Assembly (NCBI GenBank): GCA_030145305.1
Contig: JAQYVX010000004.1
Coordinates: forward strand, 186,001 to 250,000
Length of the DNA stretch: 64,000 bases
Origin: Halarcobacter sp.
GTDB lineage: Bacteria > Campylobacterota > Campylobacteria > Campylobacterales > Arcobacteraceae
Direction: 5' to 3'
Made by a program: the position numbers and the translations under genes. Below are positions 1-64,000 of this stretch, in pieces. Every line of letters starts with the position of its first letter. Within the stretch, counting starts at the first letter, position 1. Under the pieces are notes generated by a model. The model was not told the DNA's origin and searched no databases. It saw only the letters and a list, made by a program, of their open reading frames with translations.

Positions 1-340
1 CTTGTTTTAAATCTTCTATAGTCTTAATAACTTTATTCTTAGGATAAGCAATAACTACTTTTCCTTTCCCTAAAATAATAAACTCTTTAAAATCTAATTT
101 GCTTTTTTTTGATAAGAAATTTTTATCTCCTATTATTAAAGAGATATCTGTTTGCTTAGCTTGTGTTGTTACTTGTTTCATATTTCCAAAAAAAGCGTCA
201 ATTTTATTGCCACTTTTTTCATACTCTTTAATAACTTCAAGTAAAGGTTTTTTATACCCTGCTCCTGCTGCTACTTTTAAATTACTTGCATTTAAAGAAA
301 TTACAAAAAATACAAGCACTAATAATATTTTTTTTAACAT
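1..340 (-). CDS. Molybdate-type ABC transporter substrate-binding protein, 3' end cut by window edge
   Basis: The minus strand opens with ATG at 338-340 and stays in frame for about 113 codons to the window edge. The first 18 residues (MLKKILLVLVFFVISLNA) form a hydrophobic signal peptide, followed by a VAAGAGY start typical of SBP_bac_11 / ModA-like periplasmic binding proteins. It begins 8 bases after the modC stop codon, so it is probably the last visible gene of the molybdate operon. It would be a second oxyanion-binding protein beside the modA at 2286-3032. Whether it binds molybdate, tungstate or another anion cannot be told from the fragment. The C-terminal half lies outside the window. 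Confidence 0.7.
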   Translation of the reverse strand, partial: MLKKILLVLVFFVISLNASNLKVAAGAGYKKPLLEVIKEYEKSGNKIDAFFGNMKQVTTQAKQTDISLIIGDKNFLSKKSKLDFKEFIILGKGKVVIAYPKNKVIKTIEDLKQ

Positions 341-348
341 TTTTTTCC

Positions 349-1197
349 TTACTTAATTGAAGGGGCAAAAGCTTTTGTACTTACTACTACTTCTTGCCCT
401 ACTTTTAAATCTTTTGCTTCACTTGAACTAATTGTTACTTCAACTAATTGTTGTCCAATAGCAATAATTGCCACATAAATCACATCAACTTTTATAATGT
501 CTAATATTTTTCCATCAAAAGAGAATTTCGCACTTCCATTTGTTTTTAATAAAATATTTTTTGCAATTCCATCATCTTTAACTTTCCCATCTTTTAAAAC
601 AATAACTCTATTACTTAGTTTATATATTTCACTAGGGTCATGACTTACCATAATAGTTGTTGTTTCAAACTCTTCATGTAATTGCAAGATTTCATTTTGC
701 AATTTTAATCTCATAGCAGGATCAAGGGCTGATAAGGGTTCATCCATTAGAAGTAATTTTGGTTTATTCATCATAGCTCGACAAAGGCTTACTCTTTGTT
801 TTTGCCCTCCACTTAAACTATTTGGCAATCTATCTTTTAATTCAGATAAATCTGTCATCTCCAAAAGTTTTTGTGATAATTTTTTATTTTTATTTACAAA
901 AAGCAAGTTTTCTAATATTGTCATATTAGGAAAAAGTGCATAATCTTGGAAAACAAAGCCTATTTTTCTTTTTTGAACAGGTAAAAAAGTTTTCTCATCT
1001 TGCCAAATTTCATTATCAACTTTTACTATACCTTCTGCTTTTTCAAGTCCTGCTAAGCTTCTTAAAAGTGTTGTTTTTCCACTTCCACTAAGTCCTGTTA
1101 AGGCAACAAAATCTTTTGTTTTTATTTTTAAATCTACATCTAAATTCATAATTCCTATTGAACCATGAAGCTCTTTTTTTATATTTATTTCTATCAT
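349..1197 (-). CDS. modC: Molybdate ABC transporter ATP-binding protein ModC
   Basis: This is the ATPase that energises molybdate import at the cytoplasmic face of the ModB channel. A Walker A motif (GLSGSGKTT, about residues 36-44), the signature LSGGQKQR and a Walker B (LLLMDEP) are intact. The last 60 or so residues form a TOBE domain that senses oxyanion. At 282 residues it is shorter than the usual ~350-residue ModC, because it has a single TOBE repeat. It overlaps the modB stop by 4 bases, which suggests translational coupling. Imported molybdate would serve the two Mo-bis-MGD oxidoreductases at 50.9-53.3 kb and 60.9-63.3 kb, a functional link inferred from family knowledge. Confidence 0.93.
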   Translation of the reverse strand: MIEINIKKELHGSIGIMNLDVDLKIKTKDFVALTGLSGSGKTTLLRSLAGLEKAEGIVKVDNEIWQDEKTFLPVQKRKIGFVFQDYALFPNMTILENLLFVNKNKKLSQKLLEMTDLSELKDRLPNSLSGGQKQRVSLCRAMMNKPKLLLMDEPLSALDPAMRLKLQNEILQLHEEFETTTIMVSHDPSEIYKLSNRVIVLKDGKVKDDGIAKNILLKTNGSAKFSFDGKILDIIKVDVIYVAIIAIGQQLVEVTISSSEAKDLKVGQEVVVSTKAFAPSIK

Positions 1198-1895
1198 CTT
1201 TGAAATCCAGCGAATTTTTTATTGTATTTTTGATTGAAAATATAAACTGAAAGTAAAACTATAAAACTTATTATTAACATAATCGCGCTATATACATGAG
1301 CTGATTGATAATCAATAATCTCAACAAACTCATAAATTGCGACTGCTGCTACTTTTGTTTCACCTGGAATACTTCCACCTACCATTAAAACAACCCCAAA
1401 CTCTCCAACTGTATGTGCAAAAGTTACAATAATAGCTGTTATTAGTGCAGGTTTTATATTAGGAAGTGCAACTTTTAATAAAGTTTCCGTCTTACTTTTT
1501 CCTGCTATATAACTAGCCTCTAGCATATTTTTATTTATACTTTGAAAACCACTTTGCAAAGGTTGAACCATAAAAGGCAAACTATAAAAACAACTAGCAA
1601 TTACAACTCCTGTAAAATTAAATACAAGTTTTATTCCAAAAGTCTCTTCAAAAAACACTCCTATTGGAGAATTTATTGATAAAGCCCAAAGTAAATAAAA
1701 ACCAATAACAGAAGGAGGTAAAACAATAGGCAAGGCTGTAATTGCTTCAAGTATAGGTTTAATTCTTGACTTAGTTTGAGATAAATACCAAGCTAAAGGC
1801 AAGGCTAATATAAAAAGTATCATTGTCGTTATAAACGCTAATTTAAAAGATAATAAAAGAGGTCCATACTCTAAATTACTTAGTATTTCAATCAT
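1194..1895 (-). CDS. modB: Molybdate ABC transporter permease ModB
   Basis: This is the inner-membrane channel subunit, 233 residues with about five hydrophobic segments. The EAA loop that docks the ATPase is visible as SYIAGKSKTETLLKVALP, followed by a further membrane span. The length matches ModB (about 225-235). It overlaps the TOBE gene upstream by 8 bases and modC downstream by 4 bases, so all three are probably translated from one message. Confidence 0.92.
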   Translation of the reverse strand: MIEILSNLEYGPLLLSFKLAFITTMILFILALPLAWYLSQTKSRIKPILEAITALPIVLPPSVIGFYLLWALSINSPIGVFFEETFGIKLVFNFTGVVIASCFYSLPFMVQPLQSGFQSINKNMLEASYIAGKSKTETLLKVALPNIKPALITAIIVTFAHTVGEFGVVLMVGGSIPGETKVAAVAIYEFVEIIDYQSAHVYSAIMLIISFIVLLSVYIFNQKYNKKFAGFQR

Positions 1896-2289
1896 TTACA
1901 ATTTCCCTAATAGATAAATCACTTGCTTTAAATAATAAAGTTATCTCTTCATCTAAAGATAAATTCATTTGTTTTAATGAATTTGTAGTAATCATACTTT
2001 GTATGCTAAGTCCTAAAATATCGCACGTTACAGAACTAAGTAATTCACCTTCTTCTATAAAAATGATTTTCCCTTTTAATTTATTTGATGAACTTAATAA
2101 TCCTTCAAAATCTTTTGCTATAGTAATATTTGTAGGTTTTACAGAGACTATTACTTTTGTGCCTTCTTTTATTTTTTCACTTAAATCCAAACTTATCATA
2201 GAAAGCATAAGAGATTTAAATGAAAAAGAGACCAGATTTAAGCTATCTTTACTTTTTACTTTTGAAACTATTGCTTCTAGTTTATTCAT
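1888..2289 (-). CDS. Stand-alone TOBE/Mop-type molybdate-binding protein
   Basis: A 133-residue cytoplasmic protein without a signal peptide or membrane span. Two consecutive Mop/TOBE-like beta repeats can be seen: about residues 1-60 with VSVKPTNITIA, and about 68-130 with GKIIFIEEGELLSSVTCDI. Such di-Mop proteins bind and store molybdate. Its start overlaps the modA stop by 4 bases and its end overlaps modB by 8. That placement, between binding protein and permease, suggests it buffers incoming molybdate or takes over TOBE function missing from the shortened ModC. The second role is inference. Confidence 0.75.
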   Translation of the reverse strand: MNKLEAIVSKVKSKDSLNLVSFSFKSLMLSMISLDLSEKIKEGTKVIVSVKPTNITIAKDFEGLLSSSNKLKGKIIFIEEGELLSSVTCDILGLSIQSMITTNSLKQMNLSLDEEITLLFKASDLSIREIVND

Positions 2290-3032
2290 GGTACTAAATA
2301 TCCAAAGGCTTTAAATATCTCTTTTGCTTTTTCTCCTAATATAAAATCATAAAAAGCTCTTACTTCTTTCTCTTTTTTTGTACTTTTTAAAATAATTATT
2401 CCTTGATTAATTGGAGTATAAAGTTTTGAATCTACATCTATCCAGTTTATGCCTTTTTTGTATTGCTTCATTTTTTCACTAAACAATGAAGATTTAGCTA
2501 TAAAACCTAGTTCAGTTGCTGTTATTACATATGAAACAGTTTGGGAAATAGACTCAGCATATACAAACTTTTTTTCTGCTTTTTCAAGAAGTTTTGCATT
2601 TTTTAAAGCTTCAATTGTTGCTTTACCATAGGGAGCAGTTTTAGGATTTGCTATTGCTATTTTATTAATATTTTCATTTGTAACAATAAAAACTCCTTGT
2701 GAAAAATCTTGTTTTTTTGAACTTAATATTGCCAAACTACCTTGTGCATAAATTAAAGGCTTAGTTAAACTCAAACCATCTTTATCTAAATTAATTGGGT
2801 ATTTCATATTTGCAGCCATAAATAAATCATAAGGCGCACCATTTTTAATTTGAGCAGTTAATTTACCACTACTTCCTAAGGTTACTTGGATTTTTGTATC
2901 TGGATTTTCTTTATTGAATTCTTTAATTAAATCCTTTATTGCATAACTTACATTTGCTGCAACTGCTATATTTATAGTGCTTGCAACTAAGGTTGAACTT
3001 AATATTAATACTACTAAAAGAAATTTTTTCAT
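2286..3032 (-). CDS. modA: Molybdate-binding periplasmic protein ModA
   Basis: This periplasmic binding protein delivers molybdate to ModBC. It has a signal peptide (MKKFLLVVLILSSTLVAS) and a mature start INIAVAANVSYA. Ligand-site motifs of the ModA family follow: LGSSGKLTAQIKNGAPYDLFMAA at about residues 53-75, with the oxyanion-coordinating Ser-Ser and Ala. The later stretch IANPKTAPYGKA is also typical. The length of 248 residues is normal. It starts one base after the modE stop, so regulator and binding protein share a transcript. Confidence 0.92.
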   Translation of the reverse strand: MKKFLLVVLILSSTLVASTINIAVAANVSYAIKDLIKEFNKENPDTKIQVTLGSSGKLTAQIKNGAPYDLFMAANMKYPINLDKDGLSLTKPLIYAQGSLAILSSKKQDFSQGVFIVTNENINKIAIANPKTAPYGKATIEALKNAKLLEKAEKKFVYAESISQTVSYVITATELGFIAKSSLFSEKMKQYKKGINWIDVDSKLYTPINQGIIILKSTKKEKEVRAFYDFILGEKAKEIFKAFGYLVP

Positions 3033-3033
3033 T

Positions 3034-3816
3034 TTATTTTCCTATCATTATATCACTTGATTTGATTATGGCACAAACGACCATACCTTCTTTTAAACCT
3101 AAACTTTTAATTGAACTTGTAGTAATAACTGACACTATTGAGTCTGCATTTCCTATATCAATTATAAGTTCAGAATTAATTTTATCTTCTGTAATGCTTA
3201 TAACTTTTCCCTCAAATTTATTTCTTGCACTTAATGCAATATTTAAATCTACACTTATTAAGACATTGCTTGATTTAAAAAAAGCTGTTACTTCTTCGCC
3301 TTTTTTAATCCCTAAATCTTTTGCTGCTGTTTTTGTAATATTAGATACTAAAGTGTTTCCACTTTTTAGTTTTACATTTATTTGTGAACTAACTTCTGAA
3401 AATATTATTGAGTCCACTATTCCTTGAATTTGATTTCTTGCACTTATTTGCATTGCTAATCTTCCTATTGTTTTTAGTGTTCCTGTATCTATATCTGTCA
3501 TTTCTTTTAATCTATTTAAAAAACTTTTTTGCTCTTGTTTTAAAAATAAATATGTCTTTAATAAATTTTCACCATATTTAGTTAAGGAAGTTCCCCCTCC
3601 TCCTTTTCCACCTTTTTCTCTTGTTACTAGAGCATGTGATGATAAATTATTCATAATATCAACTGCTTCCCATGCCTTTTTATAACTCATTGGTACTTCT
3701 TTTGCCGCTTTATTTATTGAACCACATCTTTGTATTGCAAAAAGTAATTCAATTCTTTTTTCTAGTAAAAAAGGTTTATCTAAAAGTTCCAAGGTTAAAT
3801 TTGACGAAATTTCCAA
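3034..3816 (-). CDS. modE: Molybdate-responsive transcriptional regulator ModE
   Basis: A DNA-binding regulator that represses molybdate uptake when molybdate is bound. Residues 20-100 form a LysR-like winged helix-turn-helix (RCGSINKAAKEVPMSYKKAW is the recognition region), with the glycine-rich wing GGKGGGGTSLT typical of ModE. Two TOBE repeats follow, at about 125-190 and 195-260. The length of 260 matches ModE. It is the first gene of the mod operon, with a palindrome just upstream at 3835-3852 that fits autoregulation. Confidence 0.92.
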   Translation of the reverse strand: MEISSNLTLELLDKPFLLEKRIELLFAIQRCGSINKAAKEVPMSYKKAWEAVDIMNNLSSHALVTREKGGKGGGGTSLTKYGENLLKTYLFLKQEQKSFLNRLKEMTDIDTGTLKTIGRLAMQISARNQIQGIVDSIIFSEVSSQINVKLKSGNTLVSNITKTAAKDLGIKKGEEVTAFFKSSNVLISVDLNIALSARNKFEGKVISITEDKINSELIIDIGNADSIVSVITTSSIKSLGLKEGMVVCAIIKSSDIMIGK

Positions 3817-3834
3817 GCTAGTTCCTTTTTTCTT

Positions 3835-3857
3835 TATATACTAAAGTATATAACGTA
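3835..3857 (-). promoter_or_regulatory. Putative ModE operator upstream of modE-modA
   Basis: A perfect palindrome TATATAC-TAAA-GTATATA spans 3835-3852 and continues into ACGT. On the minus strand it reads CGTTATATACTTTAGTATAT. This resembles the CGTTATAT half-site of ModE operators, and it lies 19-41 bases before the modE start. Assignment to ModE rests on motif resemblance and position only. Confidence 0.5.
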
Positions 3858-3940
3858 TAACATAAAGAAAAAAACTTCATGCCAAAAAAGTTTATCGTTG
3901 TATACCTTAATATATATTGAATTTGTGAATTTGTTTAATT

Positions 3941-3960
3941 ATGCAGCTAAAAAGCTGCAT
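3941..3960 (-). terminator. Hairpin terminator of the glycogen/hexose-phosphate operon
   Basis: A perfect 8-bp inverted repeat ATGCAGCT-AAAA-AGCTGCAT lies directly after the stop codon of the FBPase-like gene. A/T-rich sequence follows on the minus strand, but without a long uninterrupted T tract. It separates the 15-kb minus-strand run from the mod operon promoter. Confidence 0.6.
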
Positions 3961-3961
3961 A

Positions 3962-4804
3962 TTAATTATTTAAGTAGTCTTCTACGATTTGAATTTCATT
4001 TTTAGAACCAAAATAAATTGGTGTTTTTTGGTCAATTTCTACATTTGTCATATCTAAAATACGACCTTTATTACTAATAGCTCGTCCACCTGCTTGCTCA
4101 ATAATATAAGAAATTGGGAAAGCTTCAAAAAGAACATCCAATTTTCCATTAGGGAAAGAAGGTGTTTCAGGTGAAGAATAAATTCCACCTCTTTTAAATA
4201 AGATTTGGTGAGTATCTAAAGATAAAGAATCTGAGAATCTTAATCTATATCCTTTATTAAAAAATCCATCAAGTAAAGCTCTATGTTCATCACTCCACTC
4301 AGACGCTAATCCACCAGTTGAATTAATTTTTCCTTCATTTTCTAAAGTTAAAGGATCTCTTTCAATAAACTCTCCATCTTCAAAAGCAAAATAAATAACA
4401 CCTTCTGATTTTGAAGCAAATACTAGTTGAAATGTTGGTCCATATGTAACATAAACAGCAGCTTTTAAATGAAAAGCATCCATTTGATTTTCATAAATTC
4501 CAAAAATCGAACCTAAAGAAAAATTTACATCTAATAAATCAATATTATCTACAGCAACATAAGATATTTTATATTTACCATTCTTATTATGAATTTTTTC
4601 ATTTTTATGCTGTTTTCCAATAAATGAATTTATTGATCTTACTCTTCTAAATTCTCTTTGTATAACACTTGAACAATATGAACGAACTTTCTCATTCATA
4701 TCTTTATCACTTAATCCTCTTGAGATAAATCTATCACAATCTACAAATACATTTTTCTCAATATCTTCTGCAATATTAGTAATTGCATTAAACACTGCTA
4801 TCAT
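3962..4804 (-). CDS. Class I fructose-1,6-bisphosphatase-like protein with degenerate active site
   Basis: The fold is that of class I FBPase: DVNFSLGSIFGIYE (about 92-105), INSTGG, the KRGGIYSSPE stretch, and FEAFPISYIIEQAGG near the C terminus. The length of 280 matches Campylobacter FBPases. Two catalytic segments are altered. The metal/phosphate loop normally reads DPLDGSS; here residues 86-93 read DNIDLLDV, so Gly-Ser-Ser is deleted. The acidic EE segment that normally precedes it is absent, replaced by a Lys/His/Asn-rich stretch at 63-77. Two loop aspartates and the C-terminal glutamate remain. The protein may be weak, inactive or regulatory. It is the last gene of the operon, 10 bases after the GH57 branching enzyme. 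Confidence 0.75.
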   Translation of the reverse strand: MIAVFNAITNIAEDIEKNVFVDCDRFISRGLSDKDMNEKVRSYCSSVIQREFRRVRSINSFIGKQHKNEKIHNKNGKYKISYVAVDNIDLLDVNFSLGSIFGIYENQMDAFHLKAAVYVTYGPTFQLVFASKSEGVIYFAFEDGEFIERDPLTLENEGKINSTGGLASEWSDEHRALLDGFFNKGYRLRFSDSLSLDTHQILFKRGGIYSSPETPSFPNGKLDVLFEAFPISYIIEQAGGRAISNKGRILDMTNVEIDQKTPIYFGSKNEIQIVEDYLNN

Positions 4805-4814
4805 CTACTTCACC

Positions 4815-6401
4815 TTAACTTGTTATAAATATTTTGAAATTAATAAATGCAAAAATTGAGTTCTTTTCTTCAAACTCTTTTAGTTTTGCAAAATCAATAT
4901 TGTTATAATCAATCATACCTTTTAATTCATTAAAATTCGATATATGCTCTTTTGTTCTACTTACACTATATTCAGTGGCTGTAGCCGTTGTCATTAAGAA
5001 TGCCCAATCACTACTTTGACCTAAAAGAAGCTCTCTTAACATTTGAGTTAAAACTCTTGATAGATTAGAATCATTTGTATGAAAATGTTTTTGTGCATAC
5101 TCTTGCATAATATCAGCCATCTCATGTAAATGTCTATAAATCCAAGCATTCCCTTCATTTAACCATACATCATAATAACCTTTATCTCCCCATGAAGAAG
5201 GATTTGGGTTTACTACTTGATTTTTTGGATACATATTTAGATATTCAATTGGTGTAATCACTTTTAAAGTTCCATTTTTATGAATTTCTCTAAACATATT
5301 ACATAAAAATTCTGGCCCTTCAAACCACCAATGTCCAAATAATTCAGCATCATAAGGAGATACTACCATTGGAGTTCTATCCATTAAAGAACTTAAATGT
5401 TCCATTTGTTTTTCTCTATGAAAATGGAAATCAGCCGCATGACCTTTTGTGATTTCTTTAGCAATTCCAGGATTATAAGCTTCTTTATAATCAGTTTCGC
5501 CTGTGATTTTATGATATTTATATCCTGTAAATACTCTTACTCCATCTGGATTAATATAAGGTTTTATATAATCAAAATCTAAGTCATATCCTATATCTCT
5601 ATAAAAGTCTCTATAGTTTATATCTCCTGGATATCCCTCTTTTGAACTCCAAACTTGTTTTGAAGATAAAGCATCTCTACCAAAAGCTGCCACATTTGAA
5701 GGAGTATAGGTTGGAGTATAAACTCCATTTAATGAAGTTGGTCTTCCATAAGTTAAAGCATGAGAATCTACAATAAAGAATTTAATTCCTTTTTCATTTA
5801 AAATTTCGTCTAAGCCGTCATAATAAGCACATTCTGGAAGCCAAATTCCCTTAGGAGCTCGTCCAAAGTGTCTTGTGTGAGCTTGAACTGCTATTTCAAT
5901 TTGTGTTCTTACAGCTTGTACATTTACACTTAAAATTGGTAAGAATCCATGAGTTGCACCACAAGTTATAACTTCCATACTTCCTTTATTATAAAAATAT
6001 TTATATCCAGTTAAAACATTTCCTTCTAAAAAGCCATTGAAAAACTCTTTTGATTCGATAAATATATCTCTATAAAAAACTGCCAAAGGATGAAAATGCT
6101 CATCACCTTTTGTTCTTTCTACTTCTTTGTTTCCAAGCTCAATTTGTTTATCTAAGTATTTTTGATATTTATCCATTAAATGGTCATCATCTAACATTTC
6201 TGCTAATGGTGGAGTCATTGAAATTGTTAATCTAAAATCAACACCTTCATCTTCTAAACCTTTTAATCTTTTTAAAAGAGGGATATAACACTCTGTAATT
6301 GCTTCAAATAACCAATGCTCTTCTAAAAAATTTTCATATTTTGGATGTTTTACAAAAGGTAAATGAGAATGTAAAACCGGTACCCAATAACCTTTAATCA
6401 T
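4815..6401 (-). CDS. GH57 1,4-alpha-glucan branching enzyme
   Basis: This cytoplasmic enzyme makes alpha-1,6 branches in glycogen. The GH57 start motif HSHLPFVKHP is at residues 11-20. The nucleophile is E190 in WLPEC. The acid/base is D351 in SPYDAELFGHWWFEG, a motif diagnostic for GH57 branching enzymes rather than GH57 amylases. The 528-residue length fits the Thermus/Thermococcus type. It overlaps the preceding DUF4912 gene by 8 bases, a pairing seen in other genomes. No GH13 GlgB gene is present in the window, so this is the likely branching activity. Confidence 0.88.
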   Translation of the reverse strand: MIKGYWVPVLHSHLPFVKHPKYENFLEEHWLFEAITECYIPLLKRLKGLEDEGVDFRLTISMTPPLAEMLDDDHLMDKYQKYLDKQIELGNKEVERTKGDEHFHPLAVFYRDIFIESKEFFNGFLEGNVLTGYKYFYNKGSMEVITCGATHGFLPILSVNVQAVRTQIEIAVQAHTRHFGRAPKGIWLPECAYYDGLDEILNEKGIKFFIVDSHALTYGRPTSLNGVYTPTYTPSNVAAFGRDALSSKQVWSSKEGYPGDINYRDFYRDIGYDLDFDYIKPYINPDGVRVFTGYKYHKITGETDYKEAYNPGIAKEITKGHAADFHFHREKQMEHLSSLMDRTPMVVSPYDAELFGHWWFEGPEFLCNMFREIHKNGTLKVITPIEYLNMYPKNQVVNPNPSSWGDKGYYDVWLNEGNAWIYRHLHEMADIMQEYAQKHFHTNDSNLSRVLTQMLRELLLGQSSDWAFLMTTATATEYSVSRTKEHISNFNELKGMIDYNNIDFAKLKEFEEKNSIFAFINFKIFITS

Positions 6402-7038
6402 TTTTTATTCCTTTATGAATCGTTGAAGAACTTAACTTCTCTTCTTCCATTTGTGTAAAATGTCTTAATCTTTCTAACTCTTTTACTTGTTCAGCAGATG
6501 AAGTTCCTAATACAGCTTCTTTCATAGTTGAACGTACAATTTCTGTCCAAGATAGATTTCTTTTAGCCCAAAGTTCATCTTCTTTTGATGGAAGATTCAT
6601 TTTTGAAGAGAAAGTATGAACTTTATTCGAGTTAAATAACTCTTCAAATTTATCATCTACTTTCTTTCCAACACTTACTACAATTTTCATATTTTCAAAT
6701 TGTAGTTTTATAAAATATTCACCTAAAGCAAAAGAAGAAGTAAATTCAAATAATTCTGCTCCATCTTTACTACTTACTTTAAAATACAACTTATCTTTAT
6801 TTAAATCAAGTCCTTGTTCTTCTAAAGTTTTATCACTTATTTCCCAGTATACATAATACTTTTTTGTGTTAACAAGCAAAACTCTTAAGGTGTCTTTATT
6901 ATATCTATCAGGAATACTATAAATAGTAGCAGGAGGTTCCCCCTCACTTACTAAGGTATCAATTACATGCGAAGAACTTGAAAAACTATTCTCAAGTTCC
7001 ATACTACTTTTAACTAACTCATTTGTATTGGGATTCAT
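6394..7038 (-). CDS. DUF4912 domain protein
   Basis: A 214-residue soluble protein. Residues 40-130 resemble DUF4912: a PDRYNKDTLRVLLVNTKKYY segment followed by YWEISD. No catalytic motif, signal peptide or membrane span is visible. The N-terminal 35 residues are Ser-rich and the C terminus is charged and helical. It overlaps the GH57 branching enzyme by 8 bases. Proteins of this family often accompany GH57 enzymes, which suggests an accessory role in glucan handling; that role is unproven. Confidence 0.7.
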   Translation of the reverse strand: MNPNTNELVKSSMELENSFSSSSHVIDTLVSEGEPPATIYSIPDRYNKDTLRVLLVNTKKYYVYWEISDKTLEEQGLDLNKDKLYFKVSSKDGAELFEFTSSFALGEYFIKLQFENMKIVVSVGKKVDDKFEELFNSNKVHTFSSKMNLPSKEDELWAKRNLSWTEIVRSTMKEAVLGTSSAEQVKELERLRHFTQMEEEKLSSSTIHKGIKND

Positions 7039-7102
7039 TGTTTTTCCTAATCTTTATATCTTTTTTAGTATATTTAATTTTACCATTATATATATAAGTA
7101 AA

Positions 7103-8719
7103 TTATTTATTACTAAATATAGTATTTACAATTTCTTGCGCTTCCTTTTGAATTAACTTTAAATGTTCACTACCTTTAAAACTCTCAGCATAGATTTTAT
7201 ATATATCTTCAGTTCCTGAGGGTCTAATTGCAAACCATGCATTTTCAGTAACAACTTTTAATCCTCCAATAGAAGCTCCATTATCAGCTTTTGTAATAAT
7301 GCTTTCTATTTCTTCTCCTGCTAGGGTATTTTGTTTTATATCTTCAGGTTTTAAGTTTTTTAAAGCTGTTTTTTGTTCTAAATTTGCAGGAGCATCTAAT
7401 CTTCCATAAACAGGTTCCCCAAATTTTTCAATTAAAGTATCGTAATAAATTCCTGGGTCTTTTTTAGTTTTTGCTAAAATTTCCACAGCTAATAAATTTA
7501 AGATAATTCCATCTTTATCAGTACTCCAAGGTTCTGCATTTTTTCTTAAAAATGAAGCTCCCGCACTCTCTTCTCCACCAAAATATATTTCTTTATTTAT
7601 AATTGGTTTTACAAACCATTTAAAACCAACTGGTGTTTCAAATATTTTTTTCCCATTATCTTTTACAACTCTATCAATCATTGAAGAACTTACTAATGTT
7701 TTTCCAATACCTAAACCAGCAAAGTCCCTATTTTTTGCTAAATAATCAATAGCTACTGCTAAATAATGATTTGGATTTAAAAGCCCCTTGCTTTTTGTAA
7801 CAATTCCATGTCTATCAAAATCTGTATCATTTCCAAAAGCAATATCAAAATTATCTTTTAACTCAATTAATCCTGCCATTGCGTAAGGTGAAGAACAATC
7901 CATTCTAATCTTACCATCTTTATCACAATGCATAAATGAAAATGTAAAATCAGGAGTATCATGAAATATTTCCATATTTAAATCATATTTTTCTTTTATC
8001 GCTTTATAATAAGCTAATCCCGAACCACCCATAGCATCTGCGCCAATTTTTAGTCCTGAATTTTTTATAGCTTCCATATCAATTACATTTACTAAATCAT
8101 CAACATATGGTGTTACAAAATCATAAGCAACTAAAAGTCCTCTTTCAGAAGCTTCTTCTAATCCTATAACTTTTACATCTTCTAAATCATTTCTTAGAAT
8201 TTCATTTGCTCTTTTTTCAATAAGTTTGGTAATAGACTCATCAGCAGGTCCCCCGTCTGAATAGTTATATTTAAATCCCCCATCACTTGGAGGATTATGA
8301 GAAGGAGTTATTACAATACCATCTGAGTTTTCATGTGTTAAAATTGCATGTGAGATCACAGGTGTTGGAGTGTAAGAGAATCCTTCTGCATAATAAGTTT
8401 TAATTCCATTTGCACACAAAACTTCTAAAGTAGTTTTATGAGCAGGAGTTGAAAGGGCATGAGTATCCATTCCAATAAAAAGTTTACTATGCTCTTTTTC
8501 TAAATGAAACTCAGAAACAGCTTGTGCCATTGCTAAGATATGACCTTCATTAAAAGAGTTTTTTGAAGAACATCCTCTATGCCCCGATGTTCCAAAAGAA
8601 ACTTGATGTGCTGGATTTTCCACATCAGCAACTTTAGTATAATAATCACTAACTAGTAATGGTATATTTTCTAAAATTGATTTTGGCGCCTTTTTCCCTG
8701 CATATTCATGTAAACTCAT
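7103..8719 (-). CDS. pgm: Phosphoglucomutase
   Basis: Interconverts glucose 1-phosphate and glucose 6-phosphate, linking glycogen to glycolysis. Landmarks are FGTSGHRG near residue 43, the phosphoserine loop TPSHNPPSDGGFKYN, the metal loop GNDTDFDRHG, the sugar loop GGEESAG, and the phosphate loop RPSGTED near the C terminus. All catalytic loops are intact. The length of 538 matches E. coli Pgm (about 546). It lies 24 bases after the GT35 gene. Confidence 0.93.
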   Translation of the reverse strand: MSLHEYAGKKAPKSILENIPLLVSDYYTKVADVENPAHQVSFGTSGHRGCSSKNSFNEGHILAMAQAVSEFHLEKEHSKLFIGMDTHALSTPAHKTTLEVLCANGIKTYYAEGFSYTPTPVISHAILTHENSDGIVITPSHNPPSDGGFKYNYSDGGPADESITKLIEKRANEILRNDLEDVKVIGLEEASERGLLVAYDFVTPYVDDLVNVIDMEAIKNSGLKIGADAMGGSGLAYYKAIKEKYDLNMEIFHDTPDFTFSFMHCDKDGKIRMDCSSPYAMAGLIELKDNFDIAFGNDTDFDRHGIVTKSKGLLNPNHYLAVAIDYLAKNRDFAGLGIGKTLVSSSMIDRVVKDNGKKIFETPVGFKWFVKPIINKEIYFGGEESAGASFLRKNAEPWSTDKDGIILNLLAVEILAKTKKDPGIYYDTLIEKFGEPVYGRLDAPANLEQKTALKNLKPEDIKQNTLAGEEIESIITKADNGASIGGLKVVTENAWFAIRPSGTEDIYKIYAESFKGSEHLKLIQKEAQEIVNTIFSNK

Positions 8720-8743
8720 ATATCTCTCCTTATTTATTTTGTT

Positions 8744-10387
8744 TTAAATTGTATACATTCTTGTGTAATATTCATCAGCCATCCTAGCAGAGTCAAACTC
8801 TGGAGTTACATCTTTAATTGACCTTTTCATAACTTCAATCCATTCTTCATGCTTATCATAATATAATGGAATAATTCTTTCTTCTAAAATATCCATAAGA
8901 TTTTTATTATCTAAACTATCTTGCTCATTAAGAGGTAATCCTCTACCAAGAGTTGGAATTGTAAAGGCATTAACCCCTTCTTTACAAAACTCAGGATGCC
9001 AACCATCTGCAATTGATAAGTTAACAGAACCATTCATAGCAGCACTCATTCCACTAGTCCCACTAGCTTCTCTTGTTACTCTTGGAGTATTTAACCATAC
9101 ATCAGAACCTTTTTTAATAAGCATTGATAAATCTAATTCATAACCTACTAATATAGCAATATTTTTATATGCTCTTGCCATATAATTTAAGTCATTAAAG
9201 ATATTAATAGCTTGTGTGTCAAAAGGATAAGGTTTTCCTGCCCAGATTATTTGGATTGGATGTTTTTGATTTTTAATCATTCTTTCGAATCTTTCTAAAT
9301 CATATTTTAATAATCCTGGTCTTTTATACTCGGCAAATCTTCTTGCCCAAACAATAGTTAAAATATTTGGATCAAACATTTTCCCTGTTTGATTAGCAAC
9401 TTCTACAAATAGCATTTTTTTAAGATGTTTTTTTCTATCTTCTAAAGCTGCATCATTTTCATCAGCTAAGGCTTTTGTTATTCCTTTATCTTTCCAATAG
9501 TTTTTATTTTGAGCATTTGTTATAGAAATGATTTCACATCTTCCTTCAACATCTTTCCACATATCATTTGCAACTTCACCATGGATTTTTGAAACTCCAT
9601 TTGAAATTTTTGCCATTTTTAAAGCACCAACTGTTAATGAAAATTTATCATCAGTTATTCCTGTGATTTCTCTAACTTCATCTAAGTTTGCCCCAGCAAA
9701 GAATCCCATTTTATTTAAGACATGAATATTATGTTCTTCATTTCCAGCAGTTTCAGGAGTATGCGTTGTAAATACAAGTTTTTCTTTTACTTCATTTATA
9801 TTTTTATGTCTATTATAAAGTTCAAAAGCCATTGGTAAAGAGTGACCTTCATTCATATGATAAATTTCAGGCTCCATATTAAGTGCTTCAAGAATTTTTG
9901 CACCTCCAATTCCAAGTACAACTTCTTGAGCAATTCTTGTTTCATTGTTTGCATCATAAAGTTTATGTGTAATTGTTCTTGCTAAATAATCGTTTTCATC
10001 ATTATCTGTTGATAATAAAATCAAAGGAGCCGCTCCAAAAAGTTCACTTGGAACTAAGTATGCTTTTACAACAACTGGTTTTCCATTTATATCAACTTTT
10101 ACAGATACATTTAAATCTTCTAAAAAATAGTATCTTTTTCTTCTAAATTCTGCTTTTAAATATCTATCTTCATCTCTTCCTTGGTCATAATAACCATAAC
10201 TCCATAGCATTCCAATACCTACAACATTTTGTTTTAAATCGTAAGCACTTCTCATATGAGAACCAGCTAAAAAACCTAATCCCCCTGAATAAATTTTTAA
10301 TGCTTGATGAATTGCAAACTCCATTGAGAAATAAGCAACACTTTTTGAATATTTTTTATCAATTTCATAAGAATGTAAATGACTCAT
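8744..10387 (-). CDS. GT35 alpha-glucan phosphorylase family protein lacking the PLP lysine
   Basis: A short-form GT35 protein of 547 residues. The family start is clear (AYFSMEFAIHQALKIYSGGLG), as are WARRFAEYKRPGLL and the C-terminal block EASGTSGM...NGSVNLSIADGW. In GT35 phosphorylases this block reads GTSGMK or GTGNMK, where the lysine carries pyridoxal phosphate. Here the codon at 9044-9046 is AGT, so residue 448 is Ser. Lys to Ser needs at least two base changes, so a simple sequencing error is unlikely. Position between glgA and pgm implies glycogen metabolism, but the classical PLP mechanism looks impossible. It may be a hydrolase, a transferase or a non-catalytic partner. Confidence 0.8.
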   Translation of the reverse strand: MSHLHSYEIDKKYSKSVAYFSMEFAIHQALKIYSGGLGFLAGSHMRSAYDLKQNVVGIGMLWSYGYYDQGRDEDRYLKAEFRRKRYYFLEDLNVSVKVDINGKPVVVKAYLVPSELFGAAPLILLSTDNDENDYLARTITHKLYDANNETRIAQEVVLGIGGAKILEALNMEPEIYHMNEGHSLPMAFELYNRHKNINEVKEKLVFTTHTPETAGNEEHNIHVLNKMGFFAGANLDEVREITGITDDKFSLTVGALKMAKISNGVSKIHGEVANDMWKDVEGRCEIISITNAQNKNYWKDKGITKALADENDAALEDRKKHLKKMLFVEVANQTGKMFDPNILTIVWARRFAEYKRPGLLKYDLERFERMIKNQKHPIQIIWAGKPYPFDTQAINIFNDLNYMARAYKNIAILVGYELDLSMLIKKGSDVWLNTPRVTREASGTSGMSAAMNGSVNLSIADGWHPEFCKEGVNAFTIPTLGRGLPLNEQDSLDNKNLMDILEERIIPLYYDKHEEWIEVMKRSIKDVTPEFDSARMADEYYTRMYTI

Positions 10388-10404
10388 ATAATTTTTCCTT
10401 TTTA

Positions 10405-11829
10405 TTATTTATATAAATTTATATACTCTTGTGCAGAGTTATTCCAAGAATTATCAACAGACATATTATGTTTTGATATTTCTATAAACTTAGGTCTGTT
10501 TCCATACAAAGATAAAGCTTTTGCAATTGCATGATTAAACCAAAATAGATTTAACTCACCAAGTGTAATTCCAACACCTAGTTTTAAGCTTTTTAAATCT
10601 TCTATATCAGTAAAATCAACAACAGTATCTTTAAGTCCACCAGTTTTTGCGACAATTGGCAAGACTCCATATTGCATTGAAATCATTTGATTTAATCCAC
10701 AGGGTTCAAATACTGATGGCATAAGTAGAAAATCAGCACTTGCATATAATTTTCTTGAAAATGCTTCGTCATAACCAATTTTTATATGAATATTTTTATA
10801 TTTATTAGTTATTTCTGTGAATATTTTATTATAAAACTCTTCACCACTTCCTAAAATTACAAAATTTGCTTCATAATCTTTAAATAAATCCATTGAATCT
10901 ATTAATAAATCTACACCTTTTTGAGAAGTGAATCTGCCAATAAAAATAAATAATGGTTTTTCATTACCTTCTAAAGCTAATTCCTTTAAAAGTATTTCTT
11001 TATTTTTTTGTTTGTTTTTATATGTTTTAAGTGAAAATTTCTTTTCTATAAATTCATCTTTTTGTGGATTAAATACTTCTGTGCTAATTCCATTTACAAT
11101 TCCTTGTAATTTAAAAGAGTTGATTCTTAAAGTTTCATCTAAACTATTTCCAAAAGCAGGTGTTTGAATCTCTTGGGCATAAGTTTTACTAACTGTTGTA
11201 ATCGCATCTGAATAATTAATTCCTGCTTTTAAGAAGTTTACATTGTCAAAATATTCTATTCCACTAAATTTGAAACAAGTATCCCAATCTAATTCAAGAA
11301 TATCCATAACTTTTTTGGAAAATATACCTTGATATGCTAAGTTATGAATAGTTAAAACTACTTTTTGAGGTAAGTTATATCTCGTTTTTGCTAACAAGGC
11401 TACTAATGAAGTTTGCCAATCATTTATATGAATAGTTTTAACATCTAATTTTTTTCTAATCATCACTTCTAAAATAGCATATGAAAAAAGACCAAATCTT
11501 AAAGCATTGTCCCCAAAATCTCCAAATTCATCATCATAAAGCCCTAATCTATCACATAAAATAGGATTATAAATAAATAACTCATCTAAACTATCGGCTT
11601 TATGAAAAATATCAAATTGGTGTCTAACTCCTGCTAACCAGTAATCAAAACTAAGACCTGAAAATTCAATATTATATTTTTTTCTATCTACTTGATTATA
11701 TAAGGGCATGAGAGAGTAAACAGTTTCACCTTGTTCTCTTAAGCTTTCAGGTAAGGCTTGTGCAACATCTGCTAAGCCTCCACTTTTTGCGTATGGATAA
11801 ATTTCACTTGCTGCAAATAAAATACTCAT
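10405..11829 (-). CDS. glgA: Glycogen synthase (GT5)
   Basis: Transfers glucose from a nucleotide sugar to the growing glycogen chain. The GT5 N-terminal nucleotide-sugar loop AKSGGLADVA is at residues 14-23. The C-terminal GT-B domain shows FIGRFTSQKGVDLL and the E-X7-E block PSVFEPCGLNQMISMQYG. The length of 474 is standard. Its start overlaps the galT-like stop by 4 bases. No glgC is present, so the donor may be ADP-glucose from elsewhere or another NDP-glucose made by neighbours. Confidence 0.92.
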   Translation of the reverse strand: MSILFAASEIYPYAKSGGLADVAQALPESLREQGETVYSLMPLYNQVDRKKYNIEFSGLSFDYWLAGVRHQFDIFHKADSLDELFIYNPILCDRLGLYDDEFGDFGDNALRFGLFSYAILEVMIRKKLDVKTIHINDWQTSLVALLAKTRYNLPQKVVLTIHNLAYQGIFSKKVMDILELDWDTCFKFSGIEYFDNVNFLKAGINYSDAITTVSKTYAQEIQTPAFGNSLDETLRINSFKLQGIVNGISTEVFNPQKDEFIEKKFSLKTYKNKQKNKEILLKELALEGNEKPLFIFIGRFTSQKGVDLLIDSMDLFKDYEANFVILGSGEEFYNKIFTEITNKYKNIHIKIGYDEAFSRKLYASADFLLMPSVFEPCGLNQMISMQYGVLPIVAKTGGLKDTVVDFTDIEDLKSLKLGVGITLGELNLFWFNHAIAKALSLYGNRPKFIEISKHNMSVDNSWNNSAQEYINLYK

Positions 11830-12824
11830 TTACTCTCCTTATAAATTTTACTAGCATTTTCAGGTAATACTACATTAATAGAAATATCAGTATCAAGTTC
11901 AAAACCTGCTTGCTTATAAATTCTTGGTTTAATTTCAATATTAAATCTATAATACTCTTTTGTTTTATCATTATAATTTTCATATGGTGCATTTTTAATT
12001 ATCATATTAAAAGGTACTTCACCTAAAGCCTTATGATATAACTTGAAAAAATCATCTACAATATCACATAAAGCACTTAAATCACTTTTATTAAACTCTT
12101 TCAATGATGAAAGCTTTTTCTTTGAAACAATCTTTACTTCAAAAGCAAATTCTGAGGCATAAGGACAATAAATAATAAACTCACTATTTTGAGCAACTAT
12201 ATTTTTATTATATTGAATCTCTTCATAAACTAAATCATCTAATAAAGCTCTTTTATGTTCTTTATAATACTCTTTTTTATATTCAATTTCTTCTTTTATT
12301 TTTTTTGGAATAAAAGGTAGAGCAAGGATTTGAGAATGAGAATGTTCCATCGAAGCACCTGCATTTTCACCTTGATTTTTAAAAACAGAAAGATATGCAA
12401 ATCTATTGTCTTTTTGTAAATTAATCACTCTTTCTTGAATAATGGCAAAATAGTTTGCAAAATTATTATAATCATAATCCCAAATTTGTCTTTTATGGCT
12501 AGGTGTCTCAATAACAACTTCGTGAGCACCAAAACCACTACATTTTTCAAAAAAACTATCTCTTGATGATCCAGCTTGTACATCAATTGAAAGTGCATTA
12601 TATAAATTAGGAACTACTCTACATTTCCATTTACCATTTTGAGATACTCTTGCTATCTCATTTGGTGTAAACTCTTCTTTACCTGCATCAAAAGGACAGC
12701 TATGATGAATTAATACACTTGGATGAATATCTTTTTTATTATTTAAATCAGCTGGTCTTCTTAATCTTTCTGGGGCAAAAAGTATCCATTCTTTTTTTAA
12801 TTTACAGTACCTAAACTCTGACAA
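11826..12824 (-). CDS. galT: Galactose-1-phosphate uridylyltransferase family protein (GalT)
   Basis: A HIT-superfamily nucleotidyltransferase of 332 residues. The active-site triad motif is HSHSQILALPF, with the second His as nucleophile; HSHSQ in place of E. coli HPHGQ is known in bacterial GalT variants. Cys and His residues that could bind a structural zinc occur around HSCPFD (about 42-47). No galK or galE lies nearby. In a glycogen operon the enzyme more likely exchanges nucleotide between NDP-sugars and glucose 1-phosphate than performs Leloir galactose breakdown; this is inference. Confidence 0.8.
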   Translation of the reverse strand: MSEFRYCKLKKEWILFAPERLRRPADLNNKKDIHPSVLIHHSCPFDAGKEEFTPNEIARVSQNGKWKCRVVPNLYNALSIDVQAGSSRDSFFEKCSGFGAHEVVIETPSHKRQIWDYDYNNFANYFAIIQERVINLQKDNRFAYLSVFKNQGENAGASMEHSHSQILALPFIPKKIKEEIEYKKEYYKEHKRALLDDLVYEEIQYNKNIVAQNSEFIIYCPYASEFAFEVKIVSKKKLSSLKEFNKSDLSALCDIVDDFFKLYHKALGEVPFNMIIKNAPYENYNDKTKEYYRFNIEIKPRIYKQAGFELDTDISINVVLPENASKIYKESK

Positions 12825-12836
12825 AATTTCTCCTAA

Positions 12837-14915
12837 TCATATATACCAACTTTTTAAGAATAGATTTTCAAAATCTAAAACTGTTTCGTCATAAAGCGGA
12901 TACCGTTGTATTTTCTTTTTCTTTTTAAAAAGTTCAAAAGAAAAACCTACTTTTTTTAATTTAAAGTCATATACTTTTATCTCTATTCCCTTTGAAAAAG
13001 CCAAATCAAAATAAGTTCCATTTTGAGAAATTGTTTGAAGCTTCTTTTTAAAATCAAAAATAAATATTTTATCTTCTAAAGTAACTCTTAGTTCAAATTC
13101 ACCTAAACTTTGAACTTTATTACCTTCTAAATATAAATATAAATTGTTTTGTCTATCAACTCCATAATATAGATATTCTATAACAGAAGAAGAGGAATCC
13201 ATAGTACTAAACTCTTTTTTAATATCCATTCTTCCACAATTCAACCATTCAAAATAGTTACTCATATTCCCATCAACAACAGGAGAAATAAAATCTTTTT
13301 GTAAGATATTTACTTGATTTGCAGCATCTTTTTTTACAATAGGAACAAAAATCTCTCTTGGTACTTCTTTATTCATTAACTCAAATACATTCTTTAAGTG
13401 GGCTCTAAATTGTTCATCAAATTGATGATTTAATTCTGTATAGTGGTCATCACCATACCACCAAAACCAATCACTTCCAAGGGCAATCATAAACTCTTTT
13501 TCTACTTTTTGCAAAGTTTGCTCATCTAAAGAATTTTTTACCTCATCAAAACTATTTTTTGTCAAGTCTAAAAGCTCCCAAGCTTTGTTTTTCTCAGGAC
13601 TTCCTATCCAAATATCAAAATTGCCATTTATCCAACTACCACTATTAAGAGAGGATAGTTCAGTAAATTTTAAATCTTCTATTTGTGGTACTTCATCAAA
13701 TAATACTGTTTCACACCAAGCTTGTTCATCTAAAAGTTTATATAACTCTTCAAAAAAATCTTGGGCATTGTTTGGATAAAATTCCCAAGCATTTTCCCCA
13801 TCAAGAATAACAGGAACAAGAGGAGAAGAGCTAGCATTTAAATAAATATTTTTCAAATGTGAAACAAAATCTGAAGCTGCTTCTTTTGCACTTTTCTTAC
13901 TATAATCAAAACCAATTAAATCACTTAAATATTTATCTCTAAAAAATAAATTTACTTTTCCATTTTCAGTTTTTAAACTATAAGGTTTATACAAAAGCTC
14001 TTTATTTGAGTTATTTAAGGTTTTTGATAATATCTCTTCATCTGTACAAGCCCATTGCACACCATGTGAAGATAATAAAGAAATTGTTTTATTACTTACA
14101 CTTCCTTCACTTGGCCAAAATCCTTTTGGTTTTTTATCAAAAAGTTTTTCAAAATAATCAACAGCACTTGTTACTTGTAAACTTGCGAAGTCTTCATATT
14201 TAGCACTTGAAGTTGGTAAAACTACATCAGATCTTGCTTCTTTTGCACTTTGTCTATCAATTAGTAAAGGCAAAATGGGATGGTAAAAAGGTGTAGTTGA
14301 AATATCAATTTGTTTATTATCTTGAAGCTTTTTATAATATGGAATTAATTCACTTAAAAATGAATATAATTCATTTATTAAATCATTTTTTTGTTTTTCT
14401 GAATAGTTCTTTTCTTGTTTTAAAAGAGCTTTAACAAGTTCATTACTCTCTCTTAAAAAATTACCACACCAAGCTAATAGAAATAAAACTTCTAATTCTA
14501 ATATTTCTTCATTTGAAAATATTTCAAATGAAGAATCTGGGGCTTTATACTTAAGTAAAAGCTCATAATATCTTGGTAGTGGGTTAACCATATGTTGTTC
14601 ATTTGCTAAAAATAGATATTCACTTAAAAAACTCTTTTCATCAAGCCTTAAAGAGTTCACATCTTTTTTTAACATTTCTAAAAACTTATCATTTGCACTG
14701 CCGTTTAAGTAACCTTCAATTTGTGTTAATAAAGATGGCACAAGATTAAAAGTAGCCTTAATATTTGGAAACTTTTCCAAATACCAAGGGATATCATAAT
14801 AATCTTTGATTGCATGTAAAAATACCCAAGGCATTAAAGTTGTATTTGTACAATCATCTTTATAATAAGGTTGGTGCATATGCCATAAAAATGACAAATA
14901 TAATTTTTTACTCAC
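12837..14915 (-). CDS. GH57 glycoside hydrolase (alpha-amylase/amylopullulanase type)
   Basis: A cytoplasmic alpha-glucan hydrolase without signal peptide. GH57 motifs: HMHQP at residues 12-16, the probable nucleophile E270 in GFWPSEGSVS, and the probable acid D372 in ILDGENAWE. The GEN-W-E context places it with amylase/pullulanase-like GH57 members rather than with the branching enzyme. A C-terminal beta-rich region of about 150 residues ends in a basic stretch. It would cleave glycogen or maltodextrins. The start overlaps the upstream fusion gene by 8 bases. Confidence 0.82.
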   Translation of the reverse strand: MSKKLYLSFLWHMHQPYYKDDCTNTTLMPWVFLHAIKDYYDIPWYLEKFPNIKATFNLVPSLLTQIEGYLNGSANDKFLEMLKKDVNSLRLDEKSFLSEYLFLANEQHMVNPLPRYYELLLKYKAPDSSFEIFSNEEILELEVLFLLAWCGNFLRESNELVKALLKQEKNYSEKQKNDLINELYSFLSELIPYYKKLQDNKQIDISTTPFYHPILPLLIDRQSAKEARSDVVLPTSSAKYEDFASLQVTSAVDYFEKLFDKKPKGFWPSEGSVSNKTISLLSSHGVQWACTDEEILSKTLNNSNKELLYKPYSLKTENGKVNLFFRDKYLSDLIGFDYSKKSAKEAASDFVSHLKNIYLNASSSPLVPVILDGENAWEFYPNNAQDFFEELYKLLDEQAWCETVLFDEVPQIEDLKFTELSSLNSGSWINGNFDIWIGSPEKNKAWELLDLTKNSFDEVKNSLDEQTLQKVEKEFMIALGSDWFWWYGDDHYTELNHQFDEQFRAHLKNVFELMNKEVPREIFVPIVKKDAANQVNILQKDFISPVVDGNMSNYFEWLNCGRMDIKKEFSTMDSSSSVIEYLYYGVDRQNNLYLYLEGNKVQSLGEFELRVTLEDKIFIFDFKKKLQTISQNGTYFDLAFSKGIEIKVYDFKLKKVGFSFELFKKKKKIQRYPLYDETVLDFENLFLKSWYI

Positions 14916-17394
14916 TTATCCACTTTTCTATTTTATCTTGATATTTATAAAAAATCTTTCCTGCAGATTTTTCATCTTCTGCCTGAACATAAAGATTTAA
15001 AAATTCATTATATTGATCAGGAACCATTAATACCCATTCTTCTTCATTCATCCAAATTTTTACGCCATCAACAGATGTAGTTTTTTTATTTTTCCCATCT
15101 TCAAGGAATTTTCTCATCATCTTTCCTTTTGAAGAAGAAGGACAAGGTATATTTTCACCTTTGTAACAAAATTTTGGGATTTCACTAATTACTTTAGATA
15201 ATTTCTTACCTGATTTCTCAAGTAATTCTAGTATTTTAAAACTTGTAAAAATAGAGTCTCTATTTAATCCAAAAGAATTAAAAGCAAAATGACCATCACT
15301 ATCTGCAATTAAATCATATTCTCTTAATTCATCAGCTTTAAAATTAGCTAATTTTGCTCTTGTTATTTCAATGTTTTTATATGTGATAAAATCAGGAGCC
15401 CAAGCAGGAAGTAATACTTTTAAATCCTTCTTTTCAGATACATTATCAAGTAAACTTAGAATAGCTAAAAGAAGAATATAATCATAAATTAATTCACCTT
15501 TATTATCTACTATTTGAAGTTTATGTCCATTTGGATAAATTAGAAAACCACAATCAAGATTCATTGCTCTTACTATATTTTTCATATTTTCTTGATTTTT
15601 CACCACATCATTTGATTGAATTTTATCGCTTTTATGGGCATTTAAAATAATATTTTCAATTCCAAGTTCATTTATAATTCTTGGATAAATATTAGAAGTT
15701 GAACCATTCATAATATCAGCAGCAACTTTTAACTCAGAATTTTTAAATAATTCTTTAGGAAAAGAACTTTCAATAGCTTCAATATACTCTTCACTCAGAC
15801 CTTTATCTTCTGAAATTGTTCCTATTTCTCGATAATGTACACGTCTGAAATTTTCTCTAAAGAAGATTCTCTCAATTTGTTGTGAAACTTTTGTATCAAC
15901 TACTAAACCTTCACTTGTATAAAAAATTATTTCAGTTTCTGAAGGATCGTATACTGATTGTCTAATATGAATACCAGCTGCCATCTCTTCTTTTTGGCTT
16001 AAGGCATGTCTCATTACATTTGAAGGAACATTATAAGGATCTACTACATTAACTCCTGTTGATAACATCCCTGCTACAAAGGCTCTTTTTAACATAAAGG
16101 TTGCATTATGATAATCTCTTGAAATATATACATTAGAACCTTCGGGTAGTATTGAACCAAAGGCTTCGGCTAATTTTGTTGCCATTTGACAAGATAATTC
16201 AATATTAGTTCTACCAATTACTGAACCTTCTTCAAAAATTGATGATTTATATTTATTTCCCCAAATAATATTTGTACTAACTACAGAAGCAGCTTCTACA
16301 ACTTTATCTGGCCACATAATAATATCTTTTTCAAATGAAACTTTTTTATTTACTAAACATTTCTCTGCCATAATTACACCAAATGAAGCTTTTACTTCAT
16401 CTTTAATAATATTATTATTACAAATAACTGAATTATTTAGTTTTACTTTAGTACTAACTGAAATATCATTCCATAATACAGAATTTAAAATTTCAGAATG
16501 TTTTTTAATCTTTGTATTATCTCCAAGTACACAATCTTTTAAAGTAACTCCTTCAGAAATACTTACATTTTTTCCTAGAACTACTGTACCTTCAACTCTA
16601 ATCTTTGGATCTAAAAATACACCCTCTTCTAAATATACAGTACCTTTGTCAAGCTCTTTTTTCTCACCTTTATAAGGTAATATAATTTCACCATTAAAAA
16701 TGTCTTTGTATACATCTCTATAACTTTCAGGATTTCCAACATCTCGCCAATAACCTTTAATAGGACATCCCCATAAAGGAATATCTTGTTTCATTAAGCT
16801 TGGAAATAAATCTTTTGCAAAATCAAAGTTTTCTTTGTATGGAATATGATCTAATATTTCAGGTTCTATTACATAAATACCTGTATTAATAGTATCACTA
16901 AATACTTCTCCCCAACTAGGTTTTTCTAAGAATTTTTCAATTCTGTCTTTCTCATTTGCAATTACAACACCAAATTGTAAAGGATCCTCAACAGGAGTTA
17001 AAGTAATTGTTAATTGTGATTTTTTCTTTTCGTGAAATTTTTTAATTTTTTTAAGGTCAAAATTTGTAACTAAATCACCACTTACAATAATAAAAGTTTC
17101 ATCTAAAAACTCTCTTGCAATTGCTACGGCTCCAGCTGTTCCATAATCATCATCAGGTTGAAAATATGTAATATTAATCCCTAAATCTGAGCCATCTTTA
17201 AAATGCTCTTTAATAACTTCTGGTTTAAAATATAATAAAATACCAATTTCTGTTATTCCTAATTCATCTCTAAGTTTTAGAATAATATGTTCCATCATTG
17301 GTCTGTTTAAAATAGGTAACATTGGCTTTGGGAGTGAGTTTGTTAATGGTTGTATTCTTGTTCCAAATCCCCCAGCTAGTACGATTGCTTTCAT
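14908..17394 (-). CDS. Fused sugar-1-phosphate nucleotidyltransferase / phosphomannomutase-like protein
   Basis: Residues 1-235 are a nucleotidyltransferase with the signature LAGGFGTRIQPLTNSLPKPM, SGD metal site, FLEKPSW and NTGIYV, closest to mannose-1-phosphate guanylyltransferases. Residues 250-380 are left-handed beta-helix hexapeptide repeats. Residues 385-828 have the phosphohexomutase fold, but the phosphoserine loop TASHNP is replaced by IHIRQSVYDPSE and the DGDxDR metal loop by ADSDGHF. The mutase half is therefore probably not a normal mutase. Similar fusions occur in cyanobacteria and other bacteria. In this operon it could supply the NDP-glucose donor in the absence of GlgC; GDP-mannose synthesis is the alternative. 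Confidence 0.8.
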   Translation of the reverse strand: MKAIVLAGGFGTRIQPLTNSLPKPMLPILNRPMMEHIILKLRDELGITEIGILLYFKPEVIKEHFKDGSDLGINITYFQPDDDYGTAGAVAIAREFLDETFIIVSGDLVTNFDLKKIKKFHEKKKSQLTITLTPVEDPLQFGVVIANEKDRIEKFLEKPSWGEVFSDTINTGIYVIEPEILDHIPYKENFDFAKDLFPSLMKQDIPLWGCPIKGYWRDVGNPESYRDVYKDIFNGEIILPYKGEKKELDKGTVYLEEGVFLDPKIRVEGTVVLGKNVSISEGVTLKDCVLGDNTKIKKHSEILNSVLWNDISVSTKVKLNNSVICNNNIIKDEVKASFGVIMAEKCLVNKKVSFEKDIIMWPDKVVEAASVVSTNIIWGNKYKSSIFEEGSVIGRTNIELSCQMATKLAEAFGSILPEGSNVYISRDYHNATFMLKRAFVAGMLSTGVNVVDPYNVPSNVMRHALSQKEEMAAGIHIRQSVYDPSETEIIFYTSEGLVVDTKVSQQIERIFFRENFRRVHYREIGTISEDKGLSEEYIEAIESSFPKELFKNSELKVAADIMNGSTSNIYPRIINELGIENIILNAHKSDKIQSNDVVKNQENMKNIVRAMNLDCGFLIYPNGHKLQIVDNKGELIYDYILLLAILSLLDNVSEKKDLKVLLPAWAPDFITYKNIEITRAKLANFKADELREYDLIADSDGHFAFNSFGLNRDSIFTSFKILELLEKSGKKLSKVISEIPKFCYKGENIPCPSSSKGKMMRKFLEDGKNKKTTSVDGVKIWMNEEEWVLMVPDQYNEFLNLYVQAEDEKSAGKIFYKYQDKIEKWISE

Positions 17395-17429
17395 CTCATA
17401 ACCTTTCTTATTAAATATTTTTTCACTTT

Positions 17430-18413
17430 TTAATTAACTATTCTTTTTGCTAATTCTAATAAATCTTTTCTAATCTCGTATTTTTGTGAGTTTACATAAT
17501 CTATAGATACAAATTCAAATTCGCTTTTTTTATAAATTATTACGCTCCCACCATCTTCGTTTTTATTATCCATTAATCTTTCAATAGCATATGTAACAAA
17601 TTCTGAAGCCATTAGTCTGTCAAAAACTGTTGGATTTCCACCTCTTTGAACATGTCCTAGAATTGTCGCTCTTGTTTCTATTCCTATATCATGTTCAAGC
17701 CAAGATACAAGCTCATTTGTGCTTGTACATTTATCACTTGAACATCCCTCTGCAACTATACATACAATATATTTTCTACCTTCAGCTAACTCTTTTTTTA
17801 GCCTTTTTCCAATAGCATCTAAATTATAATCAAGTTCTGGAATAATACAAATCTCAGCTCCACAAGTAATAGCAGAAACTAAGGCTAAATATCCACAATC
17901 ACGTCCCATTGTTTCAATCACGCAGGCTCTTTTAAAAGAGGCTGATGTATCTCTAACAGCATCAGTAGCTTGTCTAATTACATTTAAAGCTGTATCAACT
18001 CCTAAGCAATAATCTGTTCCAAAGATATCGTTATCAATTGTTGCAGGAATTCCTACAAAATTTACTCCAAAGTCTTTGTGAAATTGATTTAAGGCTCTAA
18101 ATGAACCATCTCCACCTAAAATAATTATTTTATCAATATTATATTGTTGAAGATAGTTAAAAGCTTGTTCTCTAAATTTATATTCAAAAAATCTTTTTGA
18201 TCGTGAAGATCGTATTTTAGTTCCACCTTCATGCATAATTCCAGCAACATCTTCATAAGTAGCAAGTTTTATATCCCCATCAATTAAACCTTCTAATCCA
18301 TCATAGATTAGATAAGGTTTAATATCTTTGCTAAAACAATAATCAACAAATTGCTTAATAGCAGGGTTCATCCCTGCACAATCCCCACCTGATGTCATTA
18401 TCGCTATTGCCAT
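17430..18413 (-). CDS. pfkA: 6-phosphofructokinase
   Basis: Phosphorylates fructose 6-phosphate in the committed glycolytic step. Motifs: SGGDCAGMNPAIK at the start, GGDGSFRAL (Gly at the position that favours ATP over pyrophosphate), PATIDND with the catalytic Asp, MGRDCGYLAL, and LGHVQRGGNP. The length of 327 is typical of bacterial ATP-PFK. Campylobacter jejuni lacks PFK, so its presence with glycogen genes implies catabolism of stored hexose here. Pairing with a damaged FBPase gene in the same operon points the same way. Confidence 0.92.
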   Translation of the reverse strand: MAIAIMTSGGDCAGMNPAIKQFVDYCFSKDIKPYLIYDGLEGLIDGDIKLATYEDVAGIMHEGGTKIRSSRSKRFFEYKFREQAFNYLQQYNIDKIIILGGDGSFRALNQFHKDFGVNFVGIPATIDNDIFGTDYCLGVDTALNVIRQATDAVRDTSASFKRACVIETMGRDCGYLALVSAITCGAEICIIPELDYNLDAIGKRLKKELAEGRKYIVCIVAEGCSSDKCTSTNELVSWLEHDIGIETRATILGHVQRGGNPTVFDRLMASEFVTYAIERLMDNKNEDGGSVIIYKKSEFEFVSIDYVNSQKYEIRKDLLELAKRIVN

Positions 18414-18429
18414 AAATTAATTACCTTTT

Positions 18430-19425
18430 TTATTTTTTACCAACAAATAGTGCCATATCAATTAATCTACTTGTATATCCCCATTCATTGTCATACCAAG
18501 CTAAAACTTTTACAGTTTTTCCCTCAATTACAGAAGTCATATCAGGAACAAAAGTTGCAGAGTATGAACTACCTATAAAATCACTTGAAACTCTTTTGTC
18601 ATAATCAACTTCAAGTAAACCTTCAAATGCTACTTTACTTGCAATTTGCATAGCTTCATTTATTTCTTCTTTAGTTGTTTCTTTTTTAAGATTAACTGTT
18701 AAATCTACAACTGAAACATCTGCTGTTGGAACTCTCATTGCATAACCGTTTAATTTTCCTTTTAAACTTGGCATTACTAAAGCAATAGCTTTTGCAGCAC
18801 CTGTAGTTGTAGGAATCATATTAACAGCAGCAGCTCTTGCTCTTCTAGTATCTTTTGCATGTTTACCATCTAAAATATTTTGATCATTTGTATATGAGTG
18901 AATTGTTGTCATTAAACCATTTTCAATTCCAAAGTTATCATCTAATACTTTACAAATTGGAGCTAAACAGTTAGTTGTACAAGAAGCATTTGAAATAATT
19001 GCCTCACCTTTATATTCATCTGTATTAATATTTAAAACATAAGTTGGAGTATTATCTTTTGCAGGTGCTGACATTACTACTTTTTCTACACCATTTTTTA
19101 AATATCCTTGACATTTTTCAGTTGTTAAAAATGCACCTGTACATTCAAGTACAACTTTCGCGCCACAACCACCAAAATCAATATTTTCTAAATTTCTATC
19201 TTGGAATACTCTTACTTTAGTTCCATTTATAGAGATGTGTTCATTATCAATAATTTCTGCTGCTACACCTTGTTGAACTGAATCATATTTTAAAAGATAT
19301 ATTAGCATTTCTAGCTCACAAGTAGTGTTTAATGCCACTAATTCTAAATCTCCTCTTTGTGCAACTATTTTTGCTGCTATAAGTCCTATTCTTCCTGTTC
19401 CGTTAATTGCTACTTTTAAAGCCAT
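18430..19425 (-). CDS. gapA: Glyceraldehyde-3-phosphate dehydrogenase
   Basis: Oxidises glyceraldehyde 3-phosphate. The catalytic C149 lies in SNASCTTNCLAP, and the sulfate/phosphate site and C-terminal WYDNEWGYTSR are intact. The Rossmann loop is GTGRIG instead of GFGRIG. The NAD-ribose Asp (usually Asn-Asp near residue 33) is replaced by Asn-Thr-Thr (33-35), similar to what I recall for Helicobacter-type GapA. Relaxed NAD/NADP use is therefore plausible. It is the promoter-proximal gene of the glycogen run, 16 bases before pfkA. Confidence 0.93.
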   Translation of the reverse strand: MALKVAINGTGRIGLIAAKIVAQRGDLELVALNTTCELEMLIYLLKYDSVQQGVAAEIIDNEHISINGTKVRVFQDRNLENIDFGGCGAKVVLECTGAFLTTEKCQGYLKNGVEKVVMSAPAKDNTPTYVLNINTDEYKGEAIISNASCTTNCLAPICKVLDDNFGIENGLMTTIHSYTNDQNILDGKHAKDTRRARAAAVNMIPTTTGAAKAIALVMPSLKGKLNGYAMRVPTADVSVVDLTVNLKKETTKEEINEAMQIASKVAFEGLLEVDYDKRVSSDFIGSSYSATFVPDMTSVIEGKTVKVLAWYDNEWGYTSRLIDMALFVGKK

Positions 19426-19584
19426 TTGTACCTTCCTTTAATAATTTAATATTATAATACACAAAATAAATTACAATATAGTTCTTATTGTAAGCATTTT
19501 GTAAATATATTGTATTATTATATTTAAGTAAAATAAAATGTAAACATAAATAAGGCTAAAAAATAGCAAATTTGAAGGAAATAT
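19426..19584. promoter_or_regulatory. Divergent promoter region between gapA operon and GH57 glucanotransferase
   Basis: This 159-base AT-rich spacer separates two divergent transcription units of the same pathway. Several TATAAT-like boxes are visible on both strands (for example around 19450-19460 and 19510-19535). A ribosome-binding site GAAGGA lies just before the plus-strand ATG. No clear operator palindrome was found. Confidence 0.4.
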
Positions 19585-21600
19585 ATGAAAACTAATCTTT
19601 TATTCGGAATACATTGTCATCAACCTGTTGATAATTTTGATAAAGTAATTTATGAAATTATTGAAAAATCGTATAGACCTTTTTTCGAAATATTAAAACT
19701 TTATCCAGATTTTAAATGCTCAGTACATTTTAGTGGTTGGCTTTTTGAATTTATTTTAAAAAATGATCCTAAACTTTTCAATTTAATAAAAGAGTTATCC
19801 CCTCAAATCGAATTTTTTACAGGTGGATATTATGAACCTATTTTAGCTTCAATTCCAAGTGTAGATAGAGTGAAACAAATAAATATGCTTTCTTTATTTA
19901 TTCAAAAACATTTCAATCAAAAACCAAGAGGACTTTGGCTTACTGAAAGAATATGGGATGATTCTATTATTGATGATTTAAAACAATGTGATGTTGATTA
20001 TGTAATTGTTGATGATTATCATTTAATTGCTTCAGGCTTTGATAAAGATGAGTTAAAAGGTTACTTTATCACTGAAAACTCAAATAATCAAATCTCTTTA
20101 TTTCCTATAAATAAGGACTTAAGATACATAATTCCTTTTGCTTCTATTGAAAATACAATGAAAACATTAAACTCTTATGCTTCACATGAAGGAGAAAATG
20201 CCGCAATAATTTTTGATGATGGAGAAAAATTTGGGGTATGGCCTAAAACCTATGAAAAAGTTTATGAACAAGAGTGGTTAAAAAACTTTTTTGAAAAATG
20301 TATTGAAGATGAAAGTATTAATCCTACAACTTTTGCGGATTTTTATGATAAAAATAATGCAATTTCACTTTCATACTTACCAACCGTCTCTTATCACGAA
20401 ATGGGAGAGTGGTCAACACTACCAAATATATCAAGAGATTATTTAGATTTAGTTCATCAACACATGGATAAAGAGCATTTAATAAGAGGAGGAATATGGA
20501 AAAACTTTTTTATAAAATATAATGAAAGCAATTGGATTCATAAAAGAAGTTTAGAGCTTTCTAGAACTCTAGAACAAAGTAATGAGTTTAAAGATTCTTT
20601 ATTTAAAACCCAATGTAATGATGTATTATGGCATGGAGTTTTTGGAGGAATTTATCTTCCAAATTTAAGGGATAATGCTTATAAATATATAATTAATTGT
20701 GAAAATCTTTTATCAATGAAAGCTTCTTGTAAAACATATGACATAAATATGGATTCAATAAAAGAGTACAAATTTTATACTCCTAATTTAATCACTATAA
20801 TTGATCCAAAATTAGGTGGTCAGATTTTAGAACTTGATTTAAGAGATAAGCTATTCAATCTTCAAAATACACTTACAAGATACCATGAAACGTATCATGA
20901 TAAGATTCAAAAAATAGTTGAAGTAGAAGAAAATGGAATAGAAGATAAAAAAGATAGTAAAAATGAAGATGAAATTGCGACAATTCATGATTCAGTATTA
21001 TTAACAAGTGAAGACATAGAACTTTATGAAGATTGGTATTTAAAAAAATCTGCAATTGACCATATTTGTTCAAATGATTTGGATAAAAACACTTTCAAAG
21101 CTTGTACTTTTAAAGAGTATGGCGATTTTGCGAATCAACCTTTTGACGTAGTTAAAAATACTCAAGGAAGTATTGAAATAAAAAGAGAGGGTGGAATTTA
21201 CAAAAATGATAAAAAAGATACAACTTTAGAGAAATATTTCACTTTTAAAAATAGTAAAATAGACTCCATAGTTAGTTTAAAAAGTGAAGAAACAGATATT
21301 TTGAAATATCTTCTTGAATGGAATTTGCATTTTCAAGATTATGAAATATTAACAGTAAATGGACATAACATTAAAGATACTTTATATCTTGAAAATTCTC
21401 AACTTACTATTTTAGACCAATCATTAAATAAAACTATAACTTTTCAATTTGATCAATGTGTTGATATTTATGTATATCCAGTTAAAAGTGTAAGTCAAAG
21501 TGAAGCAGGAGTTGATTATACGACTCAAGGTATATGTTTAGGTTTTGCTAAAGAATTTAGCTCTCAATTAGATTTGAAATATAGTATTACAATAAAATAG
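19585..21600 (+). CDS. GH57 4-alpha-glucanotransferase
   Basis: Transfers maltodextrin segments between glucans. The N-terminal GH57 barrel begins FGIHCHQPVDNF. The nucleophile is E121 in LWLTERIWDD and the acid D212 in IIFDDGEKFGVWP, close to the numbering in the Thermococcus litoralis enzyme (E123 and D214). The central and C-terminal DUF1925/DUF1926-like beta domains bring the length to 671. An acidic linker at about 445-470 is rich in Glu, Asp and Lys. It is divergent from the glycogen operon and probably works with the phosphorylase-like and branching enzymes. Confidence 0.87.
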   Translation: MKTNLLFGIHCHQPVDNFDKVIYEIIEKSYRPFFEILKLYPDFKCSVHFSGWLFEFILKNDPKLFNLIKELSPQIEFFTGGYYEPILASIPSVDRVKQINMLSLFIQKHFNQKPRGLWLTERIWDDSIIDDLKQCDVDYVIVDDYHLIASGFDKDELKGYFITENSNNQISLFPINKDLRYIIPFASIENTMKTLNSYASHEGENAAIIFDDGEKFGVWPKTYEKVYEQEWLKNFFEKCIEDESINPTTFADFYDKNNAISLSYLPTVSYHEMGEWSTLPNISRDYLDLVHQHMDKEHLIRGGIWKNFFIKYNESNWIHKRSLELSRTLEQSNEFKDSLFKTQCNDVLWHGVFGGIYLPNLRDNAYKYIINCENLLSMKASCKTYDINMDSIKEYKFYTPNLITIIDPKLGGQILELDLRDKLFNLQNTLTRYHETYHDKIQKIVEVEENGIEDKKDSKNEDEIATIHDSVLLTSEDIELYEDWYLKKSAIDHICSNDLDKNTFKACTFKEYGDFANQPFDVVKNTQGSIEIKREGGIYKNDKKDTTLEKYFTFKNSKIDSIVSLKSEETDILKYLLEWNLHFQDYEILTVNGHNIKDTLYLENSQLTILDQSLNKTITFQFDQCVDIYVYPVKSVSQSEAGVDYTTQGICLGFAKEFSSQLDLKYSITIK

Positions 21601-21620
21601 TTAAGAACAAGCTAGTTGGC

Positions 21621-21710
21621 GTTTGCTTCTTTAAATATGACTTTAGCATATTACTAAAAGAAGTTAATATAATAAAAATTCCCTTTAAATTGGGAATCTA
21701 AAGAAAAGGA
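21621..21710 (+). ncRNA. Candidate structured leader, copy 1 (before ArsC/Spx-like gene)
   Basis: An outer arm GTTTGCTTCTTTA (21621-21633) pairs with TAAAAGAAG (21655-21663) around a 21-base insert that itself folds (AATATG with CATATT). Twelve bases later a second hairpin TTCCC (21679-21683) / GGGAA (21692-21696) precedes the ribosome-binding site AAAAGGA. The same architecture, with compensating stem changes, occurs at 36026-36113, with partial similarity at 38910-38930. Confidence 0.5.
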
Positions 21711-21717
21711 TAATAAT

Positions 21718-22071
21718 ATGAAAATGTACGGAATAAAAACTTGCGCAAGTGTTAAAAAAGCAAAAGCTTTTTTTGATAAAAACAATATATCTTATGATTT
21801 TATTGATTTAACTAAAGAGCCAGTAAATGAACAAAAAATTGAAAAATGGCAAGCATTTACTCCTGCTACTTCTATGTTAAATCCACGAAGTAAAGCATAT
21901 AGAGATTTAAAATTAAAAGGCAAAAATATAAGTGAAGAAAAAGCTGTTTCAATAATCGCAAAAGAGAATTCAGTTTTAAAACGACCAATAATAGAACATG
22001 GGTTAAATACTCATGACAAATTTGTTATTGGATTTAATGAAGAAGAGTATAAAAGTACCTTCTTAGCTTAA
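21718..22071 (+). CDS. ArsC/Spx-family (YffB-like) thioredoxin-fold protein
   Basis: A 117-residue protein of the arsenate reductase-related family. The start MKMYGIKTCASVKKA places a single redox Cys (C9) in the T-C-A-S-V-K motif. LNPRSKAYRDL and the late SVLKRPIIEHG match YffB/Spx-type members. Function is uncertain: these proteins act as glutathione-linked reductases or transcription modulators rather than true arsenate reductases, and no ars genes are nearby. It is preceded by a structured leader and followed by a convergent terminator. Confidence 0.8.
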   Translation: MKMYGIKTCASVKKAKAFFDKNNISYDFIDLTKEPVNEQKIEKWQAFTPATSMLNPRSKAYRDLKLKGKNISEEKAVSIIAKENSVLKRPIIEHGLNTHDKFVIGFNEEEYKSTFLA

Positions 22072-22077
22072 TTTATT

Positions 22078-22126
22078 GCTCCTAATGATTTGATTATGAT
22101 TTGATTATTAGGAGCTAGTTTTATTT
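22078..22126 (+). terminator. Terminator between ArsC-like and MscS-like genes
   Basis: Inverted repeat GCTCCTAAT (22078-22086) / ATTAGGAGC (22107-22115) with a 20-base loop, followed by TAGTTTTATTT. It sits between convergent genes and could serve both strands. Confidence 0.6.
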
Positions 22127-22129
22127 AAA

Positions 22130-23014
22130 TTATTTTATGGCTTTGGGTCTGAATTTTAATAAATCATCCAAGTAGTTTTCATAATTATATTTATATGTAG
22201 TTAATTTTAATTTTATTATTACATTTTCTGTCACATCAAATTCTATATCTATTCTATAAAATGGTTTTAAAAATGGTGTTGTATTATATTTTGATTTTAA
22301 AGATAAAATAGTCTCTCTTAGTGTTTTAAAATCTACTTCAACTGTATTAACATATTCATTTAAAAAAAGTTCCGTTTCTTTTATATATTCCTCTAAAGGA
22401 TAGTCATTTTTAACTATATATTTAAATTCCACATAATCCAAATCCTTAATCACTTTATGTATTATTTCTGTTTCATTTAATACTTTATTTTCAAGTGAAT
22501 ATAATTGCCCGTTCATTTCATTTTTATAAATTGTTTTAAATAAATTAACTTTTGTTATTTTACAAATTTCATTGGGTTTTTCTTTAAAATAAAACTCCAT
22601 TCCTTCATAAATAGTTGTTAAAACTGATGATTTGTAAGCTAGACCTAAAAATATATTATTTAATTGCTCTTTTATAGAAAAAAGAGAGATTAATATTAAG
22701 GCTGATAATATAGGAATTATTATAGATAAATTATTTTTGGAAATAATAAAAAAAGAGATGATTAAAAATACTATTACGTATATTTTCAATAAATACTCTT
22801 TTTTACTATTTAAAGTTGCTTCTAAATTTATCTTTTTTAATTCTATTTTAGTTTTATTTATTTTACTTTTATGGTATTTATTTAAGAAAACCAGATGAAT
22901 TATATAAATTACCAATAAGCTTATTGCTAATAATATCAGCTTACTATAATCAAAATTACTTAATAAGTTTAATAAGTTTTCTAAATCTGTAAATAAATTT
23001 TTTAATATATTCAT
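22130..23014 (-). CDS. MscS-like small-conductance mechanosensitive channel family protein
   Basis: A 294-residue membrane protein with hydrophobic spans near residues 25-45, 76-92 and 96-113. The third span runs into LFSIKEQLNNIFLGLAYKSS, matching the pore-lining helix and beta-domain entry of MscS. The following segment with EGMEFYF, KITKVNLFKTIYKN and LENKVLNETEI corresponds to the MscS beta domain (the usual IPN motif is weak). It is divergent from classical MscS, so transport of osmolytes is an inference. It follows the AI-2E permease gene by 23 bases. Confidence 0.6.
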   Translation of the reverse strand: MNILKNLFTDLENLLNLLSNFDYSKLILLAISLLVIYIIHLVFLNKYHKSKINKTKIELKKINLEATLNSKKEYLLKIYVIVFLIISFFIISKNNLSIIIPILSALILISLFSIKEQLNNIFLGLAYKSSVLTTIYEGMEFYFKEKPNEICKITKVNLFKTIYKNEMNGQLYSLENKVLNETEIIHKVIKDLDYVEFKYIVKNDYPLEEYIKETELFLNEYVNTVEVDFKTLRETILSLKSKYNTTPFLKPFYRIDIEFDVTENVIIKLKLTTYKYNYENYLDDLLKFRPKAIK

Positions 23015-23037
23015 TTTTTATCTTTCTTCCTTTTTCT

Positions 23038-24087
23038 TTATTTAAAAAAAGTGCTTATGCTTTTTTTACTTCCAATGTTAGACATAAATATAGATATCCA
23101 TCTTGTATTTGTATTTGAATTAAAGGCAATTTTTAGTGTCATAGTTAAAGGCACAGCTAAAAACATTCCAACAATTCCTAAAACCCAACCCCAAAAGATT
23201 AGAGAAAAGAAAATTATTAAAGGAGATAATCCAAGTTCTTTTCCCATAAATTTAGGTTCAAGAATATTACTAATAAAAATATTTATAAAAACATACACTA
23301 TTATTAAAATAATTGTTGTATTTAAATCAGCCGTTACAAAAGATAAAAGTACAGCTGGAATTGCTGCAATTATGGAACCAACTACTGGAATAAAATTAAA
23401 AAGCATTGCTATAACACCCCAAAGAATTGGATAATCTACTTCAAAAAATATTAAACTTATACTTATTAAAAACCCTGTTAAAAAACTTGTTGTTGTTTTT
23501 ACTAAAAAATATTTTTGTATATTCTGAGAAAATAAATTAAAGTGCTCTAATTTTTTACTGTTTTTAGAAAAAATTATTTTAAGTTTTTTCTCAAAAGATT
23601 TTGATTCAGCCAAGATAAAAGCAATTCCAATAACAAGAAGTAAGAATTTAGATAAAAAAGAACCAATACTCCCTATAATATTTGTAGTAAAAGAGAAAAA
23701 AGAGCTAAAACTAAGAGCTTCTAAAATAGTCTGTTTATCAACTGCAAAACCATAGTTTTCTAGAAAAGCGACACTATCAATAATAACTAGATGTAATTTT
23801 TTCTCATAAATAGGAATATTTGTCAAAAAATCTTTTAATGATATATTTATAATATAAGAAAGAAGCAATGAAATTAATATAAAAATCCCTATTACAAATA
23901 AATAAGCAATAAACTTAGGTATAAATTTTTTTTCTAAAATTTTTATTATTGTAGATACTATTGAGGCTATAAATATTGATAAAAATAAAATTATTACAAT
24001 TTCACTTGCAGCTTTCACCCCTGCAATTATAATTACTAAACTTGCAAAATAAAAAAAGTAATTTTTAATACTCATTGTTGACATCAT
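23038..24087 (-). CDS. AI-2E transporter family (PerM/TqsA-like) membrane protein
   Basis: A 349-residue polytopic protein with about seven membrane spans. The family block FNFIPVVGSIIAAIPAVLLSF and the C-terminal EPKFMGKELGLSPLIIFFSL are diagnostic of the AI-2 exporter / PerM family. Members export autoinducer-2 or exchange ions; the substrate here is unknown. AAAAGGAAT precedes the start codon. It is probably cotranscribed with the MscS-like gene. Confidence 0.8.
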   Translation of the reverse strand: MMSTMSIKNYFFYFASLVIIIAGVKAASEIVIILFLSIFIASIVSTIIKILEKKFIPKFIAYLFVIGIFILISLLLSYIINISLKDFLTNIPIYEKKLHLVIIDSVAFLENYGFAVDKQTILEALSFSSFFSFTTNIIGSIGSFLSKFLLLVIGIAFILAESKSFEKKLKIIFSKNSKKLEHFNLFSQNIQKYFLVKTTTSFLTGFLISISLIFFEVDYPILWGVIAMLFNFIPVVGSIIAAIPAVLLSFVTADLNTTIILIIVYVFINIFISNILEPKFMGKELGLSPLIIFFSLIFWGWVLGIVGMFLAVPLTMTLKIAFNSNTNTRWISIFMSNIGSKKSISTFFK

Positions 24088-24157
24088 ATTCCTTTTGTAG
24101 ACGTATTATAACTTTTTTTTTTAATAAAATCTCTTTTGCAAGTTTAATTCTTTTTTA

Positions 24158-24952
24158 TTAAATTGCCGATTGAATAACACCTCCATCAGCTCTTAAAGCA
24201 GCTCCATTCGTAGCAGAAGATAAAGAGCTTGCTGTATATACAATCATATTTGATATTTCTTCAACATCAGTAAATCTTTGAAGTAAAGAGCTAGGTCTTA
24301 CATTTTCAAAAAAATCTTTTTCAACTTCTTTAAAAGTTTTATTTTGTGAACTTGCAAGCTCTTTTATAAATTCTGAAACGCCTTCTGAATTAGATGGGCC
24401 TACAATAATAGAGTTAGAAGTAACATTTGTACCCTTTGTAAGTTCAGCAATACCACGGGCAATTGAAATTTGTGCTGTTTTAGTCATGCCATAATGAATC
24501 ATCTCTTTTGGAATTTGAAAAGCAGACTCACTTGAAATAAAGATAATTCTTCCCCAATCTTGATTTATCATTTTAGATAAATAATGTTGAGAAAGTCTTA
24601 CTCCACTCATTACATTTATATTAAACATATCAATCCATTCTTTTTCTGTTATATCTTCAAACTCTTTTGGTTCAAATATGCCAAGATTATTTATAAGTAT
24701 ATCAATATGTGGAATTTTAGAAATAAGATAATTACAAGCTTCTACAGTTTTAAGATCAGCTACTATTCCATTGATTTTTGCTTCTGGAAACTCTTCTCTT
24801 ATACTTAAAACTGCTTTTTCTAATTTTTCTTTATTTCTACCATTAATTATAACCTCAGCCCCTTCTTCACAAAGTTTTTTGGCACTTGCTAATCCAATTC
24901 CTTGAGTAGAGCCTGTAATTAGTGCAATTTTATTTTTTATTTTTAAATCCAT
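24158..24952 (-). CDS. Short-chain dehydrogenase/reductase
   Basis: A classical NAD(P)-dependent SDR of 264 residues. TGSTQGIG at about 12-19 binds the cofactor, with Arg in INGRNKEK suggesting NADPH. NNLG, ISSES and the catalytic YGMTK complete the set. The C terminus ADGG is typical of 3-oxoacyl-ACP-reductase-like SDRs. It lies downstream of the aromatic-responsive regulator pair and has an imperfect copy of the tandem GCGA operator just upstream (24991-25005), so it may belong to the phenol regulon. The substrate is not evident. Confidence 0.82.
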   Translation of the reverse strand: MDLKIKNKIALITGSTQGIGLASAKKLCEEGAEVIINGRNKEKLEKAVLSIREEFPEAKINGIVADLKTVEACNYLISKIPHIDILINNLGIFEPKEFEDITEKEWIDMFNINVMSGVRLSQHYLSKMINQDWGRIIFISSESAFQIPKEMIHYGMTKTAQISIARGIAELTKGTNVTSNSIIVGPSNSEGVSEFIKELASSQNKTFKEVEKDFFENVRPSSLLQRFTDVEEISNMIVYTASSLSSATNGAALRADGGVIQSAI

Positions 24953-24990
24953 TTATACTCCTTTTAAAGAAATATATTAATAAAAAAGAA

Positions 24991-25005
24991 TCGTAATTAA
25001 ATCGC
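24991..25005 (-). promoter_or_regulatory. Imperfect tandem GCGA operator before SDR gene
   Basis: On the minus strand GCGA (25005-25002) is followed 11 bases later by ACGA (24994-24991), with a T-rich TATATT stretch at 24976-24971. It is a degenerate version of the box found before the phenol hydroxylase, meta-pathway and porin genes. Confidence 0.4.
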
Positions 25006-25033
25006 GGTGAGTTTATAAATAGCCAAGATTGAA

Positions 25034-25792
25034 CTATAAAAGTTCAATCTTATAACCTGTATTATTTTGATTAACAATTAAATCTTTATGTATTTTCCCT
25101 CTTAATCTAAATAATAAAGATCTAAAAGCAGCATAACCAGCAGGTTCATCCTGCCAAATTGCATATTCTAGTTGTTCTTGGGAAACATTATGTCCAGGTG
25201 AAACACATAAAAGTTTTATAATTTGAATCTCTTTATTTGTTAATTTTACAGGTTCATTTCCATAATAAAGAATATTCTTTTCTTTATCAAAAAGATAACC
25301 AAATTTTAATTTTATTGTTCGTGATTTTTCTTCTGTATTTATAGATAACTTATGTTCTAATGTTTTATTGATAACTTGAACTGCATTTAATTCTTGATTA
25401 ATACCTTTATCTTCTTCTGCTTTTTTTAAAGCTATTTCAATAGTTGCTTGCAAGATATTTTTCTTATAAGGTTTTAAAATATAGCCATAGGCAAAAGTCT
25501 CTGAAGCTTTTTTAATTGTTGCAAGTTCTGAATTTGCTGTTAAAAATATTATAGGAGTATTAGGAATTATTGTTTTTAACTCTTTTGCTAAAACGATACC
25601 TGTAGTTGGTCCTTTTAAATAAATATCCATTAAAATTAAATCAGGAACTACACCTTTTTCTAATAATTTAATTGTTTTACATCTATTAGGAGCAATTCCA
25701 CAAGGTTCATAACCTAATTCAATTAAGGTCTCTTTTAAATTTAATGCAATAATTGACTCATCTTCTACAATCAATATTTTTACTTTATTCAT
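25034..25792 (-). CDS. OmpR-family response regulator, probable phenol-regulon activator
   Basis: A 252-residue two-component regulator. The receiver domain (1-120) has acidic residues in IVEDE, the phosphoacceptor Asp in LILMDIY (about D55) and Lys in LKPYKK. A linker of about 35 residues leads to a winged-helix output domain (160-252) with KLTNKEIQIIKLLC and NNTGYKIELL. It overlaps the kinase gene by 8 bases. OmpR-type regulators bind direct repeats spaced 11 bp, exactly the geometry found before the nearby catabolic genes. I infer that it replaces the DmpR/XylR-type regulator usual for phenol operons. Confidence 0.88.
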   Translation of the reverse strand: MNKVKILIVEDESIIALNLKETLIELGYEPCGIAPNRCKTIKLLEKGVVPDLILMDIYLKGPTTGIVLAKELKTIIPNTPIIFLTANSELATIKKASETFAYGYILKPYKKNILQATIEIALKKAEEDKGINQELNAVQVINKTLEHKLSINTEEKSRTIKLKFGYLFDKEKNILYYGNEPVKLTNKEIQIIKLLCVSPGHNVSQEQLEYAIWQDEPAGYAAFRSLLFRLRGKIHKDLIVNQNNTGYKIELL

Positions 25793-27083
25793 AAGTATTC
25801 TCCTTTTGAGGAAACTTTATACGACACTCTAAACCTTTATTATTATAAAATTCAATTTCACCATCAAGTTGGTCTTCTACAATTGAATGAATTAATTGCA
25901 TTCCAATTGATTCACTTTTATATAAGGAATCAATATCTTTCATCCCTGCTCCATTATCTCTTATTTTTAATAATATAGATTCATCAATTATTTTCATATG
26001 TACGCACAGGAGATTATCCCTATCTTCACTGAAAGCATACTTAAATGCATTTACACATAATTCATGAAGTACCATACCAATTTGAATACATCTATTTGTT
26101 GATAAAATTAGTTTCTCTATATGTAAATCAACATCAAGTTTTGTATTTTGAGAAATATATAAATCTTTTATATCTTCAACAAGTCTAGTAATATAATCAG
26201 GTAAATTTATATACGCTAAGTTTTTGCCTAAATATAAAAACTCATGAACTAAAGCCATTGTATGAATTCTACTTCTACTTTGTTTCATTGCATCTTTTAG
26301 CTCATTATCAGAACTTCGTCTTGCTTGCATATTTAATAAAGAAGAAATAATTTCCATATTATTTTTAACTCTATGGTGAATTTCTTTTAATAATATTTCT
26401 TTTTCATCATTTGATTTTTGTAATTGTTTATTCATTGAAGTAATATTATTTCTATATTCCAGTCTTTGAGTCATATCTCTTCCAAAGGCACAAATATAAT
26501 CTATTCCATTATGCTTAAAAGCATGTCCTGAAACCTCAACAGCAAATATTGAATTATCTTTTTTCTTTTGTGTAGTTTCTAATCTCCAATCTTTAGTATC
26601 TCTTATATCATGCATACATTTTACAGCTTTTTTTCTATCAAATTGAGGATCCATATCTTCAAGTTTCATTTCTAAAAACTCTTCTTGAAAATAACCTAAC
26701 ATTTTACAAGCAGCAGCATTAACATATATAACTTTAGCATCAAGAGTAAACCAATAAATTGCATCAACTGAGTTATTTAAAGCAAACTCATAAGGAAGAA
26801 GTCTTTGTTTATCTTTCTCTTTTAAATCTTTATATGACATATCTATTCTTTGAATAACTCTTTGCATATGATTTAATATTATAAAAAGGATTACACCTGT
26901 TAAAATCAAAAACAATATACCAAAAGTTAAAGGTCCTTGATTTGAAATACTATTAAATTGAAAGAAAACTTTTATAAATTTATCTAAAGATATTATTCCT
27001 AAAACACCACTTAGTATAAAAAATATTGAAAATTTTACTGGGATATTATTACTATTAAAAAAATATTTTTTTATTGAATTCAT
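25785..27083 (-). CDS. PAS-domain sensor histidine kinase, HisKA_2 type
   Basis: A 432-residue membrane kinase. Two hydrophobic spans (about 17-36 and 48-70) enclose a very short loop, so sensing is probably cytoplasmic or in the membrane. A PAS domain spans about 95-215 (AAACKMLGYFQEEFLEMKLEDMD). The dimerisation/phosphorylation motif KEIHHRVKNN is of the HisKA_2/HWE type, followed by an ATPase domain with DNGAGM. It is divergent from the phenol hydroxylase operon with a 131-base shared region. The PAS domain is the obvious candidate for aromatic ligand sensing; this is inference. Confidence 0.87.
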   Translation of the reverse strand: MNSIKKYFFNSNNIPVKFSIFFILSGVLGIISLDKFIKVFFQFNSISNQGPLTFGILFLILTGVILFIILNHMQRVIQRIDMSYKDLKEKDKQRLLPYEFALNNSVDAIYWFTLDAKVIYVNAAACKMLGYFQEEFLEMKLEDMDPQFDRKKAVKCMHDIRDTKDWRLETTQKKKDNSIFAVEVSGHAFKHNGIDYICAFGRDMTQRLEYRNNITSMNKQLQKSNDEKEILLKEIHHRVKNNMEIISSLLNMQARRSSDNELKDAMKQSRSRIHTMALVHEFLYLGKNLAYINLPDYITRLVEDIKDLYISQNTKLDVDLHIEKLILSTNRCIQIGMVLHELCVNAFKYAFSEDRDNLLCVHMKIIDESILLKIRDNGAGMKDIDSLYKSESIGMQLIHSIVEDQLDGEIEFYNNKGLECRIKFPQKENTYE

Positions 27084-27137
27084 TTATTTAACCTTTATTT
27101 TTTGTATTTTATCAAATTTTGTTTTGTTTTATTTTAT

Positions 27138-27171
27138 ATGCGAACAATTCGCGATTTTATTTTCATAGAAT
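27138..27171 (+). promoter_or_regulatory. Phenol hydroxylase promoter with tandem GCGA operator
   Basis: GCGA at 27140-27143 and at 27151-27154 are spaced 11 bp. Eleven bases after the second repeat comes TAGAAT (27166-27171), a plausible -10. This GCGA-N7-GCGA-N11-(-10) arrangement is repeated exactly at 31912-31943 and on the minus strand at 42361-42330. No sigma-54 GG-N10-GC element is visible. Confidence 0.65.
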
Positions 27172-27214
27172 TTCTCAAGTTTAAAAACTATAAGTGATTT
27201 AATTAGGAGTTTTT

Positions 27215-27454
27215 ATGTATGAACTAATGCCAAATGAAAATAAATTTGTACAAATTATAGAAATAAGAGACGATGGATTTGTAGAATTTAATTTTGCTAT
27301 AAGTGAAGCTGTGATGAATGTTGAATTACTTTTGCCATACAAAGCTTTTATTGAGTTTTGTCATAACAATAGAGTATCTTTTTTTAGCCAAGAACAAGAA
27401 GATGAAATATTAATTGACAATGAAAATTGGAAATACGGATTAAATAAAAATTAA
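27215..27454 (+). CDS. dmpK: Phenol hydroxylase assembly subunit P0 (DmpK-like)
   Basis: A 79-residue protein with the DmpK/PhK pattern FVQIIEIRDDGFVEFNFAISEA and LPYKAFIEFC. In Pseudomonas CF600 DmpK helps load iron into the oxygenase and is not needed in turnover. First gene of the hydroxylase operon, after AGGAG; 9 bases before dmpL. Confidence 0.85.
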   Translation: MYELMPNENKFVQIIEIRDDGFVEFNFAISEAVMNVELLLPYKAFIEFCHNNRVSFFSQEQEDEILIDNENWKYGLNKN

Positions 27455-27463
27455 GGAGAAGAT

Positions 27464-28456
27464 ATGGAATTAAATATTGCAAGTGTTGAAATAGAGCCAA
27501 AAAGACATACTTTTGGAAATGTTGCTAGAAGATTAGGTGAAGATAGACCAGCTTCAAGATATGAAGAAGCTATGTATGATGCACAGCCAACTGAAAATTT
27601 TCATTACAGACCTCAATGGGAACCTGAATTTGAAATTTATGATAAAAAAAGAACAAAAATTAAAATGAACGATTGGTATGATTTATTAGATCCAAGAAAA
27701 TTTCATTATATGTCATATGTTTCAACAAGAGCTAACCAAAATGCTGCAAATGAACAAAGTTTTGATTTTATTGATAAAAGAGGCTTAGTTGATTTTATAA
27801 AAAAAGAAAATTTACAAAAAGTATTTGATTTTCTAACACCTCTAAGACATTATGAATATGGCGCAAATATGAATAATTTGACAATTGTAGATAGAGTTTA
27901 TGGAACAGCTATGATGTCAGCTTCTATGTTTCATGCTGAAGATAGATTAGGAATGGCTCAACATATAACAAAAATTATTTTACTACTTAGTAATAATGAT
28001 GTGACAAAATTAGATGAGGGAAAGGAAGCTTGGCTAGATGATTCTAAATGGCAAGGTTTAAGAAAAGCTGTTGAAGATTCTTTAGTTGAAAAAGATCCAA
28101 TTAGACTGTTTGTAAAACAAAATATTGTTTTTGATGGATTTATTATTCCATTAATGATTAATGAATTCTCAAAATATATGGCAAATCATGAAGAAATGGT
28201 ACTTCCAATGTTAAGTGAATTTATTACTTCTTGGTATGAAGAAACAGCTAAATGGTTAAATAGTGTAATTAAAGTTATGGCTCTTGAATCTGATGAAAAT
28301 AAAGAATTATTAAGCAAATGGGTAAAAGAAGATATAGAAATTATGGAAAAAGCGATGGAATCATTAGTATCATTTTCTAATAATCCAAAAGAATTAATAG
28401 ATTTAACAAAAGCTGAATTAATTGAAAGATTAAATAAATGTGGATTGAATTTATAA
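27464..28456 (+). CDS. dmpL: Phenol hydroxylase beta subunit P1 (DmpL-like)
   Basis: The structural beta subunit of the diiron oxygenase, 330 residues, which packs against DmpN. The family start with PKRHTFGNVARRLGEDRPASRYEEA is present, then the helical ferritin-like region without iron ligands. The length equals Pseudomonas DmpL (about 331). It follows dmpK with ribosome-binding site AAGGAG. Confidence 0.92.
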   Translation: MELNIASVEIEPKRHTFGNVARRLGEDRPASRYEEAMYDAQPTENFHYRPQWEPEFEIYDKKRTKIKMNDWYDLLDPRKFHYMSYVSTRANQNAANEQSFDFIDKRGLVDFIKKENLQKVFDFLTPLRHYEYGANMNNLTIVDRVYGTAMMSASMFHAEDRLGMAQHITKIILLLSNNDVTKLDEGKEAWLDDSKWQGLRKAVEDSLVEKDPIRLFVKQNIVFDGFIIPLMINEFSKYMANHEEMVLPMLSEFITSWYEETAKWLNSVIKVMALESDENKELLSKWVKEDIEIMEKAMESLVSFSNNPKELIDLTKAELIERLNKCGLNL

Positions 28457-28482
28457 AAATTAACATAATAAAAGGAAAATAA

Positions 28483-28758
28483 ATGTCAGCAAGTATAGCG
28501 TTATTATGTCTTCAAGCTACAGAAGATGGTAGAGCAATTGCAGAAGCAATTAGAGAAGATAATGAAGGTGTGATAATAACAAATAAACCAGCAATGATTC
28601 AAATTGAGAGAGCCGAGAGAATTACTATAAAAGCTTCAACGGTATCAGAATCTTTAGGAAGAGATTGGGATCCAGAGGAATTACAATTAGTATTAATTTC
28701 TTTAGGTGGTCAAATTGAAGAGACAGATGACGAGTTTATCGTTTATTGGAATAATTAA
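28483..28758 (+). CDS. dmpM: Phenol hydroxylase effector protein P2 (DmpM-like)
   Basis: A 91-residue cofactor-free coupling protein that docks on DmpN and tunes oxygen activation. The pattern ASTVSESLGRDWDPEELQLVLISLGGQIEETDDE is typical of DmpM/MmoB/TmoD effectors. Size and position between dmpL and dmpN are canonical. Confidence 0.92.
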   Translation: MSASIALLCLQATEDGRAIAEAIREDNEGVIITNKPAMIQIERAERITIKASTVSESLGRDWDPEELQLVLISLGGQIEETDDEFIVYWNN

Positions 28759-28787
28759 TATATCAAGATAAAAATAAGGGAGATATT

Positions 28788-30302
28788 ATGAGTGCAAACC
28801 AACGAAAAAAAAGATTGAATAAAAAAGATGCATATAAATATATGACTAGACTTGGTTGGGATACAACTTACCAAAAAGAAGAAGATGTTTTTCCATATTT
28901 AGAAATGGAAGGTTTAAAAATTCATGATTGGGAAGCATGGGAAGATCCATTTAGAATGACTATGGATTCTTATTGGAAATTACAAGCTGAAAAAGATAAA
29001 AAACTTTATTCTATTATTGACGCATTTGCACAAAATAATGGGCAAAAAAATATTTCTGATGGAAGATATGTTAATGCATTAAAATTATTTATAACAGGAA
29101 TAACACCTTTAGAATATAAAGTTGTTCAAGGTTTTTCTCATGCTGCACGTGCTTTCAAAGGGGAAGGAGCTTCAATTGCCTGCCAAATGCAAGCTATTGA
29201 TGAGTTAAGACATTTCCAAACTCAAGTTCATACAATGAGCCATTATAATAAATATTTTGATGGTTTTAGTGAACATACTACTATGCATGATAGAGTATGG
29301 TATTTATCAGTTCCTAAATCATTTGGTGATGATGCAAGTACAGCTGGACCTTTTGAATACTTAGCAGCCATTTCATTCTCCTTTGAGTTTGTCTTAACTA
29401 GTTTATTATTTGTACCATTTATGAGTGGAGCTGCTTATAATGGAGATATGGCAACAGTAACCTTTGGATTTTCAGCGCAAAGTGATGAATCAAGACATAT
29501 GACACTTGGTCTTTCAGCTATTAAATTTATGCTTGAGCAAGATGCTGATAATGTACCAATTGTTCAAAAATGGATGGATAAATGGCTATGGAGAGGATAT
29601 AGATTATTAGGTCTAGTATCTATGATGATGGATTATATGTTACCAAATTCTCCAACTTCATGGGGAGAATCTGTTGAATTATATATTGAACAAAATTGTA
29701 TGGCTTTATACAAAGATTTAGAAAAATATGGAATTAAAGCACCAACTGATTTAATTAACACAATTGTTGCAGAAAAAGGACATTTATCTCATCAAGTTTG
29801 GAATATTTTTTATAATCATACAAACGCAGCAGCATTCCATACTTGGATGCCAAAAGAAGATAAGATGAATTGGTTAAGTGAAAAATATCCTGATACTTTT
29901 GATAAATATTATAGACCAATGTTTGAAAGATATATCGAATTAGAGAAAAAAGGAGAGAGATTTTACTCTGAAGTATTACCTCAAATCTGTCAAGTTTGTC
30001 AAATTCCAATGGGATTTACAGACATAGAAGGTGGAAATCCAGAAGTTTATACAGTAGAAACATCAGAATTTAATGGTGAAAAATTCCATACTTGTTCAAA
30101 AGGTTGTAAGCATATATTTGAAGCTCAACCTGAAAAATATATACAAGCTTGGTTACCACCAAATCAAATTTTCCAAGGAAACTGTGGAGGAGCTACAATT
30201 CCAGAAGTTTTAAAATGGTACCAAATAGATCATGGTGTTGACAATCTAGATTATGTAGGTTCACCAGATGAAGCTATGTGGAATAAACTAAAAAATAAAT
30301 AA
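28788..30302 (+). CDS. dmpN: Phenol hydroxylase alpha subunit P3 (DmpN-like, diiron oxygenase)
   Basis: The catalytic subunit that hydroxylates phenol to catechol, 504 residues. Iron ligands come from two ExxH motifs: AIDELRHFQ (about 140) and SDESRHMTLG (about 240), within a four-helix bundle. The C-terminal segment holds a YHS-like domain with CQVCQIPMGF and HTCSKGCKHIFEA, as in other DmpN/TmoA proteins. The length agrees with DmpN (about 517). Oxygen is an obligate substrate, so this operon serves oxic or micro-oxic growth. Confidence 0.94.
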   Translation: MSANQRKKRLNKKDAYKYMTRLGWDTTYQKEEDVFPYLEMEGLKIHDWEAWEDPFRMTMDSYWKLQAEKDKKLYSIIDAFAQNNGQKNISDGRYVNALKLFITGITPLEYKVVQGFSHAARAFKGEGASIACQMQAIDELRHFQTQVHTMSHYNKYFDGFSEHTTMHDRVWYLSVPKSFGDDASTAGPFEYLAAISFSFEFVLTSLLFVPFMSGAAYNGDMATVTFGFSAQSDESRHMTLGLSAIKFMLEQDADNVPIVQKWMDKWLWRGYRLLGLVSMMMDYMLPNSPTSWGESVELYIEQNCMALYKDLEKYGIKAPTDLINTIVAEKGHLSHQVWNIFYNHTNAAAFHTWMPKEDKMNWLSEKYPDTFDKYYRPMFERYIELEKKGERFYSEVLPQICQVCQIPMGFTDIEGGNPEVYTVETSEFNGEKFHTCSKGCKHIFEAQPEKYIQAWLPPNQIFQGNCGGATIPEVLKWYQIDHGVDNLDYVGSPDEAMWNKLKNK

Positions 30303-30313
30303 AAGGAGACAAA

Positions 30314-30673
30314 ATGGCAGTTCAATCAATTGGGGAATATCCAATCATAATGAAAGATAAAATAGAAAATTTTAATGGGAATCAATTAGTTTTTATAAAT
30401 TGGCATGCACATAGAGTGGTTAGCTCTCCTAGAGCTTTCCCACTACCTCCTGAAATGCCTTTTGCAGCATTATTAACAGATATTATTCCAATATGCTACA
30501 AAATTGAACCAGATTTTGAAGATTTGGATTTTGATAAAACAGAAGTTATTTGGGAAGTTGATGGAGAAGTAATTAATCCAGATTTTTCAAAAAGTCTAAA
30601 AGAAAATGGTGTTGGTCATAAATCTATTATTAAATTTATTACACCTTCTTTAACAGGTAAAGTAGGAGTATAA
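30314..30673 (+). CDS. dmpO: Phenol hydroxylase subunit P4 (DmpO-like)
   Basis: A 119-residue subunit, the gamma chain of the hydroxylase complex. The family pattern with PRAFPLPPEMPFAALLTDIIP and a C-terminal KSIIKFITP is visible. It is preceded by AAAAGGAG and ends one base before dmpP. Confidence 0.9.
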   Translation: MAVQSIGEYPIIMKDKIENFNGNQLVFINWHAHRVVSSPRAFPLPPEMPFAALLTDIIPICYKIEPDFEDLDFDKTEVIWEVDGEVINPDFSKSLKENGVGHKSIIKFITPSLTGKVGV

Positions 30674-30674
30674 G

Positions 30675-31733
30675 ATGTCTTGTAGATTAGAAATAGAACC
30701 AACTGGTGATGCGGTAGAAGTTCAAGAAGGTCAAACCCTTCTTGATGCTGCTTTAAGACAAGGAGTTTATCTTCCCCATGCTTGTAATCATGGACTCTGT
30801 GGAACTTGTAAAGTTGAAGTTTTAGAAGGAGAAGTTGATTTAGGTGATGCTTCACCTTTTGCCTTGATGGAAAGTGAACGAGATGATGGATACTGCTTAG
30901 CGTGCACTGCAACAGCAGCAGAAGATGTAGTTATTGAAGCTGATATTGATGTTGATGTTGATGCAAGAAGTATTCCTGTAAAAGATATTATGGGAACAAT
31001 TATTAAAAGAGAAATGTTAACTCCTAGAATTTTAGGTCTTTGGATAGAACTAGAAGAAGAGTTAGATTTTCAAGCGGGACAATATATAAATTATCATGTT
31101 CCTGGATTTGATGAACCAAGAGCATTTTCTTTAGCAAATCAACCAAGTACAGGAAAAATTATTGAATTAAATATCGGAATTATTCCAGATGGAGAAGCAA
31201 CTCCATGGATTCACAATAATGTAAAAGTTGGAGATAAAAGAAAAATAACAGGACCTTTTGGACGATTCTTTGTAAAAAGAAGTGCACAAAAACCTATGAT
31301 CTTTTTTGCTGGTGGTTCAGGACTTTCTAGTCCAAAATCTATGATTTTAGATGAATTAGAAAAAGGCTGTACTTTGCCAATCACTTTATTTCATGGGGCA
31401 AGAAATGAAGAAGAATTATATTATGCAGATTTATTTAGAGATTTAGAAACAAAATATGAAAACTTTAAATATATTCCTGTTTTATCAGATAATAAAGATG
31501 AAAACTGGACAGGTGAAATAGGTTTTACAAATGATATAGCTAAAAAAATATATGATAATCAATTTGCAGGAAATAAAGCTTATCTTTGTGGTCCTCCTAT
31601 GATGAGTGATGCTTGTATTACCTCTTTAATGCAAGGAAGATTATTTGAAAAAGACATACATACAGAAAAGTTTTTTTCAAGAGCTGATTTATATAAAGAA
31701 GAAGTAAAAAGCCCTCTTTTCAAATCCATATAA
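30675..31733 (+). CDS. dmpP: Phenol hydroxylase reductase P5 (DmpP-like)
   Basis: The electron-transfer subunit that carries electrons from NADH to the diiron centre. Residues 1-90 are a plant-type [2Fe-2S] ferredoxin with CNHGLCGTC and a fourth Cys in CLACTA. Residues 105-215 bind FAD (RAFSLAN). Residues 215-352 bind NAD (FFAGGSGLSSPKSM, LCGPPMM). The length of 352 equals Pseudomonas DmpP. A strong terminator follows. Confidence 0.93.
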   Translation: MSCRLEIEPTGDAVEVQEGQTLLDAALRQGVYLPHACNHGLCGTCKVEVLEGEVDLGDASPFALMESERDDGYCLACTATAAEDVVIEADIDVDVDARSIPVKDIMGTIIKREMLTPRILGLWIELEEELDFQAGQYINYHVPGFDEPRAFSLANQPSTGKIIELNIGIIPDGEATPWIHNNVKVGDKRKITGPFGRFFVKRSAQKPMIFFAGGSGLSSPKSMILDELEKGCTLPITLFHGARNEEELYYADLFRDLETKYENFKYIPVLSDNKDENWTGEIGFTNDIAKKIYDNQFAGNKAYLCGPPMMSDACITSLMQGRLFEKDIHTEKFFSRADLYKEEVKSPLFKSI

Positions 31734-31766
31734 AAAGATACAATCTTTTAGATTGTATCTTTTTTA
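31732..31766 (+). terminator. Rho-independent terminator of phenol hydroxylase operon
   Basis: GATACAATC (31737-31745), five-base loop, GATTGTATC (31751-31759), then TTTTTT. A textbook intrinsic terminator directly after dmpP, which separates the upper and lower pathway transcripts. Confidence 0.85.
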
Positions 31767-31910
31767 TCTACTAACATTTAAAAAAAATCTTATTACTTAA
31801 TCCCCATTAACAAAGCTTGTATTTATATCAAATCAAATATACCTCCCTATTTTAAAATAAGATTTACAAATATATTAGATTAAAAAATTTCATACAAAAA
31901 AACAAGAAAA

Positions 31911-31943
31911 TGCGATTTTTATGCGAATTATTTAAAGTATAGT
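31911..31943 (+). promoter_or_regulatory. Meta-cleavage operon promoter with tandem GCGA operator
   Basis: GCGA at 31912-31915 and 31923-31926, 11 bp apart, then exactly 11 bases to TATAGT (31938-31943). The rest of the 31.77-32.03 kb spacer is AT-rich and shows nothing else recognisable. A ribosome-binding site AAGGA lies just before the TTG start at 32030. Confidence 0.65.
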
Positions 31944-32029
31944 TCAATTAGTTAAAAGGTCACTTTTACTTTAAATAACATTATTGAAAGTTTCAATCTT
32001 TGTTGTTAATTTTAAACATAAGGATATTT

Positions 32030-32338
32030 TTGAAACATAATATCTTAGTAAAAAATAAAGACAAAAATCGTTCTTGTAGCGAAGATAAAAATCTTATGGA
32101 TTCCTTATCGGTTTGTGCAGATATAGTTCCAAAAGGTTGCCATAACGGTGCTTGTGGAGTTTGTAAAATCAAAGTCAGTAAAGGTGAATTTAAAAAACTG
32201 AAAATGAATAGAAAACATATTTCACAAGAAGAAGAACTAAACAATATAGTTCTAGCATGTAGAAGTCTTCCAAAAAGTGATATGGAAATTGAATTTTTAG
32301 GAAAGCCTAAAGCAGAGATTTATACGCTTGGAAATTAA
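32030..32338 (+). CDS. XylT/DmpQ-like [2Fe-2S] ferredoxin
   Basis: A small ferredoxin of 102 residues if translation starts at TTG 32030, which sits six bases after AGG of a ribosome-binding site; a start at 32000 would add ten residues but lacks such a site. Cluster ligands are in GCHNGACGVC with a fourth Cys in LACRS, the CX4CX2C plant-type spacing. XylT-class ferredoxins reactivate catechol 2,3-dioxygenase by reducing oxidised iron. Position directly before that gene supports this. Confidence 0.85.
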   Translation: MKHNILVKNKDKNRSCSEDKNLMDSLSVCADIVPKGCHNGACGVCKIKVSKGEFKKLKMNRKHISQEEELNNIVLACRSLPKSDMEIEFLGKPKAEIYTLGN

Positions 32339-32358
32339 ATTATATTAAGGAGATAAAA

Positions 32359-33303
32359 ATGGGAATTATGAGAATAGGTCATGTTGATATAAATGTATTA
32401 AACATAGAAGAATCAAGAACTTACTATGAAGAAATAATGGGACTGAGTGTTACAAGAGAAGATGAAGATGGTACTTTATATCTTAAATGTTGGGATGAAT
32501 GGGATAAATATAGTTTAGTTTTAAGACCTTCTGATGAGGCTACATTTAATAGAGTTGCTTATAAAGTCCAAAGCGATTCTGATTTAGATGATTTAAAAAT
32601 AAAAATTGAAAACTATGGTATTGAAACTAAATTTTTAGAAGCTGGCACAGTTACAGACTGTGGTCGAATATTAACTTTTATCTTACCAAGTGGTCATGAG
32701 ATGCAATTATATGCACATAAAGAGTTTATAGGAAAAGAAACAGGAGATACAAATCCAGCACCTTGGCCTTTTAAAGGAAAAGGGATAAAAGCACATTGGA
32801 TTGATCATGCTTTATTAATGTGTCAAGGTCCTGAGTCTGTAATGGAAGTAACAAAATTCTTCATTGATATTTTTGATTTTACATTGACAGAACAAGTTTG
32901 CGTGGGACCAGAAGGTTCACTTCAAGCGGCAACTTGGTTAACTTGTTCTTCAACTCCTCATGATATTGCCTTTGTAGCAGGAGCAGAAGCAGGGATGCAT
33001 CATTTCGCCTTTTTCTTAGATGGATGGAATGATATTTTAAGAGCAGCAGATGTTATGGGAATGCATAATGTAAAAATTGATGTAACGCCACAAAGACATG
33101 GTATTACAAGAGGTGAAACAATCTATTTCTTTGATCCATCAGGACATAGACTTGAAACATTTGCAGGACTTGGATATTTAGCTCAACCTGATATGCCAGT
33201 TATTACTTGGACAGAAGATGAATTATGGAGAGGTATTTTCTATCATACAGGAATAGAAAATGGTGCATTTACTACAGCGTATACTTTAAACGCTTATAAA
33301 TAA
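32359..33303 (+). CDS. dmpB: Catechol 2,3-dioxygenase (XylE/DmpB type)
   Basis: An extradiol ring-cleaving enzyme that opens catechol to 2-hydroxymuconic semialdehyde. Two vicinal-oxygen-chelate domains are visible. Fe(II) ligands are His in WIDHALL, His in GMHHFAFF and Glu in HRLETFAGLG. The length of 314 compares with 307 for XylE. Its TAA stop overlaps the next ATG (TAATG), which implies coupled translation with the GlcG-like gene. Confidence 0.94.
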   Translation: MGIMRIGHVDINVLNIEESRTYYEEIMGLSVTREDEDGTLYLKCWDEWDKYSLVLRPSDEATFNRVAYKVQSDSDLDDLKIKIENYGIETKFLEAGTVTDCGRILTFILPSGHEMQLYAHKEFIGKETGDTNPAPWPFKGKGIKAHWIDHALLMCQGPESVMEVTKFFIDIFDFTLTEQVCVGPEGSLQAATWLTCSSTPHDIAFVAGAEAGMHHFAFFLDGWNDILRAADVMGMHNVKIDVTPQRHGITRGETIYFFDPSGHRLETFAGLGYLAQPDMPVITWTEDELWRGIFYHTGIENGAFTTAYTLNAYK

Positions 33304-33731
33304 TGACTACAATTATTACAGAAAAATCTATATCAAGAAAAGCATCTATTGATGCTTGTCTTTTTGCAATAAAAAAAGCAGAAGAATTAGAAATTGATAT
33401 AAATGTAAGTGTTGTGGACAATAAAGGTTTAGAAATGGCATTTTTAAGAATGGAAAATTCTTTTATCATTTCTATTGATATTGCAAAAGACAAAGCGTAC
33501 ACAAGTGCTAGTTTTGGATTTCCAACAGATAAATGGACAGAAATTTTCAAAGAAATGCCTCATTTAGAGCAAGGTTTTTCTAATAGACATAGATTGATTC
33601 CTTTTGGTGGAGGATTACCTATATTTGATGAAGATGGAATAAAAGTTGGAGCTATTGGTGTTTCAGGTGGAACAGAAGAAGAAGATATTATATGTGCAAA
33701 ACATGCAATTAAAAAAATAGGATTAAAATAA
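33303..33731 (+). CDS. GlcG/HbpS-like (DUF336) protein
   Basis: A 142-residue protein of the heme-binding GlcG/HbpS family: SRKASIDACLFAIKKAEELEIDINVSVVD trimmed to its pattern is A-C-L-F-A-I-K-K-A, followed by FGGGLPIF and GAIGVSGGTEEED. No signal peptide is present. Homologues occur in several meta-cleavage clusters without a defined role. It is translationally coupled to genes on both sides (TAATG overlaps). A role in handling heme or a pathway metabolite is open. Confidence 0.8.
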   Translation: MTTIITEKSISRKASIDACLFAIKKAEELEIDINVSVVDNKGLEMAFLRMENSFIISIDIAKDKAYTSASFGFPTDKWTEIFKEMPHLEQGFSNRHRLIPFGGGLPIFDEDGIKVGAIGVSGGTEEEDIICAKHAIKKIGLK

Positions 33732-35188
33732 TGAAAAAAGTACAACACTATATTAATGGAAAATTTATGGACTCACAGTGTGGTGAGTTTTTTGATAATT
33801 ATAACCCTGCAACTGCTGAGCTTATCTCTAAAGTAGCATTAGGAAGAGAGCCTGAAGTAAATGCTGCAATAGCTGCCGCAAAGGCCGCTCTTACAGGAGA
33901 ATGGGGGCAAATGAAACTAAATGATAGAATAGCCATGATGTATGAAATTGCTAATGAAATTGATAGACGATTTGATGATTTTCTAGAAGCAGAATGTTTA
34001 GATACGGGAAAACCATACTCAATTGCAAGACATATAGATATTCCAAGAGGAGCTGCAAACTTCAAAGTATTCGCTGATACTATGAAAAGTGTTGCTGATG
34101 AAGCATATAGAGCAGATACTCCTGATGGCAAAAAAATGCTTAATTACTCAATGAGAAAACCAAAAGGTGTAATTGGAGTTATTTCTCCTTGGAATTTACC
34201 ATTACTACTTATGACTTGGAAAGTTGGTCCTGCTATGGCTTGTGGAAATACAGTTGTTGTGAAACCTTCACAAGTAACACCTACAACTACTTCACTTTTA
34301 GGTGAAGTTATGAGTAAAGTTGGAGTTCCAAATGGAGCATACAATGTTGTTCAAGGGAAAGGCTCAATTACTGGAAATTTAATTACTTCTCATAAAGATA
34401 TTGATGCTATTACTTTTACAGGTGAAACAAAAACAGGTGAAATGATTATGGATGCTTGTTCAAAAGGGGTAAGGGATGTATCCTTAGAACTTGGTGGTAA
34501 AAACCCAGCTGTAATTTTTGCAGACTGTGACATAGAAAAAGCAATTTCGGAAACAGCAAGATCAGTATTTGCAAACTCAGGGCAAGTTTGTTTAGGAACA
34601 GAAAGAGTTTATGTTCAAAGAGCAATTTTTGATGAATTTGTAAATAAACTAAAAGAAGCTGGTTCAAGACTAAAAGTTGGGGTTCAAAACGATGAATCTG
34701 TTGATATGGGTCCTGTTGTAAGTGCTGCACATAGAGATAAAGTTTTAGAATTTTATGAAAATGCAAAAAAAGAAGGTGCAAATGTTATCTTAGGTGGAGG
34801 AGCTCCTAAAATGGAAGGGAATTTAAAGAATGGATTTTTTGTAGAACCTACTATTTGGACAGGACTTCCTGAAACGGCAACTGTTGTAAAAGAAGAAGTA
34901 TTTGGGCCTTGTTGTCATATTGCACCTTTTGATACAGAAGAAGAAGTTATTAAAATGGCAAATGATACAAAATATGGATTAGCCGCTACTGTATTTACTC
35001 AAAATCTAGATAGAGCTCATAGAGTAGCCTCACAAATTGATGCAGGAATTGTATGGATTAATTCATGGTTCTTAAGAGATTTAAGAACACCATTTGGGGG
35101 AATGAAAGGTTCAGGTATTGGAAGAGAAGGTGGACATCATTCACTTGAATTTTACACAGAACTTAAAAATATTTGTATAAAAATGTAG
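33731..35188 (+). CDS. dmpC: 2-hydroxymuconic semialdehyde dehydrogenase (DmpC/XylG)
   Basis: An NAD-dependent aldehyde dehydrogenase that opens the oxidative (4-oxalocrotonate) branch. Catalytic Glu lies in LELGGKNPAV and catalytic Cys in NSGQVCLGTERV. SPWNLPLLL and the C-terminal PFGGMKGSGIGREGG are typical. The length of 485 matches DmpC. Confidence 0.92.
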   Translation: MKKVQHYINGKFMDSQCGEFFDNYNPATAELISKVALGREPEVNAAIAAAKAALTGEWGQMKLNDRIAMMYEIANEIDRRFDDFLEAECLDTGKPYSIARHIDIPRGAANFKVFADTMKSVADEAYRADTPDGKKMLNYSMRKPKGVIGVISPWNLPLLLMTWKVGPAMACGNTVVVKPSQVTPTTTSLLGEVMSKVGVPNGAYNVVQGKGSITGNLITSHKDIDAITFTGETKTGEMIMDACSKGVRDVSLELGGKNPAVIFADCDIEKAISETARSVFANSGQVCLGTERVYVQRAIFDEFVNKLKEAGSRLKVGVQNDESVDMGPVVSAAHRDKVLEFYENAKKEGANVILGGGAPKMEGNLKNGFFVEPTIWTGLPETATVVKEEVFGPCCHIAPFDTEEEVIKMANDTKYGLAATVFTQNLDRAHRVASQIDAGIVWINSWFLRDLRTPFGGMKGSGIGREGGHHSLEFYTELKNICIKM

Positions 35189-35206
35189 AAATTGAAGGAT
35201 AATTTT

Positions 35207-36001
35207 ATGGCAATGACAAATGAAAAAATAGAAAAATATGGAAATGAATTATATGAAGCTTTAAAAGGTAATTATTCAATTGAACCAATCTCATCAAGAG
35301 AAAAGGATTCTACAATAGAAGATGCTTATGCAATTCAACATCATTTTTTAAAAAGAAGAAGGGATGATGACAAATCAAAAATTATTGGTAAAAAAATAGG
35401 TGTAACGTCAAAAGTGGTGATGGATATGTTAGGTGTTCATCAGCCAGATTTTGGATACCTCTTATCTGATATGATTTATTCTGATGGGGATGAAATTAAC
35501 GTAAGTGATAAGATGATTCAGCCAAAAGCTGAAGGTGAAATAGCTTTTGTTTTAAAAGAAGAGTTACAAGGTCCAGGAGTTACAGCTGCGGATGTTTTAA
35601 AAGCTACAAAGTTTGTAATGCCTTGTTTTGAGATTGTTGATTCAAGAATTAATGATTGGAAAATTAAAATTCAAGATACAGTTGCGGATAATGCTTCTTG
35701 TGGATATATAGTATTTGGTGGAAATGCAGTTGATCCAAGAGATGTAGATTTAACAACTTGTGGAATCACTTTAGAATGTAATGGCGAATTACTACACACA
35801 GGTGCAGGTGCAGCAGCACTTGGAAGCCCTGTAAATGCAGTTGTTTGGCTTGCAAATAAATTAGGTGAGTTTGGTGTGGGATTAAAAGCTGGAGAAGTCA
35901 TACTCTCTGGGGCATTATGTGCAATGGTTACTATTAAGCCAGGTGATAATATGACTATAAATATTGGTGGAATAGGTTCAGCTTCTTGTAGATTTGTATA
36001 G
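35207..36001 (+). CDS. dmpE: 2-oxopent-4-enoate (2-hydroxypenta-2,4-dienoate) hydratase (DmpE)
   Basis: Adds water to 2-hydroxypenta-2,4-dienoate to give 4-hydroxy-2-oxovalerate. The FAH-like fold shows KIIGKKIGVTSKVVMDMLGV, metal ligands in PKAEGEIAFVL and EIVDSRI. I place the start at ATG 35207, eight bases after GGA; the upstream TTG at 35192 is a poorer choice. It is 264 residues long. It is paralogous to the decarboxylase at 38038. Confidence 0.88.
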   Translation: MAMTNEKIEKYGNELYEALKGNYSIEPISSREKDSTIEDAYAIQHHFLKRRRDDDKSKIIGKKIGVTSKVVMDMLGVHQPDFGYLLSDMIYSDGDEINVSDKMIQPKAEGEIAFVLKEELQGPGVTAADVLKATKFVMPCFEIVDSRINDWKIKIQDTVADNASCGYIVFGGNAVDPRDVDLTTCGITLECNGELLHTGAGAAALGSPVNAVVWLANKLGEFGVGLKAGEVILSGALCAMVTIKPGDNMTINIGGIGSASCRFV

Positions 36002-36025
36002 AGCTAATACTTTGCTTACTTTAGA

Positions 36026-36113
36026 GTTTGCTTCTTTAGTAGAAAACTATTTCCTACATTAAAAGAAGTTATTAAAGAAAAGGTCCCTTTAAAATTGGGA
36101 CAATTTTTAAGGA
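36026..36113 (+). ncRNA. Candidate structured leader, copy 2 (before dmpF)
   Basis: GTTTGCTTCTTTA (36026-36038) and TAAAAGAAGTTA (36060-36071) are separated by 21 bases, identical to copy 1. The insert folds differently (GTAG with CTAC). A second hairpin GTCCC (36083-36087) / GGGAC (36097-36101) precedes AAGGA. Base pairs differ from copy 1 but pairing is kept. Confidence 0.5.
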
Positions 36114-36119
36114 ATGAGA

Positions 36120-37007
36120 ATGAAAAAAATTAATTGTGCATTAATTGGGTCTGGGAATATTGGAACAGACTTAATGTTTAAATTGCAAAGAAGTGAAATC
36201 TTAAATCCTTTATGGATGGTAGGAATTGATCCTGAATCTGATGGTTTAAAAAAAGCCAAAGAAGCTGGAATGAAAATTACACATGAAGGTGTTGATGGAT
36301 TATTACCTTTTATAAAAGAAGATGAAGTAATGATTGCCTTTGATGCAACATCTGCTTATGTTCACGGAGAAAATAATAGAAAACTTGCAGAATTAGGGGT
36401 TAAAGTTATTGACTTAACCCCTGCTGCAATTGGTCCATTTTGTGTCCCTTCTGTTAATATGAAAGAGCTTTTAAAAAAAGATGCTCAAAATGTAAATATG
36501 GTTACTTGTGGAGGGCAAGCTACTATTCCAATGATTGCCGCTGTTTCAAGTGTTCAAGAAGTTGAATATGCAGAAATAATTGCAACAGCAGCTTCAAAAT
36601 CAGCAGGTCCAGGAACAAGAGCAAATATTGATGAGTTTACAGAAACTACAAAACTTGGAATTGAAGTAGTTGGTGGGGCTAAAAAAGGTAAAGCAATTAT
36701 TATTCTAAATCCTGCTGAACCGCCTCTTATGATGAGAGATACAATTCATTGTCAAACAAGTGAAACTCCAAATGAAGAAGCTATAACAAAATCTGTACAT
36801 GAGATGGTTAAAGAAGTACAAAAATTTGTTCCAGGATATACACTTAAAAATGGTCCAGTTTTTGATGGAAATAAAATTTCAGTTTGGTTAGAGGTTGAAG
36901 GATTAGGTGATTATTTACCTAAATTTGCAGGAAACCTTGACATTATAACAGCAGCAGCAACTAATATTGCAGAACAAATGGCTGAAAAAATCAAAGCAGG
37001 AGTTTAA
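36120..37007 (+). CDS. dmpF: Acetaldehyde dehydrogenase, acylating (DmpF)
   Basis: Converts acetaldehyde to acetyl-CoA inside a channelled complex with the aldolase Dmp[13 protein letters not shown] binds NAD; the catalytic Cys is in [15 protein letters not shown] 36120 is preferred over ATG 36114 because it is six bases after AAGGA; it gives 295 residues. The aldolase gene follows two bases later. Confidence 0.92.
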
Positions 37008-37009
37008 AG

Positions 37010-38038
37010 ATGGATTTAAAAGGTAAAAAAATCACAATACACGATATGTCTTTAAGAGATGGAATGCATTCAATCAGACATCAATTTACACTTGATCAAA
37101 TGACTGCAATGTCAACTGCTATGGATAAAGCTGGTGTTCCAATGATTGAAGTAACACATGGTGATGGACTGGGTGGTTCATCTTTAAATTATGGATATGG
37201 TTTACATACAGATGAAGAATGGTTAGATTCTGTTGTTCCAAATATGAAAAATGCAAAAATATCTGCACTTTTACTTCCAGGAATTGGAATAGTTAAAGAT
37301 TTAGAAAGAGCAGTTGAACATGGGATTTCTACAGTTAGAGTTGCAACTCACTGTACAGAAGCTGATTGCTCCGCTCAACATATAAAAGCAGCCGTAGCAA
37401 TGAAACTAGATACTGTTGGATTTTTGATGATGGCTCATATGGTAGATGAAAAAAGAATAGTGGAAGAAGCTAGAAAAATGGTTTCTTATGGAGCAAATTG
37501 TATTTATGCAACTGATTCAGCTGGTTATTTACTTCCTGATATGGTAAGTTCACGAATAGGCGCACTTAAAAAAGAGTTTGGAGATGAAATTGAAATTGGA
37601 TTTCACGGTCACAATAATATGTCTATGGGTGTTGCTAATTCTTTGGCTGCAATAGAAGCAGGAGCTACACGAATAGATGCAAGCTTAGCTGGTTTTGGAG
37701 CAGGTTCGGGAAATACTGCAACTGAAGTTTTAGTAGCTGTTTGTAATAGAATGGGGGTTGAAACAGGAGTTGACTTAGACATGATTGAAGATGCGGCTGA
37801 AGATATTGCAATTCCTATTATGGGAAAACCAACAAGAATTTCAAGAGATTCTCTAACTTTAGGTTATGCAGGGGTATATTCATCTTTTCTTTTATTTGCA
37901 CGTCGGGCGGAAGCAAAATATGGGATAGATGCAAGAACACTTTTAGTTGAATTAGGGCGAAGAGGTATGATTGGTGGTCAAGAAGATATGATTGAAGATT
38001 TAGCACTTGAAATGGCTAAACAAAGAGGATTGATATAA
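37010..38038 (+). CDS. dmpG: 4-hydroxy-2-oxovalerate aldolase (DmpG)
   Basis: Splits 4-hydroxy-2-oxovalerate to pyruvate and acetaldehyde. A DRE-TIM barrel with [15 protein letters not shown] near the N terminus and the metal-binding GFHGHNN. The length of 342 matches DmpG. It overlaps the next gene by one base (TAATG). Confidence 0.93.
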
Positions 38039-38826
38039 TGGCATTAGATAAAGTAATAATAGAAAAATTAGCAAAGCATTGTGAAGATGCAGAATTAAAT
38101 GCAAAAGAGATCACAAAAATAACAGATGATTATCCTGAAATGACATATGAAGATGCATATGATATTCAATGGACAGTTAGAAAAGCTAAAGAAGCAAGAG
38201 GTACAAAAATTGTTGGTATGAAAATGGGACTAACAAGCCAAGCTAAAATGAAGCAAATGGGGGTGGATAATCCTTGTTATGGTTATCTAGCAGATTACTT
38301 TGCATACGGCGATGGAGCAGAAATTAAAATTGATGAGTTGATTCATCCAAAAGTTGAAGCTGAAATCGCTTTTGTTTTAAAAGATGATTTATCTGGACCT
38401 GGTTGTCATATTGGTGATGTCTTAGCTGCCACTGATTTTGTAATGCCTGCTGTTGAAATTATTGATTCAAGATATAAAGATTTTAAATTTGATTTAAAAT
38501 CAGTAATTGCAGATAACTCTTCCTCTTCAAGATATGTTACAGGTGGAAGAATGAAAGATATTAAAGATCTTGATCTTAAAACACTTGGTGTTGTAATGGA
38601 AATAAATGGAGAAATTGTACAACTTGGTGCTGGAGCTGCTGTTTTAGGACATCCTGCAACTTCAATTGCAATGCTTGCAAATATGATGGAAGAAAGAGGA
38701 GAAACTTTAAAAGCTGGCTCATATATCCTTTCAGGCGCAATAACAGCAGCAATGAGTGTAAAAAAAGGTGATAATGTAACAGTTAAGTTTCAAGACTTAG
38801 GTACCTTATCTATGAAGTTTATTTAG
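38038..38826 (+). CDS. dmpH: 4-oxalocrotonate decarboxylase (DmpH)
   Basis: Decarboxylates 2-oxohex-3-enedioate to the dienol that feeds DmpE. It has the same FAH-like fold as DmpE, with KIVGMKMGLTSQAKMKQMGV, HPKVEAEIAFVL and EIIDSRYKDFKFD; the last segment resembles DmpH more than DmpE. The length is 262. DmpE and DmpH form a complex in Pseudomonas, and both genes are present here. Confidence 0.88.
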   Translation: MALDKVIIEKLAKHCEDAELNAKEITKITDDYPEMTYEDAYDIQWTVRKAKEARGTKIVGMKMGLTSQAKMKQMGVDNPCYGYLADYFAYGDGAEIKIDELIHPKVEAEIAFVLKDDLSGPGCHIGDVLAATDFVMPAVEIIDSRYKDFKFDLKSVIADNSSSSRYVTGGRMKDIKDLDLKTLGVVMEINGEIVQLGAGAAVLGHPATSIAMLANMMEERGETLKAGSYILSGAITAAMSVKKGDNVTVKFQDLGTLSMKFI

Positions 38827-38909
38827 GCTTTATTCTTAAAGCACTTTAGGTTTTGATACTTTGAATAATTGTATATAAAGAATATGAAGAAGTAGACAAA
38901 TAATATAAA

Positions 38910-38930
38910 GGTCCCTTAAAAAATGGGACC
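38910..38930 (+). ncRNA. Candidate leader hairpin, copy 3 (before 4-oxalocrotonate tautomerase)
   Basis: GGTCCC (38910-38915) / GGGACC (38925-38930), followed by AATTTTTAAGGA, nearly identical to the end of copy 2 at 36082-36113. The upstream outer hairpin is only weakly recognisable here. Confidence 0.4.
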
Positions 38931-38948
38931 AATTTTTAAGGACTCAAT

Positions 38949-39140
38949 ATGCCAATAGCTACTATTAATATAATAGAAGGAAGAAGTGATGAGCAAAAAG
39001 AAAAACTTATAGAAAAAGTTACCCTTGCTATTCACGAAGCAATAGATGCTCCAATTGCAAATGTAAGAGTTATTTTAAATGAAATGCCTAAGCAACATTT
39101 TGGAATAGCAGGGCAAAGTGTCAAGAAGATGAGAAGATAA
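38949..39140 (+). CDS. dmpI: 4-oxalocrotonate tautomerase (DmpI/XylH)
   Basis: A 63-residue tautomerase that converts 4-oxalocrotonate from enol to keto form. After Met removal Pro is residue 1, the catalytic base, followed by IATINIIEGRSDEQK with the conserved Arg. A second Arg lies in NVRVILNEM. Size and sequence are canonical for the 4-OT family. Confidence 0.93.
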   Translation: MPIATINIIEGRSDEQKEKLIEKVTLAIHEAIDAPIANVRVILNEMPKQHFGIAGQSVKKMRR

Positions 39141-39148
39141 AAAAGATT

Positions 39149-40162
39149 ATGTCTTCATTAAAATTAAGCGTTCTTGATCAATCACCAATACATGATGACA
39201 AAGATGCAAAAGAAGGTCTTTTGGATACTATAACTCTTGCAATAGATTGTGAAAAATGGGGTTATTATAGATATTGGTGTGCTGAACATCATGATACTCC
39301 TGGATATGCAAGTGCCTGTCCTGAGATTATGATTAGTTCAGTGGCTAATAAAACTTCAACCATAAGAGTTGGAAGTGGTGGAGTAATGTTAAATCATTAT
39401 AGCTCTTTTAAAGTTGCTGAAACTTTTAATACTTTAAATGCCTTACATAATAATAGAATTGATTTAGGAATAGGACGAGCTAGCGGAGCAAATTTTTTAG
39501 CAGCAAGAGCTTTACATAATTTTAATAATGGAGATTATACACAAAAAGCATATGAACTTATAAACTATTTAGAAGATAAAGTTCCTAATGATGATTATTT
39601 TCATGGGATTAATTTATCTCCAAAGAATGTTGATGCAACACCTGTTTATTTATTAGGTTCAAGTGACGGAAGTAGTTTATTAGCTGGAAAATTAGGTGCT
39701 GGCTTTTGTTTAGCACTTTTTATTGGAACACATAACAGACCAATAGAAATTATGGACGCATATAGAGATAATTTTATTCCTTCAAAAAATTTTGAAAAAC
39801 CAAAAGCCATGATAGCTCTTGCTTGTATTTGTGCAAATACAAAAGAAGAAGCCATTGAAATTGCAAGTTCTCACACCTATTGGAAAGTTCAGGCATTTAG
39901 GCACTCTTCAAGAGATGGCTTTCATAGTCCTATGAAAGTAAAAGAATTATATGAAAAATTAAGTTTAGAAGATAAAGCATATTATCATGAGACTTTAGAC
40001 TCAATGGTTTTAGGAACACCCACTCAATGTAAAGAACAAATTGAAGCATTAGCAAAAGAGTATGGGGTTCAAGAAGTAATGATAGTAAATGTTACTTATT
40101 CTTTTGAACAAAGAAAAAAATCATACGAACTTTTAGCAAATGAATTCAATTTAAAAATATAA
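39149..40162 (+). CDS. Luciferase-like flavin monooxygenase (group 1 family)
   Basis: A 337-residue TIM-barrel flavoprotein of the bacterial luciferase superfamily. YWCAEHHDTPGYASACPEI, RVGSGGVMLNHYS and GIGRASGAN are signatures of the MsnO8-like luciferase family oxidoreductase group 1. It sits inside the meta-cleavage operon, 8 bases after the tautomerase and 29 before the hydrolase. It has no assigned step in phenol breakdown; oxidation of a side substrate is possible. It probably uses FMNH2 from a separate reductase. Confidence 0.85.
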   Translation: MSSLKLSVLDQSPIHDDKDAKEGLLDTITLAIDCEKWGYYRYWCAEHHDTPGYASACPEIMISSVANKTSTIRVGSGGVMLNHYSSFKVAETFNTLNALHNNRIDLGIGRASGANFLAARALHNFNNGDYTQKAYELINYLEDKVPNDDYFHGINLSPKNVDATPVYLLGSSDGSSLLAGKLGAGFCLALFIGTHNRPIEIMDAYRDNFIPSKNFEKPKAMIALACICANTKEEAIEIASSHTYWKVQAFRHSSRDGFHSPMKVKELYEKLSLEDKAYYHETLDSMVLGTPTQCKEQIEALAKEYGVQEVMIVNVTYSFEQRKKSYELLANEFNLKI

Positions 40163-40191
40163 ATAATCTAAAAAAGGAGAAGAATAAGAAA

Positions 40192-41010
40192 ATGTCAAAT
40201 CCAGAAATAGCAAAAAGTATAAAAACGGGAAATTTTAATACAAATTATCATGATTTAGGAAAAGGCGAAACAGTTATATTTATTCACGGCTCTGGTCCAG
40301 GAGTTTCAGCATATGCAAATTGGCGTTTGTGTATGCCATATATGGCAGAGAACTTTAGAGTAATTGCTCCTGATATGGCAGGATTTGGATATTCTGATAG
40401 ACCAGAAGCTATTACTTATAATATGGATATTTGGGTTAAACAAATTATTGATTTAATGGATGCTTTAAATATTGAGAAAACCAACTTAGTTGGAAACTCT
40501 TTTGGCGGAGCACTTGCTATATCTTTAGCGATAAAATATCCTAAAAGATTTAATAAAATAGTATTAATGGGTGCAATGGGAATTGAATTTGAAATAACAG
40601 CAGGACTTGATCAAGCATGGGGATACACTCCAAGCTTAGAAAATATGAAATCCTTACTTGATACTTTTGCATATAGTAGAGCTTTAGTAACGGATGAGCT
40701 TGCAAAATTAAGATATCAAGCAAGTATAAGACCTGGATTTCAAGAATCATTTGCTTCAATGTTCCCTTTTCCACGTCAAAATAGTGTTAAAGATATGACT
40801 TCAGATGAAGAAAAAATAAAAGCAATTAAAAATGATGTTTTAATTATTCATGGAAGAGAAGATAAAGTAATTCCTTTTGAAAATTCAATAAGATTACATA
40901 AATTAATTACAAAATCTCAACTCCATGCTTTTGGAGAATGTGGACATTGGAGTCAAATTGAACATGGAAATAGATTTAACAAAATAGTTAAAGATTTTTT
41001 AATAGAATAA
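40192..41010 (+). CDS. dmpD: 2-hydroxymuconic semialdehyde hydrolase (DmpD/XylF)
   Basis: An alpha/beta hydrolase cleaving the C-C bond of the ring-fission product. Oxyanion motif HGSGPGVSAYANW; catalytic Ser in GNSFGGA, Asp in GREDKVIPF, His in CGHWSQIE. The length of 272 matches DmpD. It gives the cluster a hydrolytic branch, useful for methylphenols, beside the dehydrogenase branch. Confidence 0.9.
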   Translation: MSNPEIAKSIKTGNFNTNYHDLGKGETVIFIHGSGPGVSAYANWRLCMPYMAENFRVIAPDMAGFGYSDRPEAITYNMDIWVKQIIDLMDALNIEKTNLVGNSFGGALAISLAIKYPKRFNKIVLMGAMGIEFEITAGLDQAWGYTPSLENMKSLLDTFAYSRALVTDELAKLRYQASIRPGFQESFASMFPFPRQNSVKDMTSDEEKIKAIKNDVLIIHGREDKVIPFENSIRLHKLITKSQLHAFGECGHWSQIEHGNRFNKIVKDFLIE

Positions 41011-41016
41011 AAAATA

Positions 41017-41042
41017 ATAGAAGAGCTAAAAAGCTCTTCTAT
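41017..41042. terminator. Bidirectional terminator between meta operon and porin
   Basis: AGAAGAGCT (41019-41027), AAAA loop, AGCTCTTCT (41032-41040), extended by AT pairs. It lies between convergent genes and probably serves both strands. Confidence 0.7.
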
Positions 41043-41043
41043 C

Positions 41044-42249
41044 TTAGAATTTGTAAGATAAATAAATTCTTGTTGTATCAGTATCTTCATCTACAATCCC
41101 AGCTGGATTAATAATATTTTCTGTTTCTACATGCTCATAATTTATTTTTAATAAGAAGTTTTTACTTATTGGATAAATCACCATTGCACCTATAGCATCA
41201 ACATCTCCTAAAGCATGGGATTTTGAAGAAGATTTTCCTGCATAAGAAATAACTGTTGCATCTGCAATTGGAGCAATAATCCCCCCAACAATAGTATCCG
41301 TGTCAGCTCTTGTTGGTACTCCACCTCCATGAACTGGCATAGCTGTAAAAGGAGTATCAGAAGTACCTGTTCCTACTCCTGTATATACAGGAGCATTTTT
41401 ATCAGTACTTGAGTTGTATGCAAGTATATATCCTAGTTTCCAGATCCCTAACGGTCCCATTGCTCTTAAACCGAACAATTCTCCATCTTGAGCATTTGAA
41501 GCTTGAGTCTTGTCAGTCGAAGATAAGGCTTGAAAAGAAAGATTATGCCCGGCAATTGTATAATCTGCTTGAAAATATAAAACATCTTTATCAGAAGTTT
41601 TAGTTTCACCATCTTCATTTAAGTATTGTGCTTGTAATGTTAAATTTTCTAAAGAAGTATTTTTAGCATAAATAGAATATGCTCCATCTTGAAATTTATC
41701 AAAATCAGAGGTATCTCCTAAGCCATCAGTTTTCCCCTGATATTTATTTATATAAGCGGCACTTAAAATTGTATTAGGGATATCTGTATTCGTTAAAACA
41801 TATGCTTCAAAAGAATCTTTTAAAATTGACTCTGAAGACTTACCTTCAATTGCTGTACTTACAAGAGGTGTAGACATAAATTGCCTACCAACTTTTAAGT
41901 TTGTATTTGAAATTGTATAATCAATATAAGATTCTGATAAAACTGCACCTGATGCATCTAAATCATTTACAAAAACGTCACTATTATTGTCATCATTTAT
42001 TATAGAAGAAGCTTGAAAAGTAACACCTGCTGTAAATCCATAATAAGAGGCAGTTTTTAGACCTAAACTCCCACCTATTCCAATAATATCATCTGATTTT
42101 GCTTTTCCTAAAAAGTTCGAATCTGAATATTCTGCTTTTATTTCACCTTTTACTTTCGAGTTTGCAAAAGCTTCTGATAAATTTTCTGCATGTAATGAAC
42201 CCACTAGAACTAACGAAGTAGCTAAACTTAACTTTACAATTTTTTTCAT
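41044..42249 (-). CDS. Outer-membrane porin, phenol regulon
   Basis: A 401-residue protein with a signal peptide ending near SLHA, a short helical ENLSEAFANSKVKGEI start, alternating beta strands and a C-terminal RIYLSYKF ending in Phe, as expected for a beta-barrel. It resembles Campylobacter major porin-type proteins and the second porin at 49646. An exact copy of the GCGA tandem operator lies upstream. I infer uptake of aromatic substrate; specificity is unknown. Confidence 0.8.
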   Translation of the reverse strand: MKKIVKLSLATSLVLVGSLHAENLSEAFANSKVKGEIKAEYSDSNFLGKAKSDDIIGIGGSLGLKTASYYGFTAGVTFQASSIINDDNNSDVFVNDLDASGAVLSESYIDYTISNTNLKVGRQFMSTPLVSTAIEGKSSESILKDSFEAYVLTNTDIPNTILSAAYINKYQGKTDGLGDTSDFDKFQDGAYSIYAKNTSLENLTLQAQYLNEDGETKTSDKDVLYFQADYTIAGHNLSFQALSSTDKTQASNAQDGELFGLRAMGPLGIWKLGYILAYNSSTDKNAPVYTGVGTGTSDTPFTAMPVHGGGVPTRADTDTIVGGIIAPIADATVISYAGKSSSKSHALGDVDAIGAMVIYPISKNFLLKINYEHVETENIINPAGIVDEDTDTTRIYLSYKF

Positions 42250-42329
42250 TTGATTCCTTTATATCTATTTTCCAAATAATTTCTTTTTTTAAATATAAAA
42301 AAGAAAACTATTTAGTATTATTAATTACA

Positions 42330-42361
42330 AATATAATTAAATGAAATCGCATTTTAATCGC
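42330..42361 (-). promoter_or_regulatory. Porin promoter with tandem GCGA operator
   Basis: On the minus strand GCGA (42361-42358) and GCGA (42350-42347) are 11 bp apart, followed after exactly 11 bases by TATATT (42335-42330). Geometry is identical to the two catabolic promoters. Confidence 0.65.
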
Positions 42362-42437
42362 GAGCTAAATTTTTAGGGATAAGTCTATTTAGAATATTTT
42401 ATTAGAAGAGAATTTTAAACAATCTTTGTTAAGGATA

Positions 42438-43130
42438 TCAATCTAATGAATTTATACAATAGCCACACCCTTGGACGTTTATTATAATATTATTATATGT
42501 TTTTGCTCTAATTTTTTTTATGCACATTCTTAAAGCTTCTGAACTCATACTTTTATTTTCCCAGACATAGTTTTCTATAGTTGAAAAAGAAACGACATTA
42601 TTTATATTTGAAATTAATAAATCGAAAAGTTTTTTCTCTGTTTTTGTAAAATTTATTATCTTATTTTCTTCATCCCTTAAGGATTTATTATTTTTTTCAT
42701 AAATAAAACCTTTTAATAAAAGAACTTTTGAATTATAAATATCTTTAGTAGCCATAAGAATCTGTGTTTGTAATTCTTCTATTTGTATTGGCTTTCTTAA
42801 ATAGCTATAAACTCTTTGATTAATACTCCCTAATATATTTTCTGAACTATCATATGAAGTCATTATTATTACAATAAGGTGAGGTGAGATATCATGCATT
42901 AGTTTAACCATCTCTAGACCATTCATTTCTGGCATATTAATATCTGCAATTACAACATCAGGCTTATCAACTTCGAATTTTTCATAACCTTCTATTCCAT
43001 TTTTTGCGATATCTACTCTTTTGCAATATAAACTTAATGATTGTTTTATACTAAAAGCTGTCATTTCATTATCTTCAACTATCAAAATTTTTATATTTGA
43101 TAATTTATTTAATATTTTACTATCTAACAT
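42438..43130 (-). CDS. OmpR-type response regulator of the periplasmic reductase module
   Basis: A 230-residue regulator. Receiver: IVEDNEM acid pocket, phosphoacceptor Asp in VVIADINMPEMNG, Lys in LRKPIQ. The winged helix (about 145-230) has FTKTEKKLFDLL and QGCGYCINS. It starts 2 bases after its kinase stop. The pair is divergent from the flavoprotein/cytochrome/lyase operon and is the likely regulator of it. Confidence 0.86.
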   Translation of the reverse strand: MLDSKILNKLSNIKILIVEDNEMTAFSIKQSLSLYCKRVDIAKNGIEGYEKFEVDKPDVVIADINMPEMNGLEMVKLMHDISPHLIVIIMTSYDSSENILGSINQRVYSYLRKPIQIEELQTQILMATKDIYNSKVLLLKGFIYEKNNKSLRDEENKIINFTKTEKKLFDLLISNINNVVSFSTIENYVWENKSMSSEALRMCIKKIRAKTYNNIIINVQGCGYCINSLD

Positions 43131-43132
43131 TA

Positions 43133-45136
43133 CTAATCCTTTGTATTACAAGGTAGGGTAATTAAAAAAGTTGTAGGCTTAACTAAACTTACAACAGTCA
43201 AATCCCCATTTAATTTCTTTCTAACTATTAATCTTGAAAGATATAGTCCCGTCCCTGTTCCTTTATCTTTTTTAGTTGTTTGGAAAGATTGAAACATTTT
43301 ACTTTCCATTTCAGAAGGAATTCCAATTCCATAATCACTAACTTCTATATAATAATTGTATTTTTCATATCTTATTCGTATCTTTATTTCTTTTAAACTA
43401 TTTTTATCTTCTAAAATTGCATCATTTGCATTTTGAAGAAGATTTGCAATAATTTGCTGAAATTCATTTTTATAATTTAAACAAGAACAAACTTTATAAT
43501 CTATTTTTTCAATAAGAAGCTTTATTCCTGAACTTTTAAATTGAGGTTCTAAAATTTCAGAAACTTCTTCAATTGCTTTATCTACAGTAAAAGTTTGCCA
43601 CTTTTTATTTGGTTTATAAAAATTTCTAAAAGTATCAATTGTATCTGCTAAATAATGAATATTTGAAAGAGAATAATTAAGATTCTCTTCAAAAACTTTA
43701 TCCGTCAATTTATTTAGTCTTTTAAACTGTAAAAGGTTTCCAATCATTATTGATAAAGAATTCAAAGGTTGTCGCCATTGATGAGAAACTGCAGCTATCA
43801 TTTCTCCTAAATCAGCCATTTTTGATTGTTGAAATAATATATCTTCATACTCTTTTTTTTCAATACTTGCTTTCATTTTTTTTGATACATCTTTTATTAA
43901 AATAATTACACCTTGGTAAACTTCTTCTTTACTTAAAACAGGAAACACTTCAAAAAGAAAATATTTTGGATTTTCTTCTTCATTTAATGCAATAAGTATC
44001 TCTTTTGATTCATAATTTATTTTCGCATCTTTAATACTATTGATTATTTCTTTTTTCATTTCAAAAGATAAAAGACTAAATATTTGTGTTTTTTTATCTA
44101 AAACTTTCTCTTTAATTTCCTCTAGTTGAAGGATATCCTTGAATAATTTATTTTTAAATATTATCTTATCTTTATCATCAATAATCAAGACCCCACTATC
44201 ACCATGTTGTATATAATGATTTAAAATAGACTTTGTCTTTTTAAGACTTTCATCACTATCTCTTTGATTTCTATAATAAAAAAAATTTAAAAGTAAAAAA
44301 ACAAGAAGACTAATTCCATAAATTGCTAAATTTACAAAAAGTTGAAAATTAATTTTCTCATAAACACTACTTTTTTTAAGTTGTGCCACTATGTGCCAAT
44401 TGGAAAATTTTATTTTCTCTTGATAAAAAAGATAAAGTTCCTCTTTTTTATCAATAAAAAAATATTTATTAGCACTTAATGTTTTAAACCCAGAAATAGT
44501 TAAATCTTTATTTGAGTCAGGGTGAAGAATAATTTTACCCAGATAATTAACAATAAAAGCAAATCCATCATAAGGTAAAGATATATCTAAGATTTCTTCT
44601 TTAATCTTATCTAATGGCAAAATGCCACAGACAACACCACTTCTATCACTTATATTCTCTTTAAAAGGAGTACAAATAGATACTACAAGTTTCTTTAATC
44701 CCATATCTACATATGGAGAAGTGACAATTACCTCATCTTTATTAATAGTGCTCTTATACCATGGTCTATTTGTTGTAATATAATTCTTAGGTTTTTTCCA
44801 CTCTACTCCTGAAATAATAGTATCATCATCATATCCTACATAAATATTTTCAAAATTCGCAACATTGGTACTTCTTAGAATAAAATTCTTTATTTTTAAT
44901 TCATTAGTATGATCCATTTTAATTAGGAAATCTCTTATTGCTTCAGTGCTATCAATTTTTTGTTGAAACCATGTTCCTATTCTTGTAGAAACACCTTTTA
45001 CTGCATCTTTTTGTTGAGTAGAAATTGTATCGTGTAATAATTGGCGGTTTATTAAATAATTGGAAAGAATTAATAAGAAGAATATCACACTAAAACTTAT
45101 TATAGTTTTCAGATTTTTTATATTTATAAAACTCAT
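43133..45136 (-). CDS. dCache-PAS sensor histidine kinase
   Basis: A 667-residue membrane kinase. TM1 is at about 12-28 and TM2 at about 272-294, flanking a periplasmic double-Cache domain with a TNRPWYKS motif. In amino-acid-binding dCache domains Arg-Trp-Tyr of this motif contact the ligand, but the usual late Asp appears as GIL in VVCGILPL. A PAS domain (about 305-425) and a kinase core with SHQWRQPL and DYGIGIP follow. It probably senses the periplasmic substrate or product of the divergent operon; the ligand is not known. Confidence 0.87.
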   Translation of the reverse strand: MSFINIKNLKTIISFSVIFFLLILSNYLINRQLLHDTISTQQKDAVKGVSTRIGTWFQQKIDSTEAIRDFLIKMDHTNELKIKNFILRSTNVANFENIYVGYDDDTIISGVEWKKPKNYITTNRPWYKSTINKDEVIVTSPYVDMGLKKLVVSICTPFKENISDRSGVVCGILPLDKIKEEILDISLPYDGFAFIVNYLGKIILHPDSNKDLTISGFKTLSANKYFFIDKKEELYLFYQEKIKFSNWHIVAQLKKSSVYEKINFQLFVNLAIYGISLLVFLLLNFFYYRNQRDSDESLKKTKSILNHYIQHGDSGVLIIDDKDKIIFKNKLFKDILQLEEIKEKVLDKKTQIFSLLSFEMKKEIINSIKDAKINYESKEILIALNEEENPKYFLFEVFPVLSKEEVYQGVIILIKDVSKKMKASIEKKEYEDILFQQSKMADLGEMIAAVSHQWRQPLNSLSIMIGNLLQFKRLNKLTDKVFEENLNYSLSNIHYLADTIDTFRNFYKPNKKWQTFTVDKAIEEVSEILEPQFKSSGIKLLIEKIDYKVCSCLNYKNEFQQIIANLLQNANDAILEDKNSLKEIKIRIRYEKYNYYIEVSDYGIGIPSEMESKMFQSFQTTKKDKGTGTGLYLSRLIVRKKLNGDLTVVSLVKPTTFLITLPCNTKD

Positions 45137-45277
45137 TCTTATGTTTTCCTTAATTTTAAAATTATCTTAAAAGTATTATACAAATTTAAATTTTATATGA
45201 AACTGAATAGAAAAGTTACACTTTAGACCTATTAGATAACTTATAATTTCAATATAAAACTTGAAAAGGAGTTTATT
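45137..45277. promoter_or_regulatory. Divergent promoter region, kinase / flavoprotein operon
   Basis: 141 bases. TATAAT at 45242-45247 is a plausible plus-strand -10, followed by AAAAGGAG before the TTG start. GTTA...TAAC arms at 45215-45240 form a weak inverted repeat. Neither of the two 11-bp tandem boxes found elsewhere is present. Confidence 0.4.
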
Positions 45278-46843
45278 TTGAAACTAAATAGAAGAGAGTT
45301 TATTAAAAGCAGTACAGTAATAAGTGGAGCATCTCTTTTAGGGATGAAAATCAACCTATTTGCTAATGATGAACAAATAAAATGGGATGAAGAATGGGAC
45401 GTGATTATTGCAGGTTCTGGTTTTGCAGGTTCATCAGCCCTATGCCAATCTATTGATCTTGGTGCAAAAACTTTAATGATTGATAAAATGCCAGTTCTAG
45501 GTGGAAATTCAGCAATTAATGGAGGAGCTTTCTCAATTGTAGGTTCCCCTCAACAAAAAGAAAGAGGAATTGAAGACTCAACTGAATTATATGTAAAAGA
45601 TATTTATAAAGCTGGCTTAGGTCTAAATATTAAAGAACTAGTAGAGACTATTGCAAAAAATGGACTTGCCGCTTATAAGTTTACAAAAGAAAAAGGTGTT
45701 GTTTATAGAAATAATTTAGGTCATTTTGGAGGACACTCTGTTCCTAGAACAATCTGGCCAGAAATTAACTCAGGTGGGAAAATTACTATTCCACTACAAA
45801 CATATGCACAAAAAAAAGGTGCAACTATTAGAACAAGAGTAATTCTTGATGATTTAATTTTTGACGAAGATGGTAAAAAAATACTTGGTATAAAAGTAAG
45901 AGAAAACTATAAATTTAAATTTGATCCTCAAAGTAATGAAGAAGATAATAAAACTGGCGTTGTTAAATATTACAAAATTAAAGGTGGCATCATTATGGCA
46001 ACTGGAGGATTTGCATATGATGTAAACTTCAGACAAAAACTTGATCCAAAACTTACTCCTGATTTAGACTGTACAAATCACTATGGAGCAACAGGTTATG
46101 CTCTTAGAATGATGATGAAACACAAAATTAAAACAAGAGATCTTGGATGGATTCAACTAGGCCCTTGGGGGTCACCTGATGAAAAAGGTTTTGGAATTGC
46201 CCCTGTATTCGCAATTCCTGCATTTGCTTATGGAGTAATGGTTGATTCAAGAACAGGAAAAAGATTTGTAAATGAACTTGCAGATAGAAAAGTTAGAGCT
46301 GATGCTATTTTAAAAATTCATAAAAATCCTGATGGTTCTATCTCTCATCCAGTTGTGTTATGTGATAGCATGGGAGCAACAGGTACTAGAAAAGAGAATG
46401 TTTATAGAGGCATCCATAAAAAAGTTATTCACAAGTTTGATACTTTAAAAGAATTAGCAGAATTTTATAAAATCCCTTATGAAGGATTACAAAAGACTGT
46501 TGATGATTATAATCAATATGTTATTGATGGAAAAGATTTAGAAATGGACAAACCTTTCTTCAAATTAAGAAATAAATTTGTTCCAAATATTACAAAACCT
46601 CCTTTCTTTGCTTTTAGAGCAATGCCAAAAGTTCACCATACTATGGGTGGAGTTGCTATTGATACAAGTGCAAGAGTATTAAACCAAAATGAAGAAGTTA
46701 TTGAAGGACTATTTGCAGCTGGGGAAGCTACTGGAGGAGCACATGGTGCGAGTAGATTAGGAAGTTGTGCTGTTCCAGACTGTTTAGTATTTGGAAGAAT
46801 CGCCGCTCAAAGTGCGAATAAATTATTAAATAAAAAGGCGTAG
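45278..46843 (+). CDS. Tat-exported flavoprotein reductase (FccA / urocanate-methacrylate reductase-like)
   Basis: A periplasmic FAD enzyme of the fumarate reductase flavoprotein family, 521 residues, TTG start after AAAAGGAG. A twin-arginine signal (NRREFIKSS) leads the protein. FAD motifs are VIIAGSGFAGSSA and the C-terminal GLFAAGEATGGAHGASRLG. The proton-donor Arg of the family is R337 (ELADRK); H453/H454 and R493 match the carboxylate clamp. The His and Thr-Glu that hold the second carboxylate of fumarate are replaced (QLGPWGS at 293-299). The substrate is thus probably a 2-enoate such as urocanate, cinnamate or acrylate. It has no heme domain and relies on the next two genes. Confidence 0.85.
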   Translation: MKLNRREFIKSSTVISGASLLGMKINLFANDEQIKWDEEWDVIIAGSGFAGSSALCQSIDLGAKTLMIDKMPVLGGNSAINGGAFSIVGSPQQKERGIEDSTELYVKDIYKAGLGLNIKELVETIAKNGLAAYKFTKEKGVVYRNNLGHFGGHSVPRTIWPEINSGGKITIPLQTYAQKKGATIRTRVILDDLIFDEDGKKILGIKVRENYKFKFDPQSNEEDNKTGVVKYYKIKGGIIMATGGFAYDVNFRQKLDPKLTPDLDCTNHYGATGYALRMMMKHKIKTRDLGWIQLGPWGSPDEKGFGIAPVFAIPAFAYGVMVDSRTGKRFVNELADRKVRADAILKIHKNPDGSISHPVVLCDSMGATGTRKENVYRGIHKKVIHKFDTLKELAEFYKIPYEGLQKTVDDYNQYVIDGKDLEMDKPFFKLRNKFVPNITKPPFFAFRAMPKVHHTMGGVAIDTSARVLNQNEEVIEGLFAAGEATGGAHGASRLGSCAVPDCLVFGRIAAQSANKLLNKKA

Positions 46844-46852
46844 GAGAGAATG

Positions 46853-47266
46853 ATGAAAAAGTCAGTATTTATTGCTATTTTTACATTGTTTGCTTGTGTT
46901 GCTGTAAGTATGTTTGCAGCAAATAATTCAGATACAAGTATGGCAGTTAAAAAAGAGTATACAAAAGAAAATTATCCAATCAAAGTTCATCATGGTAAGC
47001 TTAGAATGGATTGTGTTAGTTGTCATGGAGAAGGACCTAAAAGTTCTTATACTGAATTAAGTACAAAAGATTGTTTATCTTGTCATAAAGATTATAAAAC
47101 ATTGGCAAAAAGAACTGAATTCTTGGGATATGATGATAATATTCATGCATCACCACATTATCCAGAAATGGATTGTAATTTGTGTCATTCATCCCACCAA
47201 AAACCACAAAATTATTGTGTAATGTGTCACTCACAAGACAGTATGCAAAAACTAATTGTGCCATAA
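46853..47266 (+). CDS. Periplasmic tetraheme cytochrome c (FccB-like)
   Basis: 137 residues from ATG 46853 (six bases after AGGAG; ATG 46850 is too close). Signal peptide to about residue 24. Four heme motifs: CVSCH, CLSCH, CNLCH and CVMCH. It corresponds to the separate tetraheme subunit of Wolinella Fcc and Geobacter methacrylate reductase systems and would pass electrons to the flavoprotein encoded just before it. Confidence 0.88.
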   Translation: MKKSVFIAIFTLFACVAVSMFAANNSDTSMAVKKEYTKENYPIKVHHGKLRMDCVSCHGEGPKSSYTELSTKDCLSCHKDYKTLAKRTEFLGYDDNIHASPHYPEMDCNLCHSSHQKPQNYCVMCHSQDSMQKLIVP

Positions 47267-47276
47267 GGAGACCAAA

Positions 47277-47864
47277 ATGAAAAATTTATTTAAAAATAAA
47301 GCACTATTATTACTAGTTCTAGGTATTGGTCTATTTATTGGCTTAGTATTTACGTTTGGTGGTCACGCAGTGATCAAAGCAACAAGTGATGATAAGTTTT
47401 GTACCTCATGTCATGCATGGATGGATCCAATGGTTGAAGCCTATCATACTGACCCACATGGTGGGAAAAATGACAAAGGAATTAAGGCTACTTGTGTCTC
47501 TTGTCACTTACCACAAGATAGTTTAGTAAAATATCTTGTCACAAAAGGAGTTAATGGAATAGTCGAAGTTACATCAGTTTTGGTAAATAATGCTGAAGAT
47601 ATGGATTGGCAAAAACACAGAGAAAAAAGAGAATCTTTTGTTTACGATAGTGGATGTATGAGCTGTCATGTAAATATTGAAACTACTGATAGCCAAAGCG
47701 AAGCTGCAAAAGGAATGCACAAAAAATATACACAATATAAAGATGCAAAAAAAGAACCTTTAAGCTGTGTTAGTTGCCACAAAAATGTAGGTCACAAGAA
47801 TTTAAGTAAAATTATATATGACAGAACTCATGAGCCAGTTGGTGAATGGGAAGACGACAAATAA
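47277..47864 (+). CDS. NapC/NrfH-type tetraheme quinol dehydrogenase (FccC-like)
   Basis: 195 residues from ATG 47277, which follows AAGGAGACC; a longer frame from 47256 lacks a binding site. One N-terminal membrane anchor (about 9-30) and four heme motifs (CTSCH, CVSCH, CMSCH, CVSCH). It would oxidise menaquinol and feed the periplasmic cytochrome, which makes the flavoprotein a terminal reductase of an anaerobic respiratory chain. Confidence 0.9.
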   Translation: MKNLFKNKALLLLVLGIGLFIGLVFTFGGHAVIKATSDDKFCTSCHAWMDPMVEAYHTDPHGGKNDKGIKATCVSCHLPQDSLVKYLVTKGVNGIVEVTSVLVNNAEDMDWQKHREKRESFVYDSGCMSCHVNIETTDSQSEAAKGMHKKYTQYKDAKKEPLSCVSCHKNVGHKNLSKIIYDRTHEPVGEWEDDK

Positions 47865-47892
47865 TAACAAGCTATATTTAAAAGGATAGAAG

Positions 47893-49536
47893 ATGAAAAA
47901 ATCAATAATTGTTACAACAAGTTTAATTGCATTTGCAATGATAAATGCATTCGCAGCACCTGTAGTATTAGATGGACAAGACATGACTAGTGATAAGATT
48001 ATGCAAATTGCAAATGGCGAAGATATAAAAATCACCAATTTAGCGATGGAGCGAGTAAGAAATTCACATAATGTATTAATTAAAGCAGCAACAACTGGAC
48101 ACAAAATTTACGGATTAACTGTTGGTGTTGGATTAAATAAAGATCAAAAAATGGTAAATACAAAAGGAACATTAACTAAAGAAGTAGTTAAAGCATCTAC
48201 TGAATTTAACAAAGGTCTTATTCATGCACATTGTGGTGGAGTTGGTGCTGATTTACCAATCAAAGAAGCAAGAGCTGTTATGGCAACAAGATTAAATAAT
48301 ATGCTTTTTGGTGGAACAGGTGTTCAAGAAAAAGTTATTAATATGTACAAACAATTCTTAAATAACAATATTATTCCTGCTATTCCTTCAAAAGGCTCTA
48401 TGGGAGAAGCTGACATTACTATTTTAGGACATATTGGGCTAGCAATGTTAGGAGAAGGAGATGTTTACTATAAAGGTAAAAAAATGTCAGCTAAAGTTGC
48501 TATGGCAGATGCTGGAGTTAAAAAAATCTCTTTATTTGGTAAAGATGCATTGTCAATCATAAGTTCAAATGCTTATTCTGGAGCTTTAGCTGGACTTGCA
48601 TTAGCTGAAATGAAACAACTTACAAAAATTTCTAAATATGTATATGCCTTAAGTTTAGAAGCAGTTAATGGAAATATTGCTCCAATGCATGAGGTTACTA
48701 GAAAATTAAGACCATTCCCAGGTTTTGTAGGAGCTGCAACAAAAATTACTAAAATCTTAGAGGGAAGTTACCTTTGGGAAAAAGATAGTTCAAGAGCTTT
48801 ACAAGATCCATTAAGCTATAGAGATGCTGCTTATATTTTAGGAACATTAGATACTTCTATTTCTAAACTTGATAAACTTATGAATATCCAATGGAATTCA
48901 TCTGATGACAATCCTGGTGTTGCAATCGGTGTTGAAAGCACTACAAATAGATTCCAAGAGAAAAAAGTATATGTTAATGCTGATGGAATCAAAGGTGCAG
49001 TTGTTCCAACAGCAAACTTTGAGCCAATGCCATGGGTAGTTGAATTTGAAGCAAATGCAATTGTATTAGCTCATAACTCAATTGCATCTACACAAAGAAT
49101 AAATAAATTAGATGATCCAAAGTTTACTAAACTTTCTAGATTTTTAGGAACAGCAAAAACTGTACACGCATTTGGTGCAATGCAAAAACCATTTACTGCA
49201 TTAACAGCAGAAAATATTAACTTAGCAAGTCCATTATCATTAATTTCTGCTCCAGCTGCTGGTAATATTGAAGATATTGCTACAAATGCTCCAGGTGTAA
49301 TTACTAAAACTAGAACACAAATTGAAAATCTATATCATATTCTTGGGATGGAATTAATCCATGCGGCACAAGCGATTGATTTAAGAAAACAAAAAAATCC
49401 TAATTTAAAACTTTCTATTAAAACAGAAAAATTGTTTACTGATTTTAGAAAAGTAGTAGACTTTTTAGAAATTGATAGACCTCTTACAAATGACTTTAGA
49501 AATGCTGCTAAATTCTTAAAAACTTATAACTTATAA
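47893..49536 (+). CDS. Secreted histidine/aromatic ammonia-lyase homologue without MIO triad
   Basis: A 547-residue PF00221-type protein with a signal peptide (MKKSIIVTTSLIAFAMINAFA), hence periplasmic, while known HutH and PAL enzymes are cytoplasmic. Family blocks: YGLTVGVG (73-80, for YGxNTGFG), IHAHCGG (110-116), SDDNPGVA and SAPAAGNIEDIATNAPG. The cofactor segment, normally GSxGASGDL, reads GSMGEADIT at 168-176: the Ala-Ser-Gly that cyclises to MIO is gone and one residue is missing. The Tyr of DPYSLR is Leu (DPLSYR). A classical ammonia lyase mechanism seems excluded. Context suggests it makes, isomerises or binds the enoate used by the reductase. Confidence 0.78.
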   Translation: MKKSIIVTTSLIAFAMINAFAAPVVLDGQDMTSDKIMQIANGEDIKITNLAMERVRNSHNVLIKAATTGHKIYGLTVGVGLNKDQKMVNTKGTLTKEVVKASTEFNKGLIHAHCGGVGADLPIKEARAVMATRLNNMLFGGTGVQEKVINMYKQFLNNNIIPAIPSKGSMGEADITILGHIGLAMLGEGDVYYKGKKMSAKVAMADAGVKKISLFGKDALSIISSNAYSGALAGLALAEMKQLTKISKYVYALSLEAVNGNIAPMHEVTRKLRPFPGFVGAATKITKILEGSYLWEKDSSRALQDPLSYRDAAYILGTLDTSISKLDKLMNIQWNSSDDNPGVAIGVESTTNRFQEKKVYVNADGIKGAVVPTANFEPMPWVVEFEANAIVLAHNSIASTQRINKLDDPKFTKLSRFLGTAKTVHAFGAMQKPFTALTAENINLASPLSLISAPAAGNIEDIATNAPGVITKTRTQIENLYHILGMELIHAAQAIDLRKQKNPNLKLSIKTEKLFTDFRKVVDFLEIDRPLTNDFRNAAKFLKTYNL

Positions 49537-49542
49537 AATCGA

Positions 49543-49574
49543 TTAAGAGATGTTCTTCAAACAACATCTCTTAA
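49543..49574 (+). other. Long hairpin between lyase-like gene and porin
   Basis: A perfect 12-bp inverted repeat TTAAGAGATGTT (49543-49554) / AACATCTCTTAA (49563-49574) with an 8-base loop. A-rich, not T-rich, sequence follows, so it is more likely an mRNA end-protecting or partial terminator structure than a full intrinsic terminator. Confidence 0.6.
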
Positions 49575-49645
49575 AAAAAGAATATTGTAGGAAATACAAG
49601 AATCAAGTATTGCCAATTTTAAATTGAACAAAGGAAAGGTAAAAA

Positions 49646-50806
49646 ATGAAATTTATTAAATTTAGTGTCATTACTATAGCTATAATCGCTATCTCATCTT
49701 CATTAAGTGCAACAAGTTTAAGTGAAGCATTAATTGAAGGAAAAGTAACAGGTGATATATCTATTACATATGAACAAAGAAACGTTGATAAAGAAATTAG
49801 CAAGTATTATCAAGATACTGCTTATAGTGTTGGTTCTATTGGATTAGATTATAAATCAGGATCTTATAATAATCTAAGTACAGAAATAGGATTAAGAGCT
49901 TATGCAAACATCTGGGAAGAAGATTCTAATTCTGTAACAGCAAGAGGAATTGGTGATTCTTCTGAAAGGTTTTATGACAAAGCTAGAAAAATTATGCTTT
50001 CAAAAGCATTTATTGCTTATGACAAAAATGATACTCATTTTAAAGTAGGGAGACAATCACTTTCTACTGAATGGATGGGTAAAATTCAAGATGCAGTATC
50101 TTTATATACCTCTCCAATTGAAAATAGTAAATTAGAAATGATTTGGTCTAAAAAAATGGGAAGAGTGTATAGTAGAGAATTTAGAGACTTCAATGACTTG
50201 AATGAAAATAAAGGTGTTTATAAAGCAGGTTTTGAATATAAATTTAATGAACATGTTAAAACAAAAACATATTATATGACTTCACCTGACAAATACAACT
50301 TAGTTGGTGGAAGAATTAATTTAGATGGAACATTAGGTGATGCTAAAATAGGAAGTTTAATTCATGTTATTGAAACAAATGAAAAAATTTCAGATGTGGC
50401 TGATGGTAAGATGTTAGAAGTTAAACTTTATGCCAATTATGCAGGATACTCAGCAACATTGGGATATGTTAAAACTGGAGAAGAAAATGGTTGGGGAAGT
50501 GCAAATACAGCAGGAGAACAAATCGTTCAATTTGAAGAAGGTGATGGTATGTATTATGCTGATGCTGAAACAATTTATTTTTCAGTAAATAAACAAGTTG
50601 GTCCAATTAATATAACAGCTCTTTATGGTGAAATGGAATACACAAAAAATAATTATAAAGAAAAAGAGTTTGATTTATGGGCAGGATATAATATAAGTAA
50701 AAACTTAACTCTAAATGCTGGTTTTACAGTAACTAATACAGATGATAAAGATGCTGGAACTACAGACTTAACTCAATTAAATACTACTTTAGTATATAAG
50801 TTTTAA
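49646..50806 (+). CDS. Outer-membrane porin of the periplasmic reductase module
   Basis: 386 residues: signal peptide to about residue 23 (SLSA), then TSLSEALIEGKVTGDISITYEQR, beta strands and a terminal LVYKF. It belongs to the same family as the porin at 41044. Its placement after the lyase-like gene suggests it admits the substrate to the periplasm, where lyase homologue and reductase are located. Specificity is inferred from context only. Confidence 0.78.
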   Translation: MKFIKFSVITIAIIAISSSLSATSLSEALIEGKVTGDISITYEQRNVDKEISKYYQDTAYSVGSIGLDYKSGSYNNLSTEIGLRAYANIWEEDSNSVTARGIGDSSERFYDKARKIMLSKAFIAYDKNDTHFKVGRQSLSTEWMGKIQDAVSLYTSPIENSKLEMIWSKKMGRVYSREFRDFNDLNENKGVYKAGFEYKFNEHVKTKTYYMTSPDKYNLVGGRINLDGTLGDAKIGSLIHVIETNEKISDVADGKMLEVKLYANYAGYSATLGYVKTGEENGWGSANTAGEQIVQFEEGDGMYYADAETIYFSVNKQVGPINITALYGEMEYTKNNYKEKEFDLWAGYNISKNLTLNAGFTVTNTDDKDAGTTDLTQLNTTLVYKF

Positions 50807-50834
50807 TTTAATTCTTATATAAAGATTCTAATAT

Positions 50835-50867
50835 AATGTGTCAAAGTTTTCTAAGCTTTGACACATT
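50835..50867. terminator. Bidirectional terminator between porin and molybdenum reductase
   Basis: AATGTGTCAAAG (50835-50846) and CTTTGACACATT (50856-50867), a 12-bp stem with a 9-base loop, lies between convergent genes. Confidence 0.75.
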
Positions 50868-50877
50868 AAAAACCTAA

Positions 50878-53337
50878 TTAGATAATTTCTGGTTTTTCAA
50901 AAACTGTAATTGCTGGTATTTCTTTATTATATTTTTCAATTTCAACTAGTGCAGTGTTTGCAATATTTCCTTGTGCTAATTTTGAAGAACCTTTATCAAT
51001 TGTTAATTGATTCACGTCTCCATGTTTACACATTGTTTTTTCTTCACTTGCATCACTAGGATCATACCATCCACCTTCATCCATTTTTAGAACTCCTGGA
51101 AGTACATTATCTGTAACAATTGCTCCTGCTAATGTTGAACCTCTTTTATTATATACTTTTACGATATCCCCATTTTTTATGCCTCTTTTTTTAGCATCTT
51201 TAGGATTTATCCAAATAGGTTCTCTTCCTTTTACTTCATATAAATCTCTTAACCATGTATTTGACAATTGAGAGTGTAGTCTATACTTAGGGTGTGGAGA
51301 TAAGATATGTAATGGATAATCTTCTGATTCTTTTGAACCTAACCACTCTGCTGGTTCTATCCAACTTGGATAATGTAAACAATCATCATAATTAAATTTT
51401 TTAATAACTCTTGAACTAATTTCAATTTTACCTGATGGTGTTCCTAATGGATTTAACATTGGATTTTGTACATATTTTTCATATCTTGTAAAGTTTTTAT
51501 CTATTTCTTTTACCTCAAATTTCACAAAACCTTTTTCCCAAAACTCGTCAAAAGATGGCATTTTAATACCTTTTTCTTCTGCTTGTACTTTTGAATTTGC
51601 ATAAAATTCTTTTATCCAATCTAGTTGAGTTTCTTTACCATCGGTAAACTCTTCTTCATAACCTAATTTTTTCGAGATAAGTCTACATATTTCATAATCA
51701 TCTTTAGACTCTTGTACAGGTTCAATTGCTTTTTTCATTGCAATAATATGACTACTATCATAATCACCTATTACTTCAATATCATTTCTTTCAATTTCAG
51801 TAGTAGCAGGAAGTACAATATCTGCCATTCTTGCAGTTGGAGTCCAATAAGGTTCATGAACAATAAATGTTTCTAATTTTTTCCAAGCTTCAATCATAGT
51901 ATTTCTATCTTGATGGTGATGGAAGGGATTTCCACTTGTCCAATAAACCATTTTAATATCTGGATATTCAATTTTTCTACCATTGAAGTCAATTGTTTTT
52001 CCTGGGTTGGCTATCATATCAACCATTCTTGCACAAGGAATATTAAAAGGTTTATAATTTTTCCATGGACCATCTTTTTTACTATTAATATTTGTAGATA
52101 TTCCACCTAATCCTGGAGCATCTGCACTTGGAGTTCCCCCATTTGAATAGTGGTAACTAAATCCAAACCCACAACCAGGAACACCCACTTGTCCTAACAT
52201 ACAAGCTAAAGTAACTAGTGTCCAATGGAATTGTTCTCCATGGTCTGCTCTTTGAACACCCCAGCCTGCCATTAACATACTTTTTTCATCTCTTAATTTT
52301 TGTGCAAATTGTTTAATTACTTTTTCTTCAACCCCACAAATATTAGAAGCCCACTTAAGTGTTTTTGGAGTTTTATCAGTTTTCCCTAATAAATAATCCT
52401 CAAAATCTTTAAATCCAACTGTATATTTTTTTATAAATTCTTTATCATATTGATTTGTTGTATGTAAATGATACATCATACCTAGCATCATTGCAACATC
52501 AGTATTTGGTTTTGGTTTAATCTGTGTTGAATCAAAATACATTGCTGTATCATTTTTTATAGGGTCAACAGAATAAACATCAACTTGTCCATCTTTATGC
52601 GCTTTTTTTAATTGTTCTAAGTATGGGAAAGCTCCATGTCCTGCTACATCCCACTCAATCTGACAAGTTACTAAAGGATTCGCTCCCCAAAATACAACAT
52701 TTTTAGCATGTTTTAAAACTAAAGGCCATGATGTTTGTTGCTCATATACTTCAATACTTCCTAAAACATGTGGCAAAATTACTTGTGCAGCAGCGGTAGA
52801 ATAATCACCAATTCTCCCTACATATCCACCTGAAATTTTCATCATTCTATTCATTAAAGTTTGAGGATTATGAAGTTTACCAGTACAATACCAGCCATAA
52901 CTTCCGGCATAAATACTTTTATAACCATAAGTTTTTTGTACTCTTTTTATTTCTGACGTAACTAAATCAAGCGCCTTTTCCCAAGATACTCTTACGAATT
53001 TTTCAGATCCTCTTTTTGATGAATCACTTTTATGTCCATCTTTTAAAAATCCTTCTCTTACCATTGGATATTCAACTCTTGTTTTTGAATATGTTCTAGC
53101 AGGTAAAGCATTTATCATTGGAGAAGGGAAAGGGTCATCTTCAAATGCAGTAACTCCCGTAAATTGACCACCCTTTACATGTGCTCTAAAAGCTCCAAAA
53201 TGCGAAGCACTAATTTTATTTGAAGTATTAGCTATTGGGCCACTAATTAAACTATCTGCCGGTAAATTACTAACTAATAGCGCACTTGCAGCTACCCCAC
53301 TTCCTTTTAAAAAATCTCTTCTTTTTATATTACTCAT
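50878..53337 (-). CDS. Mo-bis-MGD S-/N-oxide reductase, copy 1 (TorA/DorA/BisC family)
   Basis: A Tat-exported (KRRDFLKGS) periplasmic molybdoenzyme of 819 residues. The Mo-ligand Ser lies in GDYSTAAAQV. Its GSYGW motif contains the Tyr found in DMSO and biotin sulfoxide reductases; as I recall it, E. coli TorA has GASGW there. VYEQQTSWPL matches TorA. Substrate could be TMAO, DMSO or other S-/N-oxides. Campylobacter jejuni Cj0264c is the likely closest characterised relative. It overlaps the cytochrome gene by 8 bases, and needs the molybdate imported by the mod system. Confidence 0.88.
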   Translation of the reverse strand: MSNIKRRDFLKGSGVAASALLVSNLPADSLISGPIANTSNKISASHFGAFRAHVKGGQFTGVTAFEDDPFPSPMINALPARTYSKTRVEYPMVREGFLKDGHKSDSSKRGSEKFVRVSWEKALDLVTSEIKRVQKTYGYKSIYAGSYGWYCTGKLHNPQTLMNRMMKISGGYVGRIGDYSTAAAQVILPHVLGSIEVYEQQTSWPLVLKHAKNVVFWGANPLVTCQIEWDVAGHGAFPYLEQLKKAHKDGQVDVYSVDPIKNDTAMYFDSTQIKPKPNTDVAMMLGMMYHLHTTNQYDKEFIKKYTVGFKDFEDYLLGKTDKTPKTLKWASNICGVEEKVIKQFAQKLRDEKSMLMAGWGVQRADHGEQFHWTLVTLACMLGQVGVPGCGFGFSYHYSNGGTPSADAPGLGGISTNINSKKDGPWKNYKPFNIPCARMVDMIANPGKTIDFNGRKIEYPDIKMVYWTSGNPFHHHQDRNTMIEAWKKLETFIVHEPYWTPTARMADIVLPATTEIERNDIEVIGDYDSSHIIAMKKAIEPVQESKDDYEICRLISKKLGYEEEFTDGKETQLDWIKEFYANSKVQAEEKGIKMPSFDEFWEKGFVKFEVKEIDKNFTRYEKYVQNPMLNPLGTPSGKIEISSRVIKKFNYDDCLHYPSWIEPAEWLGSKESEDYPLHILSPHPKYRLHSQLSNTWLRDLYEVKGREPIWINPKDAKKRGIKNGDIVKVYNKRGSTLAGAIVTDNVLPGVLKMDEGGWYDPSDASEEKTMCKHGDVNQLTIDKGSSKLAQGNIANTALVEIEKYNKEIPAITVFEKPEII

Positions 53338-53926
53338 GACTTTTTCCTTTTGTAGTTTCTGCTTGTATATATTTAGTTATATATTTCACATCTTGTTTTG
53401 TTAAGCCTGCTCTTGACTTCATACCTTCAATTATATTTGGCCACTGATTAGTTGTATAATGTTTTATTTCAGGAGAGACATGACACGAACCACATCTAGT
53501 TACAAATAATTCTTGACCTTCTTTATATACCTCATCTATGTTTGTTGTTAATGATTTTTCATTTACCCAAAGAGTATAAGAAACTTTTTTCCATTGAGTT
53601 TCAAAAGAATCTGTTTTTTCTGCAAGTTCTTTAGGTTTTTTCGTTTTATTATCATTTAATACTAAATAAAAAACTCGCTCTCCTACATCTTTAAAAAGAA
53701 CATTTTCAAAACCATATCCTCCCCAACCAACAACTTTTATTTCTTTAAAGTTTCCTTTTGAAGATAATATTTCTACAGGTGTAGCGGTATCGATTTTCCC
53801 AATTTCTTTTTTCCCATCTGCATTTAAAAAGACTTTTGAATCGTGACTTATAAAGCCATTTTGTCCTGCAAAAAGTAATGAAGTTGAAAAGAGTATACTA
53901 CTCAAAATAATTTTATTTTTTTTCAT
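53330..53926 (-). CDS. Monoheme cytochrome c partner of reductase copy 1 (Cj0265c-like)
   Basis: 198 residues: signal peptide to about residue 20, an SH3-like beta domain (25-85), and a C-terminal heme domain with CGSCH followed by HYTTNQWPNIIEGMKSRAGL, the pattern of the C-terminal TorC domain. It probably hands electrons to the adjacent molybdoenzyme. A tandem AAGTATAA box lies upstream. Confidence 0.87.
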   Translation of the reverse strand: MKKNKIILSSILFSTSLLFAGQNGFISHDSKVFLNADGKKEIGKIDTATPVEILSSKGNFKEIKVVGWGGYGFENVLFKDVGERVFYLVLNDNKTKKPKELAEKTDSFETQWKKVSYTLWVNEKSLTTNIDEVYKEGQELFVTRCGSCHVSPEIKHYTTNQWPNIIEGMKSRAGLTKQDVKYITKYIQAETTKGKSHE

Positions 53927-53945
53927 ATTTATTCCTTATTTTTTT

Positions 53946-53985
53946 ACTATAAGAAGTTTATGACAGAAGTATAATTAAAGTATAA
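53946..53985 (-). promoter_or_regulatory. Tandem AAGTATAA operator before cytochrome/reductase copy 1
   Basis: AAGTATAA at 53967-53974 and 53978-53985 (plus-strand view), period exactly 11 bp, with TATAGT at 53951-53946 on the minus strand as a possible -10. The same repeat recurs at 56747-56765. Confidence 0.55.
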
Positions 53986-54008
53986 TCTTTTAAAAATATA
54001 GAGTTTTT

Positions 54009-54698
54009 TTATTTTATTGTGAGTTTATATCCTATACCTTGAATATTTTCAATAAGTTCTGGATAAATTTTTTTACGAAGTTTATTAATAAACATTCTTA
54101 TGGCATCAGGAGTTGCACCATTTTCCATCCAAACATAGTTTTCAATTAAAGAAAAAGGAACAGGATGTTCTTGATGTTTTAAAAGAAGTTCTAATAAACG
54201 TTGTTCCTTTTTTGTTAAAGAAATTATTTCCTCTTTTAAAGTCAATTCTTTTGTATCAAAATTATACTTATAACCATTTAATAAATTTAATAATGTAAAT
54301 TCCTCTTTAAACGTATTCATTGCTAGCATCATTGATACAATTAGTTGTTTTTTATCAAATGGTTTTTTTAATACACTTTTACTTTTTAAATTAATTGCTT
54401 CAATCATATTTTCATCTGTATCATAAGCTGTTAAAAATATAATAGGAATATGAGGATCAAATTTACGTATTTCACTACTCATTCTTAAGCCAGTCATTTT
54501 TGCCATATGTATATCTGAAATAATCAAATCTATTTCTTTTTGTTGAAAAATTTCTAAACCTTCAATTCCATTTTTGGCAACAAAAACTTTATTTACGTAC
54601 TCTTCAATAGACTCTTCCAAAATATCTAACAAACCAATTTCATCTTCTACTATTAATATATTTTTATTCTTAAAAAGTTCTTTTACTTTCTCATACAT
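54009..54698 (-). CDS. OmpR-type response regulator of reductase copy 1
   Basis: 229 residues. Receiver with IVEDEIGL, phosphoacceptor Asp in LIISDIHMAKMTG and Lys in LKKPFDK; winged helix with LTKKEQRLLELLL and QGIGYKLTIK. It overlaps the kinase gene by 8 bases. The tandem AAGTATAA boxes before the torC-like gene and before its own kinase are candidate targets. Confidence 0.87.
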   Translation of the reverse strand: MYEKVKELFKNKNILIVEDEIGLLDILEESIEEYVNKVFVAKNGIEGLEIFQQKEIDLIISDIHMAKMTGLRMSSEIRKFDPHIPIIFLTAYDTDENMIEAINLKSKSVLKKPFDKKQLIVSMMLAMNTFKEEFTLLNLLNGYKYNFDTKELTLKEEIISLTKKEQRLLELLLKHQEHPVPFSLIENYVWMENGATPDAIRMFINKLRKKIYPELIENIQGIGYKLTIK

Positions 54699-56703
54699 TT
54701 GATTTTCCTATTTTAATTGTAAACTTTGTTGGCTTACTCAAATTCTCAAGTTTAAATTCTCCATTCATCTTATTTTCAATTAAAAGTTTACATAAATAAA
54801 GTCCGGTTCCTGTCCCTTGTTCCCCTTTTGTAGTAAAAAATGGCTCAAAGATTTTATTTTTATTTTCATTAGAAATACCAGATCCATTATCTTCTACACT
54901 TATAAGATAACAGCCATCTTTTTTTGAAAGCGCAATATTTATTTTTGCTTCATAAAGAAATTTATCTTTTAAAACTCGTACTAATTCATCTTTTGCATTT
55001 CCTATTAAGTTAATTAAAACTTGTTTTATATAAGAAGGATAACTTTCACAAGAATAGGAATTTTTTTCATCATATATAAATTTTAATTCTATTCCATTCA
55101 TCTGCATTTGAGGTGAAGTAATTAAGATTATTTCTTTAATAATCTTTACCAAATCAAATTTATCTTTTCCAAAGTCTTCTTTATAGAAATTTCTAAAAGC
55201 ATTTATTGTTTCATCCATCAATTCAATATTCCCTCTTGCCCTATTTAAATAGTTATTTACCTTTGGAAGATTTTGTTTTTCTATAATCTCTTCTGTATTA
55301 CTAATTAACATTAAAAGGGTACTTAAAGGCTGTCTCCATTGATGAGATATGGCACTAACCATTTCTCCTAAGGCTGCCATTTTACTATTTTGGATCAAAA
55401 TTTGTTCTTGTTCTACCTCTTTTTGTTCTAGCTCTCGTTCATGAGTTACATCATGAATAGTAACAATAGCCCCTTCTAATTCTTCTTGATAGTTATTAAG
55501 TAGTGGAGTTATTTGAACTCTATAAATTTTTTCTTCTTTTTCTAAAAGATAAGATTTCATTTTAAGAAGATTATTTTTTATATCTTGAAAACAAGAGATT
55601 TGATTTGAATTACTACATTTTAAAATATCTATAATTGAATCTAAAGGTTTATTATATAAACTTTTACTCTTTAAAGAAAAAACTTCCTCAAATACTTTAT
55701 TTATAAAGATTATTTTCCCTTCTTTATCTGTTAATAAAACACCCCAAGTTGGACTTTTTGCAAAATGTCCTAAAAGTAAATGTTTTTCATAAAGTTTCTT
55801 TTGTGTAATTGATAAATACAAAAATGTTCCCAGTCCAAAAATAAAAAGAACAAAAGCAGCAAGTAAATTCAAAAAAAGTTGATGATTTAAACTCTTATAA
55901 ATTTTATTCTCATCAAGTACAGATACAAAAAACCAGTCACTATTATCTAAAGTTTCATAAGTAAAAATATATAGTTTATTTTCTATTAGAATTCTTTTCT
56001 CACCAATTTCTTTATTAGAAAAAGTAGATAAAAACTCTTTTAGCTTTTTATCTTCAAAATCAATTCCTAAATTATTTGAAGGAGTAATTACCTCTGCATT
56101 TTTTGTCATCAAAAAAGCAAAGCCTTCATCAATAGAAAAAAGCTTTGATACCTCTTTTTGAACTAATTCAAGTTCTAAATCACTTGACATTACAGCTAGC
56201 AGTTGATTATTCTTATAAATAGGAGAAGCAATGCTTATATAAATTTTATCTTCAAATCCTGGTGAGCCAGAATAAGGCTTTGAAATTATTGTTTTTTTCT
56301 CTTCTACAGCTTCTTTATACCAAGATCTTTTCGTTGCAAAATAATCACTAGTATGATACCAATATTTTAGGCCAGAAATAAGATAATCATCTGGATACCC
56401 AATATAAACACTTTTAAAGCCTGCTCCTGAACTAATTGCAGTTGATAAAGCTTCTTTTATAGCAGCGAAGTCTTTCTTTCTATCTTTTTTAACTAGGTTT
56501 TCACCCATAGTTTCAACAATTCTTTTTAATCCAGCTAATCTTTCATCAAATTTTTCTTTATATGCATGAACTAATTTAATTTGATTATTTCTAATACTTT
56601 GAAGAAAATAAGCTTTATTTTCTGTATATGTAGAGTAAATTATAAAAAAATATAAAACAAAAAAAACAAGCGAAATAAGGATAAATATTTTGTTACGTTT
56701 CAT
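54691..56703 (-). CDS. dCache-PAS sensor histidine kinase of reductase copy 1
   Basis: 670 residues with the same plan as the kinase at 43133: TM1 (about 7-26), periplasmic double Cache, TM2 (about 275-298), PAS (about 310-430), then SHQWRQPL and DNGSGIS. The Cache pocket keeps KRSWYKEA and a late Asp in MSSDLELE, so the Arg-Trp-Tyr-Asp set of amino-acid or amine-binding dCache domains is complete. An amine-like ligand would fit an N-oxide reductase; the ligand is inference. Confidence 0.86.
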   Translation of the reverse strand: MKRNKIFILISLVFFVLYFFIIYSTYTENKAYFLQSIRNNQIKLVHAYKEKFDERLAGLKRIVETMGENLVKKDRKKDFAAIKEALSTAISSGAGFKSVYIGYPDDYLISGLKYWYHTSDYFATKRSWYKEAVEEKKTIISKPYSGSPGFEDKIYISIASPIYKNNQLLAVMSSDLELELVQKEVSKLFSIDEGFAFLMTKNAEVITPSNNLGIDFEDKKLKEFLSTFSNKEIGEKRILIENKLYIFTYETLDNSDWFFVSVLDENKIYKSLNHQLFLNLLAAFVLFIFGLGTFLYLSITQKKLYEKHLLLGHFAKSPTWGVLLTDKEGKIIFINKVFEEVFSLKSKSLYNKPLDSIIDILKCSNSNQISCFQDIKNNLLKMKSYLLEKEEKIYRVQITPLLNNYQEELEGAIVTIHDVTHERELEQKEVEQEQILIQNSKMAALGEMVSAISHQWRQPLSTLLMLISNTEEIIEKQNLPKVNNYLNRARGNIELMDETINAFRNFYKEDFGKDKFDLVKIIKEIILITSPQMQMNGIELKFIYDEKNSYSCESYPSYIKQVLINLIGNAKDELVRVLKDKFLYEAKINIALSKKDGCYLISVEDNGSGISNENKNKIFEPFFTTKGEQGTGTGLYLCKLLIENKMNGEFKLENLSKPTKFTIKIGKSNV

Positions 56704-56746
56704 ATAATTTTGCCTTTTATCATTCTTCTAATTTATAATATCACCC

Positions 56747-56765
56747 AAGTATAACTAAAGTATAA
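56747..56765 (-). promoter_or_regulatory. Tandem AAGTATAA operator before kinase gene
   Basis: AAGTATAA at 56747-56754 and 56758-56765, period 11 bp, identical in core to the box at 53967-53985. It lies 44-62 bases upstream of the kinase start, which fits autoregulation. Confidence 0.5.
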
Positions 56766-56804
56766 ATATTTTTTTAATTACATTATCTTACTTAAATTAT
56801 TACT

Positions 56805-58484
56805 TTATTCACCTATTTTAGAATCTTTACTGTTTTCTAATTTTATTGTAAAACAAGCTCCCTCTTTAGTATTTTTAACCTTTAAAAAACCATCCATATT
56901 TCTTTCAATTATTTGTTTAGACATATAAAGACCAATTCCTGTTCCTTGTTTCGCATGCTTTGTAGTAAAATATGGTTCGAAAATTCTATCTAAGTATTTT
57001 GTTTCTATTCCACCTGCATTATCTTTAATATGAATTACCGTATATTTTTTACCTATTTTTGTATCAATTTGAATACATGGATTTTCAATATTTCTTTGAA
57101 TTAGTACATCTTTTGCATTAGATAAAATATTTAAAATAGCTTGTGAAAATTCATTTGGATAACCAAAAACTAGAACCTCTTTTTCACACTTACTTTTATA
57201 TTTAATATTATTATGTTTTAAAGATGATTGCAAAATTCCTATTGCTTTACTACATGCTTTTGAAATATCAAAATTTACTTTAGTTTTAGAAGGCTTAAAA
57301 AAACTTTGAAAATCACTTATAGTGTTTGACATATAACTTGTGATTTCATTACACTCTAAAACACTATTTTCAATAAACTCATCATCAAAATCGCCAAACT
57401 TATATCGGGTTTCAACATTCATTAAAATTGCATTTAATTCACTTAAAGGTTGTCTCCATTGATGAGCAATATTTCCTATCATTTCACCCATGGAAGCTAG
57501 TTTTGATTGTTGAATTAAAAGTTTATCTTGTTCTACTCTTTTATTTATCTCTTCTTGAATTTTATTTTCTAAATCATCAACCATTTCATTTATTACTGTT
57601 TTTAATAAATTTAACTCTTTAGATTTTGCATTAGTAACAATTCTTTTATCTAAATTACCTTGTTTTAATTCTGCTAACATTTTAGTTGCAGATTCGATTA
57701 GTTCTAAGTCATTATTTAAAGCTTCTTTAGCTTCATCCATCTCTTTATTTATTATTCTTGCCATATCCCCTAGTTCATCACCACTATCTAAGACAATTCT
57801 TATTTCATCTTCAATATTTTTATCTCTTAAAAAATTGAAAAATTTAATATGTCCTATTTTTAATTGTTCAATTGATTTTGCAATTTTTACAATTACAACC
57901 CATCCCCAAGTAAGAATAAAAATTCCTAAGACTAAAGAGACTAAAATTATAATAAGCCTGCTTGTTGTTATATTTTTCCTAGCTTGTGTAAAAGTATTTG
58001 ATGATTTTTCTAACTTTCTTGATTGCTTATTTAATAATTCTTTAACAAGAATGAGAAACTGTTCTTTCTCATCTTTACTAACATTAATATAAGCTCCCTC
58101 TTCAAAGCCTTTTTTCATATATTCACTTGTCACCTTGTGCTTATTTTTATAAATAAGCCATTCATCCTTAATATTTTTTTCTTCTTTGGCAAATTTTTTA
58201 TCTAAAGTTTTTAAAATATTTTTTAATTTAATATCAATTTCATCCCGAATATTATCATTAGGAGCAATTACTAAGGATAAGGACAATTCTCTTAAATGAT
58301 ATATTGGAGCAATTAATTCTTGCTGTATTTTTTGAACTTCTGCTGAATCTTTGAATACATTATCAACACTCTTAAGTCCTAATTTACTAATATCAATCGC
58401 CATAAAAACATTAATAATTAAAGCAATAGTACCAACAATACCTAAAAGGATAAACTTTGTTCTAATTTTAAACTGTCTATTCAT
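56805..58484 (-). CDS. Sensor histidine kinase of the SBP-linked system (reductase copy 2)
   Basis: 559 residues. TM1 is at about 12-30 and TM2 at about 180-200, enclosing a mainly helical periplasmic domain of the four-helix-bundle type rather than Cache. A HAMP-like/coiled region leads to AHQWRQPLSEL and an ATPase with DNAGGIE. It overlaps the binding-protein gene by 8 bases. A four-helix sensor paired with a periplasmic binding protein recalls TorS with TorT, although the binding protein is of a different fold family. Confidence 0.85.
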   Translation of the reverse strand: MNRQFKIRTKFILLGIVGTIALIINVFMAIDISKLGLKSVDNVFKDSAEVQKIQQELIAPIYHLRELSLSLVIAPNDNIRDEIDIKLKNILKTLDKKFAKEEKNIKDEWLIYKNKHKVTSEYMKKGFEEGAYINVSKDEKEQFLILVKELLNKQSRKLEKSSNTFTQARKNITTSRLIIILVSLVLGIFILTWGWVVIVKIAKSIEQLKIGHIKFFNFLRDKNIEDEIRIVLDSGDELGDMARIINKEMDEAKEALNNDLELIESATKMLAELKQGNLDKRIVTNAKSKELNLLKTVINEMVDDLENKIQEEINKRVEQDKLLIQQSKLASMGEMIGNIAHQWRQPLSELNAILMNVETRYKFGDFDDEFIENSVLECNEITSYMSNTISDFQSFFKPSKTKVNFDISKACSKAIGILQSSLKHNNIKYKSKCEKEVLVFGYPNEFSQAILNILSNAKDVLIQRNIENPCIQIDTKIGKKYTVIHIKDNAGGIETKYLDRIFEPYFTTKHAKQGTGIGLYMSKQIIERNMDGFLKVKNTKEGACFTIKLENSKDSKIGE

Positions 58485-60129
58485 TCATAAGCCTTTGCAA
58501 AACAGGTAGTTTTCTCTCTTTTGGATATTCATCTTTTCTAATTGAATAATGATATGGAGTAATTTTAGTATTCCACAAAGGCATCACTAAAACTTGAGAT
58601 GGAGTATAATCAACTTCTTTATTTATTGCTAAAACAATATTTGGAGAAGGGACAGAAAGAGTGTATGCTTTTTCATAAACTCTATGAATTATTTTATCAA
58701 CAACATCTAAAAATTCATCACTATTGAACTTCACTTCTGAATATTCTTCTATTAAAGAAGATAAATATTCATCTTTATCAATAGCTGACCAAATATTATT
58801 TATTCTATAATGAAAAAATACAGTCCAAGGATTATTACTTGACCAAGATTCCGTTCCTAAAGTAATCATATCCCATTTCTTTGCTTTTTTTATATTAGAA
58901 AAAAGTTGAGAGAACAACTCTTTTTCATTTTTAGTAATAGTAAAATGTAATTTCACTCCATACTGTAATAATTGAAACTCTATTCCTTTCCATAAAAACA
59001 TATATCTATCCATTGTATATACGTTCAATTCTAAACCATTGAGTATTGATTTTAAATATTTTTTTGGATCTTTTCTTTCTTTTAACATTTTTTCATGATG
59101 AGTTAGCAAATCTTTTGTAGCAAGATTCACTGAATAGTAGTTTGAATTAGCTGCCGTTGGAGATTTTTGCCCTTCTCCTTTATATACAAACCTCAAAAGT
59201 TTTTCTTGATTAATAGCTTCATTTAGAGCAATCCTAATTTTATTGTCTTTAAGAGGAGTCTCTTTTTTTAATAAATTAAATAATATCGAAATATTATATT
59301 TAGATTTTGAAGTAACTAGTTTGGCATAAGGAGATAAAATAGTCTCAATTTTTTTATTAAAAGGTATTGGAGAAATATCCAATCCTCCTTCTTTTTTTAA
59401 TGCCATTTCTAATACTTCTTTATTTGATAATTCAGTATAAATTGTAATTTTTTCAATATAAGGCTTGTTTTTTTCATAATAATAAGGATTTGCTCTAATT
59501 TTTATTATTGGTGTTTGCTCTCTACCTGTTGCATATCCTTCTTCTAAAATATAAGGACCAAGTCCATATTTTCCAGGTTCTAAAGTATTTACAGCAGTAT
59601 CAATATTACCTATTCCCCATCCAAATTTTTTTAAATATTTAGTGGAAAAGAAATTAAATCTTGTTAATCTATCTAAGAATAATTCATAAGGTCTATTTAG
59701 AATAAACTTGATTTTATATTTTGAAAGTTTTTCAATTTTTTCTAATCTATGCCTGAGTGACTTATAAAGAAGAGAACCTTTCATAAATTCATCAAAATTT
59801 GCAAGAATAGAATCAGCATCAAAATCTGTACCATCTTGGAATTTTACATTTTTTCTTAATGTAAATATATATTCCAATTTACCTACTCTTTCTAATTTAA
59901 TTGCTAGCATAAATTCCCAACCATTTTTATTATCAGATGAACGAATAAGTGTTCCATTTATAAGTTTTGATAAATATAAATAAGGCATAGTTGGAATAAA
60001 GACTTTTATATGAGAACCCTTAATTTGTTTACTTAGAGATATTTTATTTGAATCATCTTCTCTATATTTTGTTTCACTAAATAAAAAAGAAGTAAATAAA
60101 AATAAAAATAAAAGAGTTTTTTTAGTCAT
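58477..60129 (-). CDS. Family 5 solute-binding protein, probable periplasmic co-sensor
   Basis: 550 residues with a signal peptide (MTKKTLLFLFLFTSFLFS). SBP_bac_5 features are visible: YIFTLRKNVKFQDGTDFDADS, NRPYELFLDRL and KIRIALNEAINQEKLLRFVYKGEG. Such proteins normally bind peptides, nickel or opines for an ABC importer, but no permease or ATPase gene is adjacent. The gene overlaps the response regulator (8 bases) upstream and the kinase (8 bases) downstream. This strongly suggests a sensory role: ligand-bound protein reports to the kinase. The ligand is unknown. Confidence 0.83.
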   Translation of the reverse strand: MTKKTLLFLFLFTSFLFSETKYREDDSNKISLSKQIKGSHIKVFIPTMPYLYLSKLINGTLIRSSDNKNGWEFMLAIKLERVGKLEYIFTLRKNVKFQDGTDFDADSILANFDEFMKGSLLYKSLRHRLEKIEKLSKYKIKFILNRPYELFLDRLTRFNFFSTKYLKKFGWGIGNIDTAVNTLEPGKYGLGPYILEEGYATGREQTPIIKIRANPYYYEKNKPYIEKITIYTELSNKEVLEMALKKEGGLDISPIPFNKKIETILSPYAKLVTSKSKYNISILFNLLKKETPLKDNKIRIALNEAINQEKLLRFVYKGEGQKSPTAANSNYYSVNLATKDLLTHHEKMLKERKDPKKYLKSILNGLELNVYTMDRYMFLWKGIEFQLLQYGVKLHFTITKNEKELFSQLFSNIKKAKKWDMITLGTESWSSNNPWTVFFHYRINNIWSAIDKDEYLSSLIEEYSEVKFNSDEFLDVVDKIIHRVYEKAYTLSVPSPNIVLAINKEVDYTPSQVLVMPLWNTKITPYHYSIRKDEYPKERKLPVLQRLMNE

Positions 60130-60781
60130 TATTTAACCTATAGCCAACTCCTGATAAATTAATAATAAGACTTGTAGGTAATTTCTTTCTTAAGCTACTT
60201 ACAACTGAACGAATTGCATTATCAGTCATAATACTATCGCCCCAGATATTTTCTTGAAGTTCTTCATAATTTACAATTCTATGTTTATTTTTATACAAGA
60301 TTTCTAAAAACATATATTCTTTTTTATTTAGTTTTACATCTTCGTCTTTATATGTTAGAACTTTATTATCCAAATCAAAAGTGTAACCATTTACAAGTGA
60401 ACACACTGCAGAATTCTTTTGATGAATTTTATCTACACATTTATGTAAAGTGCTTAACAAGTCTTTTAAAGTTAGTGGTTTTACAATATAATTTTCTAAG
60501 TGGAGTTTAACCGCATCAAGAAGATATTTTTTTTCTGTATGCGCAGTTATCATTACAATAGGAGTATCGAAATCAATTTCTCTAATTTTTTTTATCATTT
60601 CAATACCATTAACAATGGGCATTAAAATATCACAAAGAATTACATCTGGTGATTTTTCTTTGTATACATCATAGCCTTCTTTCCCATTTTCTGCTATATA
60701 AATATTTTTTACATAATACTTAAGTGTATCAGCCGTTCTTTCCCTAATATGCTTCTCATCTTCCACATAAAGAACTGACAA
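60122..60781 (-). CDS. OmpR-type response regulator of the SBP-linked system
   Basis: 219 residues from TTG 60781. Receiver with YVEDEKH, phosphoacceptor Asp in VILCDILMPIVNG and Lys in IVKPLT; winged helix with LNKKEYMFLEILY and SGVGYRLNND. The start is doubtful: no binding site precedes TTG 60781. The frame stays open upstream to a good AAAGGAGAG at 60826-60818 without an ATG, GTG or TTG placed for it; ATA 60814 or ATT 60817 would be needed. The extension (ETSGLEKIKEL) resembles normal receiver N termini. Confidence 0.85.
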   Translation of the reverse strand: MSVLYVEDEKHIRERTADTLKYYVKNIYIAENGKEGYDVYKEKSPDVILCDILMPIVNGIEMIKKIREIDFDTPIVMITAHTEKKYLLDAVKLHLENYIVKPLTLKDLLSTLHKCVDKIHQKNSAVCSLVNGYTFDLDNKVLTYKDEDVKLNKKEYMFLEILYKNKHRIVNYEELQENIWGDSIMTDNAIRSVVSSLRKKLPTSLIINLSGVGYRLNND

Positions 60782-60867
60782 TTCTTTTATTTTTTCTAAT
60801 CCTGATGTTTCTATAATCTCTCCTTTAACAAATAATTATTATAGGCAATGGCATCAAAATATATAAT

Positions 60868-60896
60868 AAAAGACTCTAGTTAAACTAGAGTCTTTT
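60868..60896 (-). terminator. Terminator of reductase copy 2
   Basis: AAAAGACTCTAGT (60868-60880), three-base loop, ACTAGAGTCTTTT (60884-60896): a 13-bp stem with a T-rich 3' side on the minus strand, directly after the reductase stop. Confidence 0.8.
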
Positions 60897-60901
60897 ATAT
60901 T

Positions 60902-63346
60902 TTAAACAATCTCTGGTTTAGAGAATACAGTTACAGGAGGAACTTTTCCTGTAAATTTTTCAAAGTTTACAATTGTTGTATGAGCAATATTTCCTTGTGC
61001 AAGTCTAGATGTACCCTTATCTAAGGTTAATACGTTTACATCTCCATGAACACAAATGTTACCATGACCTTCAACTTCTTTTGGATCATACCAACCACCT
61101 TCGCAAATTAGTACAGTTTGTTCTCTTATATCATCTGTAACTATTGCACCAGCTAATATTTTACCTCTTTTACTAGAAACAAGAACTATATCACCATCTT
61201 TTACACCTTTTTTCTTAGCATCTTTTGGGTGAATATAAATAGGTTCTCTTCCTTTTACCTCATAAACATTTCTTAAAATTGTATTATTAAGTTGTGAATG
61301 AAGTCTAAATTTTGGGTGAGGAGATACTAAATGGAATGGATATTCTTTTGTACTATTCCCTAAGTATTCTGCTGGTTCATACCAAGCAGGATGTCCTAAA
61401 CAATCATCATATTTATAAGAAGCAATTTTTCTTGAGAAAATTTCTATTCTTCCTGAAGGTGTACCAAGAGGGTTTTCTAAAGGATCTTCAACAAAATCTT
61501 CCATATAATTATAAGTATCACCTTGAGAAGATATTTCTTTAAACTCTACATAACCTTTTTTCCAAAACTCTTCAAAAGAAGGAAGTTTTATATTTTTAGC
61601 TTTTGCTTGTTTAATTGAAGTTTCATAAAAATGTTTTACCCAACCTAATTGGTCTTTACCTTCAGTAAACTCATTTTCTCTTCCAAATTTCTTTGAAATA
61701 TCTCTAAAAATGTCATAATCACTTTTTGATTCTGCAACAGGTTCAATACCTTTTTTTATAGCTACGATTCCTGCTGCACTTTTACTTCCAATAGCAACAA
61801 TATCATCTCTTTCAATCTCTGTTGTTGCAGGAAGTATAATATCTGCCATTCTTGAACTTGCTGTCCAGAAAGGATCTTGATTAATTATTACCTCAGGTTT
61901 TTCCCAAGCTTTTACCATTTTATTTCTATCTTGTTGTTGATGCATAGGATTTCCACCTGCCCAATAAATTAATTTAATATCAGCAAATTCAACTTCTTCA
62001 CCATTAAATTCAATTTTCTTTCCAGGATTTAATAACATATCAGAAACTTTTGCCACAGGAATTGCTTTATTAGAAAATGAAGTATTATATGAACCTGTTC
62101 CTAAAGATTTTGCTTTTCCTGCTGTAATTCCTGGTAAACCAGGTGAATTATATAAAGTAGCACCATTATTAGAATATTGATAAGAAGAACCAAATCCTCC
62201 ACCATTTGTACCAATTTGACCCAACATTGCAGCTAAAGTATAAACAATCCAATGTGTTTGTTCTCCATGATCTCCTCTTTGTAAGGCCCATCCTATCATT
62301 AACATTGTTTTTCCAGAAACCATTGTTTTAGCAAGATCAATAATTTCACTTTCTTTAATACCAGTAATTTTTGAAGCCCATTTAGGAGTTTTATCTATCT
62401 TATCGTCTTTACCAATTAGATAATCACTAAACTCTTTAAATCCAACTGTATATCTTTTTAAGAATTTTTTATTATGAAGATTATTTTTATATAAATAATT
62501 TGCTATTCCTATAAATAATGCAACATCAGTATTAGGTACAATTTGAATATTTTTTGCATCAAAATATTTTGAAGTATCAGTAATTTGAGGATCAATTGAA
62601 ATTATATTCATTTTTCTTTTTTTTGAAGCTTCTCTAATTTTTTCATATTTTTCATAAGCTTTATGAGCAGGAGCATTCCAATCTATTGCACAAGTATTTA
62701 CCATATCATTACCAATTAGTATGATATTATCAGTATGCTTAGCAATTAAATCCAAAGAAGTATGTCTATGGTGATGATTTGTACCAATAACATAAGGAGC
62801 AATTACATTTACAGCACCAGTAGAATAAGTACCTTTTGAATCAACAAAACTTACACCACAAGTATTTAACATTCTTTTAAGAAGTGTTTGTGGATTATTT
62901 AATTTACCAACACCAAACCAGCCATAACTACCTGCATAAATTGAATCCTCACCATAATTCTTTTGAACTCTTGTTAATTCTTCATATATTATTTGATTTG
63001 CTTCTTCCCAAGAAACTCTTACAAATTTTTCTTTCCCTCTTTTTGTTCTATCACTATTATGTCTATTCTTTAAAAAACCTTCTCTTATATATGGATATTC
63101 AACTCTTGTTTGATTATATGTTCTACTTTTTAAAGCTTTTTCCATAAGTGATGGTTTAGCATCAACATCTAAAGGTTTACTATCTGTAATAATTCCATTT
63201 TTAATAGTAACAACACTAGTTCCCCAGTGCGTAGCTGAAACAACTTTTTTACTCTTTTCTAATAATGACATATTAGCACCTAATAATGGAGCTGATAAAC
63301 CTAAAATCCCTGTTGCTTTTATAAAATTTCTTCTAGAATTTTTCAT
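60902..63346 (-). CDS. Mo-bis-MGD S-/N-oxide reductase, copy 2
   Basis: A paralogue of copy 1, 814 residues, with twin-arginine signal (SRRNFIKAT) and Mo-ligand Ser in GTYSTGAVNV. GSYGW with the DMSO/biotin-sulfoxide-type Tyr is kept. After the Ser loop copy 1 has VYEQQTSWPL while copy 2 has NHHHRHTSLDL, so the substrate funnel differs and so probably does the substrate. It overlaps the cytochrome gene by 4 bases and lies next to the SBP-linked sensory trio. Confidence 0.87.
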   Translation of the reverse strand: MKNSRRNFIKATGILGLSAPLLGANMSLLEKSKKVVSATHWGTSVVTIKNGIITDSKPLDVDAKPSLMEKALKSRTYNQTRVEYPYIREGFLKNRHNSDRTKRGKEKFVRVSWEEANQIIYEELTRVQKNYGEDSIYAGSYGWFGVGKLNNPQTLLKRMLNTCGVSFVDSKGTYSTGAVNVIAPYVIGTNHHHRHTSLDLIAKHTDNIILIGNDMVNTCAIDWNAPAHKAYEKYEKIREASKKRKMNIISIDPQITDTSKYFDAKNIQIVPNTDVALFIGIANYLYKNNLHNKKFLKRYTVGFKEFSDYLIGKDDKIDKTPKWASKITGIKESEIIDLAKTMVSGKTMLMIGWALQRGDHGEQTHWIVYTLAAMLGQIGTNGGGFGSSYQYSNNGATLYNSPGLPGITAGKAKSLGTGSYNTSFSNKAIPVAKVSDMLLNPGKKIEFNGEEVEFADIKLIYWAGGNPMHQQQDRNKMVKAWEKPEVIINQDPFWTASSRMADIILPATTEIERDDIVAIGSKSAAGIVAIKKGIEPVAESKSDYDIFRDISKKFGRENEFTEGKDQLGWVKHFYETSIKQAKAKNIKLPSFEEFWKKGYVEFKEISSQGDTYNYMEDFVEDPLENPLGTPSGRIEIFSRKIASYKYDDCLGHPAWYEPAEYLGNSTKEYPFHLVSPHPKFRLHSQLNNTILRNVYEVKGREPIYIHPKDAKKKGVKDGDIVLVSSKRGKILAGAIVTDDIREQTVLICEGGWYDPKEVEGHGNICVHGDVNVLTLDKGTSRLAQGNIAHTTIVNFEKFTGKVPPVTVFSKPEIV

Positions 63347-63942
63347 TTTATTTTTCCTTTTAGTGATTGATATTGTAGATAGACACTTACTTCTTTTGAC
63401 TCTTTTTTTGAATAACCTGCATTATTCTTCATTGTTTTTATAATAGAAGGCCATTGATTTGGTGTATATTCATGGAAATCAAATGTTTTATGGCAAGAAC
63501 CACATCTTTGATAAAGTTCTGCTTCATTTTTCCATAGTTCATTTTCATTATTAACTAAAGATTTTGGACTCTTTAGTTTAAAATTCATATCAACTTTCTT
63601 CCATTTAACACCATATTCATCTTCTTGTATTTTATAAACTTTCATATTTTTTATGAAGTTTTCATCAATTCTTGCTAACTTTATTCTTGCTTTGTCTGAG
63701 TAAAAAATAATATATTCATTACCATCCATAACCCACCCTGATAAAGTGTATTTATTTTCAGTACTTTTTACTTCTGTACCTTTATATAGTAAGCCTATTG
63801 ATTCATTTTTCAATGACAACATTTCTATATTTTCCGACACATATTCTTTAGCAAAGAAAATTGTTGGCAAAATAAATAACATTAAAACAATAATTCTTTT
63901 TCTCATTCTAACTCCTTCTTTCATGATTAAAAATTCTAACAA
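63343..63942 (-). CDS. Monoheme cytochrome c partner of reductase copy 2
   Basis: 199 residues from the longest start; MRKRIIVLMLF at about residue 12 is a likelier signal-peptide start, preceded by AAGGAG. An SH3-like domain is followed by a heme motif CGSCH and FHEYTPNQWPSIIKTMKNNAGY, as in copy 1. It probably donates electrons to the adjacent reductase. Confidence 0.85.
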   Translation of the reverse strand: MLEFLIMKEGVRMRKRIIVLMLFILPTIFFAKEYVSENIEMLSLKNESIGLLYKGTEVKSTENKYTLSGWVMDGNEYIIFYSDKARIKLARIDENFIKNMKVYKIQEDEYGVKWKKVDMNFKLKSPKSLVNNENELWKNEAELYQRCGSCHKTFDFHEYTPNQWPSIIKTMKNNAGYSKKESKEVSVYLQYQSLKGKIK

Positions 63943-64000
63943 AAAAAACTATGATAAAAATTGGAAAAAAGATATTTATTAAAAAATTATAAATAAAAAT

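Follow-up and report, generated by a model that had tools for sequence, protein, structure and literature searches.

What do the five consecutive plus-strand genes at 45278–50806 of the window, a 64,000-nt stretch of Halarcobacter sp. contig JAQYVX010000004.1 (assembly GCA_030145305.1, positions 186,001–250,000), do for the cell? An initial annotation had proposed that a lyase-like protein and a flavoprotein reductase act together in the periplasm, an elimination being coupled to a reduction driven by quinol, with a dCache two-component system encoded divergently. An ORF check of the window recovered all five genes, with matching families, and confirmed the divergent pair. The features are as follows:

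42438–43130, minus strand: OmpR-type response regulator of the divergent two-component system (Response_reg and Trans_reg_C)
43133–45136, minus strand: dCache sensor histidine kinase, putative substrate sensor (dCache_1 at 71.7 bits, HATPase_c, HisKA)
45278–46843, plus strand: Tat-type FAD enoate reductase of 521 aa, proposed thiourocanate reductase (FAD_binding_2, TIGR01813)
46850–47266, plus strand: soluble periplasmic tetraheme cytochrome c of 138 aa, proposed electron carrier to the reductase (Cytochrom_c3_2, four CxxCH)
47277–47864, plus strand: membrane-anchored NapC/NrfH-type tetraheme quinol dehydrogenase of 195 aa (Cytochrom_NNT (NapC/NirT) at 110 bits, four CxxCH)
47893–49536, plus strand: periplasmic MIO-less aromatic lyase of 547 aa, proposed ergothionase (trimethylamine lyase; Lyase_aromatic, 6s7j match, GSMGEAD, hydrophobic N-terminus)
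49646–50806, plus strand: Opr-family outer-membrane porin of 386 aa, possible substrate entry, loosely linked (NF033923 at 460 bits, cut-off 150)

From the flavoprotein gene through the porin gene, the intergenic gaps are 6, 10, 28, and 109 bases in order. The flavoprotein gene has a TTG start with AAGGAG six bases before it. The first-start ORF listing places the start of the NapC-type ORF at 47256.

The closest solved relative of the window lyase is the Treponema denticola ergothionase (PDB sequence search: 6s7j, E = 7.2e-91, 308 bits; best HAL: E = 2.1e-43, 152 bits). Over aligned columns the window lyase is 39% identical to this enzyme, compared with 23% and 28% for a pair of MIO lyases; the ergothionase reference here is the T. 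denticola enzyme rather than the characterised one of Burkholderia sp. HME13. At the column of the MIO-forming Ala-Ser-Gly the window lyase reads GSMGEAD, with E172-A173 instead of the triad; E[A/G] takes the place of ASG, and GEAD occupies this position in the lyases of 18/18 module genomes. The Tyr found in 36/36 MIO-lyase rows, that of the QD-x-YS motif (HAL Tyr280), is Leu (L307). N82-K83-D84, S224, N226, D338, E377, and K432 are common to the window lyase and the T. denticola enzyme; of the shared positions, N82, K83, D84, D338, E377, and K432, as well as L307, are seldom or never seen in MIO lyases. That the MIO triad and the invariant Tyr are gone, with ergothionase-type residues instead, speaks against an enzyme that deaminates histidine or aromatic amino acids. 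A single 100/100 branch separates the MIO-less rows in a tree with long branches, including that of T. denticola. A fold search with an AlphaFold model of the window lyase also placed 6s7j in the top row (Z = 39.3, rmsd = 3.4, 485 aligned), but a HAL reached Z = 38.5 and HALs lay within 1–3 Z of 6s7j, a tie by fold; the two classes are separated by sequence only. The HutH model TIGR01225 gave 264 bits, below its equivalog cut-off of 539. For seven scanned lyases of the MIO-less type, the top-ranking NCBIfam models were those of histidine ammonia-lyase and none for ergothionase came up, which points to an annotation gap. All 17 undisrupted module lyases (the 18th appears disrupted) have a hydrophobic, signal-like N-terminus, as judged by a Kyte-Doolittle window and not by a signal-peptide predictor. 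The “HutH-like” gene at 47893–49536 therefore probably does not encode an ammonia-lyase, and its product is a probable ergothionase; the lyase homology seen by the initial annotation holds, but the missing MIO triad had escaped it.

The flavoprotein scores 431 bits against the flavocytochrome c model TIGR01813, over the curated cut-off of 285, and its best PDB relative is the urocanate reductase 6t85. Pfam returned FAD-binding models only, from residue 41 and with a Tat-type signal before them, and no match to the covalent-FMN N-terminal domain of UrdA; the twin-Arg motif is present in 18/18 reductase orthologues. According to PMC7921117, Arg411, Arg560, and His520 of UrdA are the proton-donor and carboxylate residues. 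The imidazole is contacted by Asp388 (or Asn/Gln), and Tyr373 is a further UrdA residue. The first three are kept as R337, R493, and H453, whereas the polar imidazole contacts are replaced in 18/18 module reductases (E177 by A84 and D388 by I313 in the window), which argues against plain urocanate as the reductase substrate. Phe243 is also replaced. At the Tyr373 column, where fumarate reductases have His, the flavoprotein has G295, and Gly is not diagnostic because it is also found in 15/19 paralogues of unknown substrate examined. An AlphaFold model of the reductase from a two-row alignment had a mean pLDDT of 29. The electron chain had been likened to the Fcc and methacrylate reductase chains, and its parts are all present: a Tat FAD protein, a separate tetraheme cytochrome, and a NapC/NrfH-type quinol dehydrogenase, which together would carry electrons from quinol to the periplasm.

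We surveyed 397 Campylobacterota genomes, scoring at most three candidates per genome. The lyase orthologue (58–100% identity) and the flavoprotein (67–100%) occur in the same 16/397 genomes, clustered in each, and neither occurs alone at those identity levels. Two further module genomes (G077 and G078) belong to the family of the window, the Arcobacteraceae. In all, 18 genomes have the four core genes in a cluster, representing four Arcobacteraceae loci and 14 loci of a second family (f3); gene order differs between the two families and clustering is retained. Lyase and flavoprotein are linked, in one of two gene orders, in 18/18 genomes that have the lyase orthologue, contrary to the lack of conserved linkage that the initial annotation had named as a refutation. 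This clustering is more than chance. The kinase-regulator pair adjoins the module in 4/4 Arcobacteraceae loci and 12/14 f3 loci. The Opr porin, counted earlier as a module member, is its loosest one: it lies beside the module in the window and in 9/14 f3 loci, but was not found in the 17–19 kb around the three other Arcobacteraceae modules (1/4 loci in that family). In one genome (G280) the lyase gene is apparently disrupted and the reductase intact. At one locus (L075) the response regulator reads as two ORFs.

Outside the module, relatives of the lyase sit in ergothioneine catabolic (ert-type) operons. Two of the 397 genomes (G262 and G206) have a deeper GEAD lyase, 36% identical to that of the window, without the reductase of the module. 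Neighbours of the G262 gene over NCBIfam cut-offs are a thiourocanate hydratase, a thiohydantoin desulfurase, and ErtD, with ErtE just below (505 vs. 520); in G206 the desulfurase is over its cut-off and the hydratase just below (911 vs. 930). In B. arboris, too, a hydratase and a desulfurase that exceed their cut-offs lie no more than about 4.2 kb upstream of the lyase (52%). Urocanase and thiohydantoin desulfurase were each found in both Campylobacterota ert-type genomes and in 0/18 module genomes, so reduction is the likely exit route of thiourocanate in the latter. Partial matches to EgtD, the methyltransferase of ergothioneine biosynthesis (PF10017), occurred in 4/20 genomes, all of them module genomes; two exceed Pfam’s low cut-off (26.8 and 25 bits vs. 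23), none covers more than 84 of 304 positions, and we tentatively read them as other methyltransferases.

Ergothioneine is an antioxidant of mushrooms and animal tissue. Since a probable ergothionase is encoded beside a periplasmic electron-transfer chain, the bacterium may split ergothioneine and respire the product without oxygen. The DNA itself shows the genes with their cofactor motifs and signal-like N-termini, the missing MIO triad, and a linkage that is conserved; the two substrates, the electron path, and the regulation of the module we infer as follows. Ergothioneine would cross the outer membrane, perhaps via the Opr porin, and the secreted ergothionase, lacking the MIO cofactor, would eliminate trimethylamine from it to leave thiourocanate in the periplasm. 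Electrons would pass from menaquinol through the NapC-type tetraheme protein and the soluble tetraheme cytochrome to the Tat-exported FAD reductase, which would reduce the double bond of the thiourocanate side chain (C=C) and so yield 3-(2-thioimidazolyl)propionate. Induction of the operon would probably fall to the divergent dCache two-component system. We assign this reading, periplasmic ergothioneine respiration with thiourocanate as electron acceptor, a probability of roughly 0.7. It is also probable, if slightly less so, that one organism carries out the whole pathway, its secreted ergothionase producing the terminal acceptor within the periplasm, so that elimination turns a nutrient not used as an oxidant in its own right into one. 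With the gene set present in two Campylobacterota families, ergothioneine would then serve these bacteria as respiratory substrate and as trimethylamine source. The coupling of periplasmic elimination to quinol-driven reduction envisaged by the initial annotation is supported, and its substrates (histidine, aromatic amino acids, urocanate, cinnamates, and acrylate) are not supported, given the lost MIO triad, Tyr, and UrdA contacts.

The module might instead serve another histidine betaine, with hercynine (yielding urocanate), S-methyl-ergothioneine, or ergothioneine sulfonate as the source of trimethylamine and the matching urocanate derivative as the compound reduced. A Paraburkholderia GEAD relative (51%) adjoins HutC and a canonical hutU (967 bits for the canonical model; the thiourocanate hydratase model gives 688, below its cut-off of 930), and trimethylamine lyases of other specificity may therefore belong to the clade. 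NCBIfam treats S-methyl-thiourocanate and S-methyl-thiohydantoin enzymes as families of their own, and PMC13405746 cites a pathway for ergothioneine sulfonate in bacteria. We nevertheless consider this unlikely, as the lyase residues match the T. denticola ergothionase, relatives in ert context are in part more remote from the window lyase (36%) and in part similarly remote (52%), the UrdA urocanate contacts are gone from every module reductase, and none of the 18 module genomes yielded a urocanase. It is very improbable that the acceptor reduced is fumarate, methacrylate, or acrylate and that the lyase is an unrelated passenger, one that supplies nitrogen or methylamine, for instance: similar parts do occur in Wolinella FccA and Geobacter Mrd/Mcc (PMC4427408) and paralogues of unknown substrate are many, but the lyase co-occurs fully in the searched genomes, clustering survived rearrangement, and the Gly in place of the fumarate-reductase His led us to reject a plain fumarate reductase. 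A histidine or aromatic amino acid ammonia-lyase feeding urocanate or cinnamate respiration, as first suggested, retains the Pfam Lyase_aromatic match, the first-ranking HutH models, and the hutH annotation of a similar S. meliloti gene, but is hardly credible with GEAD for ASG throughout, a HutH score at about half its cut-off, Leu for the MIO-row-invariant Tyr, and the UrdA ring contacts lost, and the histidine/urocanate, phenylalanine/cinnamate, and acrylate readings were all downgraded on the loss of MIO and on these UrdA residues.

Ergothioneine respiration as proposed here would combine parts of known systems. The window lyase has the MIO-less aromatic-lyase fold and diagnostic residues of the T. 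denticola ergothionase (6s7j/6s7q), and its relatives in ert operons sit with thiourocanate hydratase and thiohydantoin desulfurase; unlike these, the module lyase has a signal-like N-terminus and clusters with a reductase chain, in genomes where urocanase and desulfurase were not found. The Wolinella Fcc system includes a NapC-type member. It also has a Tat-exported FAD subunit and a separate Sec-exported tetraheme cytochrome (PMC4427408), an arrangement that Geobacter Mrd/Mcc and the module share, but the module adds a substrate-generating lyase, and its predicted acceptor is thiourocanate. Shewanella oneidensis UrdA is, like the flavoprotein, a member of the flavocytochrome c superfamily with the Arg411/Arg560/His520 set and respiratory enoate reduction; the flavoprotein differs in the absence of an FMN-binding domain match, in the replacement of Glu177, Asp388, Tyr373, and Phe243, and in being encoded with a tetraheme cytochrome. 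Two-species cross-feeding has been described in which the ergothionase of Clostridium symbiosum converts ergothioneine to thiourocanate and TMA, and thiourocanate benefits Bacteroides xylanisolvens, supporting anaerobe growth and ATP synthesis (Zhou 2025, as cited in PMC13405746). The module, in contrast, apparently has both steps in one organism, one gene cluster, and the periplasm, with electrons supplied through NapC and tetraheme proteins and a two-component system encoded next to it.

Among the literature matches listed, judged by title and start of abstract and covering few subscription papers, none presents ergothioneine or thiourocanate as a Campylobacterota electron acceptor. If the proposal is true, one set among the many unassigned Campylobacterota flavocytochrome/NapC loci gains a defined function, this phylum gains ergothioneine as a respiratory substrate, and a bacterial trimethylamine source that had gone unrecognised is named. 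The general idea, an electron acceptor made by periplasmic elimination, is directly testable with two purified proteins.

We also searched plasmid records and genome contigs. The best plasmid match to the reductase (42%, Tropicibacter oceani) lies beside a cytochrome c3, with no lyase within 6 kb; 838 plasmid records match the lyase, three of which were inspected. A single scan of genome contigs returned five loci, one in the near relative Malaciobacter halophilus and four being Bacteroidota lyases that keep ASG.

All five open reading frames proposed in the initial annotation are present at the coordinates claimed, on the plus strand, separated by gaps of 6, 10, 28, and 109 bases. The reductase gene starts with TTG, with an AAGGAG ribosome-binding site six bases before it. 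Family searches gave the assignments of the five.

42438-43130, minus strand, OmpR-type regulator, divergent from the module
43133-45136, minus strand, dCache histidine kinase, likewise divergent
45278-46843, plus strand, reductase, a flavocytochrome-c-type FAD protein
46850-47266, plus strand, soluble tetraheme protein, cytochrome c3-like
47277-47864, plus strand, membrane tetraheme protein of NapC/NirT type
47893-49536, plus strand, lyase (Lyase_aromatic)
49646-50806, plus strand, porin (Opr)
50878-56703, minus strand, directly after the module, TorA-type TMAO reductase, TorC-C-terminal-like cytochrome, and second dCache two-component system

Between the lyase and porin genes (49543-49574) lies an inverted repeat whose two 12-bp arms match perfectly around an 8-base loop; it is followed by A's, not T's, on the plus strand, so that it is no clear plus-strand terminator. 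A second, divergent Opr-like porin (41044-42249, minus strand; 51 bits, cut-off 150) is found on the far side of the regulator, and the module is therefore flanked by porins on both sides in the window genome.

The closest solved structure to the lyase is the ergothionase of Treponema denticola (E = 7.2e-91; best histidine ammonia-lyase, HAL: 2.1e-43), although fold alone does not separate the two (ergothionase Z = 39.3, HAL Z = 38.5, a tie). The Ala-Ser-Gly (ASG) triad forming the MIO cofactor is absent from both the window lyase (GSMGEADIT) and the T. denticola enzyme (SSIGEGDIT), whereas ASGD is intact in the 27 other Arcobacteraceae PF00221 loci that were read. Of 63 aligned rows, 36 have ASG and 27 lack it; four of the latter are truncated, three of these being partial copies. 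The MIO-less rows have N82-K83-D84, N106, S224, N226, N259, L307, D338, E377, E386, K432, and others in common with T. denticola, residues that MIO lyases lack; the L307 column, equivalent to HAL Tyr280, is Tyr in 36/36 MIO rows. H113 and E460, the counterparts of HAL His83 and Glu414, which hold the imidazole ring, are retained; their retention is consistent with an imidazole-type ring in the substrate. The lyase misses the NCBIfam HutH equivalog widely (264 bits, cut-off 539).

In a maximum-likelihood tree of 45 rows, a 100/100 branch split off all 23 MIO-less rows, although T. denticola and two deeper Campylobacterota lyases (from G262 and G206) have long branches, and the program flags such joins. 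The window lyase and 19 others, Burkholderiales and Sinorhizobium meliloti relatives inside, formed a 100/100 group. A hydrophobic, signal-like N-terminus, judged by hydropathy window rather than by a signal-peptide predictor, occurs on 17/17 undisrupted module lyases and not on the T. denticola chain. The lyase of Malaciobacter halophilus, of the window's family, is 79% identical to the window's. A second aromatic lyase of the window genome (L001, G000:C18:280097-281488) keeps the ASG triad and is probably outside any hut pathway, since urocanase was not found in that genome.

The neighbors of related lyases point to the substrate. The G262 and G206 lyases are 36% identical to the window's. 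Beside the former are ErtD (hydantoin-5-propionate amidohydrolase; 676 bits, cut-off 600), thiohydantoin desulfurase (612, cut-off 440), thiourocanate hydratase (974, cut-off 930), ErtE under its cut-off (505, cut-off 520), and an MFS transporter; in G206 the desulfurase is above its cut-off and the hydratase just below (911, cut-off 930). In Burkholderia arboris (lyase 52-54% identical), both enzymes are above cut-off within ~4.2 kb upstream of the lyase. By their NCBIfam names, these enzymes belong to ergothioneine degradation. Complicating this picture, hercynine is a possible substrate for parts of the clade, because a Paraburkholderia relative (51%) is adjoined by canonical urocanate hydratase and HutC. 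The B. arboris, Paraburkholderia, and S. meliloti contexts come from the three plasmid records examined out of 838 matching the lyase. The S. meliloti pSymA relative (L091, 7953-9593), annotated as hutH, is an outlier among MIO-less lyases, with GQAD and no conserved Lys (K432), and may release trimethylamine from a different substrate; genes close by include an annotated DMSP lyase and an ABC transporter.

The histidine, aromatic, and acrylate substrates first suggested give way to ergothioneine for the lyase and thiourocanate for the reductase, an assignment to which we give a probability of roughly 0.7.

The reductase belongs to TIGR01813 (flavocytochrome c, 431 bits), and its best PDB relative is urocanate reductase (6t85). 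Active-site roles have been described for UrdA, with Arg411 as proton donor (PMC7921117). Arg411, Arg560, and His520 (UrdA numbering) are retained in 18/18 module reductases, all of which also carry a twin-arginine motif. UrdA identity was rejected: in all 18, Glu177 and Asp388 are replaced by Ala and Ile, respectively, and both Tyr373 and Phe243 by Gly. Among the 19 Campylobacterota paralogues with retrieved loci, columns 177, 243, 245, 388, and 389 set most rows apart from the module reductases, although Gly at column 373 is also common (15/19). Retained catalytic residues together with distinct columns argue for a separate enoate reductase group. Numerous Campylobacterota genomes carry further flavocytochrome-c reductases (37-48% identity), and the varying active-site columns of the 19 paralogues suggest other enoate acceptors.

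Lyase and reductase co-occur. Within the window's family (104 genomes), the four that carry the lyase orthologue (77-100%) are also the four with the reductase (81-100%; next best 45%); among 397 Campylobacterota genomes, with at most three candidates scored in each, both were found in the same 16 (lyase 58-100%; reductase 67-100%, next best 48%). The two sets overlap and together give 18 module genomes. Gene order in the Arcobacteraceae (4/4) is regulator-kinase, divergent, then reductase-tetraheme-NapC-lyase, and in family f3, probably Campylobacteraceae, lyase-(porin)-reductase-tetraheme-NapC-(kinase-regulator); here the four core genes occur in 14/14, the porin in 9/14, and the two-component genes in 12/14. 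Clustering kept despite rearrangement is the strongest sign of joint function. In one f3 genome (G280; locus L085, G280:C3) the lyase appears disrupted near its 5′ end, the reductase and cytochromes being intact.

Elimination coupled to respiration, the original idea, stands as the best reading. The sequence itself establishes the genes, their linkage, the signal-like N-termini, the heme and FAD families, and the missing MIO triad; the rest of the scheme is proposed. We infer that the substrate would enter through the porin and lose trimethylamine in the periplasm, and that the FAD enzyme would then reduce thiourocanate with electrons passing from quinol through the NapC-type and tetraheme cytochromes, the dCache two-component system inducing the module. 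The electron-transfer parts resemble those of Wolinella Fcc and Geobacter Mrd/Mcc (PMC4427408). Ergothionase activity in C. symbiosum, a benefit of thiourocanate to growth and ATP of B. xylanisolvens (both Zhou 2025, as cited in PMC13405746), and a thiourocanate desulfhydrase (Feng 2025, as cited in PMC13405746) have been reported. The apparent novelty lies in combining the two steps within one cluster of a single organism, periplasmic and with a quinol-linked cytochrome chain; no such system was found among the matches listed from open-licence literature, judged by titles and abstract openings.

Urocanase and thiohydantoin desulfurase were each found in 0/18 module genomes, versus 2/2 Campylobacterota genomes with ert-type context. 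With no urocanase found, hydration by an enzyme of that family would be closed and reduction the natural exit. A search for EgtD gave nothing beyond partial matches in 4/20 genomes, two of them above a low cut-off, so the substrate probably comes from outside the cell.

The adjacent TorA-type protein exceeds the cut-off of TIGR00509 (1101 bits) and of PRK15102 (984, cut-off 909) and falls below that of TIGR02164, and the cytochrome beside it is small. The dCache kinase of this locus is ~30%, and the regulator 36-37%, identical to counterparts of the three other Arcobacteraceae modules; no TorA was seen in the stretches retrieved around those three. Trimethylamine is the product common to the TorA system and the proposed lyase module.
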